NCBI GenBank assembly: GCA_025999455.1
Contig: AP024683.1
Span: forward strand, 3,226,451 to 3,290,450
From: Geminicoccaceae bacterium
GTDB taxonomy: Bacteria > Pseudomonadota > Alphaproteobacteria > Geminicoccales > Geminicoccaceae
Reading direction: 5' to 3'
DNA: 64,000 nucleotides
Below, in pieces: positions 1 to 64,000 of the stretch. The notes below the pieces were generated by a model. It ran no database searches. It saw only the letters and a program-made list of their open reading frames with translations, and was not told where the DNA came from. Positions within the stretch are counted from its first letter, which is position 1. The number at the start of each line of letters is the position of its first letter. A program made the translations under genes and the position numbers.

Positions 1-465
1 CGGCGGCTCGAGGGCTTCGGCGGCACGATCGGCTATTACGACCCGCAGCCCAAGCCCGGGCTCTCTTGGCGGGCCTACGGTTCGGCCGTCGAGCTCGCCC
101 GGGCGAGCGACATCCTCTTCCTCTGCGCCGCGGGGTCGCCAGGGGGCGGCGTCATCGTCGGCCGCGAGGTGCTGGAAGCCCTCGGTCCCGCGGGCGTGTT
201 CGTGAACATCGCCCGCGGCTGGCTCGTCGACGAGCCCGCCCTCGTCGAGCTCCTGGCGAGCGGCCGACTCGCCGCGGCGGGCCTCGACGTCTTCGCCGAC
301 GAACCCGACGTGCCCGAACGGCTCCTCGGCCTCGACAACGTCGTCTTGACCCCGCACATCGCGAGTTCGACGCAGGAGTGCATGCGGCGGATGGGCGAGT
401 GCGTGCTCGCCAACATCACGACGTGGTTCGAAGAGGGCCGGGCCGTGACACCGGTCCCCATGTGA
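1..465 (+). CDS. D-2-hydroxyacid dehydrogenase, C-terminal part (cut by window edge)
   Basis: The first 154 visible residues are the NAD-binding and C-terminal portion of a D-isomer-specific 2-hydroxyacid dehydrogenase; the N-terminus lies outside the window. The family reduces 2-oxoacids to D-2-hydroxyacids (or the reverse) with NAD(P)H in the cytosol. Visible family marks are the NIARGWLVDEPAL segment with the substrate-binding Arg, the acidic residue in DVFADEP, and the catalytic His in LTPHIAS. It ends 11 bp before the uronate-dehydrogenase-like gene, so the two are probably co-transcribed and may act in the same sugar-acid route. The substrate (glyoxylate, hydroxypyruvate or another 2-oxoacid) cannot be told from this fragment. 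Confidence 0.85.
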   Translation, partial: RRLEGFGGTIGYYDPQPKPGLSWRAYGSAVELARASDILFLCAAGSPGGGVIVGREVLEALGPAGVFVNIARGWLVDEPALVELLASGRLAAAGLDVFADEPDVPERLLGLDNVVLTPHIASSTQECMRRMGECVLANITTWFEEGRAVTPVPM

Positions 466-476
466 GGGAGGCAGCC

Positions 477-1295
477 TTGCCGAAGGTCGCGATCACGGGG
501 GCGGCGGGCTCGATCGGCTCGAAGCTCCGCCGCCATTTCGAAGCCCTGGGTTGGCCCCTCGTCCTGCTCGACCGGGACCGCCGCGGCGATCCGGCGATCC
601 TCGAAGCCGATCTCTCGGTCTGGGACGAGGGCTGGGTCCACGCGATCGAGGGTGCGGATTCGCTCCTCCTGCTCGCCGGCATGGCCTACCCGCACGCGAG
701 CTGGACGGAAGTCACTCGCGACAATCTCGACCTGGTCCTCAACTGTTTCGAGGCGGCGGTGCGGGGGAAGGTGAAGCGGGTGATCTTCGCCTCCTCGAAC
801 TGGGTCCTGGGCGGCCCGCGCTTCGAGGAGGGGCCCCTTCGCCCCGACACCCCGCCGCATCCGGTCAACGCCTACGGCATGGCCAAGCTCGTGGGCGAGC
901 GGATCGGCAAGTCCTTCGCCGAACGGCACGGGCTCTCGGTGATCTGCTTCCGGATCGGCTACGCCCAGCGCGAGCCCGGCAACCGGCCCGGGCCGCACAT
1001 GCACTGGGGCCTTTGGGGCCAGAGCATGTGGCTCTCGGACCGCGATCTCTGCCAGGGTTTCGAGAAGGCCGTGACGGCGCCGGCCGAGCTGCGCTTCGCC
1101 GTCTTGAACCTCATGAGCGCCAATCCCGGCATGCGCTGGGACCTCGAGCCCACCCGGCAGGCGATCGGCTACGTGCCGCAGGACGGGGCGGCCCCGGTCG
1201 TGACGCCCGAGATCGAGGCCGAGGAGACCGTGAGCCGCCACGGCTGGGCGGCCATGGAATCGATCCGCGACTTCTTGATGCGCCGTCGCCGCTGA
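477..1295 (+). CDS. NAD-dependent epimerase/dehydratase family, uronate dehydrogenase-like
   Basis: A 272-residue extended SDR protein. It has an N-terminal ITGAAGSIGSKL dinucleotide-binding motif, the FASSNWVLGG stretch and the YGMAK catalytic Tyr/Lys pair. The SSN motif followed later by RIGYAQREPGNRPG is typical of uronate dehydrogenases, which oxidise D-galacturonate or D-glucuronate to the aldarolactone with NAD+. The start is taken as the TTG at 477 because a GAGGGAGG ribosome-binding site sits just upstream and the Rossmann motif follows within six residues; the frame is open further upstream but that part is unlike the family. The downstream SMP-30 lactonase and IlvD/Edd dehydratase fit a uronate or aldonate pathway. 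Family confidence is high, substrate is inferred. Confidence 0.8.
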   Translation: MPKVAITGAAGSIGSKLRRHFEALGWPLVLLDRDRRGDPAILEADLSVWDEGWVHAIEGADSLLLLAGMAYPHASWTEVTRDNLDLVLNCFEAAVRGKVKRVIFASSNWVLGGPRFEEGPLRPDTPPHPVNAYGMAKLVGERIGKSFAERHGLSVICFRIGYAQREPGNRPGPHMHWGLWGQSMWLSDRDLCQGFEKAVTAPAELRFAVLNLMSANPGMRWDLEPTRQAIGYVPQDGAAPVVTPEIEAEETVSRHGWAAMESIRDFLMRRRR

Positions 1296-1364
1296 GCTCG
1301 CCCCGGCCCTGAACCGCCCGCGCCCCGGCCGCGTAGAGCCGAAGGTTCGCGCGGAGGTCGTGGA

Positions 1365-2093
1365 ATGCAGGGCAAGGTCGTCATCGTGGGCGGCACGGGC
1401 GGGATCGGTTCGGCGCTCGCGCGCAAACTCGCGCCGAGCGGTCGGCCCTTGCATCTCGTCGCCCGCGACGCGGGCCGGCTGTCCGCGCTCGCGAGCGAGC
1501 TCGGCGCGAGCTTCGCGACCGCCGACGTCACCGATCCGGCTTCGCTCCGGAGCGCCATCGAGGCCGGCGGCAGCTCCCTCTCCGGCCTCGTCTACGCGGT
1601 GGGCACGATCACCTTGAAGCCCGTCTCCCGCGTCGCACCCGCGGATGCCGAGCGGGATTTCCGGGTGAACGCGCTCGGCGCGCTCGCAGCCGTCCAAGCG
1701 GCGCTGCCGGCCCTGCGCGCCCAGGGGGCCGGGGGATCGATCGTGCTCTTCTCGACCGTGGCCGTGCAGCGCGGCTTTCCCATGCACGCCTCGATCGCCA
1801 TGGCGAAGGGGGCCGTCGAGGGCCTCACCCGCGCGCTCGCGGCCGAGCTCGCCCCCGAGATCCGGGTCAACGCGATCGCGCCCTCGCTCACCCGCACGCC
1901 GCTCGCCGAGGGCCTCACGAAGAACGCCGCGATGGCCGAGGCGATCGCCCGCCAGCACCCGCTGCGTCGCTTGGGCGAGCCCGAGGACTCCGCCTCGCTC
2001 GCCGCCTTCCTCCTCTCGCCCGAGTCGGGCTGGATCACGGGCCAGGTGATCGCGGTCGACGGCGGCCGCGCCGCGCTCGAGGCCAAGGGGTGA
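1365..2093 (+). CDS. SDR family oxidoreductase lacking the catalytic tyrosine
   Basis: A 242-residue classical-SDR fold. It has VGGTGGIGSAL near residue 8, the YAVG segment replacing NNAG, Asn in VNALGA (about 102), Ser/Thr 130-131, Lys148, and the C-terminal cofactor-loop and GWITGQVIAVDGG segments. The usual YxxxK is HASIAMAK here, so Ile144 occupies the Tyr position while Lys148 is kept. Either it uses another general acid or it is no longer a standard oxidoreductase. It starts at ATG 1365 with GGAGG upstream and follows the uronate-dehydrogenase-like gene by 69 bp. The substrate is unknown. Confidence 0.82.
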   Translation: MQGKVVIVGGTGGIGSALARKLAPSGRPLHLVARDAGRLSALASELGASFATADVTDPASLRSAIEAGGSSLSGLVYAVGTITLKPVSRVAPADAERDFRVNALGALAAVQAALPALRAQGAGGSIVLFSTVAVQRGFPMHASIAMAKGAVEGLTRALAAELAPEIRVNAIAPSLTRTPLAEGLTKNAAMAEAIARQHPLRRLGEPEDSASLAAFLLSPESGWITGQVIAVDGGRAALEAKG

Positions 2094-2108
2094 GGCAGCG
2101 TTTCGCGC

Positions 2109-3041
2109 TCACGGCACCTGCGCGCCGTTGACGTGCGTCCAGACCGCGTAGAGCGCGGTCGTGGCGCAGATGAACAGGCGGTTGCGCTTCTTGCCGCCGA
2201 AGCAGAGATTGGCCGCCCGCTGCGGCAAGAGGATCTTGCCGAGCAAGGCCCCGGACGGGTCGTAGCAGTGCACGCCGTCGCCCGCGCTCGTCCAGAGGCG
2301 GCCCTCGGTGTCGACCCGGAAGCCGTCGAACACACCCACGTCGCAGGTGAGGAAGACCTCGCCGCCCGAGAGCCGGCCCTCGTCGTCGACGGCGAAGCGG
2401 CGGATGTGGCGCGGGCCCGCCGGATCGTGGCTGACACCCGTGTCGGCCACGTAGAGGAACCGCTCGTCGGGGGAGAAGGCGAGGCCGTTCGGCCGGCGCA
2501 TGTCCTGGATCACGGGCTCGAGCCGGCCGTCGCGCGGGTCGAAGCGGAAGACCCAACAGCCGCCGTACTCCATGGGGGCTTTCCAGCCCTCGAGGTCGGT
2601 GTCGATCCCGTAGGCCGGATCGGTGAACCAGATCGTCCCGTCCGATTTCACGACGACGTCGTTGGGTGAGTTGAGCCGCTTGCCGTTCCAACGGTCGGCC
2701 AAGGTCGTGATCGTGCCGTCGTATTCGGTCCGCTCGATCCGCCGGTGGCCGTGGCTGCAGGAGACGAGCCGGCCCTCGCGGTCACGGGTGTGACCGTTGG
2801 TGTAGCCGGCCGGCTGGCGGAAGACCGAGACCGTGCCACCGAGGCCCGAAAGATCGGGGACGAAGCGCAAGATCCGGTCGTTCGGGATGTCGGAGAACAG
2901 CAGGAAATCGCCGTCGCGGAAATAGACCGGGCCCTCGGCCCAAGCGGCACCCTTCCAGAGCTCGACGACCCGGGCGTTCATCGAGGCGAGCCGCTTGAAG
3001 CGCCAATCGTGGACCTCGTACTCGACGATCCGCTCGGCCAT
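2109..3041 (-). CDS. SMP-30/gluconolactonase/LRE family protein
   Basis: A 310-residue six-bladed beta-propeller of the SMP-30/gluconolactonase family, metal-dependent lactonases that open sugar lactones. Family marks are WAEGPVYF (metal-ligand Glu), NSPNDVVVKSDGTIWFTDP (Asn and Asp), RRPNGLAFSPDERFLYVADT, and DGFRVDTEGRLWTSAGDGV. No signal peptide is seen, so it is cytosolic, unlike the two exported-looking relatives at 57.2-59.4 kb. The gene is convergent with the SDR gene (15 bp between stops). It has its own promoter-like sequence at 3069-3097 and a GGGAGG site before the ATG. In context it could hydrolyse the aldarolactone made by the uronate-dehydrogenase-like enzyme; that is inference. 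Confidence 0.88.
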   Translation of the reverse strand: MAERIVEYEVHDWRFKRLASMNARVVELWKGAAWAEGPVYFRDGDFLLFSDIPNDRILRFVPDLSGLGGTVSVFRQPAGYTNGHTRDREGRLVSCSHGHRRIERTEYDGTITTLADRWNGKRLNSPNDVVVKSDGTIWFTDPAYGIDTDLEGWKAPMEYGGCWVFRFDPRDGRLEPVIQDMRRPNGLAFSPDERFLYVADTGVSHDPAGPRHIRRFAVDDEGRLSGGEVFLTCDVGVFDGFRVDTEGRLWTSAGDGVHCYDPSGALLGKILLPQRAANLCFGGKKRNRLFICATTALYAVWTHVNGAQVP

Positions 3042-3068
3042 CCCCGCCTCCCCGTTGCGCGCCGCGCC

Positions 3069-3097
3069 GGGTTAGCCGGCTCACCGAGCGCCGGCAA
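3069..3097 (-). promoter_or_regulatory. Predicted promoter of the SMP-30 gene
   Basis: Reading the minus strand, TTGCCG (3097-3092) and TAACCC (3074-3069) are 17 bp apart and lie 28 bp before the ATG at 3041. The arrangement matches other unit starts in this window. Confidence 0.4.
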
Positions 3098-3151
3098 GGC
3101 ACGCGACGGGCGACCTCTCGCGTGCTACCTTGCGAGCAGGAGGGAAAGGAG

Positions 3152-3709
3152 ATGGCCGAACCCGCTCGTCGCCTGATGACCGTCGAGGAGTTCCTCGCCT
3201 TCGACGACCGGACCGACACGCGCTACGAGCTCGTCGGCGGCGAGCTCGTGGCGATGGCCGCGGCGAGCCCGGCGCACGGGACGCTCGTGGTCAACGCGGC
3301 CGCGATCGTCCGCTCCCGCCTGCCGCCGGGCTGCCGCGCCATGACCCAAGTGGCGGTCCCCGTGGGTGCGCACGATTCCTTCGTGCCCGATCTCGTCGTC
3401 ACCTGCACGGGCGCGCTCGATGCGCGGTTCGTGGCCGATCCGGTCCTGGTCGTGGAGGTGCTCTCGCCGAGCACCCGCAGCTTCGACCTCGGCGAGAAGG
3501 CCGACCGCTACAGCCAGCTGCCCTCCTGTCGCGAGATCTGGCTGGTCGACAGCACGCGGTCCTGGATGCGGCTCTGGCGTCGGGCGGGCGAGCTCTGGAC
3601 GGTCACGCTGCCGATCGTCGAGGGCGGCTTCGAGAGCGAGGTGCTCGCGGCCGAGATCCCGCTCGCCGAGCTCTATCAGGGCAGCGGCCTGCTCGAGACG
3701 CCGGGCTGA
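3152..3709 (+). CDS. Uma2 family endonuclease-like protein
   Basis: A 185-residue protein of the Uma2 (DUF820) family, a PD-(D/E)XK restriction-endonuclease-like fold common in cyanobacteria and some alphaproteobacteria; its biological role is not settled. Visible marks are MTVEEFLAF, YELVGGELVAMAAASPAHG, VPDLVV (core Asp), VVEVLSPSTRSFDLGEKADRY (E-x-S and Lys) and REIWLVD. The start is the ATG at 3152, preceded by AGGAGGG; an in-frame TTG at 3122 lies before that site and is less likely. It interrupts the sugar-acid cluster on the same strand. A truncated second copy lies at 36823-36975. Confidence 0.88.
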   Translation: MAEPARRLMTVEEFLAFDDRTDTRYELVGGELVAMAAASPAHGTLVVNAAAIVRSRLPPGCRAMTQVAVPVGAHDSFVPDLVVTCTGALDARFVADPVLVVEVLSPSTRSFDLGEKADRYSQLPSCREIWLVDSTRSWMRLWRRAGELWTVTLPIVEGGFESEVLAAEIPLAELYQGSGLLETPG

Positions 3710-3787
3710 GCGGCGCCGACGCGGCCTTCTCGTGCCGGCTCCGCGCACCTACCCTCGCCGCGCATCCGTCGCCCGAGGGGAATCGCC

Positions 3788-5512
<1,725 letters not shown>

Positions 5513-5534
5513 GCCGGCCGACGCTCCCACGCCT

Positions 5535-6041
5535 TCAGTCCGCGGCGAGGACGGCTTCCGGCTCGCCGCGCAGTTCCGCCGGTTCGGGCGGCCACCAGTC
5601 CTCGTCGAGCAGATCTTCGATCCGCCAGGGACAGCGGGTCGGAAGATCGCGGATCTTGTAGTGAGCGAGCACTTCTCGACGAGCCTTGACCCAGAGTTTC
5701 TCGAGCTCTTCGGGCACGCGACGGCGAAGGCTCGGGCTCTCCTCGAAGAGGAACCCGATCCGGTCCCGTTGCTCGCGCACGGTCCGGCGCCAGCCGTTTC
5801 GCGGATCGATCATCGGCACGTAGGCCAACTTGGCGAGATGCTCGCAGAGCACGAGCAAGCGCGACTTCAGCTCGTTGCGCTCCGCGGCGGCCACGGCCTC
5901 GAGCTCCTCCGCGATACCCTCCCAGTCGATCGCGATCGGCAGGTTCGGCCGCAAGGCCGCGACACGGCGCAGGGCCGCCGCTTGCGCCGAGAGCCAGGCC
6001 TGCGAATCGGAGCGGTCGGGCAGCTCCACCTGTTCGCTCAT
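5535..6041 (-). CDS. DUF29 family protein
   Basis: A 168-residue helical protein of the DUF29 family, which is widespread in cyanobacteria and some proteobacteria and has no established function. Typical marks are the DWEGIAEELEAVAAAERNEL segment and the following LCEHLAKLAYV helix. The ATG at 6041 is preferred over the GTG at 6047 because a GGAGG site (6047-6051) is correctly spaced from it. It is convergent with the dehydratase (22 bp gap) and divergent from the P-type ATPase, with which it shares a compact promoter region. Confidence 0.85.
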   Translation of the reverse strand: MSEQVELPDRSDSQAWLSAQAAALRRVAALRPNLPIAIDWEGIAEELEAVAAAERNELKSRLLVLCEHLAKLAYVPMIDPRNGWRRTVREQRDRIGFLFEESPSLRRRVPEELEKLWVKARREVLAHYKIRDLPTRCPWRIEDLLDEDWWPPEPAELRGEPEAVLAAD

Positions 6042-6069
6042 GGTCACCTCCGGCTCGGGCCACTATAGC
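6041..6069 (+). promoter_or_regulatory. Divergent promoter region, DUF29 gene / P-type ATPase
   Basis: The palindromic CTATAG lies at 6063-6068. It gives TATAGC (6064-6069) on the plus strand, 17 bp after TGGTCA (6041-6046), and TATAGT (6067-6062) on the minus strand for the DUF29 gene. The two -10 elements overlap almost completely, so the promoters should compete. The minus-strand -35 element is weak. Confidence 0.4.
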
Positions 6070-6105
6070 CGAGAGGGAGAGTCGCGCCAGCGAGGGAGAG
6101 CGCCC

Positions 6106-8859
6106 TTGGACGAGCCCCGGACCGCCGCCGGCCCGGCCGAGCCCGTTTGGCACGCGCTGCCGATCGAGGCGGTGCTCGCCGAGCTCGAGAGCCGCCCCGA
6201 GGGCCTCACGCGAGGCGAAGCCGAGGGCCGGCTCGCCCGCTTCGGCCCGAACCGCCTGCCCGAGCCGCCCAAGAAGGGGCCCCTGGTGCGGTTCCTCCTC
6301 CAGTTCCACAACCTCTTGATCTACGTCCTCTTGGTCGCCGCGGTCCTCTCGCTGTTCTTCGAGCACCCGGTCGACGCCGCGGTCATCCTGGGTGTCGTCC
6401 TGATCAACGCGGTCGTGGGCTTCGTCCAAGAGGGCAAGGCCGAAGCCGCGCTCGAGGCGATCAAGGGGATGATCGACCCCAAGGCCTCGGTGCTGCGCGA
6501 AGGCCGACGGCTCACCTTGCCGGCCGAACGGGTGGTGCCGGGCGACATCGTGCTCTTGGAAGCGGGCGATCGGGTGCCGGCCGATCTGCGCTTGCTCCGC
6601 GCCAAGAACCTCAAGATCGACGAAGCGATCCTCACGGGCGAGTCCGTGCCGGTCGACAAAACCACGGATCCGGCGCCCCGCGAGGCGTCGCTCGGGGATC
6701 GGCCGTGCATGGCCTTCTCGGGCACCTTCGTCGTCGCGGGCCAGGGTGCCGGTGTGGTGGTCGCGACCGGTGCGGAGAGCGAGCTCGGCAAGATCGGCAC
6801 CCTCTTGGGCCGGGTCGAGCGGCTCGAGACGCCGCTCTTGCGCCAGATGGCCGGCTTCGCCCGCACGCTCACGGCCGTCATCCTCGCCGTCTCGGCCGCG
6901 GCCTTCTTCTTCGCCTGGCTCGTCCAGAACTACCCCGTCGATCTCTCCTTCATGGTCGTCGTCGGCCTCGCGGTCTCGGCGATCCCGGAAGGCCTCCCGG
7001 CGGTCATGACGATCACGCTCGCGATCGGCGTCCAGCGCATGGCCCGCCGCAACGCCATCGTCCGCCGCCTGCCGGCCGTCGAGACCTTGGGCTCGGTCTC
7101 GGTGATCGGCTCGGACAAGACCGGCACGCTCACCAAGAACGAGATGACCGTCCAGAGCGTGCGCACGGCCTCGGCGCACGCCCGCGTCTCCGGCAGCGGC
7201 TACGCCCCGGAGGGGGAGTTCACCTCGGACGGGGTGAAGATCGATCCGCTCGCCGACCCGGTGCTCGAGGAGCTGATCCAGGCAGGCCTGCTCTGCAACG
7301 ACGCCGAAGTCCGTCACGGCGAGAAAGGCTGGCTCGTCGACGGCGATCCCATGGAGGGGGCGCTCGTCACCCTCGCGATGAAGGCCGGGCTCGATCCGCA
7401 GGCTTTGCGCAAGGACTTCCCGCGGCTCGACGAGATCCCGTTCGACAGCCGCCACCGCTACATGGCGACCCTGCACCGCGCCCCGAACGGCGATCACCTC
7501 CTCTTCGTCAAAGGCGCGCCCGAGCGGCTCGTCGAGATGTGCCGTGCGGAGCGGACCGCCGAGGGCGAGCGGCCGGTCGATCCCGCCTTCTGGGCCGCGG
7601 CGGCCGAAGAGCTCGCGGCGCGCGGCCAGCGGGTCCTCGCCCTCGCGAGCGCCGATCCGCCGGCGGGCGGCGGATCCCTCGGTCCGCACCACGTCGAAGG
7701 CCGCTGCGTGCTCCTGGGCCTCGTCGGGCTCATCGACCCGCCGCGCGAGGAGGCGGTCGCGGCGGTGGCGCAGTGCCACACGGCCGGCATCCGTGTGGTC
7801 ATGATCACGGGCGACCACGCGGTCACGGCGAAAGAGATCGCCCGCCAGCTCGCGATTGCCCGCGACCCGGTCGTGCTCACGGGCCCGGAGCTCGACGCGC
7901 TCGATGCCGAGGGGTTCCGCCGTGCCGCCCGCGAGGTCCACGTCTTCGCCCGCACCACCCCGGAGCACAAGCTCCGCCTGGTCGAGGCCCTCCAGGCCGA
8001 CGGCCGGATCGTCGCCATGACCGGCGACGGCGTGAACGACGCCCCGGCCTTGAAGCGCGCCGACGTCGGCATCGCCATGGGCATCAAGGGCACCGAGGCG
8101 GCCAAGGAGGCCGCCCAGATGGTGCTCGCCGACGACAATTTCGCCTCGATCGTGGCGGCCGTGCGCGAGGGCCGGACGGTCTACGACAATCTCATGAAGG
8201 TGATCGGCTGGACCTTGCCAACGAACGGGGGCCAAGCTCTCGTGATTCTGGCTGCTCTCGGCTTCGGCCTCGCCTTGCCGGTCTCACCCGTGCAAATTCT
8301 TTGGGTCAACATGGTGACCACGGTCGCGCTCGGCCTCACCCTCGCCTTCGAACCGACCGAGCCGGGGACGATGCACCGACCACCGCGGTCCCCCGACCAG
8401 CCGATCTTGTCGGGTGAATTGTTGTGGCGGATCCTGTTCGTCTCGGTCCTGTTCGTGATCGGTGGCTTTCTCGTGTTCTTCTCCGCCCTCGCCGCTGGTC
8501 GTGACGTCGCCTATGCCCGCACGCTCGTCGTCAACACGATCGTGGTCATGCAGATCTTCTATCTCTTCAACGTACGATACGTTCACGGCCCCTCGACGAC
8601 CCTCGAAGGTTTGGTCGGAACACCGGCCGTCCTGATCGGTCTCGCCTCGATCACGGCTTTGCAGCTCGCCTTCACCTATCTGCCGTGGATGCAGCGCCTG
8701 TTCGACACCCGGGCCTTGACGTTGGTCGACGGCGCCTACGTGTTGGCCATCGGCGTCTGCCTCTTCGCGATCTGCGAGTTCGAGAAACGGATCCGGGCGC
8801 GGGTCCTGGCCCGCGGCGAGCGCGGCACCACCATGGTCAGGAGTGATGTCCGACCCTAA
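6106..8859 (+). CDS. P2-type cation-transporting ATPase
   Basis: A 917-residue P-type ATPase: N-terminal cation-ATPase domain (about 10-80), two membrane helices, actuator domain with ILTGESVPV, two helices with AIPEGLPAVMTITLAIG (M4 PEGL motif), phosphorylation site DKTGTLT, nucleotide domain, GDGVNDAPALKRADVGIAMG hinge, and six C-terminal helices. It is close to SERCA/PMR1-like and bacterial PacL/CtpF pumps. In M6 the SERCA-type N-x-x-T-D is WVNMVTTVALG, so the second Thr replaces the calcium-binding Asp and ion specificity is open. TTG 6106 is chosen for its GAGGGAGAG site and for matching the family N-terminus; the frame is open further upstream through the DUF29 gene. Confidence 0.9.
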   Translation: MDEPRTAAGPAEPVWHALPIEAVLAELESRPEGLTRGEAEGRLARFGPNRLPEPPKKGPLVRFLLQFHNLLIYVLLVAAVLSLFFEHPVDAAVILGVVLINAVVGFVQEGKAEAALEAIKGMIDPKASVLREGRRLTLPAERVVPGDIVLLEAGDRVPADLRLLRAKNLKIDEAILTGESVPVDKTTDPAPREASLGDRPCMAFSGTFVVAGQGAGVVVATGAESELGKIGTLLGRVERLETPLLRQMAGFARTLTAVILAVSAAAFFFAWLVQNYPVDLSFMVVVGLAVSAIPEGLPAVMTITLAIGVQRMARRNAIVRRLPAVETLGSVSVIGSDKTGTLTKNEMTVQSVRTASAHARVSGSGYAPEGEFTSDGVKIDPLADPVLEELIQAGLLCNDAEVRHGEKGWLVDGDPMEGALVTLAMKAGLDPQALRKDFPRLDEIPFDSRHRYMATLHRAPNGDHLLFVKGAPERLVEMCRAERTAEGERPVDPAFWAAAAEELAARGQRVLALASADPPAGGGSLGPHHVEGRCVLLGLVGLIDPPREEAVAAVAQCHTAGIRVVMITGDHAVTAKEIARQLAIARDPVVLTGPELDALDAEGFRRAAREVHVFARTTPEHKLRLVEALQADGRIVAMTGDGVNDAPALKRADVGIAMGIKGTEAAKEAAQMVLADDNFASIVAAVREGRTVYDNLMKVIGWTLPTNGGQALVILAALGFGLALPVSPVQILWVNMVTTVALGLTLAFEPTEPGTMHRPPRSPDQPILSGELLWRILFVSVLFVIGGFLVFFSALAAGRDVAYARTLVVNTIVVMQIFYLFNVRYVHGPSTTLEGLVGTPAVLIGLASITALQLAFTYLPWMQRLFDTRALTLVDGAYVLAIGVCLFAICEFEKRIRARVLARGERGTTMVRSDVRP

Positions 8860-8894
8860 AACTCGCCGCGCGCCCCGTTCCGAGAGCCGAGGAC

Positions 8895-9239
8895 ATGCCC
8901 ACCCGCGCCAACCCGCTCAAGCTCAACCCGCTGCAGCTCAAGACGCTCGCGATCCTGCAAGCCCTCGCCCGCGAGCCGGCCTTCGCCGACCCGCCCGATG
9001 CCGAGGGGACGGTTCGGATCCGGGCCCTGCCGCACGCCCACGGCGACCATTTCCACATCGGCTCGGCGGTCGTGCTCGCCCGCGACGCCACGGGTCTCGC
9101 CAACCCCAACGTCTACAACGTGCTCGCCCGCAAGGGCTTGATCCTCGCGGGACCGGCGGGCCAACCGGTGCTGACCCCCGCCGGCCTCGCCTACGAGACG
9201 GGCATCGCCGACGAGATCCTGCACAAAAGTTCGCATTGA
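8895..9239 (+). CDS. Hypothetical 114-residue protein, possibly winged-helix
   Basis: I do not recognise a named family. The sequence opens NPLKLNPLQLKTLAILQAL, contains HAHGDHFHIGSAVV, and ends with a VYNVLARKGLILAGPAGQPVLTPAGLAYE segment. That looks like the recognition-helix and wing part of a small winged-helix domain (helix, Gly/Pro turn, strand, T-P-x-G). A His-rich stretch sits in the middle. It lies between the ATPase (35 bp before) and the MaoC-Pta operon and ends 24 bp before that operon's -35 element. A role in regulating either neighbour is speculative. Confidence 0.6.
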   Translation: MPTRANPLKLNPLQLKTLAILQALAREPAFADPPDAEGTVRIRALPHAHGDHFHIGSAVVLARDATGLANPNVYNVLARKGLILAGPAGQPVLTPAGLAYETGIADEILHKSSH

Positions 9240-9262
9240 GCGGCGCCGGCGCACGCTTCGCC

Positions 9263-9291
9263 TTGGAACGATCGCAGCCGACCGCTAGCTT
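9263..9291 (+). promoter_or_regulatory. Predicted promoter of the MaoC-Pta/ackA/fabI operon
   Basis: TTGGAA (9263-9268) and TAGCTT (9286-9291) are 17 bp apart. The -10 element ends 26 bp before the chosen GTG at 9318, with a TGGAGG site between. Confidence 0.45.
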
Positions 9292-9317
9292 GCGCGGTGG
9301 AGCCGTGGAGGTCGGGT

Positions 9318-10727
9318 GTGGTGGACGGCGGGACGGTCGAGAACGTCACCTTCGACGAGATCGCGATCGGGCAGAGCGCGAGTCTCGAAAAAGCGATCAC
9401 GCGCGAGGACATCGAGCTCTACGCCGCCGTCTCGGGTGACGCGAACCCCACCCATCTCGACGAGGAGTTCGCCGCCAAGAGCCCGTTCAAGGGCGTCGTG
9501 GCGCACGGGATGCTCACGGCCGGGCTGATCTCCAACCTGCTCGGCAACCGGCTGCCCGGCGCGGGCACGATCTATCTCGGCCAGGATCTGCGGTTCCACC
9601 GGCCGGTGCGGGCCGGGGACGTGGTCACCGTCACGATCACCGCGAAAGAGAAGAAGCCGGAAAAGCGCATCGTCGTCTTCGATTGCCGCTGCACGAACCA
9701 ACGCGGTGAAGTCGTCCTCACCGGCACGGCCGAGGTGATCGCGCCCAAGGAGAAGGTCCGCCGGCCGGCGCCGCCGCTTCCCGAAGTGACGCTCCGTCGG
9801 CACGAGAAGTACGAGCGGCTCGTCGAACGGACCCGCGGCATCCCGGCGATCGCCTGCGCGGTCGCCCATCCCTGCGAGCAATCCGCGCTCGAGGGCGCCG
9901 TCGCGGCAGCGGAGCGGAACATCATCGTGCCGATCCTCGTGGCGCCGCGAGCGAAGCTCGAGCGCATCGCTCAGGCAGCCGGGGTCGATCTCTCCCGCTT
10001 CGAGCTCGTCGACGTGCCGCACAGCCACGCCGCGGCCGCCAAGGCGGTCGAGCTCGTGCGCGCCGGCCGAGCACAGATGCTCATGAAGGGCTCGCTGCAC
10101 ACCGACGAGCTCATGGCCGAGGTCGTGGCGCGCGAGACGGGGCTGCGGACCGAACGGCGGATCAGCCACGTCTACATCATGGACGTGCCGACCTATCCCG
10201 AGCCGCTCTTCATCACGGATGCGGCGATCAACATCGCGCCCGACCTCGAGACCAAGCGCGACATCGTCCAGAACGCGATCGATCTGCATTTGGGGCTCGG
10301 CCTGGGCGAGCCCAAGGTCGCGATCCTCTCGGCGGTCGAGACCGTCACCCCCAAGATCCCGGGCACGATCGAGGCCGCGGCACTCTGCAAGATGGCCGAG
10401 CGCGGGCAGATCACGGGTGGGCTCCTCGACGGGCCCCTGGCCCTCGACAACGCGATCAGCGAGGAAGCGGCCCGCATCAAGGGCATCCGTTCGGCCGTCG
10501 CGGGCCGCGCCCAGATCCTCGTCGTGCCCGACCTCGAGGCCGGCAACATGCTCGCCAAGAACCTGTCCTTCCTGGCCGGGGCCGAGGCCGCGGGCGTGGT
10601 GCTCGGCGCGCGGGTCCCGATCGTCTTGACGAGCCGGGCCGACAGCGTGCGCACCCGCCTCGCCTCGGCGGCGGTGGCGGCACTCTACGCGCACGCCCGC
10701 ATGACCGGCAAACCCGTCGCGGAGTGA
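9318..10727 (+). CDS. Bifunctional MaoC-type enoyl-CoA hydratase / phosphate acyltransferase
   Basis: A 469-residue fusion. Residues about 10-140 are a MaoC hotdog domain with the hydratase signature SGDANPTHLDEEF and VAHGMLTAGL. Residues about 165-465 are a phosphotransacetylase/phosphotransbutyrylase domain with QMLMKGSLHTDELM, ITDAAINIAP and LEAGNMLAKNLSFLAGAEAAG. The fusion is known in alphaproteobacteria; the expected reactions are (R)-specific hydration of enoyl-CoA and exchange of acyl-CoA with acyl phosphate. GTG 9318 has TGGAGG six bases upstream; GTG 9297 and GTG 9321 are alternatives. The stop overlaps the acetate kinase start, so the product acyl phosphate can feed that kinase. 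Confidence 0.9.
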   Translation: MVDGGTVENVTFDEIAIGQSASLEKAITREDIELYAAVSGDANPTHLDEEFAAKSPFKGVVAHGMLTAGLISNLLGNRLPGAGTIYLGQDLRFHRPVRAGDVVTVTITAKEKKPEKRIVVFDCRCTNQRGEVVLTGTAEVIAPKEKVRRPAPPLPEVTLRRHEKYERLVERTRGIPAIACAVAHPCEQSALEGAVAAAERNIIVPILVAPRAKLERIAQAAGVDLSRFELVDVPHSHAAAAKAVELVRAGRAQMLMKGSLHTDELMAEVVARETGLRTERRISHVYIMDVPTYPEPLFITDAAINIAPDLETKRDIVQNAIDLHLGLGLGEPKVAILSAVETVTPKIPGTIEAAALCKMAERGQITGGLLDGPLALDNAISEEAARIKGIRSAVAGRAQILVVPDLEAGNMLAKNLSFLAGAEAAGVVLGARVPIVLTSRADSVRTRLASAAVAALYAHARMTGKPVAE

Positions 10728-11935
10728 GGCCTTTGGCCGAGACGATCCTGGTCCTCAACGCCGGCAGCTCCTCGATCAAGTTCGAGCTCTTCGAGGTCGG
10801 CGCCGAGGATCGCCTCGACAGTCGCTTTGCCGGGCAGATCGAGGGGATCGGCGTGAAGCCGCGTCTCGCCGTGAAGACCGCGTCGGGCCGCGTGCTCGTC
10901 GACCGGCCGGTGCCTCTCGACGACGCGGCCGACGTCGAACGGGCGCTCGCCGTGGTCGAAGCCTGGCTCGAGGCCGAGCTCGAAGGGCCGCTCACCGCGG
11001 TCGGCCATCGGGTAGTCCACGGCGGGCCGCGCTTCGCCGCCCCGGTCCGCGTCGACGAGACCGTGCTCGCCACGCTCGAGACCTTCGTGCCGCTCGCGCC
11101 TTTGCACCAGCCGAACAATCTCGCCCCGATCCGCGAGCTCCTGCGCCGCCGCCCGGAGCTCCCGCAGATCGCCTGCTTCGACACCGCCTTCCACCGCGGC
11201 CACGGCGAGCTCGCCGACCGCTTCGCCATCCCCGAGCGGCTCTGGGAAGAGGGCGTGCGCCGCTACGGCTTCCACGGCCTCTCCTACGAGTGGGTCGCGG
11301 GCCGGCTCGCCGAGCTCGACCCCGAGACGGCGCGCGGCAAGGTGATCGTCGCCCATCTCGGCTCGGGCTGCTCGATGTGCGCGCTCGCCGGCGGCCGGAG
11401 CGTGGAGAGCACGATGGGCTTCACTGCCCTCGACGGCCTGCCCATGGGGACCCGGCCGGGGCAACTCGACGCGGGCGTCGTCCTCCATTTGCTGACCGCC
11501 AAGGGCATGGACGCCGCCGCGCTCGAACGGTTCCTCTACCACGACTGCGGCCTCAAAGGCCTCTCGGGCATCTCCAACGACGTCCGCGTCCTGCTCGCGA
11601 GCAGCGATCGCCGCGCCAAGCGCGCGCTCGACTTCTTCACCTACAAGATCGCCCAGATGACGGGCTGGCTCGCCGCCGCTCTCGAAGGCCTCGACGGCTT
11701 CGTCTTCACCGCCGGGATCGGCGAGAACGCGCCCACCATCCGCGAGGCGGTGGCGCACCGGCTCGCCTGGCTCGGGATGCGGCTCGATCCGCACGCCAAC
11801 GGGGCGGGCGGGCCGCTGATCTCGGCCGCGGAGTCGCGGATACGGGTCTGGGTGATCCCGACCGACGAGGAGCGCGTGATCGCCCGCCACACCCTCGCCT
11901 TCTTGCGCGGCCGGCGACCGGGAGAAGGCGCATGA
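10724..11935 (+). CDS. ackA: Acetate (short-chain acyl) kinase
   Basis: A 403-residue acetokinase (acetyl phosphate + ADP to acetate + ATP) with all family blocks: LNAGSSSIKFELF, GHRVVHGG, CFDTAFH, RYGFHGLSYEWV, the MGFTALDGLPMGTRPGQLD stretch and FTAGIGENAPTIREAV. The GTG at 10724 overlaps the upstream stop (GTGA), indicating translational coupling; an in-frame TTG at 10733 is an alternative. The last four bases overlap the fabI ATG. The order Pta-AckA-FabI recurs in rhizobia. I recall that in Sinorhizobium meliloti the equivalent operon is induced by phosphate limitation; no Pho box could be confirmed here. Confidence 0.95.
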   Translation: MRPLAETILVLNAGSSSIKFELFEVGAEDRLDSRFAGQIEGIGVKPRLAVKTASGRVLVDRPVPLDDAADVERALAVVEAWLEAELEGPLTAVGHRVVHGGPRFAAPVRVDETVLATLETFVPLAPLHQPNNLAPIRELLRRRPELPQIACFDTAFHRGHGELADRFAIPERLWEEGVRRYGFHGLSYEWVAGRLAELDPETARGKVIVAHLGSGCSMCALAGGRSVESTMGFTALDGLPMGTRPGQLDAGVVLHLLTAKGMDAAALERFLYHDCGLKGLSGISNDVRVLLASSDRRAKRALDFFTYKIAQMTGWLAAALEGLDGFVFTAGIGENAPTIREAVAHRLAWLGMRLDPHANGAGGPLISAAESRIRVWVIPTDEERVIARHTLAFLRGRRPGEGA

Positions 11936-12711
11936 TCGACCGCCGTCTCGTCACGCTCGAAGGCCGCAAGGGACTCGTCACGGGCATCGCCAACGACCGC
12001 TCGATCGCCTGGGGCTGCGCCAAAGCCTTCCGCTGGCTGGGTGCGGAGCTCGCCGTCACCTATTTGAACGAAAAGGCGAAACCCTTCGTCGAGCCGCTCG
12101 CCCGCGAGCTCGAGGCGCCGATCCTGATGCCGCTCGATCTGCGGATCGAGGGCCAGCTCGAGGCGGTCTTCGAACGGATCGAAAAGGAGTGGGGCCGGCT
12201 CGACTTCGTCCTCCATTCGATCGCCTACGCGCCCAAGGAAGATCTGCAGGGCCGGGTCACGGATTGCTCCAAGGCCGGCTTCCTCTTGGCCATGGAGATC
12301 TCCTGCTGGTCGTTCATCCGCATGGCGAAGCTCGCCGAGCCCTTGATGGACCGCGGCGGAGCACTCTTCTGCATGACCTATTACGGCTCGCAGATGGTGG
12401 TCGAACATTACGGCATCATGGGGCCGGTCAAAGCCGCCCTCGAAAGCGCGACGCGCTATCTCGCGGCCGAGCTCGGGCCGAAGGGCATCCGCGTCCACGC
12501 GATCTCGCCGGGACCCTTGAAGACTCGCGCCGCCTCGGGCATCCCCGAGTTCGACGAGCTCCTCCACAAAGCGCAAGAGAAAGCGCCGGTCCGCAGCCTC
12601 GTCTCGATCGACGACGTCGGTCTCGCGACCGCTTATCTGGCGACCGACGCCGCCAAGCTCATCACCGGCTCGACGCTCTACGTCGACGGCGGCTACCACA
12701 TCATCGATTGA
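11932..12711 (+). CDS. fabI: Enoyl-[acyl-carrier-protein] reductase (NADH)
   Basis: A 259-residue FabI-type enoyl-ACP reductase, the last step of the fatty-acid elongation cycle. It has the FabI-specific cofactor motif TGIANDRSIAWG, HSIAYAPK, and the catalytic HYGIMGPVKAAL (Tyr-x6-Lys), followed by GIRVHAISPGPLKTRAASGI. The ATG overlaps the ackA stop (ATGA). Its place behind an acyl-kinase operon suggests a second, condition-specific copy rather than the housekeeping one; that needs the rest of the genome. Confidence 0.94.
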   Translation: MIDRRLVTLEGRKGLVTGIANDRSIAWGCAKAFRWLGAELAVTYLNEKAKPFVEPLARELEAPILMPLDLRIEGQLEAVFERIEKEWGRLDFVLHSIAYAPKEDLQGRVTDCSKAGFLLAMEISCWSFIRMAKLAEPLMDRGGALFCMTYYGSQMVVEHYGIMGPVKAALESATRYLAAELGPKGIRVHAISPGPLKTRAASGIPEFDELLHKAQEKAPVRSLVSIDDVGLATAYLATDAAKLITGSTLYVDGGYHIID

Positions 12712-12731
12712 GAGCCTCCCCGCCGGCGTGC

Positions 12732-12760
12732 TTGCCGGACCGACGGGTGGTTCTTAGCCT
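12732..12760 (+). promoter_or_regulatory. Predicted promoter of the SDR gene at 12795
   Basis: TTGCCG (12732-12737) and TAGCCT (12755-12760) are 17 bp apart and lie 34 bp before the ATG, which has its own GGGAGGA site. The SDR gene therefore appears to be a separate unit from the fabI operon. Confidence 0.5.
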
Positions 12761-12794
12761 CCGCCCGTCGCGATCTTTCCGGGAGGAAACGCGG

Positions 12795-13583
12795 ATGGCC
12801 TTCCTCGACCGCATGCGCCCACCGCCGGGCTTGCGGGTCCTCGTCACGGCCGGGGCTTCGGGGATCGGTGCGGCGATCGCCCGGGCCTTCGCCGAAGCCG
12901 AAGCCCGCGTCATGGTCTGCGACGTCGACGCGGCTGCCCTCGCCCGCTTCACGGCCGAGAACCCGGCGATCGCGGGCGTCGTCTGCGACGTCGCGGACGA
13001 GGCCCAGGTCGATGCCCTCTTCCGCGAGGTCGAGAGCCGGCTGGGTGGGCTCGACGTGCTCGTCAACAATGCCGGGATCGCCGGGCCCACGGGCGGGGTG
13101 GCGGAGATCGCCCCGGCGGACTGGCGCCGGACCCTGGACGTGAACATCACCGGAATGTTCCTCTGCACGAGGTTGGCGGTGCCGCTCCTCCGAAAGGCGA
13201 AGGAGGGGGTGATCATCAACCTTTCGTCGGTAGCCGGGCGGCTCGGCTACGCCTATCGGACAGCTTACGCCGCCTCGAAATGGGCGGTGATCGGCTTCAC
13301 CCAGAGCCTCGCCAAGGAGCTCGGCCCGGAAGGCATCCGGGTGAACGCGATCCTCCCCGGTGTCGTGCGCGGCGAGCGGATCGAGCGGGTCTTCGCCGCC
13401 CGCGCCGAAGCCCTCGGCATCACGGTCGACGAGGTCCGCCGGAGCTATCTCGACAAGGTGTCGCTCCGCCGGATGGTCGAGCCCGAGGACATGGCGGCGA
13501 TGGCGCTCTATCTCTGCTCCGAGGCCGGGCGGAACATCTCCGGCCAGTCGCTCTCTATTTGCGGCAACACCGAGACGATCTGA
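12795..13583 (+). CDS. SDR family oxidoreductase
   Basis: A 262-residue classical SDR with TAGASGIGAAIARAF (cofactor loop), CDV around residue 65, NNAGIAGP, Asn in VNITGMF, Ser in NLSSVAG, and the YAASK catalytic pair, then GIRVNAILPGVV. All catalytic residues are present, unlike the SDR at 1365. Substrate and direction are not predictable. A 3-ketoacyl-ACP/CoA reductase or sugar/polyol dehydrogenase role is possible given the fabI neighbourhood, but the gene has its own promoter. It converges on rlmE with one base between the stops. Confidence 0.88.
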   Translation: MAFLDRMRPPPGLRVLVTAGASGIGAAIARAFAEAEARVMVCDVDAAALARFTAENPAIAGVVCDVADEAQVDALFREVESRLGGLDVLVNNAGIAGPTGGVAEIAPADWRRTLDVNITGMFLCTRLAVPLLRKAKEGVIINLSSVAGRLGYAYRTAYAASKWAVIGFTQSLAKELGPEGIRVNAILPGVVRGERIERVFAARAEALGITVDEVRRSYLDKVSLRRMVEPEDMAAMALYLCSEAGRNISGQSLSICGNTETI

Positions 13584-13584
13584 G

Positions 13585-14247
13585 CTACTCCTTCGGCGGC
13601 TCCGGCCGGACGCCGGTGGCGAGCAGGTAGAGCTCGGAGGATTCGGCGCGGGTCGCCTTGGGGCGGAGGAAACGGTAGCCCGCGAAATGCTGCCGGACGA
13701 GCGGCAGGATCGCCCGCTCGGCCCCTTTGAGGAGTTTGACGAGGCAGGCCCCGCCCGGCCGGAGCACGCGCGTCGCGAAATCGAGCACCGCCTCGACCGC
13801 CGCCTCGGCCTTGAGCCGGTCGACGTTGCGCAACCCCGTGGTGTTCGGGGCCACGTCCGAGAGCACGATGTCGGCGGGACCGCCGAGGAGCGTCCGCAGC
13901 CGCTCCTGCACGGCCGGGTCGGCGAAATCCCCCTGGACGAACGCGGCCCCCGCGACCGGCGCCATCTCGAGCAGGTCGCAGGCGACGACCCGACAGCCCT
14001 TCTCGACGGCGTACTGGGTCCAGCTCCCGGGGGCGGCGCCGAGGTCGAGGACCGCCATGCCGCGGCGCAGGAGCCCGTGCTTCTGGTCGATCTCCTCGAG
14101 CTTGAAGACCGAACGGGCGCGGTAGCCGCGCTTCTTGGCGGCGGCCACGTAGGGGTCGTCGAGCTGGCGCTGCAGCCAGCGGACCTGGGCCGCGGTCCGA
14201 CCGCCCTTGGCGCGGACCCGCACCCGACCGGGACGCGCACTGCTCAC
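13585..14247 (-). CDS. rlmE: 23S rRNA (uridine-2'-O)-methyltransferase
   Basis: A 220-residue RrmJ/FtsJ family methyltransferase that modifies the 2'-OH of U2552 (E. coli numbering) in the 23S A-loop using SAM. The K-D-K-E catalytic set is visible: RSVFKLEEID, SDVAPNTTG, CLVKLLKG and SELYLLATG. The SAM-binding motif is VLDLGAAPGSW. The start is a GTG at 14247 that overlaps the ppx stop by four bases (GTGA). The reading frame stays open far upstream, but that part is the shadow of ppx. The Ppx-RlmE order is common in alphaproteobacteria. Confidence 0.95.
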   Translation of the reverse strand: MSSARPGRVRVRAKGGRTAAQVRWLQRQLDDPYVAAAKKRGYRARSVFKLEEIDQKHGLLRRGMAVLDLGAAPGSWTQYAVEKGCRVVACDLLEMAPVAGAAFVQGDFADPAVQERLRTLLGGPADIVLSDVAPNTTGLRNVDRLKAEAAVEAVLDFATRVLRPGGACLVKLLKGAERAILPLVRQHFAGYRFLRPKATRAESSELYLLATGVRPEPPKE

Positions 14248-15275
14248 GCCGCCGCCCTCGGCCGGAGCGCGTCGGCGAGCGTGGCCCCCATGAGCCTCGC
14301 GAGGATGCCTTCGCGCAGGCCACGGTCGGCCACCGTCAGATGCTCGACCGGCCAGATGCGGTGTACGGCATCGAGGATCGCGCAGCCCGCGACCACGAGA
14401 TCCGCCCGGCCCTGGCCGATGCAGGGATGCGCGGCACGGGCGGCGTTGTCGAGTGCGCGCAAGTGGGCTGCGACCGTGCGGATCGCCGCGAAAGGCAGGA
14501 CGAGCCCGTCGACCTTGCGCCGGTCGTAGCGGCGGAGCCCGATGTGGAGTGCCGCGAGGGTCGTCACGGTGCCCGACGTGCCGAGCATCTCGACCGCGCC
14601 CTCCTCCCCCGTCGCGCGCGGCGGGTCGAGCTCGCGGAGCCGCTCGTGTACGTGCTCCACCATGCTCGCATAGCCCTCGGGCGTCACCTCGCGCCCGAAG
14701 GTCTCGGCGAGGGTGACGACCCCCAAAGGCAAGGAGAGGGCCTCCCCGGGCTCGCCTTCCTCGGGCTCGGCGCGCCGGTCGAGCCAGAGCAGGTCCGTGG
14801 AGCCGCCGCCGATGTCGACGACCAGGAGCCGATCGGCGTCCGGGTCGGCGAGCGGCAGGCAGCCGAGCATGGCGAGGCGTGCCTCTTCCTCGCGATCGAT
14901 CAGCTCCAGGGTGAGACCCGTGACGCGCTGGACCCGCCGCAGGAAGTCGGGGCCGTTGACCGCCCGACGGCAGGCCTCGGTCGCCACGCAGCGCACCGCG
15001 ACGCAGCGGTGGCGGGCGACGATCTTGGCGCAAACCTTGAGCGCGGCGAGCGTGCGGGCCATCGCCGCCTCGGAGAGCCGGTCGTGACGGGAGAGCCCCT
15101 CCCCGAGCCGGACGATCCGCGAGAAGCTGTCGACCACCTCGAGCCCGTCGGGCCGGACCTCGCAGACCAGGAGCCGGCAATTGTTCGTGCCGAGGTCGAG
15201 CGCCGCCAGCCGGTCGCCCGGGCGCGGCCGGACGGCAGCGGTCTCGGGAGCGGCGAAGTCGGCGCAGGGGTGCAT
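14244..15275 (-). CDS. ppx: Ppx/GppA family exopolyphosphatase
   Basis: A 343-residue ASKHA-fold phosphatase of the Ppx/GppA family, which releases phosphate from polyphosphate or pppGpp. It has the N-terminal ALDLGTNNCRLLVCEV, central LLVVDIGGGSTDLLWLD and MLGTSGTVTTLAAL motifs. It is shorter than the two-domain E. coli enzymes (about 500 residues) and consists of the catalytic module only, as is usual in alphaproteobacteria. The ATG at 15275 precedes a Pro/Arg-rich lead-in of about 20 residues. It is translationally coupled to rlmE and divergent from the CDGSH gene. Confidence 0.92.
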   Translation of the reverse strand: MHPCADFAAPETAAVRPRPGDRLAALDLGTNNCRLLVCEVRPDGLEVVDSFSRIVRLGEGLSRHDRLSEAAMARTLAALKVCAKIVARHRCVAVRCVATEACRRAVNGPDFLRRVQRVTGLTLELIDREEEARLAMLGCLPLADPDADRLLVVDIGGGSTDLLWLDRRAEPEEGEPGEALSLPLGVVTLAETFGREVTPEGYASMVEHVHERLRELDPPRATGEEGAVEMLGTSGTVTTLAALHIGLRRYDRRKVDGLVLPFAAIRTVAAHLRALDNAARAAHPCIGQGRADLVVAGCAILDAVHRIWPVEHLTVADRGLREGILARLMGATLADALRPRAAA

Positions 15276-15350
15276 GCGTCGGGCTCGTCCAGGTGGACGC
15301 CATGAATGCACCTTCGGGGCCACGCGGTGCAAGAACCGATCACGCCGCCC

Positions 15351-15379
15351 TTGCCGGGGGCGAGCCCGGTTGCTAACCG
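15351..15379 (+). promoter_or_regulatory. Predicted promoter of the CDGSH-protein operon
   Basis: TTGCCG (15351-15356) and TAACCG (15374-15379) are 17 bp apart, 37 bp before the ATG at 15417. Confidence 0.45.
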
Positions 15380-15416
15380 CGTGCGGCCCGGGGGCGGTCG
15401 GGGGAACGAGGTCGCG

Positions 15417-15656
15417 ATGAGCGAGCGGGTGATCGCGCAGAAGGCGCCGTTCAAGGTGGATGTCGTCGCGGGCGAGACCTATTGGTGGTGCGTGTGCGGT
15501 CGCAGCGCCAAGCAGCCCTTCTGCGACGGCTCCCACAAGGGCACGGGCTTGGCACCCCTGAAGCACGTGGCCCAGGCGAGCGGCCCGGCCTTCTTCTGCG
15601 GCTGCAAGCACACCCAGCGTCCGCCGCTCTGCGACGGGACCCACAAGAGCCTGTGA
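15417..15656 (+). CDS. CDGSH iron-sulfur domain protein with two cluster motifs
   Basis: A 79-residue soluble mitoNEET-type protein. Two CDGSH motifs are present, [18 protein letters not shown] and [18 protein letters not shown]. Each offers three Cys and one His for a [2Fe-2S] cluster, so it is a tandem protein that could bind two clusters within one chain. Such proteins are thought to transfer or sense clusters or electrons; no specific partner is known. The stop overlaps the GTG of the following lipoprotein gene (GTGA), so the two are made together. Confidence 0.93.
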
Positions 15657-16183
15657 GCGGTCGTCGCCGTTTCGCCGGGCTGGCGCTCCTCGCGCCGATC
15701 GCCTTCGCGGCCGGCTGCGCCCGCCAGCCGCCCGCCCCGCCGCCCTGCCCGCGACCGGCGATCCTCGACGGCGCCCAGACGCTGGAGCGCCGCACCGGGG
15801 CCGGGCCGACCGAGTTCGCCTGGCGGGCGACGCTCACCGGGATCGGCGGCGGCTGCCGCTACGACGCGGAGGGCGTGCAGCTCCGCTACACGCTCGACAT
15901 GGCGATCGTGCCGGGGCCGGCCAGCCGGACCGCCCCGGACGCGCCGATCGAACTTCCCTGGTTCGTTGCCGTGATCGACCCGACCGGCGCGGTGATCGAC
16001 AAGCGGACCTTCACGCTGCGCACCGAACCGCCGGCGGGCCCCGGCCCCCGCCTCGCGCGCGAGGAGCTCGAGCAGCGGATCGCCGGGGTCGGCCCGGCGG
16101 AAGGCCCGGCCTGGCGGATCTATTTCGGCTTCGAGGTCGACCCCGAAGAGGGCCTCAGGCGGCTGCGCGAGCGTCGCCGCTGA
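15653..16183 (+). CDS. Hypothetical lipoprotein
   Basis: A 176-residue protein with a lipoprotein signal: Arg-rich start, hydrophobic run, then lipobox AAGC at about residues 19-22, followed by a Pro-rich linker. The mature part has several beta-strand-like stretches ([47 protein letters not shown]) resembling a small sandwich domain, and a charged C-terminal tail. I do not recognise a named family. The GTG start overlaps the CDGSH gene stop, so coupling of an outer-membrane or periplasmic lipoprotein with a cytosolic Fe-S protein is the notable feature. Confidence 0.75.
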
Positions 16184-16347
16184 GCGGTCGGCCCGGCGCG
16201 TCGTCGCGGGACCGGCCGTCGCGCTTCCCACCTCGAGCGCCCCGACCGACCCGCCGTGCCGCCATGCGTCGGGCCGCTGGCCGGCCGCGCCGCGGCGCGG
16301 TAGAGGACCCGCACGCGAGCCACCGGACGAAAGGGAACCCGAGGCCC

Positions 16348-16791
16348 ATGCGCTATCTGCACACGATGATCCGCGTGAGCGACCTCGACAAATCGCTCGA
16401 CTTCTTCTGCAACAAGCTCGGCATGCGCGAGGTCCGCCGCGTCGTCAACGAGCAGGGTCGTTTCACCCTGGTCTTCCTCGCCACCGACGAGGATCAGCTC
16501 ACCGGTCCCGAGAACCGCAAGGCACCACTTCTCGAGCTCACCTACAATTGGGATCCTGAGGTCTACACGGGCGGGCGCAATTTCGGCCACCTGGCCTACG
16601 AGGTCGACGACATCTACGCGCTCTGCCAGAAGCTCATGGATGCCGGGATCACGATCAACCGCCCGCCGCGCGACGGCAACATGGCCTTCATCAAGACCCC
16701 GGACGGGATCTCGATCGAGCTCCTGCAGAAGGGTGCACCCAAGCCGCCGCAGGAGCCCTGGGCATCGATGCCCAACACCGGCACCTGGTGA
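16348..16791 (+). CDS. gloA: Lactoylglutathione lyase (glyoxalase I)
   Basis: A 147-residue VOC-fold enzyme that turns the methylglyoxal-glutathione hemithioacetal into S-lactoylglutathione. The four metal ligands of glyoxalase I are present: His5 in YLHTMIRV, Glu in LLELTYNWD, His in GHLAYEVDD and Glu in ISIELLQKG. The E-LTYNWD block is diagnostic. The extended tail (about 15 residues after the last ligand) is within normal range. No ribosome-binding site stronger than GAGG at 16341 is seen. The 164 bp before it hold no gene. Confidence 0.92.
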
Positions 16792-16810
16792 GGCGGGCCG
16801 CGACTGGGCG

Positions 16811-17725
16811 CTACCTTCCCGACGCCGATCGCGCCCGGGGCTCTCCCGCCTCGAGCCCGAGCATCCAACCCTCGACGGCCAAGGCGTGTTCGGGGACCGG
16901 ATCGCCCGAGCCCAGGCGCCCCTCGACGATCGCCAGGAGGAGCAGGCAGCCGACGAGCGCGTCGAAGCCGTGGTCGCGCGTCCCGGTGAAGCCTGCGCGG
17001 GCCTCGGCGTCGAGCGCGTGGTCGAGGCGCGCACCCAGTTCGCCCGCGAGTTCGAGCAGCCGATCGACCCGGTTCGCCCGGTCGGCTGCCCGGCTCTTGG
17101 CGAAGCGCGGTAGGCCGAGCAGCCGGTAGGCGAGGCCGGGATAGGTCTCGGCCACGATCGGGCGGGGTTCGCCGAGCAGGGCCGCGAGCGGCCCGTCGAA
17201 CGGCCAGAGCGCGACCCGGGCGAGACGCGGCAGCAAGAGCTCGCGCCAAATCGCGAGGGCCGCGCGGCCGCATTGCTTGGGGCCCAGGGTCCAGAACAGG
17301 CACTGCGCCGCGGTCGCCCGGTCGCAACGGCGGAGGTGGACCGCGAAGGGCCCGAGCCCGAGCCCCTGCTCGAGCGTCGCCCGGCGCGCCCCGCCCGGGC
17401 GGGCGGGATAGAACGGGCGCGCGAGGCTCGGGCGATCGGGTGGTGCCACCGGCGTCCAGAACGGATCGTCGGACGCGAGCGTCGCGAGGAACGAGCGGAA
17501 GGAAGCGATGCCGCGTGCCTCGGCATAGGCCCGTGGCAAGCCGAGCGGCGCGTCGACGCCGACGAGTGCTCCGGCCGTCGCCAAGAGCTCGGGTAGGAGG
17601 CCCGCGGGTGCGAGCGCGAGCCGCCAGCCGGTGCCGCCCGGGCCCGGCTCGGCGAGCACGACGGCCCGGGCCGCCGGCGAGGCCGACCAGTCGGCATGCG
17701 CGACGAGGCTCGGCCGCGACCTCAC
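16811..17725 (-). CDS. DUF429-like protein (RNase H-like fold, predicted nuclease)
   Basis: A 304-residue protein resembling the DUF429 family, predicted RNase H-like nucleases of unproven function. Supporting marks are HADWSASPAARAVV near the start, VGVDAPLGLPRAYAE (Asp of strand 2), AETYPGLAYRLLG (Glu) and DHGFDALVGCLLLLA (Asp of the last helix), which together give the acidic set of the fold. The ATG overlaps the stop of the upstream DUF1194 gene (ATGA). The C-terminus is convergent with gloA (19 bp). Assignment is by motif memory, so moderate confidence. Confidence 0.65.
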   Translation of the reverse strand: MRSRPSLVAHADWSASPAARAVVLAEPGPGGTGWRLALAPAGLLPELLATAGALVGVDAPLGLPRAYAEARGIASFRSFLATLASDDPFWTPVAPPDRPSLARPFYPARPGGARRATLEQGLGLGPFAVHLRRCDRATAAQCLFWTLGPKQCGRAALAIWRELLLPRLARVALWPFDGPLAALLGEPRPIVAETYPGLAYRLLGLPRFAKSRAADRANRVDRLLELAGELGARLDHALDAEARAGFTGTRDHGFDALVGCLLLLAIVEGRLGSGDPVPEHALAVEGWMLGLEAGEPRARSASGR

Positions 17726-18465
17726 CTCGCGGCGAGGACGACCCGGGTGGGTCCGTCGTGACCGGCGATCTCGCGCACGAGCTTCGCCAGCACCGCGCGG
17801 CGGAAATCCTCGAAGTCGTTCGCCACGACCATGAACGAGCCGGGCCCGCCGATCACCCAGCGCTCGTAGTAATCGTCGAGCGCCACTTGCCGGGGCGTCG
17901 GCATGCCGAAGGGCTGCGGCCGATCGTTCAAGATCGGCAAGCCGTTGATGACGATCCCTCGGTCCAAGGCGTCCCAGCGGGCATCCTCCACCGGCCGCCC
18001 GTTGTTGTTCGTGCCGTCACCGGAAATGTCGATGACCCGGCGCTCGCCCGCGAAGCCGTTTCCGTCGAAGAGCGGCAGGGCGTAGTCGATGGCGCCCGAG
18101 ATCGACGTCCAGCGGCCGCGGCCGATCGGCGCCTCGGCGAGCATCGAGGCGAACCGCTCGCAGGCCTCGGCGCCGTCGAGCAAAGTCCACCCCACGATCG
18201 TCCGTTGGTCGTTGTAGGATGCCCACTCGACGTAGGTGACGGCGATCCGTTGGTACGCACCCTGCTCGATCGCCCGGTGCACGAGCGGGTCGCGGAACGC
18301 CTCGACGTAACCCTCGCGCTGCTGCTGCGCCTCGACATCGTCGACGCTGCCCGAGACGTCGACGGCGAGCACGATCTCGAGATCGACCGGCAGCTCCTGC
18401 GCCGCCGCCGACCCGGCCATCGCGAGGGCGATCAGGCCCCCGACGATCCACCCCGCTCCGTTCAT
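17722..18465 (-). CDS. DUF1194 family von Willebrand factor A domain protein, exported
   Basis: A 247-residue protein with a signal peptide (about residues 1-24, ending AAAQ) and one vWA domain. The MIDAS metal site is visible as AVDVSGSVDD with the later Thr/Ser and Asp positions (WTSISGAID, IDISGDGTNNNG). DUF1194 proteins are periplasmic and of unknown role; the DISGDGTNN segment is characteristic. It is translationally coupled to the DUF429-like gene, an unusual pairing of a secreted and a predicted nucleic-acid-binding protein. Confidence 0.88.
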   Translation of the reverse strand: MNGAGWIVGGLIALAMAGSAAAQELPVDLEIVLAVDVSGSVDDVEAQQQREGYVEAFRDPLVHRAIEQGAYQRIAVTYVEWASYNDQRTIVGWTLLDGAEACERFASMLAEAPIGRGRWTSISGAIDYALPLFDGNGFAGERRVIDISGDGTNNNGRPVEDARWDALDRGIVINGLPILNDRPQPFGMPTPRQVALDDYYERWVIGGPGSFMVVANDFEDFRRAVLAKLVREIAGHDGPTRVVLAAR

Positions 18466-18558
18466 CGACCTTCCCCGCTCCGCCAGCGGAGAACTTGACC
18501 TCGAGGGCAGGTCCCGGCAAGGCCAGCCGCGAACCGAGGGGGACCATCGGCTCGATCC

Positions 18559-19002
18559 GTGCTCGACCTCGTCCGTCGCCTGCGTGTTCCCGAGCCCGCG
18601 GCCCTGCTCGGCTTCGCGGGCCTGCTGCCGTTCGTGGCCGGGGCACTCGCAGCGCTGGCGGGCGGCCCGCTCGGGCCGTGGGCGTCGGCCGCGCTCCTCG
18701 CTTATGCGGCCGTCATTCTGTCTTTCATGGGCGGGGTCCATTGGGGCCTCGCCATGAGCGCCGAACGGCCCTCTTGGCTGCGCTACGGGGCGTCGGTCGT
18801 GCCCGCGCTCTTGGGCTGGGCCGCGCTCCTGCTCGGCGGCCGGTTCGGCTTCCTGCTCCTGGTCGCGAGCTTCGCCTCGCTCCTCGCCTACGATCTGGGC
18901 GCGGTCCGGGCGGGCGAGGCGCCGGCATGGTATCCGCGCCTGCGCTGGCCGCTCACCACGGGCGTCGTCCTCACCCTCCTCCTCGCCGCCCTGGCCGGCT
19001 GA
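18559..19002 (+). CDS. DUF3429 family membrane protein
   Basis: A 147-residue integral membrane protein with about five hydrophobic helices. The family mark is the SFMGGVHWGLAM segment in the second helix and the YDLGAV turn near residue 113. DUF3429 proteins are found in many proteobacteria and have no known function. It starts at GTG 18559, is divergent from the DUF1194 gene (93 bp between starts) and convergent with the peroxidase-related gene (6 bp between stops). Confidence 0.85.
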   Translation: MLDLVRRLRVPEPAALLGFAGLLPFVAGALAALAGGPLGPWASAALLAYAAVILSFMGGVHWGLAMSAERPSWLRYGASVVPALLGWAALLLGGRFGFLLLVASFASLLAYDLGAVRAGEAPAWYPRLRWPLTTGVVLTLLLAALAG

Positions 19003-19008
19003 GCCCGC

Positions 19009-19608
19009 TCAGCCGCCCTCGCGCCGCTCGCGCGCGCGATAATGATACTCGCGGTCGGGCAGGAGCCCGATCGCCGAGGCCATCCGATTGCTCATGTTGA
19101 AGAAGGCCGCGGTCGCCGCGATGTCCCAGATGTCGCGGTCGGAGAAGCCCACCGCCCGGAGCGCCTCGCGGTCCGGCTCCTCGATCCGGTGGCTCGCTTC
19201 GGTGATCTTGACGGCGAAGTCGAGCATGGCGCGCTGACGCGGCGGGAGCTCCGCGACGCGGTAGTTCATGACGAGCATCTCGCCGAGCTCGGGATCGCCC
19301 GACAGCTCGCGGACCGCGGCGCCGTGCGCGACGAGGCAATAATAGCAGCGGTTGACCGAGGAGACGACGACCGCGATCATTTCGCGTTCGAGCTTGGACA
19401 GACCCGATTCGCCGAGCATGAGCTCGTTGTACATCGTCGTGAAGCCGAGGAGCTTCTTGTCGTCGAAGCTGTAGGCTTTGAGGACGTTCGGGTAGAGACC
19501 GAGCTTCTCGACGCATTTGTCCCAATAGCGCCCGGTCGATTCCGAGACCTGCTCGCGCGTGGGCACGGGAACGCCCGCAAGCGCGTGGACACGATCGGGT
19601 TGCGGCAC
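19009..19608 (-). CDS. Uncharacterised peroxidase-related enzyme (AhpD-like / CMD fold)
   Basis: A 199-residue all-helical protein of the AhpD/carboxymuconolactone decarboxylase superfamily, matching the 'uncharacterized peroxidase-related enzyme' group. The redox pair is in NRCYYCLVAHG (CxxC plus the downstream His). YPNVLKAYSFDDKKLLGFTTMYNEL and the NMSNRMASAIGLLPD tail are typical. It probably protects against peroxides or acts as an alkylhydroperoxidase, but electron donors are unknown. A GAGGAGG site precedes the ATG. It is divergent from phoX. Confidence 0.88.
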   Translation of the reverse strand: MPQPDRVHALAGVPVPTREQVSESTGRYWDKCVEKLGLYPNVLKAYSFDDKKLLGFTTMYNELMLGESGLSKLEREMIAVVVSSVNRCYYCLVAHGAAVRELSGDPELGEMLVMNYRVAELPPRQRAMLDFAVKITEASHRIEEPDREALRAVGFSDRDIWDIAATAAFFNMSNRMASAIGLLPDREYHYRARERREGG

Positions 19609-19674
19609 GGGTGACCTCCTCGGTTGAGCGAGTTCGGGCGACGGGGCGAGCCCGGACCGGGTCGGACGACGCCG

Positions 19675-19703
19675 TCGTCATCGCTCCGTCGCATTGTTAT
19701 GCT
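19675..19703 (+). promoter_or_regulatory. Predicted phoX promoter
   Basis: TCGTCA (19675-19680) and TATGCT (19698-19703) are 17 bp apart. The -10 element contains the ATG at 19699, which rules that ATG out as a start and supports the GTG at 19723. I could not convince myself of a Pho box. Confidence 0.4.
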
Positions 19704-19722
19704 TCCAAAGGAGGGAGGCGAG

Positions 19723-21744
19723 GTGCGGTCGCCACGGACCGACCGCCCCGGACGCATGGGAGACCCAAGGATGGACGTGACCAATCCGCGGTCGCGGGCA
19801 CAGGCGTTCGACGCGTCGGAAGACATCGGGCGCAACCCCAGCGACAATCCGACCATCGGCGAAGTGATCGCCGCCCGCTTCAACCGCCGCGACCTGATGC
19901 GCGGGATCCTCGGCACCACGGCGATCGCCGCGACCCTCGGCCCGCTCGCGCTCGCCGCCGGTCGGCAGGCTCGGGCCGCCTCGACGGCCAGCTTCGTCTT
20001 CGAAGAAGTCCCGGTCAACGTCGGCCCGGACATGATGGTCGCCAAGGGTCACCGGGCGCAGGTGTTGATCCGCTGGGGCGACCCGGTTCTGGCCGGGGCC
20101 CCGCCCTTCGACCCCTACGCCCAGAGCGCCGAGAAGCAGGCCCGCCAGTTCGGCTACAACAACGACTACATCGGCTATCTGCCGATCGACGGGAGTTCGG
20201 AGCACGGGCTCCTCTGCATCAATCACGAATACACGAACGAGGAGCTCATGTTCCCGGGCCTGGGCGGCCGGCAGGACACCAAGGAGGCCGGCTTCGCCAA
20301 GATGACGCCCGAGCTCGCCCGGATCGAGATGATGGCGCACGGTGGCACCGTGCTCGAGGTCAAGAAGGAGGGCGGCAGCTGGCGGGTGATCGAGGGTAGC
20401 CGCTACGCTCGCCGGATCACCGCCGAAACGCCCATGGAGATCACCGGGCCCGCCGCCGGTCACGAGCGGATGCGGACCTCGGCCGATCCGACCGGGACCC
20501 GGGTCCTGGGCATGCTCAACAATTGCGCGGGCGGGCGCACGCCTTGGGGTACCTGGCTCAGCTGCGAGGAGAACTTCCACGGCTATTTCCGTGGCAAACT
20601 CCCCGAGGGTCACCCGGAAGCCGCCAATCACAAGCGCTACGGCGTGCCGGGCGGCTGGTACAATTGGGGTGCTTACGAATCGCGCTTCGACGTCGGTGCG
20701 GAACCGAACGAAGCGAACCGCTTCGGCTGGGTGGTCGAGATCGACCCCTTCGACCCGACCAGCACGCCCAAGAAGCGCACCGCGCTAGGCCGCTTCAAGC
20801 ACGAGGGTGCGGCCGGCATCGTCAACAAGGACGGTCGCTACGTCATCTACCAAGGTGACGACGAGCGCTTCGAGTACATCTACCGCTTCGTGACCGAGGC
20901 CAAGGTCGATCTCGCCAACCCGAAAGCCAATGCCGACATTCTCGACCGCGGCACGCTGTCGGTGGCGCGCTTCAATCCGGACGGCTCGCTCGACTGGCTG
21001 CCGCTCGTCCACGGTCACGGCCCCTTGACCGAGGCGAACGGCTTCCGGAGCCAAGCCGACGTCGTCATCGAGGCGCGCCGGGCGGCCGACCTCCTGGGTG
21101 CGACCAAGATGGACCGGCCCGAGGACGTCGAGGCCAATCCGAAGACCCAGAAGGTCTACGCGATGCTCACCAACAACACGCGGCGCAAGGCCGACCAGGT
21201 CGACGCCGCCAATCCGCGGCCGGAGAACGTGTTCGGCCACATCATCGAGATGATCCCGCCGGACGGCGACCACGCGGCCGACCGCTTCCGCTGGGACATT
21301 CTCGTCCGCTGCGGCGATCACCGCGTCGCGAGCGTGGGTGCCACGTTCCACGCCGCGACGAGCGAGGCGGGCTGGTTCGGGATGCCCGACAACTGCGCGA
21401 TCGACAGCGCTGGCCGGCTGTGGATCGCCACCGACGGCAACAGCCCCAAGGCCAGCGGGCGCAACGACGGGCTCTGGTCGATGGAGACCGAGGGCGAGCT
21501 GCGCGGCCTCTCGCGGCACTTCTTCTCCTGCCCGATCGGCGCCGAGCTCTGCGGGCCGGAGTTCACCCCGGACGGCCGGACCCTCTTCGTCGCGATCCAA
21601 CATCCGGGCGAGGAGGACCTCGAGGGCAATTCCGGCACCTTCGAGAACCCGCCCACCCGCTGGCCCGACTTCAAGGAGGGCTGGCCGCCGCGTCCCTCGA
21701 TCGTGGTCATCACGAAAGAGGATGGTGGCGTCATCGCGTCCTGA
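19723..21744 (+). CDS. phoX: PhoX family (DUF839) phosphatase, Tat-exported
   Basis: A 673-residue PhoX-type protein, a periplasmic calcium/iron-dependent alkaline phosphatase family. About 55 residues in, FNRRDLMRGILG followed by a hydrophobic run and LALAAG forms a Tat signal with the long N-region usual for PhoX. Family blocks include HGGTVLEVKKEGGSWRVI, MLNNCAGGRTPWGTW followed by LSCEENFHGYF, GRFKHEGAA, YVIYQGDDERFEYIYRFV and DNCAIDSAGRLWIATDGN. GTG 19723 is chosen for the very strong AAAGGAGGGAGG site (19708-19719); ATG 19756 and 19771 are later alternatives without good sites. Related proteins without phosphatase activity exist, so the activity is inferred. Confidence 0.88.
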   Translation: MRSPRTDRPGRMGDPRMDVTNPRSRAQAFDASEDIGRNPSDNPTIGEVIAARFNRRDLMRGILGTTAIAATLGPLALAAGRQARAASTASFVFEEVPVNVGPDMMVAKGHRAQVLIRWGDPVLAGAPPFDPYAQSAEKQARQFGYNNDYIGYLPIDGSSEHGLLCINHEYTNEELMFPGLGGRQDTKEAGFAKMTPELARIEMMAHGGTVLEVKKEGGSWRVIEGSRYARRITAETPMEITGPAAGHERMRTSADPTGTRVLGMLNNCAGGRTPWGTWLSCEENFHGYFRGKLPEGHPEAANHKRYGVPGGWYNWGAYESRFDVGAEPNEANRFGWVVEIDPFDPTSTPKKRTALGRFKHEGAAGIVNKDGRYVIYQGDDERFEYIYRFVTEAKVDLANPKANADILDRGTLSVARFNPDGSLDWLPLVHGHGPLTEANGFRSQADVVIEARRAADLLGATKMDRPEDVEANPKTQKVYAMLTNNTRRKADQVDAANPRPENVFGHIIEMIPPDGDHAADRFRWDILVRCGDHRVASVGATFHAATSEAGWFGMPDNCAIDSAGRLWIATDGNSPKASGRNDGLWSMETEGELRGLSRHFFSCPIGAELCGPEFTPDGRTLFVAIQHPGEEDLEGNSGTFENPPTRWPDFKEGWPPRPSIVVITKEDGGVIAS

Positions 21745-21768
21745 GCGACGAGCGGTCGAAACGGTTTC

Positions 21769-21795
21769 CGAGGGGCGGTCTCACGCCGCCCCTCG
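21769..21795. terminator. Shared hairpin between convergent phoX and mrpG
   Basis: CGAGGGGCGG (21769-21778), a 7-base loop, and its perfect complement CCGCCCCTCG (21786-21795) lie between the two stop codons. There is no T-tract on either side, so it is terminator-like or an mRNA 3'-end stabiliser for both units. Confidence 0.6.
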
Positions 21796-21840
21796 TCGTT
21801 CACGGACACGCCGATCGAGAGGCGCTTCCGGAAACGAACG

Positions 21841-22257
21841 TCAGGGGGCCCGGTCCGGGCGTAGGCTCCGGTCCGGATCGGGATCGGAAGCGGCCGGATC
21901 GAAGGTCGCCCAGCCGACCGGCCGCCCGGTCGGCGGCACCTCCTCGTCGAGCCGGGCGCGGTGCAGATGGGCTTTCGCCAGCATGTAGGCGCTGACCGGT
22001 GCCGTGAGGAACAAGAAGAGCGTGATCAAGAGCTCGTGCACCGAAAGACGCCCCTCGGTGAACAGGAAGAACAGCATCGAGGCGATCAGGATCCCGCCCA
22101 CCCCGAGGGTCGTGGCCTTGGTCGGACCGTGCAGCCGCTGCATGAAGGTCGGCAGCCGCAGGAGCCCCCACGAGCCCACCACGATGAAGAAGCTGCCGGC
22201 GAGCAGCAGCACCGTCACGAGCAGCTCGCCGAGCCAGGGGAGGAGAGCGCCGCTCAT
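21841..22257 (-). CDS. mrpG: Mrp-type Na+/H+ (K+/H+) antiporter subunit G
   Basis: A 138-residue membrane protein, subunit G of the multi-subunit monovalent cation/proton antiporter (also named MnhG/PhaG). Three hydrophobic helices and the SWGLLRLPTFMQRLHGPTKA segment identify it. The C-terminal tail (about 35 residues, acidic, Pro-rich) is longer than in many homologues. Its ATG overlaps the mrpF stop by four bases. It is the last gene of the operon and faces phoX across a hairpin. Confidence 0.92.
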   Translation of the reverse strand: MSGALLPWLGELLVTVLLLAGSFFIVVGSWGLLRLPTFMQRLHGPTKATTLGVGGILIASMLFFLFTEGRLSVHELLITLFLFLTAPVSAYMLAKAHLHRARLDEEVPPTGRPVGWATFDPAASDPDPDRSLRPDRAP

Positions 22258-22523
22258 TCGATCACGTCGCCCCGGAGCATGAACTTGCAGAACGCGACCG
22301 TGCCCACGAAGCCGAGCATCGCGATCAGAAGCGCCGCCTCGAAGTGGATCGCGGTCGCCTGGGCGATGCCCAGGAGCATGATGAGCGCCACCGCGTTGAC
22401 GACGAGCGTGTCGAGGGCGAGGGCCCGGTCGACTGCATCCGGCCCGAGGGCGAGCCGGATCAGACAGAAGATCGTGCCGAGCCCGACCGCGGCGAAGCCG
22501 ACCGCGACCGCGAATTCGATCAT
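22254..22523 (-). CDS. mrpF: Mrp antiporter subunit F
   Basis: An 89-residue protein with three transmembrane helices. The RLALGPDAVDRALALDTLVVNA segment, with Asp residues conserved in MrpF/MnhF/PhaF, identifies it. It is a small membrane subunit needed for assembly of the antiporter. Overlaps of four bases at both ends join it to mrpE and mrpG. Confidence 0.92.
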   Translation of the reverse strand: MIEFAVAVGFAAVGLGTIFCLIRLALGPDAVDRALALDTLVVNAVALIMLLGIAQATAIHFEAALLIAMLGFVGTVAFCKFMLRGDVIE

Positions 22524-23020
22524 CCGAAGATCTCCAGAAGACGCCGTTCGTAGCGTCGCTTGATCGTCGCCACCGCCTCCTCCGGGTCCGGCGCGTCGAG
22601 CGCGTGGACGAGGAGGGCCCGGCCGTCCGCCGAGACGTCGCAGCTCACCGTGCCCGGGGTCATCGTGATCGTCCCGGCCAAGGTCACGATCGCCTCGGGC
22701 ACGAGCGTGTCGAGCGGGACCACGAGGAAGCGCGAGCGGAGCTCCTCGGGCCGCTTGAAGAGGATCAGGTAGGCCACCTGGACGTTGGCGACGCAGATGT
22801 CCCAGAGCACGACGAGGGCGTATTCGACGACCGTGGCCGGCGCCCGGACGACCGGCCGATCGGGCCAGAAGGGCCGGGTCAGGAGCGGCAGGACGATCCC
22901 GAGGACGAGACCCACGACCACGCTCCCCGCACTCGGCCCGTTGGCGAGCAGCACCCACACGACGGTGAGGAGAAGGGTGAGCAAGGGATGCGGGAGGAGG
23001 CGGGCGAGCACGGGCGTCAC
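22520..23020 (-). CDS. mrpE: Mrp antiporter subunit E
   Basis: A 166-residue membrane protein of the MnhE/PhaE family: two N-terminal hydrophobic helices, a third around YALVVLWDICVANVQVAYLIL, and a cytoplasmic C-terminal domain with the conserved TLAGTITMTPGT motif. GTG start at 23020 overlaps the mrpD stop. Structurally required subunit of the complex. Confidence 0.92.
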   Translation of the reverse strand: MTPVLARLLPHPLLTLLLTVVWVLLANGPSAGSVVVGLVLGIVLPLLTRPFWPDRPVVRAPATVVEYALVVLWDICVANVQVAYLILFKRPEELRSRFLVVPLDTLVPEAIVTLAGTITMTPGTVSCDVSADGRALLVHALDAPDPEEAVATIKRRYERRLLEIFG

Positions 23021-24558
23021 TCCTCGCCGGCGCGCGCGAGCCGCTGCGGCCCGAGCACCGCTTCGACATAGGCCGCGCGGTCGTGGAGCTGGGCGGCGGT
23101 CGCCTCGAGGTTACGGGCGATCGGCCCGGCCGAGGCGGCGAGCAGGACCGGCGCGGCCACGAGCACGGCCGTGGCGACGAGCGGCAGGGCCGGCCGGGCC
23201 CGCGGCGGCGGATCGGCCTCGGCCGTGGCGCCGACCGCGGTCGATTTCCAGAAGAGGAGGCTCCCGGCGCGGGCGAAGGCCAGGACGGCCAAGAGGCTCG
23301 TCGCGAGGATCGCGGCCCAGAGCCAAGGCCAGACCGGATGCGCCCGCAGCACGTCCAAGATCCAGACCTTGCCCAAGAAGCCCGAGAGCGGCGGCAGGCC
23401 GGTCGTCGCGATCGCGGCCAAGAGAAAGCCGCCGGCCAGGAGATCGAGCTGCGGGAAAGCGGGCGCCGCGACGAGCTCGTCGCGCACCGAGCCGCGCCGT
23501 TCGGCCAGAAGATCGGCCAAGAGGAACAGGGCCGCGGCGGCGAGCGTGCTGTGGAGGAGGTAATAGAGCGCGGCGGCGTGCGCGTCCGGGCCCGGCACGG
23601 CGAGGACGAGGAGGAGCGTCCCCATCGAGGCGATCACCGAGAACGCGGCGAGCCGCTGCACGCTCCGCGCGGCGAGGAGCCCGAGCGTGCCGAGGATCAG
23701 GGTCAGGACCGCAGCTGGCACGAGCCAAGGTTCGGCGAGGCCGGCCGCCGGCGCCGCCTCGCCGCCGAAGACCATGTGGTGGACGCGCAGGATCGCGTAG
23801 GCGCCGACCTTGGTCATGATCGCGAAGAGAGCCGCGACCGGCGCGCAGGCCACCCCGTAGGTGCCGGGAAGCCACAAGTGCAGCGGCACGAGGGCGGCTT
23901 TGACCGCGAAGACGACGAAGAGGAGCGCCACCCCCGTGCGCAGCAGGCCCAGCTGATCCGGCCCGACCTGGCCGGCCTTGACCGCGAGGTCGGCCATGTT
24001 GAGCGTGCCCGTGACGGCGTAGATCGTGCCGACCGCGAAGAGGAAGAGGGTCGAGGCCACGAGGTTGACCGTCACGTACTTGAAGCCCGTGACGAGCCGG
24101 GCCGCCCCCGCCCCGTGCAGGAAGAGCCCGTAGGAGGCGATCAACAGGACCTCGAAGAAGACGAAGAGATTGAAGACGTCGCCCGTGAGGAACGCGCCGT
24201 TGAGCCCCATGAGCTGGAACTGGAAGAGGGCGTGGAAGTGGCGGCCCTGTCGGTCCCAGCCCGCGGCGGCGTAGAGCACGACCGCGACCGCCAGGATCTG
24301 GGCGAGCAGGAGCATGAGCGCCGAGAGCCGGTCGAGCACGAGGACGATGCCGAAGGGCGCCGGCCAATTGCCGAGCAGATAGGGCCGCGGGATCCCGTCC
24401 TCGGCGAGCAGGAAGAGCCCCACGGCGATCGCGAGGAGGCCGATCGTCGCGGCGATCGAGACGGTGCGCTGCAGGTGGAGGTCGAAGCGCGCCACGAGGA
24501 CGATGAAGGCGGCGACGAGCGCCGGCACCACGACGGGGGCGATGATCCAATGGCTCAT
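23017..24558 (-). CDS. mrpD: Mrp antiporter subunit D
   Basis: A 513-residue polytopic protein related to complex I subunits NuoM/NuoN, a proton-path subunit of the antiporter. It has the family core with Glu in FNLFVFFEVLLIASYGLFL, Lys in VKAALVPLHLWLPGTYG and Lys in IMTKVGAYAILR. Roughly 14 helices are predicted from the hydrophobic pattern. It overlaps mrpC and mrpE by four bases each. Confidence 0.94.
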   Translation of the reverse strand: MSHWIIAPVVVPALVAAFIVLVARFDLHLQRTVSIAATIGLLAIAVGLFLLAEDGIPRPYLLGNWPAPFGIVLVLDRLSALMLLLAQILAVAVVLYAAAGWDRQGRHFHALFQFQLMGLNGAFLTGDVFNLFVFFEVLLIASYGLFLHGAGAARLVTGFKYVTVNLVASTLFLFAVGTIYAVTGTLNMADLAVKAGQVGPDQLGLLRTGVALLFVVFAVKAALVPLHLWLPGTYGVACAPVAALFAIMTKVGAYAILRVHHMVFGGEAAPAAGLAEPWLVPAAVLTLILGTLGLLAARSVQRLAAFSVIASMGTLLLVLAVPGPDAHAAALYYLLHSTLAAAALFLLADLLAERRGSVRDELVAAPAFPQLDLLAGGFLLAAIATTGLPPLSGFLGKVWILDVLRAHPVWPWLWAAILATSLLAVLAFARAGSLLFWKSTAVGATAEADPPPRARPALPLVATAVLVAAPVLLAASAGPIARNLEATAAQLHDRAAYVEAVLGPQRLARAGEE

Positions 24559-24899
24559 CGCCGGCCCTCCGCGCCCGGCTCGCGGCCGTCCACGTGGTCG
24601 CTGCCGGCCTCGAGGAAGGCGCGCAGCGCCAGCACGACGACGAGCGCCGTCATGCCGAAGGAGATGACGATCGCGGTCAAGACGAGCGCCTGCGGCAAGG
24701 GATCGGTGTAGCCGGGTGCGGCCGGATCGATGATCGGCGGTCGGCCGACGACGAGGCGCCCGGTCGCGAACAGGAAGACGTTGACGGCATAGGAGAGGAA
24801 CGAGAGTCCGAGCACGACCGGGAAGGTCCGCCCGCGCAGGCAGAGATAAACCCCGACTGCGGTGAGGACGCCGACCGCGCTCGCGACGAGGAACTCCAC
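24555..24899 (-). CDS. mrpC: Mrp antiporter subunit C
   Basis: A 114-residue NuoK-like protein with three helices and the conserved YAVNVFLFATGRL and PLPQALVLTAIVISFGMTA segments. The acidic C-terminal tail (about 20 residues) is hydrophilic. It begins one base after the mrpA/B stop and overlaps mrpD by four bases. Confidence 0.93.
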   Translation of the reverse strand: MEFLVASAVGVLTAVGVYLCLRGRTFPVVLGLSFLSYAVNVFLFATGRLVVGRPPIIDPAAPGYTDPLPQALVLTAIVISFGMTALVVVLALRAFLEAGSDHVDGREPGAEGRR

Positions 24900-24900
24900 C

Positions 24901-27798
24901 TCAGGCCTCCTGGCGGGTTCGTTCGGGCACCGGAACCGGTGCGGTCGTCGTGATCCTCTCGTCCGCGAGCCGCGGCTCGGGGACCGAGTCCATGGCGGTG
25001 GGTACCCCGGTCTGCGGCTCGGCTCGCGCGGCCACGCGCGCCATGTTGGCGAGCACGAGCATCACCACGCCCACGACCGTCGAGAACACGCCGAGATCGA
25101 ACAGCATGGCGGTCGCGAGCTCGACCTCGCCCAGAAGCGGCACGTGGAAATAGCCGTAATTGCTCGTGAGGAAGGGCCGGTCGAAGAGCCAGCTCCCCAC
25201 CCCGGTCGCGGTCGCGACGAACACGCCGAAGCCGATCAGGGCGTGGTAGTCGATCCGGGTGCGGGCCCGCGCCCAGGCCCAACCCGAGGCCATGTACTGG
25301 ACGATGAGCGCCACGCCCACGACGAGGCCGGCGATGAACCCGCCGCCCGGCTGATTGTGGCCGCGGAAGAAGATGTAGATGCCGACCATGAGGGCGAGCG
25401 GCAGCATGATGCGGGTGGCCACGACCAGCATCATCGGATGCCGATCGGCCGCCTCGGGCTCGTGCGACCAGGTCCTGAGGCGCTGCACGGCCGTGCCGCG
25501 GAAGGTGCTGTCGAGCACGGCGAAGATCGCGAGAGCCGCGATCCCGAGCACGATGATCTCGCCCAAGGTGTCGTAGCCGCGGAAGTCGACGAGGATGACG
25601 TTGACGACGTTCGTACCGCCGCCGCCGGGCTTCGACTCGGCAAGATGGTAGGTCGAGATCGTCGGAATCGCGAAGTCGGAGGTCAGGATCGCCCAGAGAA
25701 GCCCCGTCACGCCGAGGCCAGCCACCGCCGCGATCGCGACGTCGCGGCCGCGCCGGGCGGGGGTCGATTCGCGCGGGCTCTCGCGCGGCAGGTAGTTGAG
25801 CGCCAGGAGCAGGAGCACGGTCGTGACGATCTCGACCGAGAGCTGGGTGAGGGCGAGGTCGGGGGCGGAGAACCAGACGAAGGTCAAGGAGACGATCAAG
25901 CCCACGACCGAGGTGACGATCAGCGCCAAGAGGCGCTGGTGGTGAAAGAGCGCGACGGCGAGCGCCGCCGCGATCGCCCCGGCCCAGAGGAGGAGGCCGA
26001 GCGGCGCGACGGGGAGGCCCGGCCGCTCGCCCGTGCCGATCCCGCCCCAGCCCGTGACGAGCCCCACGGCCAGGATCGCCGCGAGCGTCCAGGCGACCAT
26101 GCGCTGCAACCGCTCGTCGTGGATCGCCTCGCTCACGGCCCGCGCGCCGGTCGCGACCGCCTCGACCGTTGCCTCGAACATCCGCTTCGCTTCGGGCCGC
26201 CAAAGCGCTTCCCGCAGCCGGACGATCGGGCCGAAGGCGGCGAGCAGGACGAGACCCGCGAAGAGCGCCACCCCGCTCGCGACGAGCGCAGGGGTCACGC
26301 CGTGCCAGAGCTTCAAGGTCGCTTCGGGAGCCGCACCGGCGGTGACCGCCTCGGCCGCGAGCCGCACGAGGGGCCCGGCCACGGGCTCGGCCAGGATCCC
26401 GATCAGGACGACCGCCGCCACGAGCAGCGCGACGGGCAGCCACATGCCCGCGGGCGGGTCGTGTGGCCGGTGCGGATAGTCGTCCCGGACCGGGCCCAAG
26501 AAGACGTGGGTCACGTAGCGGAAGGAGTAGGCGACCGAGCAGGTCGCGGCGAGTACCGCGAGGATCGGGAAGAGACGCCCGGTCCCGCCCCATTCGGTGT
26601 GGAGCGCCTCTTCGAGCATGAGCTCCTTCGAAAGGAAGCCGTTCAAGGGCGGGATGCCCGCCATCGAGAGCGAGGCGAGAATCGCGAGCGTGCCGGTGAT
26701 CGGCATGAGGTGGAGGAGCCCACCCAGCCGGCGCGCGTCGCGGGTGTGCGCCTCGTGGTCGACGATGCCGGCGGTCATGAAAAGCGCTGCCTTGAAGCTC
26801 GCATGGTTGAGCACGTGGAAGACCGCGGCGAGCGCCGCCGTGCCCGTGCCGAGCCCCAAGAGCATCGTCACGAGCCCGAGATGGCTCACGGTCGAGAAGG
26901 CCAAAAGCGCCTTGAGGTCGTCTTTGAAGATCGCGATCCAAGCCGCGATCAGCATGGTGAGGAGGCCCGTGCCGGCAACGATCAGGAACCAGGCCTCGGT
27001 CCCCGACAGCACGGGCCAGAGCCGGCCCATGAGGAAGAGCCCGGCCTTCACCATGGTCGCCGAATGGAGGTAGGCGGAGACGGGGGTGGGCGCCGCCATC
27101 GCGTGCGGCAGCCAGAAATGGAAGGGGAACTGGGCGGATTTCGTGAAGGCGCCGGCGAGCACGAGGAGGAGGATCGGCAGGTAGAGCTCGGAGCCCTTCA
27201 CGGCCTCGGCGCGCGTCAGGATCGTGGTGAGCTCGTAGGAGCCCGCGACCTGGGCGAGGAGGAGGAGCCCGGCCAGGAGGGCGAGCCCGCCCGCGCCGGT
27301 CACGACGAGCGCCATCCGCGCGCCTTGCCGACCTTCGGGGAGGTGCCGCCAATAGCCGATCAAGAGGAACGAGGAGAGGCTCGTGAGCTCCCAGAAGATC
27401 ACGAGCAGGAGCACGTTGTCGGACAGGACGATCCCGACCATCGCCCCCTGGAAGAGCAGGAGGAAGGCGTAGAATCGACCCATCGGATCCTCGCGCGAGA
27501 GGTAGAAGCGCGCGTAAGTGACGATCAAGAGGCCGATCGCGAGGATCAAAAAGGCGAAGAAGAAGCCGAAGCCGTCGAGGAAGAAGCTCGCCTCGAGGCC
27601 GGCCTGCGGGAGCCAGGGAAAGCTCGCCCGCACGACCTCGCCGCGGAACACGGCGGGCGCCTGAACGAGGAGGAGGGCGAGGGCGAGGGCGGTGACGGCG
27701 CCGGTCGCGAGCGCGCAGACGTTCCGCCCGGAGCGGATCAGGAGCGGCGGCAGGACGGCGCCCAGAAAGGGCAGGAGAGCGATCAGGGCGAGGTTCAT
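24901..27798 (-). CDS. mrpA: Mrp antiporter fused subunits A and B
   Basis: A 965-residue protein combining MrpA with MrpB, as in the PhaAB type of alphaproteobacteria (group 2 operon without a free mrpB). The N-terminal NuoL-like domain (about 1-500) has KSAQFPFHFWLPHAMAAPTP and HSATMVKAGLF. A DUF4040 module follows around 610-690 (WFSAPDLALTQLSVEIVTTV). The MrpB part lies at about 800-935 with IYIFFRGHNQPGGGF. It catalyses Na+ or K+ exchange for protons in alkaline or salt stress as part of the complex. The operon runs A/B-C-D-E-F-G, starting from a likely promoter at 27904-27933. Confidence 0.95.
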   Translation of the reverse strand: MNLALIALLPFLGAVLPPLLIRSGRNVCALATGAVTALALALLLVQAPAVFRGEVVRASFPWLPQAGLEASFFLDGFGFFFAFLILAIGLLIVTYARFYLSREDPMGRFYAFLLLFQGAMVGIVLSDNVLLLVIFWELTSLSSFLLIGYWRHLPEGRQGARMALVVTGAGGLALLAGLLLLAQVAGSYELTTILTRAEAVKGSELYLPILLLVLAGAFTKSAQFPFHFWLPHAMAAPTPVSAYLHSATMVKAGLFLMGRLWPVLSGTEAWFLIVAGTGLLTMLIAAWIAIFKDDLKALLAFSTVSHLGLVTMLLGLGTGTAALAAVFHVLNHASFKAALFMTAGIVDHEAHTRDARRLGGLLHLMPITGTLAILASLSMAGIPPLNGFLSKELMLEEALHTEWGGTGRLFPILAVLAATCSVAYSFRYVTHVFLGPVRDDYPHRPHDPPAGMWLPVALLVAAVVLIGILAEPVAGPLVRLAAEAVTAGAAPEATLKLWHGVTPALVASGVALFAGLVLLAAFGPIVRLREALWRPEAKRMFEATVEAVATGARAVSEAIHDERLQRMVAWTLAAILAVGLVTGWGGIGTGERPGLPVAPLGLLLWAGAIAAALAVALFHHQRLLALIVTSVVGLIVSLTFVWFSAPDLALTQLSVEIVTTVLLLLALNYLPRESPRESTPARRGRDVAIAAVAGLGVTGLLWAILTSDFAIPTISTYHLAESKPGGGGTNVVNVILVDFRGYDTLGEIIVLGIAALAIFAVLDSTFRGTAVQRLRTWSHEPEAADRHPMMLVVATRIMLPLALMVGIYIFFRGHNQPGGGFIAGLVVGVALIVQYMASGWAWARARTRIDYHALIGFGVFVATATGVGSWLFDRPFLTSNYGYFHVPLLGEVELATAMLFDLGVFSTVVGVVMLVLANMARVAARAEPQTGVPTAMDSVPEPRLADERITTTAPVPVPERTRQEA

Positions 27799-27903
27799 CG
27801 GCCGCGCGCGGGCGCTCCCTGGACTGCGGTCGAGCGGCCGTCCGGGACCGGCGCGGGCGCCTCGGGAGCGGCGCGAGCCGGCCGGCGACGGCCGGCGTCC
27901 GCA

Positions 27904-27933
27904 GCCTTATGGCCGGCCCGCCGGAAAGTGCAA
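27904..27933 (-). promoter_or_regulatory. Predicted promoter of the mrp operon
   Basis: On the minus strand TTGCAC (27933-27928) and TAAGGC (27909-27904) are 18 bp apart. The implied leader of about 100 nt contains repeated GGCCGGC blocks that could form a hairpin before mrpA. Confidence 0.3.
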
Positions 27934-27956
27934 CCGCGAACGGCCGGCGCGGCGGC

Positions 27957-29543
27957 TCAAAAGCCGAGGGCGAGGCCGTCCTTGCGCGGGTCGCTCGCGC
28001 CCACGAGCACGCCGCGCTTGCGGTCGATCAGGATCGCCTGGGCGCCACCGAGCGGTCCCTCGGGCTCGAGGATCGCATGGCCCTTCTCCTGGAGCCCGGC
28101 ACGCGCCGCCGCCGGGATGCGGCGCTCGACCTCCATGTCGAAGGGGTAGGCGGAAAAGCGCGGCAGCTCGACCGCCGCCTGCGGGTCGAGACCGTGGTCG
28201 ACGATCGCCGAGAGGAGCTGGGCTTGGCCCACGGGCTGGAAATGCCCGCCCATGACGCCGAAGGCGAGCCAGGCCTCGCCGCCCTTGAAGGCCATGGCCG
28301 GGATGATCGTGTGCATCGGCCGCTTGCCCGGGCCGATCGCGTTCGGGTGCGCGGGATCGAGGCGGAAGGATTTGCCCCGGTTGTGGAAGAGCACCCCGGT
28401 CTCGGGGCAGCAGATCCCCGAGCCGAACGGTTCGAAGAGCGAGTTGATGAGCGAGACGGCGTTCAGGTCCTTGTCGACCACCGTGAGGTAGGTCGTGTCC
28501 TTGTGCGGCTCGAGGAGCGGCGGCGGCAGCTCGCGCAGTGCCCGTTCGGGGTCGATCCGCTCGCGCAGCCGGGCGGCGTAGGCCTTGTCGAGCCAACGCT
28601 CGACCGGCACCGGGACCGCGGCCGGATCGGCGAGGAGCGCGTCGCGGTCGCGGAAGGCGAGCTTGCTCGCTTCGGCGAAGAGGTGGAGCCGCTCCGCACC
28701 CAAGAGCTCGAGCGAGCCCAAGGGATAGCCCTCGAGCAGGTTCAAGATCTGCAGCGCCACCACCCCCTGCCCGTTGGGCGGGCATTCGTAGACCCGCACG
28801 TCGCGGTAGAGCGTGTGGATCGGCTCGACCTGCTCGGCGGTCTGGGCGGCGAAGTCGGCCTCCTCGTGCAAGCCGCCCGCGGCGCGCAGCGTCGCGACCA
28901 TCTTGGCCGCGAGCTCGCCCTCGTAGAACGCGGCCACGCCCCGTTCGGCGATCGTCTCGAGCGTGCGGGCGAGGACCGGGAAACGCACGACCCGCCCCTC
29001 CGCGGGTGGCCGGCCACCGGGCAAGTAGAAGTCCTTCGCCCCCCGGCTACGCTCGAGCGTGGCGATCGCGCGTCGCCAGTCGAAGGCCACCCGCGGCGTC
29101 ACGGGGAACCCTTCCGCAGCGAGCCGGATCGCCGGCTGCAGGAGCTCGCCGAGCGGGCGGGTGCCGAACCGTTCGGCGAGGAGCTGCCAGGCACGGAGCG
29201 CGCCGGGCACGGTCACGGCGTGCGGGCTGCCCGAGTCGATCTCGCGCAGGCCCTCGGCCCGCAGCCGTTCGACGGTCGCCGCCGCCGGCGCGCGACCCGA
29301 GCCGTTGACCGCCACGACACCGCCCGAGGCCGGGGCCACGAGCGCGAAGCAATCGCCGCCGATCCCGGTCATCGCCGGCTCGACCACGCACTGGAGGGCC
29401 ACCGCCGCGAGCGCCGCGTCGACCGCGTTGCCGCCCGAGCGGAGCACGTCGAGGGCCGCGAGCGTGGCGAGCGGGGTGGAGGTCGCGGCCATCCCCTGGA
29501 CGCCGTAGGCGGCCGAACGGCCGAGCAGGTGGAAGTCGCGCAT
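27957..29543 (-). CDS. Gamma-glutamyltransferase family protein (no signal peptide)
   Basis: A 528-residue Ntn-hydrolase of the gamma-glutamyltransferase/cephalosporin-acylase family. The self-cleavage and catalytic Thr is expected in HKDTTYLTVVDKDLNAVS (about residue 350), giving a large and a small subunit. Other marks are GGNAVDAALAA, TGIGGDCFALV, NGSGRAP, ECPPNGQGVVALQILNLLEG and GKRPMHTIIPAM. No signal peptide is visible, so it may act in the cytoplasm on gamma-glutamyl compounds or on another amide; substrate unknown. Its promoter is at 29586-29614. Confidence 0.9.
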   Translation of the reverse strand: MRDFHLLGRSAAYGVQGMAATSTPLATLAALDVLRSGGNAVDAALAAVALQCVVEPAMTGIGGDCFALVAPASGGVVAVNGSGRAPAAATVERLRAEGLREIDSGSPHAVTVPGALRAWQLLAERFGTRPLGELLQPAIRLAAEGFPVTPRVAFDWRRAIATLERSRGAKDFYLPGGRPPAEGRVVRFPVLARTLETIAERGVAAFYEGELAAKMVATLRAAGGLHEEADFAAQTAEQVEPIHTLYRDVRVYECPPNGQGVVALQILNLLEGYPLGSLELLGAERLHLFAEASKLAFRDRDALLADPAAVPVPVERWLDKAYAARLRERIDPERALRELPPPLLEPHKDTTYLTVVDKDLNAVSLINSLFEPFGSGICCPETGVLFHNRGKSFRLDPAHPNAIGPGKRPMHTIIPAMAFKGGEAWLAFGVMGGHFQPVGQAQLLSAIVDHGLDPQAAVELPRFSAYPFDMEVERRIPAAARAGLQEKGHAILEPEGPLGGAQAILIDRKRGVLVGASDPRKDGLALGF

Positions 29544-29585
29544 CGTTGCGTCTCCGGGACCGTGGCTCTTCGGGGCGGCGGGGCG

Positions 29586-29614
29586 CTTCTAGGGGTGGCT
29601 CGGCCGCCCGCCAA
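29586..29614 (-). promoter_or_regulatory. Predicted promoter of the gamma-glutamyltransferase gene
   Basis: Minus strand TTGGCG (29614-29609), 17 bp, TAGAAG (29591-29586), 42 bp before the ATG at 29543. It separates this gene from the rplU-rlmH block. Confidence 0.45.
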
Positions 29615-29635
29615 GGCGCGTGCGCGTCGCCCGTC

Positions 29636-30091
29636 TCATTCGCGATGGTAAGGGTGCCCCGCGAGGATGCTGTGCGCGCGGTAGAGCTGTTCGACGAGCA
29701 CGAGGCGGGCGAGCTCGTGCGGCAGGGTGAGCCGGCCGAGGGCGAGGACGAGATCGGCCCGCGCGCGCACCGCCGGGTCGAGCCCGTCCGCCCCGCCGAT
29801 CGCGAAGGCGACCGTGCGCCGCCCCTCCTCCCGCCAACGGCCGAGCCGTTCGGCGAAGGCGCGACTCGTGAGGACAACGCCTCGCTCGTCGAGGGCGACG
29901 AGCGGCGCCTCGGGTGGCGAGGCGGCCAGGATCGCCCGCCCCTCCTCGCTCCGCCGCCGCGCCGGATCGGCCGTGCGGGCTTCGATCTCGCGGATCTCGA
30001 CCGGCCAGGGCAGCCGGTCGAGATAGCGCGCCAGGAGCTCGCCGAGCGCCGGGTCGCGGCAGCGGCCGACCGCGAGGACGAGGCAGCGCAA
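29636..30091 (-). CDS. rlmH: 23S rRNA (pseudouridine1915-N3)-methyltransferase
   Basis: A 151-residue SPOUT methyltransferase that modifies pseudouridine 1915 of 23S rRNA using SAM. The knotted C-terminal part is visible in VAFAIGGADGLDP and LALGRLTLPHELARLVLVEQLYRAHSILAGHPYH. The start is a TTG at 30091, the only reasonable one in frame with the family N-terminus. It follows rsfS by 12 bp, the usual alphaproteobacterial order. Confidence 0.94.
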   Translation of the reverse strand: MRCLVLAVGRCRDPALGELLARYLDRLPWPVEIREIEARTADPARRRSEEGRAILAASPPEAPLVALDERGVVLTSRAFAERLGRWREEGRRTVAFAIGGADGLDPAVRARADLVLALGRLTLPHELARLVLVEQLYRAHSILAGHPYHRE

Positions 30092-30103
30092 GCCCGACCG
30101 GCC

Positions 30104-30529
30104 TCACGAGCCGGCCGCGGCGACCCGCGTCGGCGGCAGGAGCGACCAGAGCTTCTCGATGTCGTAGAGGGCCCGGGCCTCGGCGCGGAACAGGTGGACG
30201 ATCACGTCGCCCGCGTCGATCAGCACCCAGTTCGCTTGCGGGTCGCCGAGCCCCTCGACCGAGGCCGAGCCGTGGCCGGCCTGCTTCATGCGGTCGAGCA
30301 ACTTCTCCGCCATCGAGGTGATGTGCCGGCTCGAGGTGCCGGTCGCCACCACCATCCAATCGGCGATGTCGGTCTTGCCCTCGAGCGGGATGAACACCGG
30401 CTCGATCGCCTTGTCGTCCTCGAGCGAGCGTCGCACGAGCTCCAAGAGCTGATCGGTCGGCAGAAGCTTCAGCGGTTGCGACGGGCTTCGTTGTCCGTCG
30501 GCCGGTTGGATGTCGTCGATCGCCCCCAC
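30104..30529 (-). CDS. rsfS: Ribosome silencing factor
   Basis: A RsfS/Iojap family protein that binds L14 and keeps ribosomal subunits apart in starvation. Diagnostic parts are DIADWMVVATGTSSRHITSMAEKL and WVLIDAGDVIVHLFRAEARALYDIEKLW. The start is uncertain: GTG 30529 gives 141 residues but overlaps the end of nadD by 61 bases. TTG 30445 or GTG 30436 would give the more usual short N-terminus without overlap. No ATG is available. I keep the long form as the annotated extent. Confidence 0.88.
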   Translation of the reverse strand: MGAIDDIQPADGQRSPSQPLKLLPTDQLLELVRRSLEDDKAIEPVFIPLEGKTDIADWMVVATGTSSRHITSMAEKLLDRMKQAGHGSASVEGLGDPQANWVLIDAGDVIVHLFRAEARALYDIEKLWSLLPPTRVAAAGS

Positions 30530-31224
30530 TCCCCGATCGGGGCCGGCAGCGGCATGCGGCCCGCACGAATGGCCGTGCTCGAGGCCGGGTGCGGACGGAT
30601 CACGAGGAACGTCCAGGCCGGCGGCGGCAGATCGGGCAGCTCGCGCGCCCGCGCCGCCTCGACCCGGGCGGCCGCGAACCGCCGCGCCGCTGCCCCGGCC
30701 AAGGCACCACGACAATAGGGATCACGGGCGACGACCGCAATCGGCACCCGTGCGACGATCTCCTGCCAATGCCGCCAGCGCGGGAGCTGGGCGAGATTGT
30801 CCGCTCCCAGGAGCAAGACGAAGCGGTAGCCCCGCCAGCGGGCGAGCCGGCGCAGGAGATCGACCGTGTAGACCGTGCCGAACCGCCGCTCGAGGTCGAG
30901 CACGCGGATGCGCGGGTGCCGTGCCATCGCCCGCGCGGACGCGAAGCGCTCCGCGAAGGGCGCCATGCCGGCCCGGGGCTTGAGCGGGTTCTGCGGGCTC
31001 ACGAGCCACCAGACCGAATCGAGCCCGAGCCGCTTCAGCGCCTCGACGCTCACGTAGAGGTGCCCCTCGTGGGCCGGATTGAAGGAGCCGCCCAGGAGTC
31101 CCACCCGGAGCGGCCGTCCGGGCTGGGTCGGCGGCTCGGGCTCGTCGAGCGGCAGGAGGACCCGGACCCGCCGCCTGAGCCCGCCGGTCGGGTCGGGGGG
31201 TGGTGCGGGTCCGGTGAAGCTCAC
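30469..31224 (-). CDS. nadD: Nicotinate-nucleotide adenylyltransferase
   Basis: A 251-residue nucleotidyltransferase that adenylates nicotinate mononucleotide in NAD synthesis. The [15 protein letters not shown] motif (HxGH type), [28 protein letters not shown] and the SSTAIR motif are present. The N-terminal extension of about 40 residues before the fold (Pro/Arg-rich) is longer than usual. GTG 31224 overlaps the proA stop (GTGA). The 3' end runs into the possible 5' end of rsfS. Confidence 0.94.
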
Positions 31225-32498
31225 CCCGGCCGACACTGGCCGTTGCCGCGCACCACGTATTTGAAGGTCGTGAGCTGCTCGACGCCGACCGGCCCACGGG
31301 CGTGCAGCCGCCCGGTGGCGATGCCGATCTCCGCACCCATCCCGAACTCGCCGCCGTCGGCGAACTGGGTGCTCGCATTGTGGAGCACGATCGCGCTGTC
31401 GACCCGGGCGAGGAAGGTCTCGGCCGCCGTCCGGTCCTCGGCGATGATCGCGTCCGTGTGGTGCGAGCCGTAGCGTTCGACGTGGGCGATCGCCTCCTCG
31501 AGCCCGGCCACCACCTTCACCGCCAAGATCGCATCGAGATATTCGGTCGCCCAATCCGCCTCGGTGGCCGGCACGGCGCGCGGCTCGAGCGCGCAGGTCT
31601 CGGGGCAGCCGCGGATCTCGCAGCCGCGGCGGATCAAGGCGTCGAGCACGGGCGGCAAGAGGCGCGGCGCCGCCGCCCGATCGCACAGGAGGGTCTCGGT
31701 CGCCCCGCAGATCCCGGTCCGCCGCAGTTTGGCGTTGACCGTGACGGCGATCGCCATGTCGAGATCGGCGCTCTCGTGCAGGTAGGTGTGGCAATTGCCC
31801 TCGAGATGCGCGAGCACGGGGATGCGGCTCTCGGCGTAGACCCGCTCGATCAAGGACTTGCCGCCGCGCGGCACGATCACGTCGACGAACTCGCTCATCC
31901 GCAGGAGATGGCCCACCGCGGCCCGGTCGCTCGTCGGTACGGTCTGGATCGCCGCTTTCGGCAGCCCGGCCGCCTCGAGCCCGGCGTGGAGGCAGGCGAG
32001 GATCGCCCGACTCGAGCGGAAACTCTCGCTGCCGCCCCGCAAGATCGCGGCGTTGCCGGCCTTGAGGCAGAGACCACCCGCGTCGGCGGTGACGTTGGGC
32101 CGGCTCTCGTAGACGATCCCGATCACGCCCAGAGGAACCCGCACCCGGGCGATGTCGAGCCCGTTCGGGCGCGTCCAGCGGGCCAGTTCGGTGCCGACCG
32201 GATCCGGGAGGTCGGCGATCTCCTCGAGGCCCCGGGCCATCGCCTCGACCCGCTTCTCGTCGAGCATGAGCCGATCGAGCATCGCCTTGCCGAGACCTTT
32301 CGCCTCGGCTTCGGCCAGGTCCTCGCCGTTGATCGCGACGATGTGGTGCCGCCGGGTCCGGAGCTCGGCCGCGGCGTGCCGCAAGGCGCGGTCCTTGGCG
32401 GCGCGCGGGACCGTGGCGAGCACCCGTTGCGCCGCGCGTGCGGCCCGGCCGAGCTCGTGCATGCGCGCTTCGAGATCCTCGTCGACAAGGCTCGCCAT
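31221..32498 (-). CDS. proA: Glutamate-5-semialdehyde dehydrogenase (gamma-glutamyl phosphate reductase)
   Basis: A 425-residue aldehyde-dehydrogenase-fold enzyme for the second step of proline synthesis. Marks are [55 protein letters not shown], and the catalytic Cys in [34 protein letters not shown] closes the family pattern. ATG 32498 has an AGGAGG site. A promoter-like pair at 32523-32552 suggests proA can be transcribed independently of proB, from which it is separated by a monooxygenase gene. Confidence 0.96.
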
Positions 32499-32522
32499 AG
32501 CGTCCTCCTCCACCCGGCGCGC

Positions 32523-32552
32523 GGCCTAGCACCGCGGCCGGGCTCCCGCCAA
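32523..32552 (-). promoter_or_regulatory. Predicted promoter upstream of proA
   Basis: Minus strand TTGGCG (32552-32547), 18 bp, TAGGCC (32528-32523), 24 bp before the ATG at 32498. Confidence 0.35.
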
Positions 32553-32560
32553 GGAGGGGC

Positions 32561-33790
32561 TCAGGGGAGCGGCAACGGCAAAGGCAGCGCCATGGGCCGG
32601 ATGAGCCCGTGCATGACCCGCTGCTTGAGGGCGGGCAGGGCCCCCAGGAGCCGCAGACCGAGCGTGCGGGCGAGGCGGACCGGCGGCAGGTCGCTCGCGA
32701 CGGCAGCCGCCAGCCCCTCGGTCACCGCGAGCCGGGCCCGGATGTCCGGCAAACGCGCCCGCTCGTAGGCCAAGAGCAGATCGGGCGACCAGGGCGGCTC
32801 GCCACGCGCCCGCGCCCGGCCGACGAGTTCGGCCAGCACCGCCACGTCGCGCAGCGAGGTGTTGAGGCCCTGGGCGCCGACCGGCGAGAGCGCGTGCGCG
32901 GCTTCGCCCAGAAGCGCCGCGCGCGGGGCGACGAGCCGGCGGGCCACCATCGGCACGAGCGGCCAGGCCTCGCGCGGGCCGACCTCGCCCACCTCGCCGA
33001 GCCAGCGCCGCACGCGCCGCTCGACCTCGTCGCGGAAGGCCGCGTCGGGAAGGCGCATCAACCGCTTCGCCGAAGCGTCCGGCTCGATCCAGACGAGGCT
33101 CGAGCGATCGCCCGGGAGCGGCACCATGGTGAAGGCGCCGCCCGGTCGATGCAGCTCGATCGACACCCCACGATGCGGCCGGGCGTGAGAAAAGCTCGTG
33201 GCGATCGCGGTCCGCCCACTCGCCCGCTCTTCGGCCGCGATCCGCAGCGAGCGCCGCACTACGGAACGGCGACCGTCGGCAGCCACCACCATGGGTGCTC
33301 GAAGGCTCCCACGGCCGTGGACCAGAAGAAGCCCGTCGCGCTCGCGCAGGACCGTTTCGAGCGGTGCCTCTCCGAAGAGCTCCGCGCCGGCCCGGCGCAG
33401 GGCGGCGATCGAGGCCGCGCGGAGCCGGCCGATCCGCACGTTGCGGCCGAATTCGGCGAGGCCGATCTCGGCCGCCTCGAAGGTCACGTCGGCTTCGGGC
33501 TCGGCCTCGTCGGACGGGAGACTCACGAGACGCAGGGCACGCAACGGGGCGCTCTCGGCCGCGACCTCCGCCCCGACTCCGAGCCGATCGAGGAGCTCGA
33601 GCGCGGGGCCGAGCAACGCCACGGTCCGCGCTTCGTCGGGCGAGGCCTCGCCCGGGGCCGGGAAAGGGCGCGCGTCGAGGAGCGCGATCGAACACCCGGC
33701 GCGGGCCAGTGCCGCGGCCGCCGCGAGCCCGGCCGGCCCGCCGCCCACCACCGCGATCGTCGGGCCCGTGGCGCTCGCGCGCTCGGGCAT
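32561..33790 (-). CDS. FAD-dependent monooxygenase, UbiH/UbiF family
   Basis: A 409-residue class A flavoprotein hydroxylase. It has the FAD-binding GGGPAGLAAAAALARAG near the start, the VAADGRRSVVRRSL motif in the middle, and AALLGEAAHALSPVGAQGLNTSLRD, the UbiH-type second FAD motif. The likely role is ring hydroxylation in ubiquinone synthesis (UbiF, UbiH, UbiI or UbiL type). It sits between proA and proB, an insertion seen in some relatives. ATG 33790 is preferred because a promoter at 33830-33858 would place the transcript start right at the alternative ATG 33823. Confidence 0.88.
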   Translation of the reverse strand: MPERASATGPTIAVVGGGPAGLAAAAALARAGCSIALLDARPFPAPGEASPDEARTVALLGPALELLDRLGVGAEVAAESAPLRALRLVSLPSDEAEPEADVTFEAAEIGLAEFGRNVRIGRLRAASIAALRRAGAELFGEAPLETVLRERDGLLLVHGRGSLRAPMVVAADGRRSVVRRSLRIAAEERASGRTAIATSFSHARPHRGVSIELHRPGGAFTMVPLPGDRSSLVWIEPDASAKRLMRLPDAAFRDEVERRVRRWLGEVGEVGPREAWPLVPMVARRLVAPRAALLGEAAHALSPVGAQGLNTSLRDVAVLAELVGRARARGEPPWSPDLLLAYERARLPDIRARLAVTEGLAAAVASDLPPVRLARTLGLRLLGALPALKQRVMHGLIRPMALPLPLPLP

Positions 33791-33829
33791 CGCCGGCTCG
33801 CTTCGAGGATCACCGCGTCCCATGGCGCG

Positions 33830-33858
33830 GACCTATGGTCCGGCGCGCAGAGCGGCAA
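33830..33858 (-). promoter_or_regulatory. Predicted promoter of the UbiH-like gene
   Basis: Minus strand TTGCCG (33858-33853), 17 bp, TAGGTC (33835-33830). The expected transcript start is near 33823, leaving a leader of about 30 nt before ATG 33790. Confidence 0.45.
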
Positions 33859-33888
33859 GACGCGCCGGCGGCGGCAGCGCGCCGCGGC

Positions 33889-36342
<2,454 letters not shown>

Positions 36343-36352
36343 GCTCGTCTCC

Positions 36353-36673
36353 TCAGGCGGCGTCCGGGCGCGCGATCTCGGTGATGCGCACGACCGAGAT
36401 GTCCTGCCGGTGACCGGTCCGCCGCTTGTAGTTCTTGCGCCGCTTCTTTTTGAAAATGACGATCTTGGGCCCGCGGGTCTGTTCGAGCAAGGTACCCACG
36501 ACCTTGGCCCCCGGCACGAGCGGCGTGCCGACGAGCGGCTGCTCGCCGCCCAGCATCAAGACCTGGTCGAACTCGACCGTCTGCCCGGCCTCGCCCGGCA
36601 GCCGCTCGATCTTGATCACGTCGTTCTTGGCGACGCGGTACTGCTTGCCGCCGGTGCGGATCACTGCGTACAT
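36353..36673 (-). CDS. rplU: 50S ribosomal protein L21
   Basis: A 106-residue L21: [14 protein letters not shown] start, [20 protein letters not shown], and the C-terminal rRNA-binding [17 protein letters not shown]. First gene of the L21-L27 unit, with the strongest promoter in the window upstream and a leader of about 60 nt. Confidence 0.98.
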
Positions 36674-36741
36674 GGTCGGAAGTGTCCGAGGTGGGAACGA
36701 GCTGCGGTGTCGCGCCGCCGCTGGCGCCGGCGCGAGATCGC

Positions 36742-36769
36742 ACTATAGCCCGGCGCCCGACCCTGTCAA
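36742..36769 (-). promoter_or_regulatory. Promoter of rplU-rpmA
   Basis: Minus strand TTGACA (36769-36764), 16 bp, TATAGT (36747-36742): near-consensus sigma-70-type promoter. The leader of roughly 60 nt before the ATG is GC-rich and has no clear structure that I can call. Confidence 0.75.
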
Positions 36770-36822
36770 CGCGACTCCCCCCGCGGGCAACCGGGTGGTA
36801 GCGTCTCCAGCGAGAAGGTCCG

Positions 36823-36975
36823 ATGTCGGCTGCCGAGGATCCCGAGCTCGCCACGGCTGAGGCGTTCGTCGCCTGGATGGCGCACCAGCCGACGCGCCAC
36901 GCGATGGTGGAAGGCCGTCTCGTGACGGTGGCGGGTGGCTCGAACGCCCACGTGACGGTCGCCGGTACGGCCTAA
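36823..36975 (+). pseudogene. Truncated Uma2 family gene (N-terminal relic)
   Basis: A 50-codon open frame reading MSAAEDPELATAEAFVAWM and then HQPTRHAMVEGRLVTVAGGS with NAHVTVAG, ending at TAA. This matches the first 45 or so residues of Uma2 proteins (EEFLAW, RYELVDGRIVAMAGG, AHNxIAG) and stops before the catalytic core. The intact paralogue at 3152 shows the same layout. It lies between the divergent rplU promoter and the molybdopterin oxidoreductase gene. Downstream sequence shows no continuation of the domain in any frame, so it is a degraded copy rather than a simple frameshift. Confidence 0.7.
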
Positions 36976-36993
36976 GCCGAGGCGCTCGACCGC

Positions 36994-39099
36994 TCACGCG
37001 GCCGCCACCGCGCGGGCGCGCGCGGCCACGGCTGGCCCGACCACCGGCTCCATCCAAACGGCCGTGTCGTGGATCGCCGCACCCCCCGAGGGCGGTGAGG
37101 GATCGGCGCCGATCAGCGCGTTGATCCCGATCCCACCTTCCCAGAAGCGGTTCGGCCAGATGCTCTCGACCACGATCGTGTCGCGGTGCTGGCCCGCGCG
37201 CCCCGCGACGTGGACCGTCACGACCCCGCGCTCGTTGCCGAGCCGGACGCGGTCGCCGTCCGCGAGCCCGAGCTCGGCCATGACCTCGGGGTGAACGAGC
37301 GCGGTCGGCCGGCCCTCCCGGCGGACGCTCGAGGCCGTCTCGGTGAAGCTCGTGTTGAGGAACTGACGGGCCGGGGCGGCGACGAGCCGGAAGGGCTTTT
37401 CCGGGCTCACCTCGTCGATCACCGGCAGATGGTCGGGAAGCTTCGGCATGAGGTGGCCCATCGGGCCCATCGACGCCCAATCCGGGCGGAAGCGGAACTT
37501 GCCGTCGGGGGTCGCGAAGCCGGTCCGGAAATGCGCCGTCGCTTCGTCGGGAAGCGCATCCCAGCCGCCCGCCCGCCAGACCGTCTCGGCGTCCGGCCAG
37601 CCCGACCGGCGCAAGAAATCGTCGACCATCTCCCATTCGCTCATCGCGAAACCGGGATGCTCCGCGCCCACCCGGCGCGCGAGCTCGCAGATCACCCAGT
37701 GGTTCGAACGGCACTCGGCGAAAGGCTCGAAGATCTTCTTGTGGACCTGGATGCGGGAATGGGCGCTCGCCTGGTAGACGTCCTCGTGCTCGAGGAACAT
37801 CGTGGCCGGCAAGACGATGTCGGCCATCTCGGCGGTCTCGGTGAGGAACTGCTCGTGTACCGCCACGAAAAGGTCCTCACGCGCGAAGCCCCGGTGCACC
37901 TTCGCGAGTTCGGGAGCGATGCACATCGGGTTCGTGCTCTGGATCAGCATCGCCGTGACCGGCGGGCCGCCCTGGAGCGCGTCGCGCTCGCCCACGAGGA
38001 TCGGGCCGATCCGTGACTGGTCGAGCGCCCGGGTCGAAGGATCGAGCACGTCGAGCCCCTCGAGCAGCGTTTTGTCCCAATGGTAGAGGTCGCCCATGTT
38101 GTAGAGGGCGCCGCCACCGGGATGCTGCCAGGCCCCCGAGATCACGGCGAGGCAGGAGGCGGCGTGCATGACCGCCGCCCCGTTGCGCGAGCGGGTGAAG
38201 CCGAAGCCGAGCCGCAGCCAGGAGCGCTTCGTGCTGCCGTAGAGCCGGGCGAAGGCGCGGATCCGCTCGGCCGGAAGGCCCGTGATCGCCGCCGCCCATT
38301 CGGGCGTGCGCGTGCGGAAATGCGCACGGAGCTCGGCCACGGGCGTATCCGAGACGCGCTCCAGATAGGGGAGATCGGCGAAGCCCTCCTCGAACAGCAC
38401 GTGCGCCACGGCGCAGGCGAGCGCCCCGTCGGTGCCGGGCCGGGGGGCCAGGTGCAGATCGGCCTGCTCGGCGGTGGCCGACCGGTAGGGGTCGATGACG
38501 ACGAAGGTGGCACCCCGCTTCTTCGCTCGTGCCACGTGCGTCATGAGGTTGACGTGGGTGTGGACCGGGTTGCAGCCCCAGACGACCAGGAGATCGGCGT
38601 GCTCGCCCGCTTCGGTCGCGGGCACGCCCCAGCGCTTGCCGTGCCCGGCCCGCCAGCCCGTGTCGGAAAGCAGCACGCAGATCGTCGAGAAAAAGCGGCT
38701 GTAGCGCTTGGCGTGCGTGAGCCGGTTGATCCCGTCGCGGTTCACGAGGCCCATCGTGCCGGCGTACCAGTAGGGCCAGACCGTCTCCGGGCCGAAGCGG
38801 CGTTCGGCCGAAAGAAACGCCTCGGCGATCCGGTCGAGGGCCTCCTCCCAGGAGATCCGTCGGAACTGGCCGGAGCCCTTGGGCCCGGTGCGCAGGAGCG
38901 GAAAGCCCAGCCGCTCGGGATGGTGGTAGCGTTCGGCGTAGCGCGCGACCTTGGCGCAGATCACCCCGGCCGTGAAGGGGTTGCGCTCGGAGCCTCTGAC
39001 CTTGCCGAGCCGGCCCTCGGCCGTGCGCTCGACCTCGAGGGCGCACACGCTCGGGCAATCGTGCGGGCAGACGCTCGGATGGAAGGTCGATCCGCTCAT
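36994..39099 (-). CDS. Molybdopterin-dependent oxidoreductase (DMSO reductase family)
   Basis: A 701-residue catalytic subunit of the DMSO-reductase family. The N-terminal [4Fe-4S] site has Cys11, Cys15, Cys19 and Cys48 (CPHDCPSVC and GVICAKV). The cofactor domains follow with WEEALDRIAEAFL, WGCNPVHTHVNLM, IDPYRSATAEQAD, QHPGGGALYN, and the C-terminal dinucleotide-binding domain HPEVMAELGLADGDRVRLGNERG. No Tat signal is seen, so it is cytosolic. No partner electron-transfer subunit is adjacent. Substrate unknown. The ATG at 39099 follows a GGAG site; a longer frame upstream is unlikely to be translated. Confidence 0.92.
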   Translation of the reverse strand: MSGSTFHPSVCPHDCPSVCALEVERTAEGRLGKVRGSERNPFTAGVICAKVARYAERYHHPERLGFPLLRTGPKGSGQFRRISWEEALDRIAEAFLSAERRFGPETVWPYWYAGTMGLVNRDGINRLTHAKRYSRFFSTICVLLSDTGWRAGHGKRWGVPATEAGEHADLLVVWGCNPVHTHVNLMTHVARAKKRGATFVVIDPYRSATAEQADLHLAPRPGTDGALACAVAHVLFEEGFADLPYLERVSDTPVAELRAHFRTRTPEWAAAITGLPAERIRAFARLYGSTKRSWLRLGFGFTRSRNGAAVMHAASCLAVISGAWQHPGGGALYNMGDLYHWDKTLLEGLDVLDPSTRALDQSRIGPILVGERDALQGGPPVTAMLIQSTNPMCIAPELAKVHRGFAREDLFVAVHEQFLTETAEMADIVLPATMFLEHEDVYQASAHSRIQVHKKIFEPFAECRSNHWVICELARRVGAEHPGFAMSEWEMVDDFLRRSGWPDAETVWRAGGWDALPDEATAHFRTGFATPDGKFRFRPDWASMGPMGHLMPKLPDHLPVIDEVSPEKPFRLVAAPARQFLNTSFTETASSVRREGRPTALVHPEVMAELGLADGDRVRLGNERGVVTVHVAGRAGQHRDTIVVESIWPNRFWEGGIGINALIGADPSPPSGGAAIHDTAVWMEPVVGPAVAARARAVAAA

Positions 39100-39190
39100 C
39101 GAAGGCTCCTCGGACCCGGCGGGCGACCGGGTGCTCCTTCCGGAGCATCGGCGCACCGGCACGCCCGGGCAAGAGCGAGCCGGGTCGGGC

Positions 39191-40138
39191 TCAGACGACG
39201 CGGTGCAAGAGCTCACGACCGGCCGCGAGCCTGCGGCAGTTCTCGACCGCCACGGCGAGCGAGCGCTCCAGCGTCTCGGGCGTGAGCCAGGCGAGGTGGG
39301 GCGTCAGGACGACCTCCGGCCGGGCGAGCAGCGGATGGTCGGCGGGCAAGGGTTCGCGGGCGAAGACGTCGAGCCCGGCTCCGAGAAGATGCCCGCTCTC
39401 GAGCGCGGCCGAGAGGGCCGCCTCGTCGACGAGGCCGCCACGGGCCGTGTTGATCAACACCGCCCCGCGCTTCATCCGCGCGATCCGCTCGGCCGAAAGG
39501 AAGCCCGCCGTCTCGGGCGTGAGCGGGAGGTGGAGCGAGACGACGTCGCTCGTGGCCAGGAGCTCCTCGAGCGGCAGGAAGCGGGCGGGTGCGTCCGGCA
39601 GCTCGCGCCGGCTCCAATAGACCGGCTCGGCACCGAGGGCCGCGAGCACCGGGGCCAGGAGCCGCGGCACCGCCCCCATGCCGACGAGGCCGACCCGCCG
39701 GCCGCCGAGCTCGCCCAGCCGATCGGCGAGATCCTCGGGCAACGTCCAGCCGCGGCCGGCGCGGGTCTCGCGATCGAGCCAGGCGATCCGCCGGAGCACC
39801 GCGAGCAGGAGGGCGAGCGTCGCTTCGGCCACCGCCCGGCTGTTGGTCCCCGGCATGTTGCAGACCGCGATCCCGCGTGCCCGACAGGCCTCGAGATCGA
39901 TCGTGTTGACGCCCACCCCGATCTTCTGGACGAGCCGGAGCCGCGGTGCCGCCTCGAGCAGAGCGGCGGTCACGGGCTCGAGCACGTGCCAGAGCACCTC
40001 GGTCTCGGGCAGCACCGCCTCGAGCCCGGCGCGGTCGCCGGCCGGCACGACCACGACCTCGATCCCTCGCGGGGCGAGTGCTGCGAGCCGGGCGCGCAGA
40101 CCCGGGCTCGCTTCGTGATGGAACAGAACGCGTTGCAT
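39191..40138 (-). CDS. D-2-hydroxyacid dehydrogenase
   Basis: A 315-residue NAD(P)-dependent dehydrogenase. Catalytic residues are visible in NTARGGLVDEAAL (Arg), FAREPLPADHPL (Glu) and LTPHLAWLTPET (His). The nucleotide-binding loop is VGLVGMGAVPRLLAP, with Pro where the third Gly of GxGxxG normally is. Likely activity is reduction of hydroxypyruvate, glyoxylate or another 2-oxoacid. It is divergent from a kinase-enolase pair. The 95-bp gap between the start codons contains a perfect 16-bp palindrome. Confidence 0.9.
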   Translation of the reverse strand: MQRVLFHHEASPGLRARLAALAPRGIEVVVVPAGDRAGLEAVLPETEVLWHVLEPVTAALLEAAPRLRLVQKIGVGVNTIDLEACRARGIAVCNMPGTNSRAVAEATLALLLAVLRRIAWLDRETRAGRGWTLPEDLADRLGELGGRRVGLVGMGAVPRLLAPVLAALGAEPVYWSRRELPDAPARFLPLEELLATSDVVSLHLPLTPETAGFLSAERIARMKRGAVLINTARGGLVDEAALSAALESGHLLGAGLDVFAREPLPADHPLLARPEVVLTPHLAWLTPETLERSLAVAVENCRRLAAGRELLHRVV

Positions 40139-40182
40139 CGGCTCGCTGCCCGACGCAGCCTCGGTTCGAGAGGAAAGCTCGC

Positions 40183-40198
40183 ACCGGCGGCCGCCGGT
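40183..40198. promoter_or_regulatory. Perfect 16-bp palindrome in the divergent dehydrogenase/kinase promoter region
   Basis: ACCGGCGGCCGCCGGT is fully self-complementary and directly abuts a minus-strand TTGCCG (40204-40199). It is well placed to be an operator acting on both divergent units, but GC palindromes are common in such DNA. Confidence 0.35.
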
Positions 40199-40233
40199 CG
40201 GCAACCCCGCGGCACCCGAGAGACCCGCCTCGG

Positions 40234-41244
40234 ATGATGGAAACCGACAGTTCGCGCGTGATGCATGCCGTCCTCTGCCGGGCCGGGCTCGCCCGCCCGG
40301 ACGTGGCGCCGGTCATGCATCCGCTCACGGGCGGGGTTTCCTCCGACATCTGGCGGGTGGAGCTCCCGGATCGGACGGTCTGCGTCAAGCGCGCGCTCGC
40401 CAAGCTCAAGGTCGAGGCGGATTGGCGCGCGCCGCTCGAACGCTCCGCCTACGAGGCGGCGTTCCTCGAGACGGTCGCTCGCATCCTGCCCGAAGCGGTA
40501 CCGGCGCTTCTGCATTACGATCGGATCGCGGGGGCGCTCGTCATGCCCTATCTCGACCCGGCCGAGCACCGGCTCTGGAAGGCCGAGCTCGCGGCCGGCC
40601 GGGCCGAGCCGGAGGTGGCGGCCGCGGTGGGTGCGCGGCTCGTCCGGCTCCATCGCGCGACCGCGATCGACACGCGGGTCGCGGCGCGCTTCGCCACCGA
40701 CACGATCTTCCACGCCATCCGCCTCGAGCCCTATCTCCTCGCCACCGCCCGGCGTCATCCCGACCTCGCCCCGGCCCTCGAGCGCCTCGCGCGGCGCACG
40801 GCCGGCACCAAGCTCGCCCTCGTCCACGGTGACGTGAGCCCCAAGAACATCCTCGTGGGCCCGCGCGGTCCCGTGTTCCTCGACGCGGAATGCGCCTGGT
40901 ACGGTGATCCGGCCTTCGATCTCGCCTTCTGCCTCAATCACCTCTTCTTGAAATGCGCCTGGGTGCCGGCAGCGGCGAAGGGGTTCCTCGCCTGCTTCGA
41001 CGCGCTCCTCGAGGCCTACATGGACGGGGTCGTCTGGGAGCCGCGCGGCGCCCTCGAAGCGCGCGTCGCCACGCTCTTGCCGGGCCTCTTTCTCGCCCGG
41101 ATCGACGGCAAGTCGCCGGTCGAGTACCTGACCGAGGAGGCCCAGAAGGCGATGGTGCGGCGGGTGGCGCGCAGCTTCCTCGCCCACCCCGAACGGACGC
41201 TCGCGCCGCTGCGCGCGGCCTGGGCCGCGGAGGTGGGGGCATGA
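40234..41244 (+). CDS. Phosphotransferase with APH/choline-kinase fold
   Basis: A 336-residue small-molecule kinase of the aminoglycoside phosphotransferase superfamily. The Brenner motif is LVHGDVSPKNILV, and the metal-binding segment is VFLDAECAWYGDPAFDLA. The N-lobe has LTGGVSSDIWRVEL and the ATP-binding Lys in VCVKRALAKL. Resistance function is unlikely; the superfamily phosphorylates many alcohols. Its stop overlaps the start of the enolase-like gene (ATGA). A hydroxyacid such as glycerate would make chemical sense as substrate; this is inference. Confidence 0.85.
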   Translation: MMETDSSRVMHAVLCRAGLARPDVAPVMHPLTGGVSSDIWRVELPDRTVCVKRALAKLKVEADWRAPLERSAYEAAFLETVARILPEAVPALLHYDRIAGALVMPYLDPAEHRLWKAELAAGRAEPEVAAAVGARLVRLHRATAIDTRVAARFATDTIFHAIRLEPYLLATARRHPDLAPALERLARRTAGTKLALVHGDVSPKNILVGPRGPVFLDAECAWYGDPAFDLAFCLNHLFLKCAWVPAAAKGFLACFDALLEAYMDGVVWEPRGALEARVATLLPGLFLARIDGKSPVEYLTEEAQKAMVRRVARSFLAHPERTLAPLRAAWAAEVGA

Positions 41245-42527
41245 GCCGCACGCGGATCGTGGCGGTGCGCGGCCGGCGGGTCTGGGACAGCCGCGGCCGA
41301 CCCACGGTCGAGGCCGAGGTCGAGCTCGCTTGCGGCGCCACGGCCCGCGCGATCGCCCCGGCCGGGGCCTCGACCGGCTCGCTCGAGGCGATCGACCGGC
41401 GCGACGGCGGCGCGCGGCTCGGCGGCCTCGACGTCGGCGGTGCCGTCGCCGCCATCTCGGATGAGATCGCCCGCGCGCTCTCGGGCCTCGATGCCGCCGA
41501 TCAGGAAGCGATCGACGCGCGGCTGATCGAGCTCGACGGCACGCCGCAAAAAGCCCGTCTCGGCGCCAACGCGCTGGTCGCCACCTCGATGGCGGTCGCC
41601 TGGGCGGCGGCCGCGGCGCACGGGCTGCCGCTCTGGCGCTGGCTCGGTGGGGCCGAGGCCCGCACCCTGCCCCTTCCCGAGATCCAGATCCTGGGCGGCG
41701 GCAAGCACGCCGCCGGCCGTCTCGACGTGCAGGACTTCCTCCTGGTCTGCCCCGGTGCCGAAAGCTTCGCCCAGGCGCTGGAGTGGACCGCCGAGGTCTA
41801 CCACGCCGCGGGAGCCCTCCTGGCCGAGGCCGGCCGGCTCCAGGGCGTGGCCGACGAGGGCGGCTTCTGGCCGGCCTTCGAGGGCAACGAGCAGGCGCTC
41901 GAGCTCCTCCTCCGCGCCATCGAGCGCGCCGGCCTGCGACCGATCGAGCAGGTGGCGATCGCCCTCGACGTCGCGGCCTCGAGCTTCGGCCGAGCCGGCC
42001 GCTACCGCCTCGCCGCCGAGGGCCGCGAGCTCGACACGGCCGGGATGATCGAGCTGCTTTCGGGCTGGATCGAGCGCTACCCGATCGTCTCGATCGAGGA
42101 TCCTTTGGCCGAGGACGACGGCGAAGGCTTCCGCGCCTTCACCGCCCGCTTCCGCGGCCGCGTCCAGATCGTGGGCGACGACCTCCTCGTGACCTCGGCC
42201 GAGCGGGTCCGCCGGGCGTCCGCCGAGGGCTGGTGCGACACGGTCCTTTTGAAGCCCAACCAGGTCGGCACGTTGAGCGAGACCCGTGCCGCCTTCGAAG
42301 CGGCGCGCGCCGCCGGCATGGGGGCGATCGTCTCGGCGCGCTCGGGCGAAAGCGAGGACGTGACGATCGTCCATCTCGCCGTGGGCTGGGGCGTGCCGCA
42401 GCTCAAGGTCGGCTCCTTCGCCCGCTCCGAGCGCATGGCCAAGTGGAACGAGGCGCTCCGCATCGAGGAGGCGCTCGGCCGCCGCGCCCGTTTCGCCGGC
42501 GCCGCGGCGCTCGTGCGCCGTCGCTGA
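41241..42527 (+). CDS. Enolase-like protein with altered active-site positions
   Basis: A 428-residue enolase-family protein. Family blocks are VWDSRGRPTVEAEV, GASTGSLEA, ADEGGFWP (catalytic Glu206), metal ligands Asp243, Glu286 and Asp313/314, LLKPNQVGTLSET (Lys338) and LKVGSFARSERMAKWNE (Lys389). Two positions differ from true enolases: the QEFM Glu is Asp165 (QDFLLV), and the His of SHRSGET is Ala366 (SARSGESED). The GGxHA His is kept (His156). It may still convert a 2-phospho-hydroxyacid to an enol phosphate, perhaps with another substrate than 2-phosphoglycerate. It is translationally coupled to the kinase; a housekeeping enolase should exist elsewhere. Confidence 0.88.
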   Translation: MSRTRIVAVRGRRVWDSRGRPTVEAEVELACGATARAIAPAGASTGSLEAIDRRDGGARLGGLDVGGAVAAISDEIARALSGLDAADQEAIDARLIELDGTPQKARLGANALVATSMAVAWAAAAAHGLPLWRWLGGAEARTLPLPEIQILGGGKHAAGRLDVQDFLLVCPGAESFAQALEWTAEVYHAAGALLAEAGRLQGVADEGGFWPAFEGNEQALELLLRAIERAGLRPIEQVAIALDVAASSFGRAGRYRLAAEGRELDTAGMIELLSGWIERYPIVSIEDPLAEDDGEGFRAFTARFRGRVQIVGDDLLVTSAERVRRASAEGWCDTVLLKPNQVGTLSETRAAFEAARAAGMGAIVSARSGESEDVTIVHLAVGWGVPQLKVGSFARSERMAKWNEALRIEEALGRRARFAGAAALVRRR

Positions 42528-42575
42528 GCCCGGGCGCTGCGGCGCGAACGAAAAGCTGCTACGCTCGGTTCCGCC

Positions 42576-42902
42576 ATGGGCATCAACACGCTCGAGATCG
42601 CCAATCGGCTCAAGGCAGCGGAGCGGGAAGGCCGCACCGCCGAGGAGATCGCGCTCGTCTTCCAGGAGGTCTTCGAACAGCAGCTCGGCCAACTCGTCAC
42701 CAAGGACTACCTCCACGCCGAGCTCGACCGGCTCAAGGCCGAACTCCGCAGCGAAATCGCCGAGCTGCGCGGCGAGATGCAGGTGCTGCGCGCCGACATG
42801 GAAAAGATGGAGCTCCGGCTCACCAACGCGCTCACCATGCGGATGGCGGCGCTCGTGGCGGGCGCGGTCGCGGTCCTGGGCGGGCTGAACATCTTTTTCT
42901 GA
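42576..42902 (+). CDS. Coiled-coil protein with C-terminal membrane anchor (copy 1, short)
   Basis: A 108-residue protein, DUF1640-like in layout. The globular-looking start MGINTLEIANRLKAAEREG is followed by TAEEIALVFQEVFEQQLGQL, then a coiled coil of hendecads (LKAELRSEIAE LRGEMQVLRAD), and one hydrophobic helix at the extreme C-terminus ending LGGLNIFF. It would be a tail-anchored membrane protein with the coil in the cytosol. A nearly identical N-terminus and anchor occur in the next gene, so these are tandem duplicates. Function unknown. TACGCT 10 bp upstream of the ATG may be a -10 element, though close to the start. Confidence 0.8.
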   Translation: MGINTLEIANRLKAAEREGRTAEEIALVFQEVFEQQLGQLVTKDYLHAELDRLKAELRSEIAELRGEMQVLRADMEKMELRLTNALTMRMAALVAGAVAVLGGLNIFF

Positions 42903-43056
42903 TGGCTCGGTTTCCCTCGCGGGCCTTTCAGTTCGCGGGGAACCGCCGTTCGGCGTAACGCCCGTAGCGTGACCGTGGGCGAGCCGGCGCCCGTACCCGC
43001 GGCCCCGTCCGAAAAGGGTGCGGTTCCGAGCGATCGAAGCTACGCTCCACGTGGCC

Positions 43057-43590
43057 ATGGGCATCAACACGCTCGAGATCGCCAATCGGCTCGAGGCAGC
43101 GGAGCGGGAAGGCCGCACCGCCGAGGAGATCGCGCTGGTCTTCCAGGAGGTCTTCGAGCAGCAGCTCGGTCAGCTCGTCACGAAAGACTACCTCCACGCC
43201 GAGCTCGACCGGCTGCGGGCCGAGTTCCGTGCCGAGATCGCCCAACTCCGCACCGAGATGGCCGAGCTGCGAGCCGAGCTCAAAGGCGAAATCGCCGCGC
43301 TGCGAGCCGAGCTCAAAGGCGAAACCGCCGCGCTGCGAGCCGAGCTCAAAGACGAACTCGCCGCGCTGCGAGCCGAGCTCAAAAGCGAACTCGGCCAGCT
43401 CCGCAACGAGCTCGAGGGTGACATCGCCGATCTGCGGAGCGACTCGCTGGGGTTGCGCGGCGAGCTGCAGGTGCTGCGCGCCGACATGGAAAAAATGGAG
43501 CTCAGGATCACCAACGCTCCGACCGTCCGGCTCGGCGCCCTGATCGCCGGCGCAGTCGCCGTTTTGGGCGGTCTCAACATCTTTTTCTGA
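43057..43590 (+). CDS. Coiled-coil protein with C-terminal membrane anchor (copy 2, expanded)
   Basis: A 177-residue paralogue of the preceding gene. The first 55 residues and the last 30 match copy 1 almost exactly; the coil between them is longer by about 70 residues. The insert is a run of 11-residue repeats of the type LRAELKGEIAA, encoded by near-identical 33-bp units at 43267-43398, then degrading into LRNELEGDIAD and LRSDSLG. Hendecads favour a near-straight coil, so the protein is a longer rod on the same anchor. ATG 43057 matches copy 1. The downstream hydrolase gene is convergent, 24 bp away. Confidence 0.82.
   Translation: MGINTLEIANRLEAAEREGRTAEEIALVFQEVFEQQLGQLVTKDYLHAELDRLRAEFRAEIAQLRTEMAELRAELKGEIAALRAELKGETAALRAELKDELAALRAELKSELGQLRNELEGDIADLRSDSLGLRGELQVLRADMEKMELRITNAPTVRLGALIAGAVAVLGGLNIFF
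43267..43398 (+). repeat. Four 33-bp in-frame tandem repeats
   Basis: Units begin at 43267, 43300, 43333 and 43366, each starting CTGCGAGCCGAGCTCAAA. They encode 11-residue hendecads inside the second coiled-coil gene. A degenerate fifth unit starts at 43399. Confidence 0.9.
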
Positions 43591-43614
43591 CTCCGCCGCC
43601 ACGACGCAGCGGTT

Positions 43615-44340
43615 TCAGCTCCGCGTCCCCGGGGCGACGCGAAGAAGATCCTCGAGCGCCGCGGCCAACAGCTCCGGGGAGGTCACGTGCGGGCTGTGAC
43701 TCGCGTCGAGCTCGCGCAGCGTCCATCCCGGCTCGGTGGCGGCGCGCCGGGCGAACCGGCGGAAGCCGTCTTCGGGGCCGACCCGCGTACAGTAGAGATA
43801 GGCACGAGGCAGCGGCGGGATCGCGCTCGTGGGCAGGGGTTGCTCGAAGGTACGGATCGGCTGCGGCAGCCGGCGAGGCCGGGCGTAGACGACGTCCTCC
43901 GCGGAGGTGTCGGGCGGCTGCGGCAGCGGCGGGATCCGCCACCCCTCCCCTTCCGCGACCGCCGCGGCGCGCAGACGGGCCGCAACCTCGGGAGGTGCGA
44001 GCTCGAACAAGGATTGCCCGGGCTCGGGCACGAACGCGTCGAGATAGACGAGCCGGCACAAGCGTTCCGGCCGACGCTGGGCGACGCCCGTCGCCACCAT
44101 GCCGCCGTAGGAATGGCCGATCAGGACGACGTCTTGGAGGTCTTCGCAGTCGAGCAGGCCCACGACGTCGCGGACGTGGGTCTCGAGGTCGACGGCGGGG
44201 CTCGCGAGATGGCCCCGCTCGCCGAGCCCGGTGAGGGTGGGAGTCCAGAGATCGTGGCCGGCCGCTGTCCAGATGGGCCGCATCTTGCGCCACGCCCAGC
44301 CGCCCGACCAGGCGCCGTGCGCCACGACGATCGTGGCCAT
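43615..44340 (-). CDS. Alpha/beta-fold hydrolase (esterase)
   Basis: A 241-residue alpha/beta hydrolase of the type annotated as EstA or pyrethroid/salicylate-esterase-like. The oxyanion segment is VVAHGAWSGGWAW, the nucleophile elbow is LIGHSYGGMVATG (Ser), an Asp follows in VYLDAFVPEPGQSL, and the catalytic His is in DASHSPHVTSPELL. No signal peptide. Substrate unknown. Its promoter is at 44371-44399, back to back with that of dctP. Confidence 0.88.
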   Translation of the reverse strand: MATIVVAHGAWSGGWAWRKMRPIWTAAGHDLWTPTLTGLGERGHLASPAVDLETHVRDVVGLLDCEDLQDVVLIGHSYGGMVATGVAQRRPERLCRLVYLDAFVPEPGQSLFELAPPEVAARLRAAAVAEGEGWRIPPLPQPPDTSAEDVVYARPRRLPQPIRTFEQPLPTSAIPPLPRAYLYCTRVGPEDGFRRFARRAATEPGWTLRELDASHSPHVTSPELLAAALEDLLRVAPGTRS

Positions 44341-44370
44341 CGACCGATCTCCCCCAGCCGAATCGACAGG

Positions 44371-44399
44371 AGGCTAAGGGGCTCGCGCGGGTGGGACAA
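44371..44399 (-). promoter_or_regulatory. Predicted promoter of the hydrolase gene
   Basis: Minus strand TTGTCC (44399-44394), 17 bp, TAGCCT (44376-44371), 30 bp before ATG 44340. Confidence 0.5.
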
Positions 44400-44410
44400 G
44401 CGGCCCGCCG

Positions 44411-44439
44411 TTGCGGGTCGCGACGGGGCTGGCTACCGT
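44411..44439 (+). promoter_or_regulatory. Predicted promoter of the TRAP transporter genes
   Basis: TTGCGG (44411-44416), 17 bp, TACCGT (44434-44439); the ATG of dctP follows 53 bp later with a GGAGG site before it. It is back to back with the hydrolase promoter. Confidence 0.5.
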
Positions 44440-44492
44440 GTCCAGCGCGCCGCGATCCGAGCCCGGCGCGTCGAGAGGAGCCCGGAGGCATC

Positions 44493-45470
44493 ATGCTGCG
44501 CTGCACGCGTCGTCTCGCCCTCGCCACCGCAGCTTGGATCGGGGTGGTGGGTGCCGCCTCGGCCGAGCGGTGGGACATGCCCTTGGCCTACCCCGAGACC
44601 AACTTCCACACCGAGAACGCCAAGAAGTTCGCCGCCTGCGTGAAGGACGGCACCAAAGGTGCCATCGAGATCGTCACCCACGCCAACGGCTCGCTCTTCA
44701 AAGGCAACGACATCAAGCGCGCGGTGCAGACCGGCCAAGCGCCGATCGGCGAGCGGCTCTTGTCCGCCCACGAGAACGAGAACCCGCTCTTCGGCTACGA
44801 CGCGGTCCCGTTCCTCGCCTCGTCCTACGAGGCTTCGGAGAAGCTCTGGAAGGCAGCCAAGCCCAAGCTCGAGGCGCTCCTCGACAAGCAGAACCTCGTG
44901 CTCCTCTATTCGGTCCCCTGGCCGCCGCAGGGCATCTACACCAAGAAACCACTCCAGAGTGCGGCCGACATGAAGGGCGTCAAGTTCCGCTCCTACAACG
45001 CCGCGACCGCCCGCATGGCCGAGCTCATGGGTGCGATCCCGGTGCAGATCGAGGCGGCCGAGCTCACCCAAGCGCTCGCCACGGGGGTGGTCGAGAGCTT
45101 CATCAGCTCGGGCTCGACCGGCTACGACAGCAAGGTCTGGGAGCAACTCAAATACTGGTACGACACCCAGGCCTGGCTGCCGCGCAACACCGTGTTCGTG
45201 AACAAGGCCGCCTGGAACGGTCTCACGCCCGAGCAACAGAAGGTCTTCCGCGACTGTGCCGCCAAGGCCGAGGCCGAAGGCACGGCGCGCTCGAAGGAGC
45301 TCGCCGGCTGGTACATCGAGCAGCTCAAGGCGAAGGGCATGACGATCGAGCCCGCGAGCCCGCAACTCAAGGCCGATCTCGCCAAGATCGGCGAGATCAT
45401 GACCAACGATTGGCTCGCCAAGGCCGGCGAGGACGGCAAGGCGATCGTCGAAGCGTTCCGCAAGATGTGA
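44493..45470 (+). CDS. dctP: TRAP transporter substrate-binding protein (DctP type)
   Basis: A 325-residue periplasmic binding protein with a signal peptide (about 1-24, cleaved after ASA). The DctP core is visible: PETNFHTENAKKFAACV, GQAPIGERLLSAHENENPL, KGVKFRSYNAATARMAELM (the Arg that binds the ligand carboxylate), AIPVQIEAAELTQALATG and VESFISSGSTG. It captures an organic acid for TRAP import. The matching small permease follows after a strong hairpin; the large permease DctM is absent from the neighbourhood. Confidence 0.92.
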   Translation: MLRCTRRLALATAAWIGVVGAASAERWDMPLAYPETNFHTENAKKFAACVKDGTKGAIEIVTHANGSLFKGNDIKRAVQTGQAPIGERLLSAHENENPLFGYDAVPFLASSYEASEKLWKAAKPKLEALLDKQNLVLLYSVPWPPQGIYTKKPLQSAADMKGVKFRSYNAATARMAELMGAIPVQIEAAELTQALATGVVESFISSGSTGYDSKVWEQLKYWYDTQAWLPRNTVFVNKAAWNGLTPEQQKVFRDCAAKAEAEGTARSKELAGWYIEQLKAKGMTIEPASPQLKADLAKIGEIMTNDWLAKAGEDGKAIVEAFRKM

Positions 45471-45526
45471 GCTCGGGTGCGGGCGTCGGGGCCACGTCGA
45501 CCCCGACGCCCGAGCCCGTCACACCA
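45035..45526 (+). other. Placeholder superseded by the dctQ entry below
   Basis: This line carries no annotation; see the dctQ gene entry at 45526-46035. Confidence 0.
45481..45511 (+). terminator. Strong intercistronic hairpin between dctP and dctQ
   Basis: GGGCGTCGGGG (45481-45491) pairs perfectly with CCCCGACGCCC (45501-45511) across a 9-base loop; outer GCTC/GAGC extends the stem. There is no T-tract. Placed right after the binding-protein stop, it may lower downstream expression or protect the dctP message. Confidence 0.6.
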
Positions 45527-46035
45527 TGATCCGTCGCGCCCTCGATTTTCTCTACGATTTGGCCGGCTGGCTCGCCGCGCTCTTCATGATCGCGATCCTC
45601 GTGATCATCGTGGCCCAGATCGGCGCCCGGTTGCTCGCGATCAAATTCCCGGGCGGCACCGATTACGCGGGCTACTGCATGGCCGCCGCCTCGTTCCTGG
45701 CCCTCGCCCACACCTTCCGGCGCGGCGGTCACATCCGTGTCGAGCTCGTGCTGCAGCGTCTGCGCGAGCCGGCCCGCCGCCGCGTCGAGCTCGCGGTCCT
45801 GGCACTCGGCAGCGCGCTCGCCTGGTACTTCGCCTGGTACGCGATCCGCGGCGTGCGCTTTTCCTGGATGCTCGGCGACGTGAGCCAGGGACAGGACGCG
45901 ACGCCCCTCTGGATCCCGCAGAGCGCCATGGCCGTGGGTGTGGTCCTGCTCGCGGTCGCCCTGACGGACCATCTCGTCCGGGTCCTGCGCGGCGCCGATC
46001 CGCGCTTGGGCGACGGGCCGGCCGCCGAGGCGTGA
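45526..46035 (+). CDS. dctQ: TRAP transporter small permease (DctQ type)
   Basis: A 169-residue membrane protein with four hydrophobic helices and the DctQ marks TDYAGYCMAAASFLALAHTF and RRGGHIRVELVLQRL. It forms the small membrane subunit of a TRAP transporter together with DctP. The next gene is a glycosyltransferase, so no DctM large permease follows; one must be encoded elsewhere or the system is incomplete. Confidence 0.9.
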   Translation: MIRRALDFLYDLAGWLAALFMIAILVIIVAQIGARLLAIKFPGGTDYAGYCMAAASFLALAHTFRRGGHIRVELVLQRLREPARRRVELAVLALGSALAWYFAWYAIRGVRFSWMLGDVSQGQDATPLWIPQSAMAVGVVLLAVALTDHLVRVLRGADPRLGDGPAAEA

Positions 46036-46078
46036 CCCGCCGCTCCGTCGTCGCCGGGCCGAGCCGAGGCGTTCCACC

Positions 46079-47359
46079 GTGAGGGCACCGCTCCGGATCG
46101 CCTTCGTCTACCCGCACGCCGCGATCGGCCCCGCGGGGGAAGGTGTGGCGGATGCGCTTGCCGTGGTGCTGGTCGAGCTCGGCCGCCGGCTCGTCGAACG
46201 TGGCTGCGCGGTCACGGCTTTCGTCCGCCGGCGGCCTGGTGAGCCGGCCGCCTCGACCCTCGACGGCATCGCGATCCGGCGGATCGACCAGCTCGCCGAC
46301 CACCTCCTGTTCCGGCTCCGTCTGTTCGACCGCTTGCGCCCGGCCGACCGACCGCTCCGGGTGACCGGCCTCTATTACCCGGTCTTCGTGCGGAGGGTCG
46401 CCCGTGAGCTCGCCCGCACGGGCGTCGACATCGTCCACCTCCACAACAATGCCTGCTTCGTCGAGCCGCTCCGGCGCCGCCTGCCCGATGCCGATCTCGT
46501 GCTGCACCAGCACGACCACGCGCTCGCCGACTTCGCCCCCGAGCTCACCGCGGCACGGCTGCGCCGCGTGAAGCTTTTGCTCACCTGCAGCGACCATGTC
46601 CGCGCGCGCGTGCTCGAGCGCTTCCCCGAGATCGCCCCGCACGCCGCCACGCTCTGGAACGGCGTCGACGCCCGGTTCCTCGACGTCGCCTCCGATCCGG
46701 GGGCATCCTCCACGATCCTGTTCGTCGGTCGGCTCGCCCCGGAGAAGGGCGTGCACCTCCTGCTCGAGGCTTTCGACCGGATCGCCGACCGCCATCCCGA
46801 GGCCCGGCTCGAGCTCGTGGGTGCCCCCGACTTTTCGCCCAAGGAATTCGTCGACCCGTTCGACCGTGATCCCGTCATCCGCCCCCTCGCCCCGTGGTTC
46901 GCCCAGCCGCAGGCTTGGCGCCGGCACCTCGAGGGGCTCGCCGCCCGGCGGCCCGGTCGGATCGTACTGCGCGGCGCGCTCCTCAACCGCGAACTGCCGG
47001 CGGTGATGGCACCGGCGGGCATCTTCGCCTTCCCGACCATCTGGCACGAGCCGTTCGGCATGCCACCCGTCGAGGCCATGGCTGCGGGCCTGCCGGTCGT
47101 CGCCGGGCGCGCCGGCGCCCTTCCCGAAACCGTCGACCACGGGCGGACGGGGCTCCTCGTCGAGCGCGGCTCGGTCGAGGCGCTTGCGGAAGCGCTCGAT
47201 TCGCTCCTCGCTGACCCGCAGCGGCGCCGGGCGATGGGAGAGGCTGGCCGCGCCCGCGTCCAGGAGCGCTTCCGCTGGGACACCCTCGCCGACCGGCTGC
47301 TCGACCTCTACCGCGCGCACTGCCCACGCGCCGCACGCCGATCGATCTTTGCCCGCTGA
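46079..47359 (+). CDS. Glycosyltransferase family 4 protein (first of pair)
   Basis: A 426-residue GT-B fold glycosyltransferase. The acceptor half starts with RIAFVYPHAAIGP and has VDIVHLHNNACFVE; the donor half has FVGRLAPEKGVHLLLEAF and the GT4 motif HEPFGMPPVEAMAAGLPVVAG (Glu-x7-Glu). It transfers a sugar from an activated nucleotide donor with retention, probably onto a lipid-linked glycan or exopolysaccharide. GTG 46079 is the first plausible start. The next gene is a relative in the same direction, overlapping its end. Confidence 0.9.
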   Translation: MRAPLRIAFVYPHAAIGPAGEGVADALAVVLVELGRRLVERGCAVTAFVRRRPGEPAASTLDGIAIRRIDQLADHLLFRLRLFDRLRPADRPLRVTGLYYPVFVRRVARELARTGVDIVHLHNNACFVEPLRRRLPDADLVLHQHDHALADFAPELTAARLRRVKLLLTCSDHVRARVLERFPEIAPHAATLWNGVDARFLDVASDPGASSTILFVGRLAPEKGVHLLLEAFDRIADRHPEARLELVGAPDFSPKEFVDPFDRDPVIRPLAPWFAQPQAWRRHLEGLAARRPGRIVLRGALLNRELPAVMAPAGIFAFPTIWHEPFGMPPVEAMAAGLPVVAGRAGALPETVDHGRTGLLVERGSVEALAEALDSLLADPQRRRAMGEAGRARVQERFRWDTLADRLLDLYRAHCPRAARRSIFAR

Positions 47360-48692
47360 GCCCCGCTTGCGCATCGCCTTGGTGAGCCAGCCGCGCGATC
47401 CGATCGCCGCCACGGGCCCGCAGCGTGGCTCGGTCGCGATCGTCCTCGTGGAGCTCGCGCGCCGCCTCGCCCGCCGCCACGAGGTCCTGGTCCTCGCGCC
47501 GCGGCGGCCGGGCGAGCCCGAGGACGAGGTGACGATGGAGGGCGCGCAGGTGGCCCGCGTGGTGCCGCCCGCGGCCGCCCTCCATCGGCTCGTGGAGGCG
47601 GCGGGCGGCCTCCTCCCCGGCACCCGGCCGCACATGGCACGAAGCGTCTACTTCGCAGGATATCCGAGCCGGCTCGCGCCGCCCCTGGCCGCCTTCCGTC
47701 CCGACATCGTCCACGTGATGTGCGTGACGCCGTTCCTCCCGGCGCTCGCCCGCACACTCCCCGGGGTCCCCCTCGTACTCCATCTGCACGACGAGCTCCT
47801 CCTCGGGCTCGACCGCGCCACGGCGTCGGCGCGCCTCGCCCCGGCAGCGGCGGTCGTCACGGTCAGCACCTGGCTCGCCCGGCGCCTCGCCACTCGTTTC
47901 CCCGAGCACGCGGCCAAGTTCGTTCCGATCGGCAACGGCGTCGATCTCGACCGATTCACACCGGCGCCACGAGCGGAAGCCGAACCGGGACGCGAGCGCC
48001 TGCTCTTCGTCGGCCGGATCTCGCCCGAGAAGGGGGTGCACGTACTGCTCGACGCCTTCGCCCGACTCGCCCGGGAGCGCCCCGGCCTCGGCCTCGAGCT
48101 CGTCGGCGAACCCGGGCTCATGCCACGCGCGTTCCTCGAGCTCCTGGAGCGGACCCCCGCGCTCGAGACGGCTCTCGCCTTCTACGGCCGCGGGCCGCTC
48201 GAGCGGCTCCGTCGGCAGCTCGTCGACGGCGGCGACGGCTATCTGCGGACGATCCTCGACCGTCTGCCCGAACCGATCCGCGCCCGGGTCCGGGTCGCGG
48301 GACCCGTGCCGCACGACGCGCTCGTGGCGCGCTATCGGGCGGCCGACCTCCTCGTCGCCCCCTCGGTCTGCAACGAGCCCTTTTGTCTGCCGGTCGCCGA
48401 AGCCATGGCCTGCGGCCTTCCCTGCGTGGTGAGCGACGCCGGCGCACCGCCGGAGCTGATCGGCGCCCGGGGTCCGGAGGGGATCGCCGCGGCCGGGATC
48501 GCGGTTCCGCCCGGGGACGCCGCGGCGCTGGCCCGCGCGATCGCGACGCTCCTCGACGATCCCGACCGGCGCAGGGCGATGGGTCTCGCCGCCCGTCGCC
48601 GCGCCGACGAGCTTCTCGGCTGGGACGAGGCCGTCGCCCGGCTCGAGGCGGTCTACCGCTCGCTCCGCGCCCCGGCCGCGCCCGTGGCCTGA
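47349..48692 (+). CDS. Glycosyltransferase family 4 protein (second of pair)
   Basis: A 447-residue GT4 enzyme related to the preceding one, with RIALVSQPRDPIAATGPQRGS at its N-terminus, VPLVLHLHDELLLG, FVGRISPEKGVHVLLDAF and NEPFCLPVAEAMACGLPCVVS. The start is uncertain: TTG 47349 overlaps the upstream stop and gives a lead-in like its paralogue, TTG 47367 is the alternative. No clear ribosome-binding site precedes either, so translational coupling is likely. Its 3' end overlaps the convergent GH43-like gene by 40 bases. Confidence 0.87.
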   Translation: MPAEPRLRIALVSQPRDPIAATGPQRGSVAIVLVELARRLARRHEVLVLAPRRPGEPEDEVTMEGAQVARVVPPAAALHRLVEAAGGLLPGTRPHMARSVYFAGYPSRLAPPLAAFRPDIVHVMCVTPFLPALARTLPGVPLVLHLHDELLLGLDRATASARLAPAAAVVTVSTWLARRLATRFPEHAAKFVPIGNGVDLDRFTPAPRAEAEPGRERLLFVGRISPEKGVHVLLDAFARLARERPGLGLELVGEPGLMPRAFLELLERTPALETALAFYGRGPLERLRRQLVDGGDGYLRTILDRLPEPIRARVRVAGPVPHDALVARYRAADLLVAPSVCNEPFCLPVAEAMACGLPCVVSDAGAPPELIGARGPEGIAAAGIAVPPGDAAALARAIATLLDDPDRRRAMGLAARRRADELLGWDEAVARLEAVYRSLRAPAAPVA

Positions 48693-50212
48693 GCCGATGG
48701 ACGCGCCGCCCGCCGCTCGGCGAGCAAGGCGCGCAGATTGGCGAGGAACGCCCGAAGCGACCGCCGCTCGCGCTTGCCGTCGACCAGGATCCCGGCCTCG
48801 CTCACGGTGAGCGTGTGCAGCCCGTCCGGGCAGGGCCCGGTGGGGTCCGGATCGAGCCGGGCGATCGGCACTTCGCGATAGAGGCCGGGTGTGAGCGCCT
48901 CGATCCGGTTGATCACGACCGCCCCACCGTAGGTCCGCGTGCAGTCCTGAGCCGGGCGGTAGAGCCGGCCCTCCTGTTCGAAGATCGGCCCCGCCGGCCG
49001 CGCCGAGCCCAGATCGTCCACGACCGGACTCATCGGGTGCCGGCGCCAGGGGCCGCGCAGCGCCTCGGCCACGAACAGATGCAGCCGGCCCTCGTCCTGG
49101 TCCGCCCGGTCGCCGGCGAAGAGGTACCACTGCCCGCCGTGGCGCAGCACGGTCGGATCGACCCCGGCGAAGCCCTCGACCAGCACCGCGTCGGGCTCGA
49201 AGCGGTCGGGGAACGGTGCCGCCCGCCAGAGCTGGATGCGACCGGTGGCGGACGCCTCCGGCAGGAGGAAGATCTCGCCGCCCTCCTCGACCAGGAACGG
49301 CCAGGAGAGGTGGTGGGCGGCGCGCAGCACCGGGACCACCGGGGCCCCGGCCTCGAGCCCGGTGCGCACGAGGTGGCCGCGATGGGTGGCGGGATCGAAC
49401 GCCTCGGCCAGGACCACCTGCCCGCGCACGCCCACGGGGTCGGCGAGCCAGCCCTCGCTCCGGACCGGCAGCCAGCGGATGGATGGTCTCGAACCCTCGA
49501 GCAGCGCCGCCGGGTCCGCGTCCAGCACCCCGAGGCGCCACGCTTCCTCGATTGTACAGTCGAACAAACGGCGCACCGCTCCGGAGGCTTCCCGGAAGCG
49601 GCGCGCCCGCGGCTCGGGCGGCGGTGTCGGGTCGAGGCGGAGCTGCCGCTCGACCTCTGGCCCCTCGAGCCCGGCCCGCCGCCAGGCGAGCGCCCGGGCC
49701 GGCCAGCGGGCGATCACGTCGAGCACGCGCGCCCGGGTCGCGGCGAGCGAGTGGGGTACCGCCTTGATGCGGCCCTCGACCAGCACCCGGCCCTCGCCCG
49801 GACCCTCGAGCTCGACTAGGCGCGCGAGCACCGACCGCTCGCCGCGGACGAGCTCCGCTCCCCCGGGCGGGCCGGGGCGAGCTTCCGGGCCGAAGCGGAA
49901 CTGCCAGACCGTGACGCCCGGATCGAGGCGGGGCGGGCCGAAGCCGAGATCGACCACGAGCCCGATCCCGGCTTCGCGAAGGCGCCCGGACAGATCCGGC
50001 GCCCGCTCGTCGATCCACGGCCCGAGGTCCGCCCCGTCCGCCGGAGGACCGAGCCACGATGGGGGCGGCAGCCCCTGCTCGGCGAGCGTCGACGCCACCG
50101 CCCTCTGCCAGGACTCGACCGGCCCCTGGAGCCGGAGCGCGACACCATGCGGCAGTTCGGCAACAACTCGTCGACCAGCCTGCGACACCCCTCGTTCCCG
50201 CGAAGGTGGCAT
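48653..50212 (-). CDS. GH43-like beta-propeller protein with N-terminal unknown domain
   Basis: A 519-residue protein. The C-terminal half (about 270-480) resembles the five-bladed GH43-like region found in bacterial formyltransferase-like and glucosamine inositolphosphorylceramide transferase N-terminal proteins: WPFLVEEGGEIFLLPEA, RIQLWRA, FAGVDPTVLRHGGQWYLFAGD, RGPWRRHPMSPVVDD, GRLYRPAQDCTRTYGGAVV. The N-terminal half has VWQFRFG and GRVLVEG blocks of the same protein group, but no complete formyltransferase site is visible. It is probably a sugar-modifying or glycan-binding enzyme of the surrounding cluster. The start is uncertain (ATG 50212 or 50245). Confidence 0.65.
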   Translation of the reverse strand: MPPSRERGVSQAGRRVVAELPHGVALRLQGPVESWQRAVASTLAEQGLPPPSWLGPPADGADLGPWIDERAPDLSGRLREAGIGLVVDLGFGPPRLDPGVTVWQFRFGPEARPGPPGGAELVRGERSVLARLVELEGPGEGRVLVEGRIKAVPHSLAATRARVLDVIARWPARALAWRRAGLEGPEVERQLRLDPTPPPEPRARRFREASGAVRRLFDCTIEEAWRLGVLDADPAALLEGSRPSIRWLPVRSEGWLADPVGVRGQVVLAEAFDPATHRGHLVRTGLEAGAPVVPVLRAAHHLSWPFLVEEGGEIFLLPEASATGRIQLWRAAPFPDRFEPDAVLVEGFAGVDPTVLRHGGQWYLFAGDRADQDEGRLHLFVAEALRGPWRRHPMSPVVDDLGSARPAGPIFEQEGRLYRPAQDCTRTYGGAVVINRIEALTPGLYREVPIARLDPDPTGPCPDGLHTLTVSEAGILVDGKRERRSLRAFLANLRALLAERRAARPSAQATGAAGARSER

Positions 50213-50297
50213 CCCCGGCGCGCTTCGGTCCCCGGTCCCAACCATGCTACAGGGGGGCGGAACGGAGCACGGGCTCCGGCTCGAGGAAGGGCGGGGG

Positions 50298-52370
50298 ATG
50301 GCGGAGACGCGGCCGCTCGTCAGTATCGGTTTGCCGGTCTTCAACGGCGAGGCCTATCTCGAGGACGCGATCCGCTCGGTCCTCGCCCAGACGCTCGACG
50401 ACCTCGAGCTCGTGATCTCCGACAACGCGTCGACCGATCGCACGGCCGAGATCTGCCGCGACTGGGCGGCCACCGACCGCCGGGTACGCTACCTGCGCAA
50501 CCTGCAGAATCTCGGCGCCGCGCCGAACTACAACCGAACGTTCGCCGAAAGTCGGGGCCATTACTTCAAGTGGCTGGCCCACGACGATCGCCTGCGGCCG
50601 GGCTATCTCGCCGCTACCCTCGCGGTGCTCGAAGCCGATCCGAGCGTCGTTCTCTGCAACACCACCGTCGCCTACATCGACGCACGGGGTGCCCCGCTCG
50701 GCGAGTATCGCAGCCCGCTCGGCCTCGCCGGCGCGGCACGACCCTCGGAGCGGTTCGCGGCCCTCGTGCTCCGCTCGCACAGCTGTGTCGACTTCTTCGG
50801 AACGATCCGCCGCTCCGCGCTCGAAGGCTCTTTGCTGCACGGTCCTTTCCCCGGCGCCGACCGGGCGCTTCTGGCCCAGCTCGCGCTGCGCGGTCGCATG
50901 GTCCAGCTCGAGCCGCCGCTCGTCGAGATGCGCGAGCACCCGCACCGCTACACCCGCAGTCGGCGCAGTGTTGCCGAGCGGCAGCGTTGGCACGAGGCCG
51001 GGGCGACGCGGCGGCCGATCCCGTCCCTCGAGCTCTGGCGCACCTATCGCCGCTTGGTCGCGAGCGAGCCCCTCGATTCGGAGGAACGTCGCGCCTGTCG
51101 GCGGGTCCTGCTCCGCTGGTGGTTCGTCAATTGGAACGCGCTCCGGCTCGTCGCCGACCTCGCCGACTGCGTGGCACCCGGTGCCGTCGCCCGGGCCGAA
51201 GACCTCAAGACGCGGCTTTTCGGCGCGGCGCCCGGCCACTTCATCCAGCTCGCGGAGGCTCCACGGGTGCCGCCGGCGCGCGGGGCCGTCGCGCGTCGGG
51301 CCGATCCCTACGGCCTCGGCGCGTGTTTCGAGGACTGCGCGCCGATCTTCGTGGTGGGCGCGCCGCGCTCGGGCACGAGCCTCCTGGCCCGCATGCTGGA
51401 TGCGCACCCCGCGATCGGCCTCGCCGACGAACTCTGTTTCTTCGACATCGTCCTCGGCGCCCGGCGCGAGGTGCCGGAGCTCGACAGCGCCGAGCGGATC
51501 GAGCGGTTCCTCGAGCTCCTCCCGAACATGGACCATGTCCGCTACTGGGCGGACGGTGAGCTGCTGATCCGAGCCGCGGCCGAGCGGCTGCGGGCCGATC
51601 CGAGCCCGTGCTACGCCGCCTTCTACCGCCACCTCATGGAATGCCGTGCCGCGGCGCTCGGAAAGCGCCGCTTCGGCGAGAAGACGCCCTGGAACGTCCG
51701 CCACCTCGAGGCGCTCGAAGCTCTCTTTCCGAACGCCCGGTTCCTGCACATCGTCCGCGACCCGCGCGCGGTGGTTGCCTCCAAGCGCAAACTGCCGTGC
51801 ACCTCGCGCGACGTCGTCACCAACGCCGTCAAATGGTCGATCGACGTCGCCGCCGCCGGGCGGTACCGGGAGGGTTCCCCGGATCGGGCGGCCCGGCTGC
51901 TCGAGATCCGCTACGAGGACCTCGTACGCAGCCCCGAGGCGGTGCTGCGCCGGGTCACCGACTTCCTGGGCGAGCCTTTCGATCCGGCGATGCTCGCCTT
52001 CGCCGAGGCCGGCGCCCTCGCCTTCAAGGACCAGCCCTGGCGCGAGGGTGTCCGGCGGCCACTGTTCGACTCCTCGCCGGAGGCCTGGCGTACCGAGCTC
52101 TTACCCGTGCAACTCTGGCTCGTCCAACGGCTCACCCGGACGAGCATGGTCCGCTACGGCTACGCGGCCGAACCGGTCCCGCTGCGCGCGCGCCTCGAAC
52201 TGCCGCTGCAGGTGCTACACGAGCTCGGTGCCTGGCTCGCTTTCAAGCGCGACGAGACCCGCCATCGTGCCGCGGAGCCGGCCATCCACTTCCGCGCCCC
52301 CACCACACCGCTCTACAAGCTGCTGATGCGGGCCATCCTCAAAGGTGGTGGCCCCAGCCGCTTTCTTTGA
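50298..52370 (+). CDS. Fusion of GT2 glycosyltransferase and sulfotransferase
   Basis: A 690-residue two-domain enzyme. Residues about 8-230 form a GT2 (GT-A) domain with VSIGLPVFNGEAYLEDAIRS, ELVISDNASTDRTAEI and the metal-binding LAHDD. Residues about 345-620 form a sulfotransferase domain with the PAPS 5'-phosphosulfate loop FVVGAPRSGTSLLARML and the 3'-phosphate site HIVRDPRAVVASKRKL. It would add a sugar and a sulfate to the same glycan. ATG 50298 has GAGGAAGGG upstream. It is divergent from the GH43-like gene and overlaps the convergent flippase by 32 bases. Confidence 0.9.
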   Translation: MAETRPLVSIGLPVFNGEAYLEDAIRSVLAQTLDDLELVISDNASTDRTAEICRDWAATDRRVRYLRNLQNLGAAPNYNRTFAESRGHYFKWLAHDDRLRPGYLAATLAVLEADPSVVLCNTTVAYIDARGAPLGEYRSPLGLAGAARPSERFAALVLRSHSCVDFFGTIRRSALEGSLLHGPFPGADRALLAQLALRGRMVQLEPPLVEMREHPHRYTRSRRSVAERQRWHEAGATRRPIPSLELWRTYRRLVASEPLDSEERRACRRVLLRWWFVNWNALRLVADLADCVAPGAVARAEDLKTRLFGAAPGHFIQLAEAPRVPPARGAVARRADPYGLGACFEDCAPIFVVGAPRSGTSLLARMLDAHPAIGLADELCFFDIVLGARREVPELDSAERIERFLELLPNMDHVRYWADGELLIRAAAERLRADPSPCYAAFYRHLMECRAAALGKRRFGEKTPWNVRHLEALEALFPNARFLHIVRDPRAVVASKRKLPCTSRDVVTNAVKWSIDVAAAGRYREGSPDRAARLLEIRYEDLVRSPEAVLRRVTDFLGEPFDPAMLAFAEAGALAFKDQPWREGVRRPLFDSSPEAWRTELLPVQLWLVQRLTRTSMVRYGYAAEPVPLRARLELPLQVLHELGAWLAFKRDETRHRAAEPAIHFRAPTTPLYKLLMRAILKGGGPSRFL

Positions 52371-53877
52371 GACGAGCCGTCCGACGGTCGACGCCGCCGC
52401 GTGCCGCGCGAAGGCCCAGCGCGGCACGGCGGAGCGCGGGGCGCGCGACGAGGGGCAGCGCCAGCAGGTAAGTGACGATTGCGCAGCCGGCGGCGAGCCC
52501 GACGCTCGCGAGGCTCGCCGGCTCGTCCAGGACACCGCGTACGAGGAGCGCGGCCGCGACCATCGCGGCTCCGGCGAGGAGGATCGGCAGGAGCGGCCGC
52601 AGGACCGAACCAATCGCGATGCCGAGTATGCGCCGCGCGAGAAGCAACCGGGCCGGCAGCAGCAACCAGCCGCGCAGGGAGAACGCGGCCGCCACCCCGT
52701 AGGCGCCCCATCCCAGGAGCGGCAGGAGGAGGGCCAGGAGAACGAGACCGCCCGCGACACCGAGCGCCAAGACGAGATCGGCACGGCCGGCGGCTTGGAA
52801 GGCGCTCGTGAGGAGGAGCCCGAGCGGCAGGATCGGGCCCGAGAGTGCCAGAAGCCGCAGCGCCTCGCCGGCCTCGCGCCAGGGCTCGCCGAAAGCCGTG
52901 GCCACGAGATCGGGGGCGAGGACGACACCTACGAGATAGCCCGGCACGGCGAGGAGGGCGGTGAGCTCGACCGCCGTGGCGAGCCCCTCCGACAGGCGCC
53001 TCGGCTCGTGGGCGAGGCGAGCGAAGCCGGGCAATGCCACCCGCAGCGCCGGACGCGTCACGAGCTCGGCCGAGAGCTCGAAGAGCTTGCGGGCGAGGCC
53101 CCAGAGCCCGACCGCGATCGGCCCCGCGGCGGCGGCGAGCAGGAGGCGCGGGAGGAACAGCTCGCCGAGCGTGACGAGCTGCTCCCCCGTGATGCCGAGG
53201 GCGAAGCAGCCGATCGCCCGCACCTGTCGCAGCGCGAAGGCCGGCTGCGGGCGATGGCCGGCGGCGAGCCCGAGCACGACGGCGCCGGCGAGCGGCCAGG
53301 CGATCTCGTTGGCGACCAGCGCCCAGGGGCCGGCGCCGGCGAGTGCCAGGGCCACCGCCACGGCGCCGCCGACACCGGCCCCCAGGATCGAGCGGAGCGC
53401 CAAGGGCGCGAGGGCCAAGCGCCGCTGCAGAAGCCCCGCCGGGACCACCATGAGGCTCGTGAGCAGCGGACAAACGGAAAGCGCCGCGAGCAAGGGCCCG
53501 AGCTCGGGCAGGCCGAACCAGGACGAAACCAGGGGCGCCGACGCGAGGAGCAGGCAGGTGCTCACGAGACCGAGCCCGGCGAGCAGCCAGAAGACCGAGT
53601 CGACCTCGGCGCGCGACAGCTCGGGCCGCTGGACGAGCGCCTCGATCCACCCGCCGTGCACGAGGAGGTTCTGCGGCACGAGGACGAAGGCCATGGCGAG
53701 CGCCACGAGCCCGTAAGCCTCGGGCCCGACGAGGCGAGCCAAGAGAAGGAAGGCGAGGAGCTGGAGGAGCTCGACGCCCCAGACCTCGAGCGTCGCCCAG
53801 AGGGCGCCACGGGCGATCCGCCGAGCCTCGGGCGCAGCCGTCGCGACCGGCTCGCCGCCCGACCCCGGCTCGCTCAT
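52339..53877 (-). CDS. Oligosaccharide flippase family (Wzx/MATE-like) protein
   Basis: A 512-residue polytopic protein with about 12-14 helices, resembling Wzx/polysaccharide-biosynthesis flippases: ARRIARGALWATLEVWGVEL at the start, LLLARLVGPEAYGLVALAMA (the G-P-E-x-Y-G motif of the family), VPQNLLVHGGWIEALVQRPEL and LGITGEQLV. It probably moves lipid-linked glycans across the inner membrane for the 46-53.9 kb cluster. Its ATG overlaps the malQ stop (ATGA), which couples it to a glucan enzyme. Confidence 0.85.
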   Translation of the reverse strand: MSEPGSGGEPVATAAPEARRIARGALWATLEVWGVELLQLLAFLLLARLVGPEAYGLVALAMAFVLVPQNLLVHGGWIEALVQRPELSRAEVDSVFWLLAGLGLVSTCLLLASAPLVSSWFGLPELGPLLAALSVCPLLTSLMVVPAGLLQRRLALAPLALRSILGAGVGGAVAVALALAGAGPWALVANEIAWPLAGAVVLGLAAGHRPQPAFALRQVRAIGCFALGITGEQLVTLGELFLPRLLLAAAAGPIAVGLWGLARKLFELSAELVTRPALRVALPGFARLAHEPRRLSEGLATAVELTALLAVPGYLVGVVLAPDLVATAFGEPWREAGEALRLLALSGPILPLGLLLTSAFQAAGRADLVLALGVAGGLVLLALLLPLLGWGAYGVAAAFSLRGWLLLPARLLLARRILGIAIGSVLRPLLPILLAGAAMVAAALLVRGVLDEPASLASVGLAAGCAIVTYLLALPLVARPALRRAALGLRAARGGVDRRTARLKESGWGHHL

Positions 53878-55727
53878 CCTGGCCGCTCCGCCCGCACCGC
53901 CTCGAGCAGCTGCCGCGCGAAGGGGTCGCGGGCCACCGCGTCGACCGCGAGCGGGCAGCGCCGCCGCCAGTTCGGGTGCTCGTCGACCGTATCCGGCAGG
54001 TTCGCCTGTTCGACCGCGCCCACGAGATCGTCGAGCTGGACGAGCAGGAGCGCCGAGGGCGTGCGCGCGAGCATCCGGTGCATCGCCACGACGAGCGCCG
54101 CCTCGTCTTCGTCACCGCGCACGAGCCCCTCGAAGGCGAGCGCGTCGAGGAGCATCCGCCGATCGCGCGCCCGCTCCGCCCGAGCCGCGGCCGCCGCTTC
54201 GGGATCGAGCTGGCCCACCCGCTCGCGCCAGTCGATGTCGCGGCCACGGAGCCAGCCGCGCGCCGTCGGCAGATCGTGGGTCGAGACCGAAGCCACGGCG
54301 AGCGGCGGATAGGCGCTCGACGCCTTGAAGAGCCCGGAGGGCCAGCGCTCGAACCAGAGTACCCGGCTCGAAAGGAAGCCCCACGCGGCGAGCCGGTCGC
54401 GGAAGCCCGTGGGCAGGGTGCCGAGATCCTCGCCCTGGACGAGGCAGTGCCGCCGGCGCGAGAGATCCGCCACCGCGGCCAGGAGCGCCCTCTCTGGAAA
54501 GCGCACATAGGCGCCCTCGGCCGGCCGCGCGCCCTCGGGCACCCAGAACTGCCGAGAGAGCCCCATGACGTGGTCGATGCGCACGAGCCCGGCAGGGCGC
54601 ATCGCCGCCTCGAGGTCGCCGAGAAAGGGCTCGAGCCCGTTCGCCCGGAGCGCCGCGGGTGAGATCGGCGCGAGGTTCCAGCACTGGCCCTCCGGCGCGA
54701 ACGCATCCGGCGGCGCGCCGATCGAAACGCCGCGCAGGATCGCCCCGGGCTCCGCCCAGGCATCGGCCGAATCGGGCGTGACCCCGACCGCGAGGTCGGT
54801 CGCGAGCCCGATCCGCATCCCGGCCGCCCGCGCGCGGACCTGCGCGTCCTCCAGCTGGCGGTCGAGCAGCCATTGCGAAAAGGCACGCTCGGCGACGAGC
54901 GGGGAGAGCTCGCCGCGGGCCAGCCGCTCGACCTCGGGCGCGTCGGGTCGGCGCAACTCGGCGGGCCAGCGCCACCAAGGCTCGACCCGCCCGCTCGCCC
55001 GCGCGAGCACGAGGGCCAGCGCCTCGAACCGGCAGAACCGCTCGAGCGCCGCGCCCTGCGCTTCCCGCCAGGCCAGGAAGGCTGCCCCCACTTCGCTCGG
55101 CTCCGGGCCGAGATGGCGGTGCCGGAAGCCTCGCCAGAGCGCCCCGAGTGCCGCGCCCTCGGCCCGGGCGACCCCCAGGTGGTCGACGAGCTCGCCCGCC
55201 CGCAGCCCCACCGCCTCGGGAACCTCCGGCGAGGGAAGGTCGAGCTGCGCCGCCGCCCGGTCGACCGCGAGCAGCATGGGGTCGAGGAAGCGCCGGCTCG
55301 AGGGCGCGTAGGGGCTCACCCGGCCGGGCTCGAGCGGGAAGCGCGCGTGCAAGGGCGAGAGGGCCAGCGCGTCCACCCCGAGCGGTGCGAGCGCCTCGGC
55401 GAGCCGCGCCACGTCCTCGAGATCGCCCACACCGAGGTTCCGGTCCGAGCGCAGCCCGTAGACCTGGCAGGCCACCCCCACGGCCCGGCCGATCCCGAGC
55501 TCGTCGGGCCCGAACGCCCGCAGCGGCTCGCCGGCGGCGTCGCTCGGCTCGGCGACCGGCGCCGCGGCCGGCCGATCCGGATCGACGCCGAGGGCTTCGA
55601 GGACGGCCTCGAGCGTCGGTCGCGGCACGCGGTGCTCGACGCCGCGGGTGTCGCACCAGACCGGCTCGACGCCCGAGGCCGAAGCGACCGCTTCGAGGGC
55701 CGCGTCGTCGAGCCGGGCGAAGCGCAC
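53874..55727 (-). CDS. malQ: 4-alpha-glucanotransferase (amylomaltase)
   Basis: A 617-residue GH77 enzyme that moves maltooligosaccharide units. Catalytic residues are visible in VRIDHVMGLSRQFWVPEG (nucleophile Asp), QGEDLGTLP (acid/base Glu) and STHDLPTARGWL (Asp). The N-terminal starch-binding-like region includes GVACQVYGLRSDRNLGVGD and SPYAPSSRRFLDP. No glycogen phosphorylase or synthase is adjacent. GTG 55727 is the first start after the metY stop; a weak site precedes it. It is followed immediately by the flippase. Confidence 0.92.
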   Translation of the reverse strand: MRFARLDDAALEAVASASGVEPVWCDTRGVEHRVPRPTLEAVLEALGVDPDRPAAAPVAEPSDAAGEPLRAFGPDELGIGRAVGVACQVYGLRSDRNLGVGDLEDVARLAEALAPLGVDALALSPLHARFPLEPGRVSPYAPSSRRFLDPMLLAVDRAAAQLDLPSPEVPEAVGLRAGELVDHLGVARAEGAALGALWRGFRHRHLGPEPSEVGAAFLAWREAQGAALERFCRFEALALVLARASGRVEPWWRWPAELRRPDAPEVERLARGELSPLVAERAFSQWLLDRQLEDAQVRARAAGMRIGLATDLAVGVTPDSADAWAEPGAILRGVSIGAPPDAFAPEGQCWNLAPISPAALRANGLEPFLGDLEAAMRPAGLVRIDHVMGLSRQFWVPEGARPAEGAYVRFPERALLAAVADLSRRRHCLVQGEDLGTLPTGFRDRLAAWGFLSSRVLWFERWPSGLFKASSAYPPLAVASVSTHDLPTARGWLRGRDIDWRERVGQLDPEAAAAARAERARDRRMLLDALAFEGLVRGDEDEAALVVAMHRMLARTPSALLLVQLDDLVGAVEQANLPDTVDEHPNWRRRCPLAVDAVARDPFARQLLEAVRAERPG

Positions 55728-55759
55728 GCCGTGCCGCCCCGGAAGCGGCCGTCGGCGGC

Positions 55760-57043
55760 TCAGACCGCCGAGCGTTTCAGCGCCTGGTCGAGGTCGGCGA
55801 TGATGTCGTCGACCGTCTCGATCCCGACCGAGATGCGGATGACCTCGGGTCCGGCGCCGGCCGCCCGCTGCTGCTCGGGGCTCAATTGCCGGTGCGTCGT
55901 CGAGGCGGGGTGGATGATGAGCGAGCGGGTGTCGCCGATGTTGGCGACGTGGCTCAAGAGCTCGACCGAATCGATGAGCTTCACGCCCTGCTCGTAGCCA
56001 CCCTTGACGCCGAAGGTGAAGAGCGAGCCCACGCCCTTGGGGCAATATTTGTCGACGAGGGGCGTGCGGTTCTGCGGCAAGCGCGGGTAGGAGACCCAGG
56101 CCACCTGCGGATGCCCGGCCAGGAACTCGGCCACCTTGTCGGCATTGGCGACGTGGCGCTCCATGCGCAAGGGCAAGGTCTCGATGCCCTGCAGGATCAA
56201 GAACGCGTTGAAGGGCGACAGGCACGGGCCCATGTCGCGCAGCCCGATCGCCTTGTTGCGCACGGTGAGCGCGAAGTTGCCGAAGGTCTCGTAGAACCTG
56301 AGCCCGTGATAGGCCGCGCAAGGCTCGGTGAGCTGGGGGAACTTGCCGTTGTCCCAGTTGAACTTGCCGCCCTCGACGATGATCCCGCCGATCGAGTTGC
56401 CCTGGCCGCCCATGTACTTCGTCAAGGAGTGGACGACGATGTCGGCGCCCCATTCGAACGGCCGGCAGAGATAGGGCGTGGGCACCGTGTTGTCGACGAC
56501 GAGCGGGATGCCGTGGCGATGGGCGATCTCGGCGATCGCCTCGATGTCGGGGACGATCCCGTCCGGGTTCGAGCAGGATTCGATGAAGATCGCCTTGGTC
56601 CGGTCGCGCAGGCCGAGCTCGAAGTTCTTGGGCTCGCGCGGGTCGACGAACGAGACGTGCCAGTCGAACTGCGGGAAGGTCTGTCGCATCTGGCTGATCG
56701 ACCCGCCGTAGAGCTTGGAGGAGGCGAGCACGTGGTCGCCCGGGCCCATCAAATTGAGGAAGGTCAAGAACTGGGCGGCGTGGCCGGAGGCGGTGGCGCA
56801 AGCCGCGGTGCCGCCTTCGAGAGCCGCGACCCGCTCCTCGAGCACCGAGACCGTGGGATTGGTGAGTCGCGAATAGATGTTGCCGAACTTCTGCAGGTTG
56901 AAGAGTGCCGCGGCGTGCTCGGCGTCGTCGAACACGTAGGAGGTGGTCTGGTAGATCGGCACCGCCCGCGCACCCGTGGTCGGGTCGGGCGCGGCACCGG
57001 CGTGGATGGCCAAGGTCTCGAAACCGTAGCGGCGGTCGGTCAT
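55760..57043 (-). CDS. metY: O-acetylhomoserine aminocarboxypropyltransferase/sulfhydrylase
   Basis: A 427-residue PLP enzyme of the Cys/Met-metabolism family that makes homocysteine from O-acetylhomoserine and sulfide. Marks are the TLAIHAGAAPDPTTGARAVP opening, YSRLTNPTVSVLEERVAALEGG, VVDNTVPTPYLCRPFEWGAD and the PLP lysine in HSLTKYMGGQGNSIGG. It is followed by malQ after 32 bp, perhaps in one transcript. Upstream promoter not clear. Confidence 0.94.
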   Translation of the reverse strand: MTDRRYGFETLAIHAGAAPDPTTGARAVPIYQTTSYVFDDAEHAAALFNLQKFGNIYSRLTNPTVSVLEERVAALEGGTAACATASGHAAQFLTFLNLMGPGDHVLASSKLYGGSISQMRQTFPQFDWHVSFVDPREPKNFELGLRDRTKAIFIESCSNPDGIVPDIEAIAEIAHRHGIPLVVDNTVPTPYLCRPFEWGADIVVHSLTKYMGGQGNSIGGIIVEGGKFNWDNGKFPQLTEPCAAYHGLRFYETFGNFALTVRNKAIGLRDMGPCLSPFNAFLILQGIETLPLRMERHVANADKVAEFLAGHPQVAWVSYPRLPQNRTPLVDKYCPKGVGSLFTFGVKGGYEQGVKLIDSVELLSHVANIGDTRSLIIHPASTTHRQLSPEQQRAAGAGPEVIRISVGIETVDDIIADLDQALKRSAV

Positions 57044-57154
57044 GAAGGATCTCCGCAGGCAACGGCCCGCCCTTAGCCCAGCCCCCGCCTTCGGTCCACG
57101 GTCGGCCGGGCGCGCCCGGCACCCGGCCGACCGATCATCCGCGGCCGCGCCTCG

Positions 57155-58200
57155 TTACTGGAGGTGATGGCCCTTCTTGCCGACCCGGATCCTATAGAGG
57201 CTGTTGTCGGCGGTGATCCGAAGGAGGTTCGCGTCCTCGCCGCGCCCGAAATGGACGTTGGTCCGGTGGTCGGGATGTAGGCCTTTTCTTCGCCTCGGGG
57301 CGTGTAGGCGTAGATCCCCGGCTGCTTCTGGTTCCGCACCGCGACCCGGAGATTGCCTTCACTGTCGACGACGAGCCCGTCGGGCCCGTCTTCCGGCGCG
57401 TCATCGACGAAGGCCCGCCGGTTCGAGGCCCGGCCCTGCTCGTCGAGGTCGTAGGCCAACAGCGCCATGACACCCTTGGTCGAGGGCGAAGCCCCGTTGC
57501 GGATGAGGTCGAGCTGGCCGTTGTCGTTGCTCACGACGTAGAGCGTGCGTTCGTCCGGCGAGATCGCCACACCGTTGGGCTTGCAGGCATCGGTCACGAT
57601 CCGATGGACGGACCCGTCCGGGTCGATGCGGTAGACCGCCATCGAGCCCTGCTCGATCGGCTCGTGGCCGAGATGGCGCGGATCGGAGAAAGAGATCCGC
57701 CTCTTGCTGTCGATCGTGACGTCGTCGGGCGCGTTGAACGGCCGGCCCTGGTAGAGTCCGGCGACGATCTCGGCGCGCCCCGTCTTCGGATCGGTCCGGG
57801 TGATCCGTCGGCCGCCATGGTCGGCACCCTCGGCCGCCAGGAGGTTGCAAGTCAGAGCGATCCGGAGCCCGTTCGACATGCCGGAGGGCGAGCGGAACAC
57901 CGAGACCGCCCCCGTCCTCGGGTCGTAGCGCATGATGTTGCCGGCCCGCAGCCCACCGTGCGGCCCTTTCTCGGCGGTGGTGAAGGTGATGTCCGACCGG
58001 AGCACCTGGCCGTCACAGGTGACGACCGGCCCCTCGGCGAAGATCAGGTCGTGCCGGTCGTCGTCGACGACCTTCTCGAGCGTCGCGCCGGGCGGGACGA
58101 AGGCAGGATCGCCGGTCGGCTCGGCAGCCGGGGCGCTGCCGGCGACGGTGGCGAGCAGGAGTGCAGCGCCCGCGAGCGCGGGCAGCACGAGGCGAGACAT
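57155..58200 (-). pseudogene. SMP-30/gluconolactonase family, frameshifted near the 3' end
   Basis: An exported SMP-30-like protein (signal peptide about 1-26, ending PAAE) with EGPVVTCDGQV, NAPDDVTIDSKRRISFSDP and CKPNGVAISPDERTLYVVS. The reading frame is intact to about 57264, then family similarity continues in another frame (TNVHFGRGEDANLLRITAD, ending at TAA 57157-57155). One base appears to be missing at 57262-57264. Without correction the frame reads on to 57073 with unrelated sequence. About 36 C-terminal residues, including the last propeller strands, are affected. This is a recent mutation, a sequencing error, or a functional truncation. It has a GGGAGG-rich site before ATG 58200. 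Confidence 0.75.
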
Positions 58201-58328
58201 GGTGGTCCTCCCTTCCCTCCCGGTCGTTCCGCCGGGTCGCGCGAGTTCAGGTCGAGCGGGGCCCGAGCTACGACCGCGCGCCGCTGGAGGCTCCCTTGCT
58301 CTCGGCGGCAGCCTCGAAAGCTCCCGCC

Positions 58329-59369
58329 TCACCCCGGCCGGAGCTGGTATCCCCGCTTGGCGACCCGTAGTCGCCAGAGGCTCCGGTCGGCGGTGATCCA
58401 AAGGACGTCGTCCTCGGGCGGCCGACCGAAGGTGAGATTGGTCGGGGCGGGGAGCGGCACGTAGGCGCGCTCGCGGCCCGTGGGGTCGAAGGCGTAGATG
58501 CCGGGCCGGTCGCGCCGTTGCACCGCCGCCCAGAGATTGCCCTCGCGGTCGACCGCGAGCCCGTCGGCACCGTCGTGGTCGGCGAAATCGACGAGGACCC
58601 GACCGTCGCGCAGCGCGCCGTCGCGATCGACCGTCCAGCGCTCGATCACCATCCGCCGCGCCACCGACTGGCCGAGCAGCCGGCGCTCGCCCGGCTCGAA
58701 GATCGCGAGATGGAGCGTGCCGCCGTCGGGCGAGAGGGCGATCCCGTTCGGCCGGCCGTCGGGAACGAGAACCCGAGTGACGCTGCCGTCCGGGTCGATC
58801 CGGTAGACGCCGGGCGAGTCCTGCTCGACCGGCTCCCGGCCGACGTAGCGGGCATCGGTGAACCAGATCCGGCCGCGACCGTCGACCGCGAGGTCGTTGG
58901 GCGCGTCGAACGGCTTGCCGCGGAAGGAATCGGCCAGGATCTCGGCCCGGCCGGTCGACGGATCGGTGCGGGTGATCCGCCGCCCGCCCCGGTCGGCACC
59001 TTCGGCGGCGAGCAGACCGCAGCGCGCGTCGATCGCAAGGCCGTTCGCCATACCGGAGGGGGAGCGGAAGAGCTCGAGCCGGCCGCTTCCCGGATGCCAG
59101 CGGAAGATGTTGCCGGCACGGAACCCGCCGCGTGGCCCGCGCGGCCCCCGGCTCCAGGTGATGTCGGAAAAAAAGACGCTGCCGTCGCAGGCGACCGCCG
59201 GCCCCTCGGTGAAGACGAAATCGTGGGCCGCACCGTCGACCACCCGCTCCGGTCGTTCCCCCGGTAGGAGGAAGGCGGGATCGCCGCCCGCCGTCTCGGC
59301 CGTGACACCGACCCCGCACGTGGCGAGGAGCAGGCACGCGGCGAGGAAAAGGCGGGGGCGACGCGTCAC
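58329..59369 (-). CDS. SMP-30/gluconolactonase family protein, exported
   Basis: A 346-residue paralogue of the adjacent frameshifted gene, with a signal peptide (about 1-24, hydrophobic FLAACLLLATCGVGV) and the same blocks: FTEGPAVACDGSVFFSD, FDAPNDLAVDGRGRIWFTD, GRPNGIALSPDGGTLHLA, DGADGLAVDREGNLWAAV. All propeller metal-ligand positions (Glu, Asn, Asp) appear present. It probably hydrolyses a lactone in the periplasm, but the substrate is unknown. GTG 59369 is chosen for its GGAG site and signal peptide; the ATG at 59429 gives an unlikely extension. Confidence 0.88.
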   Translation of the reverse strand: MTRRPRLFLAACLLLATCGVGVTAETAGGDPAFLLPGERPERVVDGAAHDFVFTEGPAVACDGSVFFSDITWSRGPRGPRGGFRAGNIFRWHPGSGRLELFRSPSGMANGLAIDARCGLLAAEGADRGGRRITRTDPSTGRAEILADSFRGKPFDAPNDLAVDGRGRIWFTDARYVGREPVEQDSPGVYRIDPDGSVTRVLVPDGRPNGIALSPDGGTLHLAIFEPGERRLLGQSVARRMVIERWTVDRDGALRDGRVLVDFADHDGADGLAVDREGNLWAAVQRRDRPGIYAFDPTGRERAYVPLPAPTNLTFGRPPEDDVLWITADRSLWRLRVAKRGYQLRPG

Positions 59370-59467
59370 GAGGGCGTTCTCCGGAAGACGCACGACCGAC
59401 GACCATGGTCGGTCCGCGCCGCCCGGCAAGGGGCGCGGGTCCCCCGACGCCTCCGCGTCGGCTCGCG

Positions 59468-59495
59468 TTGACAGGCGAACCTGCGCACCTACGCT
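59468..59495 (+). promoter_or_regulatory. Promoter of the AEC transporter operon
   Basis: TTGACA (59468-59473), 16 bp, TACGCT (59490-59495); the TTG start of the carrier follows 47 bp later. A clear -35 consensus in a divergent intergenic region. Confidence 0.6.
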
Positions 59496-59542
59496 CGCGC
59501 CCGCGGCCTCGGCCGCCCATCCGGAACAAGAGCCCGGCCGCT

Positions 59543-60472
59543 TTGCGCGTCATCCTCGACGTCGTCTTGCCGTTCTTCGCCGTCATCTCCTGCGGCTGGG
59601 CGGCGTTCAAGGTCGGCGCGGTGGACGCCACCACGGTGCGCGGGCTCAACGCCTTCGTCTTCTGGTTCGCGCTGCCCGCGCTCCTGGTCGGCAAGGTGGC
59701 AGCGGCCCCCGTCGACCGGCTGCTCGACCCGGGTTTCTTGATCGTCTATTTCGGCCCGGCGCTCGTGATCTACTTCTCGATCCTGGACTACGGGCGGCTG
59801 GTCCGGCGCGAGGACACGGCGACCGCAGCACTTCGGGCACTCGCCGCCACCTTTCCCAACTCGGGCTACATGGGGATTCCGCTCCTCTTGGCGGCGTTCG
59901 GGCCCGAAGCGGCCCTCGCCGCCGTGCTCGCGCTCCTCTTGGATCAATTCGTGAGCATTCCCTTGACCGTGGCTCTGGTCGAGGGCGGGCAAGGCCGCGG
60001 CGGCTTTTTCACGACGCTCGGCCGGACGCTCCGCGGCGTGCTCGCGAACCCGCTCGTGCTCGCGGTCGCCGTCGGGTTCGTCCTCGCGCTCTCGGGCCTC
60101 GAGCTTCCCGGTCCGATCGCCGGCTTCACCGGGTTCCTGGCGGCGGCCGCCAGCCCCTGCGCGCTCTTCGCCCTCGGCACCTCGCTCGCCGCGGTGCCGG
60201 CCCGGGGAGGGGTCGGCGAGGTCCTGCTCGTGACCGCCGTCCGTCTCCTCGGCCACCCGCTCCTCGTGTGGCTCGCGGCGAGCTTCGTGCACCCGGTGCC
60301 CGAGCCGGTGCTGCACGGGGCGTTGCTCACCGCCGCGTTGCCGAGCGCGGCCACCGTGTTCGTCATGGCCGAACGCGCCGAGCGCTTCCCGGCGAGTGCG
60401 ACGATCGTGCTGGTCACGCACGCCGCTTCGCTTCTAACCTTGTCCGCCCTGCTCGTCCTGTCGACCGGATGA
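59543..60472 (+). CDS. AEC family transporter (auxin-efflux-carrier fold)
   Basis: A 309-residue membrane protein with about ten helices in two five-helix halves. Family marks are the start VILDVVLPFFAVISCGWAAF, FPNSGYMGIPLLLAAFG in the first half and ASPCALFALGTSL plus ALPSAATVFVMAERA in the second. Bacterial members export or import malate, malonate or other organic acids. TTG 59543 is chosen because the family N-terminal helix begins there; upstream sequence in frame is Pro/Arg-rich and lies over the promoter. Confidence 0.88.
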   Translation: MRVILDVVLPFFAVISCGWAAFKVGAVDATTVRGLNAFVFWFALPALLVGKVAAAPVDRLLDPGFLIVYFGPALVIYFSILDYGRLVRREDTATAALRALAATFPNSGYMGIPLLLAAFGPEAALAAVLALLLDQFVSIPLTVALVEGGQGRGGFFTTLGRTLRGVLANPLVLAVAVGFVLALSGLELPGPIAGFTGFLAAAASPCALFALGTSLAAVPARGGVGEVLLVTAVRLLGHPLLVWLAASFVHPVPEPVLHGALLTAALPSAATVFVMAERAERFPASATIVLVTHAASLLTLSALLVLSTG

Positions 60473-60485
60473 AAGAGGAGCCGCC

Positions 60486-60875
60486 ATGGTGAAGGCGATC
60501 GAGTACGCCGACGCGTCGCCCGAGGTCCGGGCCGTGTTCGACGACATCAAAGCGACGCGTAACGTCCCGGACGTCAACAATTTCTGGAAATGGCTCGCCA
60601 ACGACCCCAAGACCTTGAAACGGACCTGGGAGAGCCTCAAAGAGGTGATGGCGCCGGGTGCGCTCGACCCGCTCGTCAAGGAAATGATCTACATCGCGGT
60701 CTCGATCACGAACGGCTGCGAATATTGCATCGCGAGCCACATCGCCGCGGCCAAGAAGCGCGGCATGAGCGAGGCGATGCTCGCCGAGCTGATCGCGGTC
60801 GTGGGCATGGCGAACGAGACCAACCGGCTCGTCCAGGGCTGGGGCGTACCGGTCGACGAGGCCTTCCGGCGATGA
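60486..60875 (+). CDS. Carboxymuconolactone decarboxylase / AhpD-like protein
   Basis: A 129-residue helical protein with the redox CxxC in TNGCEYCIASHIAAAKKRG and the LDPLVKEMIYIAVSITN helix that precedes it. Family members act as alkylhydroperoxidases or decarboxylases. It follows the AEC carrier by 13 bp, has an AGGAG site, and its stop overlaps the ATG of the lipoprotein gene (ATGA), so all three form one operon. Confidence 0.88.
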   Translation: MVKAIEYADASPEVRAVFDDIKATRNVPDVNNFWKWLANDPKTLKRTWESLKEVMAPGALDPLVKEMIYIAVSITNGCEYCIASHIAAAKKRGMSEAMLAELIAVVGMANETNRLVQGWGVPVDEAFRR

Positions 60876-61426
60876 GCACCTCGCGGCGTGCCGGCGTCTC
60901 GATCGGGCTCCTGCTCCTCGCGGCGGGCTGTGCGCGCGAGCCGCCGGCGACGATCGAACCCGGCAGCGATCCGGCCGAGGCTCGCCGCCAGCTCGCCGCG
61001 GCCGCACAGGCGGGGCCGGTGCCCTTCGTCCTCCTGCGTCTCGAGGACCGGCCGAGCGAAGCCGAGGCCGCAGCACTCGCGGCCCGCGGCGTGAGCGGCC
61101 TCGCCGTCCGCTTCGCCCCCGCCCCGCCCACGACCGGCGGACGACGCCTCGTCGTGGCGCTCGACGGGCTCGACGAGCCGGCGGCGATCTGCGCGCCGGC
61201 CGGGCAGGGTGCCGTCGCCCCCGCGGCCCGTGCGGTGCTCGCGGCCTGGTGCGAGGAGGACCGGCCCGTGGCCCGGGTGCGCTTGCCGGCGGCGGTCGAC
61301 CGGGTCGAGCGCGAGCGGGCGCTGTGGCGAGCCACGGCCCGGCTCTTCCCCGACGATTACGCCGACACCTACGGCTGGAACCTGTTCGGGCTCAGGCTCA
61401 CGATCGGCGGCAGCTTCGGCTTTTGA
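60872..61426 (+). CDS. Hypothetical lipoprotein
   Basis: A 184-residue protein with a lipoprotein signal (LLLLAAGC, Cys about 21). The mature part is Ala/Arg-rich with segments such as PFVLLRLEDRPSEAEAAAL, RRLVVALDGLDEPAAIC and a C-terminal YGWNLFGLRLTIGGSFGF that looks like strands. No family recognised. It is coupled to the AhpD-like gene and convergent with the next lipoprotein gene (26 bp). Confidence 0.7.
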   Translation: MSTSRRAGVSIGLLLLAAGCAREPPATIEPGSDPAEARRQLAAAAQAGPVPFVLLRLEDRPSEAEAAALAARGVSGLAVRFAPAPPTTGGRRLVVALDGLDEPAAICAPAGQGAVAPAARAVLAAWCEEDRPVARVRLPAAVDRVERERALWRATARLFPDDYADTYGWNLFGLRLTIGGSFGF

Positions 61427-61452
61427 GCCGTCGCTGCGACGACGGGCGTGCC

Positions 61453-61800
61453 TCATTCGTCCGCCGACCGAGGTTCGGGAGCATCGCGGCGAGCCGCATC
61501 GAGCGCCTCGGCACCGGCGACGCCGGAAGCGCGATACCGCCAGTGCAAGGCGGACAGCGGATCGTCCGTGGCGCGTGGGTAGACCGCGACGAGTTGGCCG
61601 GGCACCGCGTCCCGCTCGAAGTAACAGGCGACGTCGGCGAGCGTGCGGTAGCAGAAGACGGGCGTTCGCGGGCCTTCCGCACGCGGGGCGGGTACCGGCT
61701 CGCGCCAGGGGGAAGCGGACGGCATCGCGCAGCCGGCCAGCGCCAGAACGCACGCCGTCGAGGCGGTGATCCGCGAGGTCCTGCGCCGCAGCCGAGCCAT
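61453..61800 (-). CDS. Small hypothetical lipoprotein
   Basis: A 115-residue protein with signal and lipobox (VLALAGC, Cys about 24) and a mature part containing VFCYRTLADVACYFERD and GQLVAVYPR, which resembles small periplasmic proteins of unknown function in alphaproteobacteria. ATG 61800 has AAGGGAAG upstream; a longer start at 61842 is possible. Divergent from the coiled-coil gene across 283 bp. Confidence 0.65.
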   Translation of the reverse strand: MARLRRRTSRITASTACVLALAGCAMPSASPWREPVPAPRAEGPRTPVFCYRTLADVACYFERDAVPGQLVAVYPRATDDPLSALHWRYRASGVAGAEALDAARRDAPEPRSADE

Positions 61801-61867
61801 CCGCTTCCCTTCCCCGTCCACCCGCTGGAGGCACGCGCGCAAACTAGCGCGGAACCGTTAACGAGCG

Positions 61868-61886
61868 GTGAGCGTCGCACGCTCAC
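61868..61886. promoter_or_regulatory. Perfect inverted repeat in the 283-bp divergent gap
   Basis: GTGAGCGT, loop CGC, ACGCTCAC. It is the only clear structure in the gap 61801-62083, which holds no gene. It could be an operator or a small hairpin. Confidence 0.4.
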
Positions 61887-62083
61887 GCGAGCCGTTCGCG
61901 GGCGCGAGCGGAGCGCGTGCACGAGGAGCGCCGGCCGAGACGCGACCGCGCGCTCCATCACCGAGCGCAGCGCCGTGCATCGGCGGTTCCGCGAGCCTTC
62001 CGCTCCCGCTTCGGCGCGCCCGGATCACACCCCGGGCTTCACGCGCGCGGACGACGCGGGCATGATCCTCTCGTGGAGGGGCC

Positions 62084-62815
62084 ATGACCACCGTCACGCT
62101 CGAGCTTCTGGCCGACCGGCTCGAATACTTGATCGGCGCCGTCGGCGCGGTCGAGAAGAGGCTGGCGAGCCTGGAGGCCACGACCGCGAGCCTCGATTCC
62201 CGCGTGCAGGCCCTCGACGGCCGGATCCAGGACCTCACGACCCGCGTCGAAAGCGTGGAGAAGCGTCTCGAAACCCTGGAGCAGCGTCTCGAAGGTCTCG
62301 ATAAGCGTCTCGAAGGTGTCGAGAAGCGGCTCGAAGGTGTCGAGAAGCGGCTCGAAGGTGTCGAGAAGCGACTCGAAGGTGTCGAAAAGCGGCTCGAAAG
62401 TCTCGAGAAGCGACTCGAGAGTCTGGAAAAGGGTGTCGAACGCCTGGAGGGGCGTGTCGAAAATCTGGAAAACCGTGTCGAAAGTCTGGAGACCCGGCTC
62501 GAAACCCTGGCAGGCCGGGTCGGCACGATCGAAGTGGAAGTCCGGGGGCTGCGTGCGAGCCACGAGGCTCTGGATCAGCGCGTTCGCGAGATGACCGCGG
62601 ACGGCAAGCTCACCCTCGCTTTCCTCGCCCGCCAGGCCGAACGCCTGCTCGACGAGCAGAGCCGGCTCCGGGACGACATGACGGTCGTGACGGGCATGCC
62701 GATGCGGCTCGACGGAACCGTCCAGGGCCTCACCGTCGAAGTCCGTGGCGAACACAGCCGCTACGAACGCCTCGCACGCGAGGTGGCACGGCTCCGGGAG
62801 CCGACGCCGGGCTAG
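62084..62815 (+). CDS. Long heptad-repeat coiled-coil protein
   Basis: A 243-residue protein. Residues about 12-160 form an almost unbroken heptad coiled coil, with units of the type LEGVEKR repeated in perfect register (VEKRLEG), encoded by 21-bp tandem repeats. The C-terminal 80 residues (KLTLAFLARQAERLLDEQSRL, TVVTGMPMRLDG, YERLAREVARL) are amphipathic but less regular. No signal, no membrane helix. It probably forms a homo-oligomeric rod; function unknown. The N-terminus MTTVTLELLADRLEYLIGAV is also helical. It starts at ATG 62084 with GTGGAGGGG. Confidence 0.82.
   Translation: MTTVTLELLADRLEYLIGAVGAVEKRLASLEATTASLDSRVQALDGRIQDLTTRVESVEKRLETLEQRLEGLDKRLEGVEKRLEGVEKRLEGVEKRLEGVEKRLESLEKRLESLEKGVERLEGRVENLENRVESLETRLETLAGRVGTIEVEVRGLRASHEALDQRVREMTADGKLTLAFLARQAERLLDEQSRLRDDMTVVTGMPMRLDGTVQGLTVEVRGEHSRYERLAREVARLREPTPG
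62246..62518 (+). repeat. Thirteen 21-bp tandem repeats in the coiled-coil gene
   Basis: Units begin at 62246 and every 21 bp thereafter; the cleanest copies are 62309-62392 (CTCGAAGGTGTCGAGAAGCG type). Each encodes one heptad of the form (L/V)-E-x-(V/L)-E-x-R. Copies drift toward both ends. Confidence 0.9.
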
Positions 62816-63923
62816 GACGCGCCGGTCGTCGACCGCCCGCCTACGAACCGCGCCGATCCACGCGATCGGGGTTCTCGGATCCGGCCGAACGCCGGTCGCG
62901 CTGCCACCGAGCTTGGTCGGCACCCTCCGTCACGAGCCGTCCCCCTGGTAGCCGACCGTAGGCTCCGGGCACGGCATCTGGCGGGCGGCCCTGCGAAGCT
63001 CGGGAGGCCGTGTGCGGGCCGTTGCAACGGCGCATCGCTACAGCCGACCCAGGCGGCTCTGCTGCCGCGCCTTCGAGTCACCCCCGATCCGGCCGATCGC
63101 GGACCGCAGCGCCCGAGCAGAGTACTCGCGCCGGCCGCGCCCCGGTCGGGAGCCTCCGTGAAGGCCACCGCGACCGCGCATCGTGTAGGTCGACGCCCAC
63201 GGACCCGCTGCAGCGTCGCGAGCCGCCGTCTGTGCGGCCGAGCGCCGGTCGATCCGCCTCGAAGCGTCGCCGACCGTCTCGTTCGACGTCGATCCGGGCG
63301 ACCGCCGCACGCAGCTTCCGAGCACGGTACCGGCGCTGCGCCCGCCCCGGTCGGAAGCTGCCGTGAAGGCCGTCGCGACGACGCAGCGCGTCGGCCGCGC
63401 CAGCGGCTCCCCCCGCCTCTTCGGGCGCCACCGGTGCGGCGGAGCGCCGACCGATCCGCCTCGAAGCGTCGCCGACCGTCTCGCTCGACGATCCGGGCGA
63501 GCGCCGTCCGCAGCTCCCGAGCACGGCACCGGAGGCGGCCTTGCCGAGGTCGGGAGCCCCTGAGAGGACCATCGCGACGGCCCATCGCTTCGGCCGACCC
63601 AGGCGGCTCTGCTCCCGCGCCTTCGAGCCGCCCCCGACCCGGCCGAGCGCGGACCGTGGTCAGCGCGCACCCCACCGGGCCGGCAGCCCTCCTAAAGTCG
63701 GGAGCCCGCGTGAAGGCCGTCGCGGCATCGTCTTACGTCGACCGATCCCCGCGAGACCGTCCCGCGCCTCCGGCCGCCGCCGAGACGGCGCTCGCGCGCT
63801 CACGTTCGGAGGATTCCGGCCCCGACGGATCGGCTCGCGACGGTCCGAACTCGCCTCTCGAGGGCGACGCGATGCGCCTCGGAAGGAAACCGCCCCGAGC
63901 TCGGCACGCCACGTCGGCCGGGC
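62816..63923. other. 1.1-kb gene-poor region
   Basis: No frame here has family motifs, a credible ribosome-binding site plus start, or normal composition; all open frames are Arg/Ala/Pro/Ser-rich, as expected for shadow translation of GC-rich DNA. The stretch holds the decayed repeat array at 63000-63730 and nothing else I can name. Confidence 0.6.
63000..63730. repeat. Degenerate long-repeat array (about 150-200 bp spacing)
   Basis: A TCGGGAGCC-n-GTGAAGGCC-n-CGCGAC block recurs with changes at about 63000, 63143, 63349, 63546 and 63695. GATCCGCCTCGAAGCGTCGC and its continuation are identical at 63251-63281 and 63453-63483. A 62-bp segment at 63045-63106 recurs at 63595-63656 with few changes. 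A CCGAGCACGG-type block recurs once per unit. Spacing alternates near 150 and 200 bp. I recognise no repeat family. Confidence 0.6.
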
Positions 63924-64000
63924 TCAGCGCTCCAAGAACGCCTTCAAGCGATCGGCGACCTGGCCGATCGCCGTGATCCCGTCGAGATGGCCGTCCACGC
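63924..64000 (-). CDS. C-terminal fragment of an unidentified protein (cut by window edge)
   Basis: The last 25 codons of a minus-strand gene end at TGA 63926-63924 and read VDGHLDGITAIGQVADRLKA followed by FLER. The composition and helix pattern are those of a real C-terminus. It resembles the tail of alpha/beta hydrolases, but this is too short to assign. Confidence 0.5.
   Translation of the reverse strand, partial: VDGHLDGITAIGQVADRLKAFLER

Follow-up and report, generated by a model that had tools for sequence, protein, structure and literature searches.

The gene at positions 50298..52370 of the window (the whole 64,000-nucleotide stretch of DNA that was analysed) encodes a GT2 glycosyltransferase and a sulfotransferase in one chain, and this fusion is a real, narrowly distributed joining of two known enzyme kinds. 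The reading frame runs from an ATG at 50298 to a stop at 52368-52370 with no internal stops, and it lies in a genome (G000) that consists of one contig of 3,762,466 bases and is 99.69% complete. A domain search placed both Pfam domains in the single frame: Glycos_transf_2 (PF00535) at residues 9-172 (93.1 bits, E 2.4e-26, against a cut-off of 23.3) and Sulfotransfer_3 (PF13469) at residues 349-563 (131 bits, E 9e-38), the latter covering profile positions 1-216 of 216. Two matches of this strength in one frame exclude chance, and a second assembly of the genus (G005) agrees, which bears out the one-chain architecture proposed in the initial annotation. No NCBIfam family scored above its cut-off for the fusion protein; the partial matches below cut-off included TuaG for the GT2 half, far under the threshold, and a weak one to NoeE for the sulfotransferase half.

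Two enzyme domains in one chain

The features of the fusion gene are as follows.

50298..52370, + strand: GT2-sulfotransferase fusion gene, 690 aa, ATG start, TGA stop; same fusion in G005
50298..51236, + strand: GT2 unit, residues 1-313 (Pfam core 9-172), full length against stand-alone relatives
50577..50588, + strand: GT-A metal motif in the family form A94-H-D-D97, with Ala as the first Asp of DXD
50850..50861, + strand: P185-G-A-D188; D188 is a candidate catalytic base by analogy
51237..51338, + strand: linker, residues 314-347, the fastest-changing part together with the C-tail
51267..51269, + strand: codon 324, an in-frame GTG preceded by GGAGG, from which a free sulfotransferase might be translated
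51342..51986, + strand: Sulfotransfer_3 domain, residues 349-563 (Pfam; PDB profile match to TPST1/TPST2)
51363..51383, + strand: 5'-phosphosulfate-binding loop PRSGTSL, residues 356-362 (alignment of seven sulfotransferases, PDB profile)
51429..51431, + strand: E378, opposite the Glu of TPST 'CGEET'
51681..51683, + strand: K462 (GEKTPWN), opposite TPST 'NKDPF'
51756..51782, + strand: 3'-phosphate-binding motif RDPRAVVAS, residues 487-495 (alignment of seven sulfotransferases, PDB profile)

The GT2 half has the GT-A fold in the AlphaFold model (residues 1-310), where, of the first 31 blocks of ten residues, 27 have a pLDDT of 81-98 and the other four 68-79; the best Foldseek matches are GT2 structures, with E down to 6e-13. 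K4 chondroitin polymerase, GalT1/CgT 5HEA and TuaG share this fold and align with the GT2 half in the DNASTD and HDD stretches. It differs from K4 chondroitin polymerase, GalT1 and TuaG in a C-terminal helical part of its own and in having AHDD for DXD. K4 chondroitin polymerase has D-S-D-D opposite AHDD; Ala thus takes the place of the first Asp, and the full DXD motif is absent from the GT2 half. Because AHDD is unchanged in all 26 aligned rows (the fusion protein and 25 relatives), it is the family's own form rather than damage. Many GT2 proteins retain only the second Asp, and GT2 membership stands on profile and fold. The initial annotation had called the metal motif complete, which is only partly right: D42, D96, D97 and D188 are invariant in the 26 rows, but the first Asp of DXD is Ala throughout. 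By analogy with other GT2 proteins, D188 is the candidate catalytic base. Residue 185 (window 50850-50852) is Pro in G000 alone; it is His in 23 of the 26 rows and Tyr in two.

In the sulfotransferase half both PAPS loops are intact (P356-R-S-G-T-S-L362 and R487-DPRAVVA-S495), as had been claimed, and R357, S358, G359, T360, R487, D488, P489, R490 and S495 are identical in all seven aligned sulfotransferases. Position 378 is Glu in five of the seven and Gly in the two most distant; the Glu that it faces in TPST 'CGEET' is presumably catalytic there. Lys-462 is present in 7/7 rows, and both fused copies keep R357, E378, K462, R487 and S495. According to the initial annotation, a domain without essential residues would refute its proposal; none is clearly missing in either half, with AHDD and P185 as the positions to note. 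A PDB search with the profile of the seven sulfotransferases gave TPST1/TPST2 as the best matches (E 1e-25 to 7e-21) and also matched the CurM sulfotransferase (E 1.4e-13). The TPSTs share with the second half the full Sulfotransfer_3 profile, both PAPS loops and the aligned Glu and Lys, whereas here the sulfotransferase is the C-terminal half of a bacterial GT2 protein. Much of this half has a pLDDT below 50 in an AlphaFold model that was built almost without alignment rows and is unreliable here. In the sulfotransferase tree, which has long branches and contains two identical rows, the two fused copies group with 100/100 support.

Distribution and history of the fusion

The initial annotation called such a protein uncommon, and this holds for the present homologous family. 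Among 60 genomes searched, 15 have full-length matches to the GT2 half and six match the second half at E <1e-50, and a fusion of the two occurs in G000 and G005 alone, two of the six genomes of the genus. In the other four (G001-G004) a stand-alone GT2 gene occupies this locus. Four genomes of other genera (G022, G017, G010 and G027) have a free sulfotransferase gene, which lies 6.5 kb from the GT2 gene in G022, 52 kb from it in G017 and on a different contig in G010 and G027. In genome_contigs, one of 29 loci continues in frame into a sulfotransferase (L088, the G005 contig again). Across 385 genomes of the class, with the best three candidates per genome scored, a full-length match to the fusion model was found only in G000 among the matches listed; G005 was not among these, and the model describes the homologous fusion, so that unrelated GT2-sulfotransferase fusions would be missed. 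The large frames L034, L035 and L033 of other lineages contain no GT2-sulfotransferase fusion. A phage or plasmid origin was rejected: viral_contigs held no relative of P0001 or of the sulfotransferase alignment A2, and none of the 699 matching plasmid records covered 80% of the query. Such a fusion is not reported among the matches listed in the open-licence literature, nor in the accessible part of the closest paper (PMC4483657). The neighbours include Geminicoccaceae MAGs, and two of the closest bear the isolate names HOT.CON.139 and SKYG96, which may point to hot springs.

In G005 the GT2 half ends one contig and the sulfotransferase half ends another (L039/L040; C113, C36), and the two ends overlap by exactly 141 identical bases in the P-loop region of the sulfotransferase, giving one open frame. 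The position of this assembly break, inside the P-loop, perhaps reflects strain variation at the fusion gene. The G005 gene is 78.7% identical to that of the window over 2,024 bases of DNA, and in each part, also in the linker, divergence is highest at third codon positions. The NG86 dN/dS values, taken from this single pair and without a significance test, rise from the GT2 (0.19) through the linker (0.22) and the sulfotransferase core (0.27) to the C-tail (0.33), which points to purifying selection on both halves. The G005 linker has no Shine-Dalgarno-like motif at its in-frame GTG codons.

To place the fusion in the genus we used a DNA tree of the EF-Tu locus, in which the identity of the EF-Tu gene was confirmed in three of the six genomes (G000, G005 and G002) and the root, between G001 + G003 and the remainder, was taken from the GT2 tree. 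Its topology is (G001,G003),(G002,(G005,(G000,G004))); the pairing of G000 with G004 has support of 88.2/86, and the other two inner splits, including the one that sets G002 outside G000, G004 and G005, have 100/100. The GT2 tree likewise recovers the trio of G000, G004 and G005 (96/98) and, less firmly, these three with G002 (85/89).

The GT2 genes of G002 and G004 end at about the linker, and in G002 a relic, 'FEDCAPTSVVRVPRS', follows 28 bases after the GT2 stop in the +1 frame, frameshifted. Its score was reached by none of 400 dinucleotide shuffles per query, and by none of 1000 against the first 45 residues, and it is plainly the start of a sulfotransferase. Judging from the sequence, the sulfotransferase half of G002 has been lost by frameshift and deletion. 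The DNA match between G002 and G005 is collinear through GT2, linker and relic, and therefore a join, not mere adjacency, would have existed in the ancestor of G002. Together with the tree, the relic implies that a sulfotransferase already followed the GT2 in the common ancestor of G000, G002, G004 and G005, barring lateral transfer of the locus. Given vertical descent, it follows that the half was lost in G004 rather than never there, as we infer. A stretch in the right place in G004, 'AAPLYRSLLDLLK', was rejected as a sulfotransferase trace, since its score was reached by 58 of 1000 shuffles with the G005 query and 152 of 1000 with the G000 query and is not significant. Candidate traces were likewise unconvincing in G001 (386/400 and 145/400 shuffles reached the score with two queries) and in the MAG L093 (15/400 and 133/400); the interval in G003 is 48 bases. 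A rearrangement that placed the GT2 before the sulfotransferase would be the simplest route to the fusion. We read the history as the joining, at the level of the genus, of two partners from one surface-glycan locus, undone later in some species.

A probable surface-glycan locus and a proposed function

The fusion gene lies among genes for glycan assembly and export.

46079..47359, + strand: GT4 glycosyltransferase (Pfam; gene order in congeners)
47184..48692, + strand: second GT4 glycosyltransferase (listed frame; the true start is probably downstream)
48653..50344, - strand: GINT1_N-domain protein, divergent from the fusion gene (the listed start overlaps it by 47 bases; the true start may be shorter)
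52339..53877, - strand: Wzx-type flippase (Polysacc_synt_3), convergent, sharing 32 bases with the 3' end of the fusion gene

The window locus thus combines a sulfotransferase, glycosyltransferases and a flippase, the set by which sulfated-exopolysaccharide loci are recognised. In G001 the order is GT4, GT4, GINT1, GT2 and Wzx, with a GT2 that has no sulfotransferase half; in G003 the GINT1 match is absent and one GT4 match is broken, and the loci of G002 and G004 are truncated by contig ends. The cluster of G022, from another genus, has GT2, GT4, GT4, GINT1, a flippase and a free sulfotransferase; the last shares 48% identity with the fused one and is convergent with the flippase in the same tail-to-tail layout as in the window. 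The G022 flippase falls into the Pfam families of the window flippase, which nevertheless does not match it at E 1e-15. G028 (L025) has a related GT2 at 897-1937, after which a separate Sulfotransfer_3 gene in the same orientation lies at about 2222-2812.

Comparable systems are known in part. The second half is 28.5% identical to a Synechocystis sulfotransferase on pSYSM, which lies among glycosyltransferase and flippase genes and, by gene order, would match xssE. The accessible part of PMC8205485 names two sulfotransferases of the pSYSM xss cluster in synechan synthesis and describes an xssE mutant that retained bloom formation and EPS accumulation. The synechan (Xss) system of Synechocystis 6803 resembles the window in gathering sulfotransferases, glycosyltransferases and a flippase in one locus, and differs in that its sulfotransferase is a separate gene. 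NDST (N-deacetylase/N-sulfotransferase) is an animal enzyme of heparan sulfate and a deacetylase, not a glycosyltransferase. Like the fusion, it has a glycan-acting domain and a sulfotransferase domain on one chain (accessible part of PMC10864358).

Our favoured explanation, to which as a whole we give an even chance, is that the fusion protein serves a small Wzx-linked surface-glycan locus as a bifunctional enzyme and that the fusion is facultative. The GT2 half would extend a lipid-linked oligosaccharide at the cytosolic face by a sugar drawn from a nucleotide sugar, the TPST-like half would then sulfate a hydroxyl of the added sugar or of its neighbour with PAPS, and the Wzx flippase would export the unit after sulfation. 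Both activities, their order, the substrate and PAPS as donor are suggested by domains, motifs and gene context. Two partners of one ancestral glycan cluster would have been joined no later than the ancestor of G000, G002, G004 and G005, and the sulfotransferase half would afterwards have decayed in G002 and been lost in G004. The domain matches and motifs, the same fusion in G005, dN/dS values below 1 and the shared glycan locus favour this explanation, as do the G002 relic, the free sulfotransferase of G022 in a like cluster, the GT2-sulfotransferase pair of G028 and the setting of the pSYSM relative. The proline at 185 unique to G000, the non-significant trace in G004, the failure of the window flippase to match that of G022 and the dependence of the ancestral join on the collinear match between G002 and G005 count against it.

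So does the sufficiency of the GT2 half alone in four congeners. The initial annotation suggested that the two steps are obligatorily coupled; this is not supported, because the congeners run the GT2 alone. The sulfotransferase likewise occurs alone in four genomes of other genera, and one copy is a frameshifted relic. Coupling in one chain may help to channel the acceptor.

Sulfuryl donor supply and alternative explanations

A further point against a bifunctional enzyme is that searches of the two fusion-bearing genomes yielded no enzyme that makes PAPS. APS kinase was not found in G000 or G005, where the best scores were 22.4 and 25.1 bits, respectively, and the 22.4-bit protein of G000 was rejected as APH plus AAA_33. 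In genome searches CysNC and CysD were absent from G000, G002 and G005 and present in G001, G003 and G004; CysH was not found in G000 or G005, nor Sat (ATP sulfurylase) in a search of G000. The sole PF01507 proteins of G000 (38.8 bits) and G005 (35.8 bits) were rejected as CysD or CysH since they are DndC (NCBIfam 369.6 and 370.7 bits, cut-off 290.4), and the best CysN-like matches of G000, G005 and G002 are EF-Tu. The window and ten checked pieces of G000 are free of N, and the genomes may contain N stretches elsewhere. As an observation apart from donor supply, DndC, of DNA phosphorothioation, is present in both fusion-bearing genomes (L120, G000:C1 ~3535440; L121, G005:C32:1400-1939), and a DndD-like ORF, partial in the stretch examined, lies beside it in G000.

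A gene near cysDNC, which we take to be DUF882-like, is missing from the same three genomes (G000, G002 and G005), so that the junction of a possible shared cysDNC deletion is unreadable. CysNC identities are 84.8% between G004 and G001, 83.9% between G004 and G003 and 90.7% between G001 and G003, as vertical descent predicts, and the cys genes have thus probably been lost two or three times. G000 nevertheless has six Sulfotransfer_1/3 loci, the fusion included, and four of the other five cover nearly the whole Sulfotransfer_1 profile. At G000:C1 764389-767091, three sulfotransferase genes lie within 2.7 kb on both strands. Among 30 genomes searched, 25 have PF13469 matches, and 20 of these have an APS kinase above 200 bits; the five without a strong one are G000, G002, G005, G010 (87% complete) and G034. 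The last, of the same class and 100% complete, has seven PF13469 matches (best E 5e-49) and an APS kinase match of only 22.2 bits; sulfotransferases without a PAPS route may thus extend beyond the genus. In work on a marine Vibrio, the accessible part of PMC11641403 gives PAPS and sulfotransferase genes in a cluster as a hallmark of sulfated polysaccharide loci; genome searches of G000 and G005 found no such PAPS-synthesis genes for the window locus. Donor supply in both fusion-bearing genomes is doubtful, and the missing PAPS route is the surprise of this analysis and the part most worth testing.

These absences from G000, G005 and G002 (APS kinase, CysN and CysD) could mean that the sulfotransferase half is a passenger, left without PAPS by the loss of sulfate activation, with the GT2 working alone and decay pending. 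In G002 no more than a relic of it is left, and the CysNC of G004 is about equidistant from those of G001 and G003, so that the losses may be separate and recent. We nonetheless consider this unlikely, if a serious contender, in view of the binding motifs retained in both species, the dN/dS of the sulfotransferase core and the five further sulfotransferase loci kept in G000. Moreover, G004 has the cys genes and yet lacks the second half, which indicates that one loss does not accompany the other.

The six sulfotransferase loci of G000, a nearly complete genome in one contig without a known PAPS route, and the five PF13469 genomes without a strong APS kinase, would also fit a fusion kept functional after the loss of that route, with PAPS from an unrecognised source or another sulfuryl donor in the PAPS loops. 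We regard this as improbable: no candidate enzyme came to light, the PAPS loops have the canonical form, and PAPS-independent aryl sulfotransferases belong to other Pfam families (PF05935/PF14269; accessible part of PMC11625862).

That the target of the second half is a protein tyrosine or a small molecule, and not the glycan of this locus, is suggested by its best solved relatives, the protein-tyrosine sulfotransferases 1 and 2, but is quite improbable given the glycan-assembly context in the window and in G022, the weak NoeE match and the inclusion in PF13469 of the glycolipid sulfotransferase NodH (accessible part of PMC11625862). An assembly or frameshift artefact, which the GT2 ends of G002 and G004 near the linker and the broken G005 assembly might bring to mind, is scarcely credible in the face of a continuous frame in two independent assemblies whose copies of the gene differ at more than a fifth of their bases, with third codon positions the most divergent in each part.

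Under the favoured explanation of a facultative bifunctional enzyme, the genomes form an ordered series, from free partners in related genera, through fusion in two species, to decay or loss in others, and this series illustrates how two enzymes of a glycan locus can become fused and later come apart again. With two species that have intact sulfotransferases without the sulfate-activation genes of three congeners, the genus also offers a test of whether Sulfotransfer_3 proteins need PAPS made by the cell.
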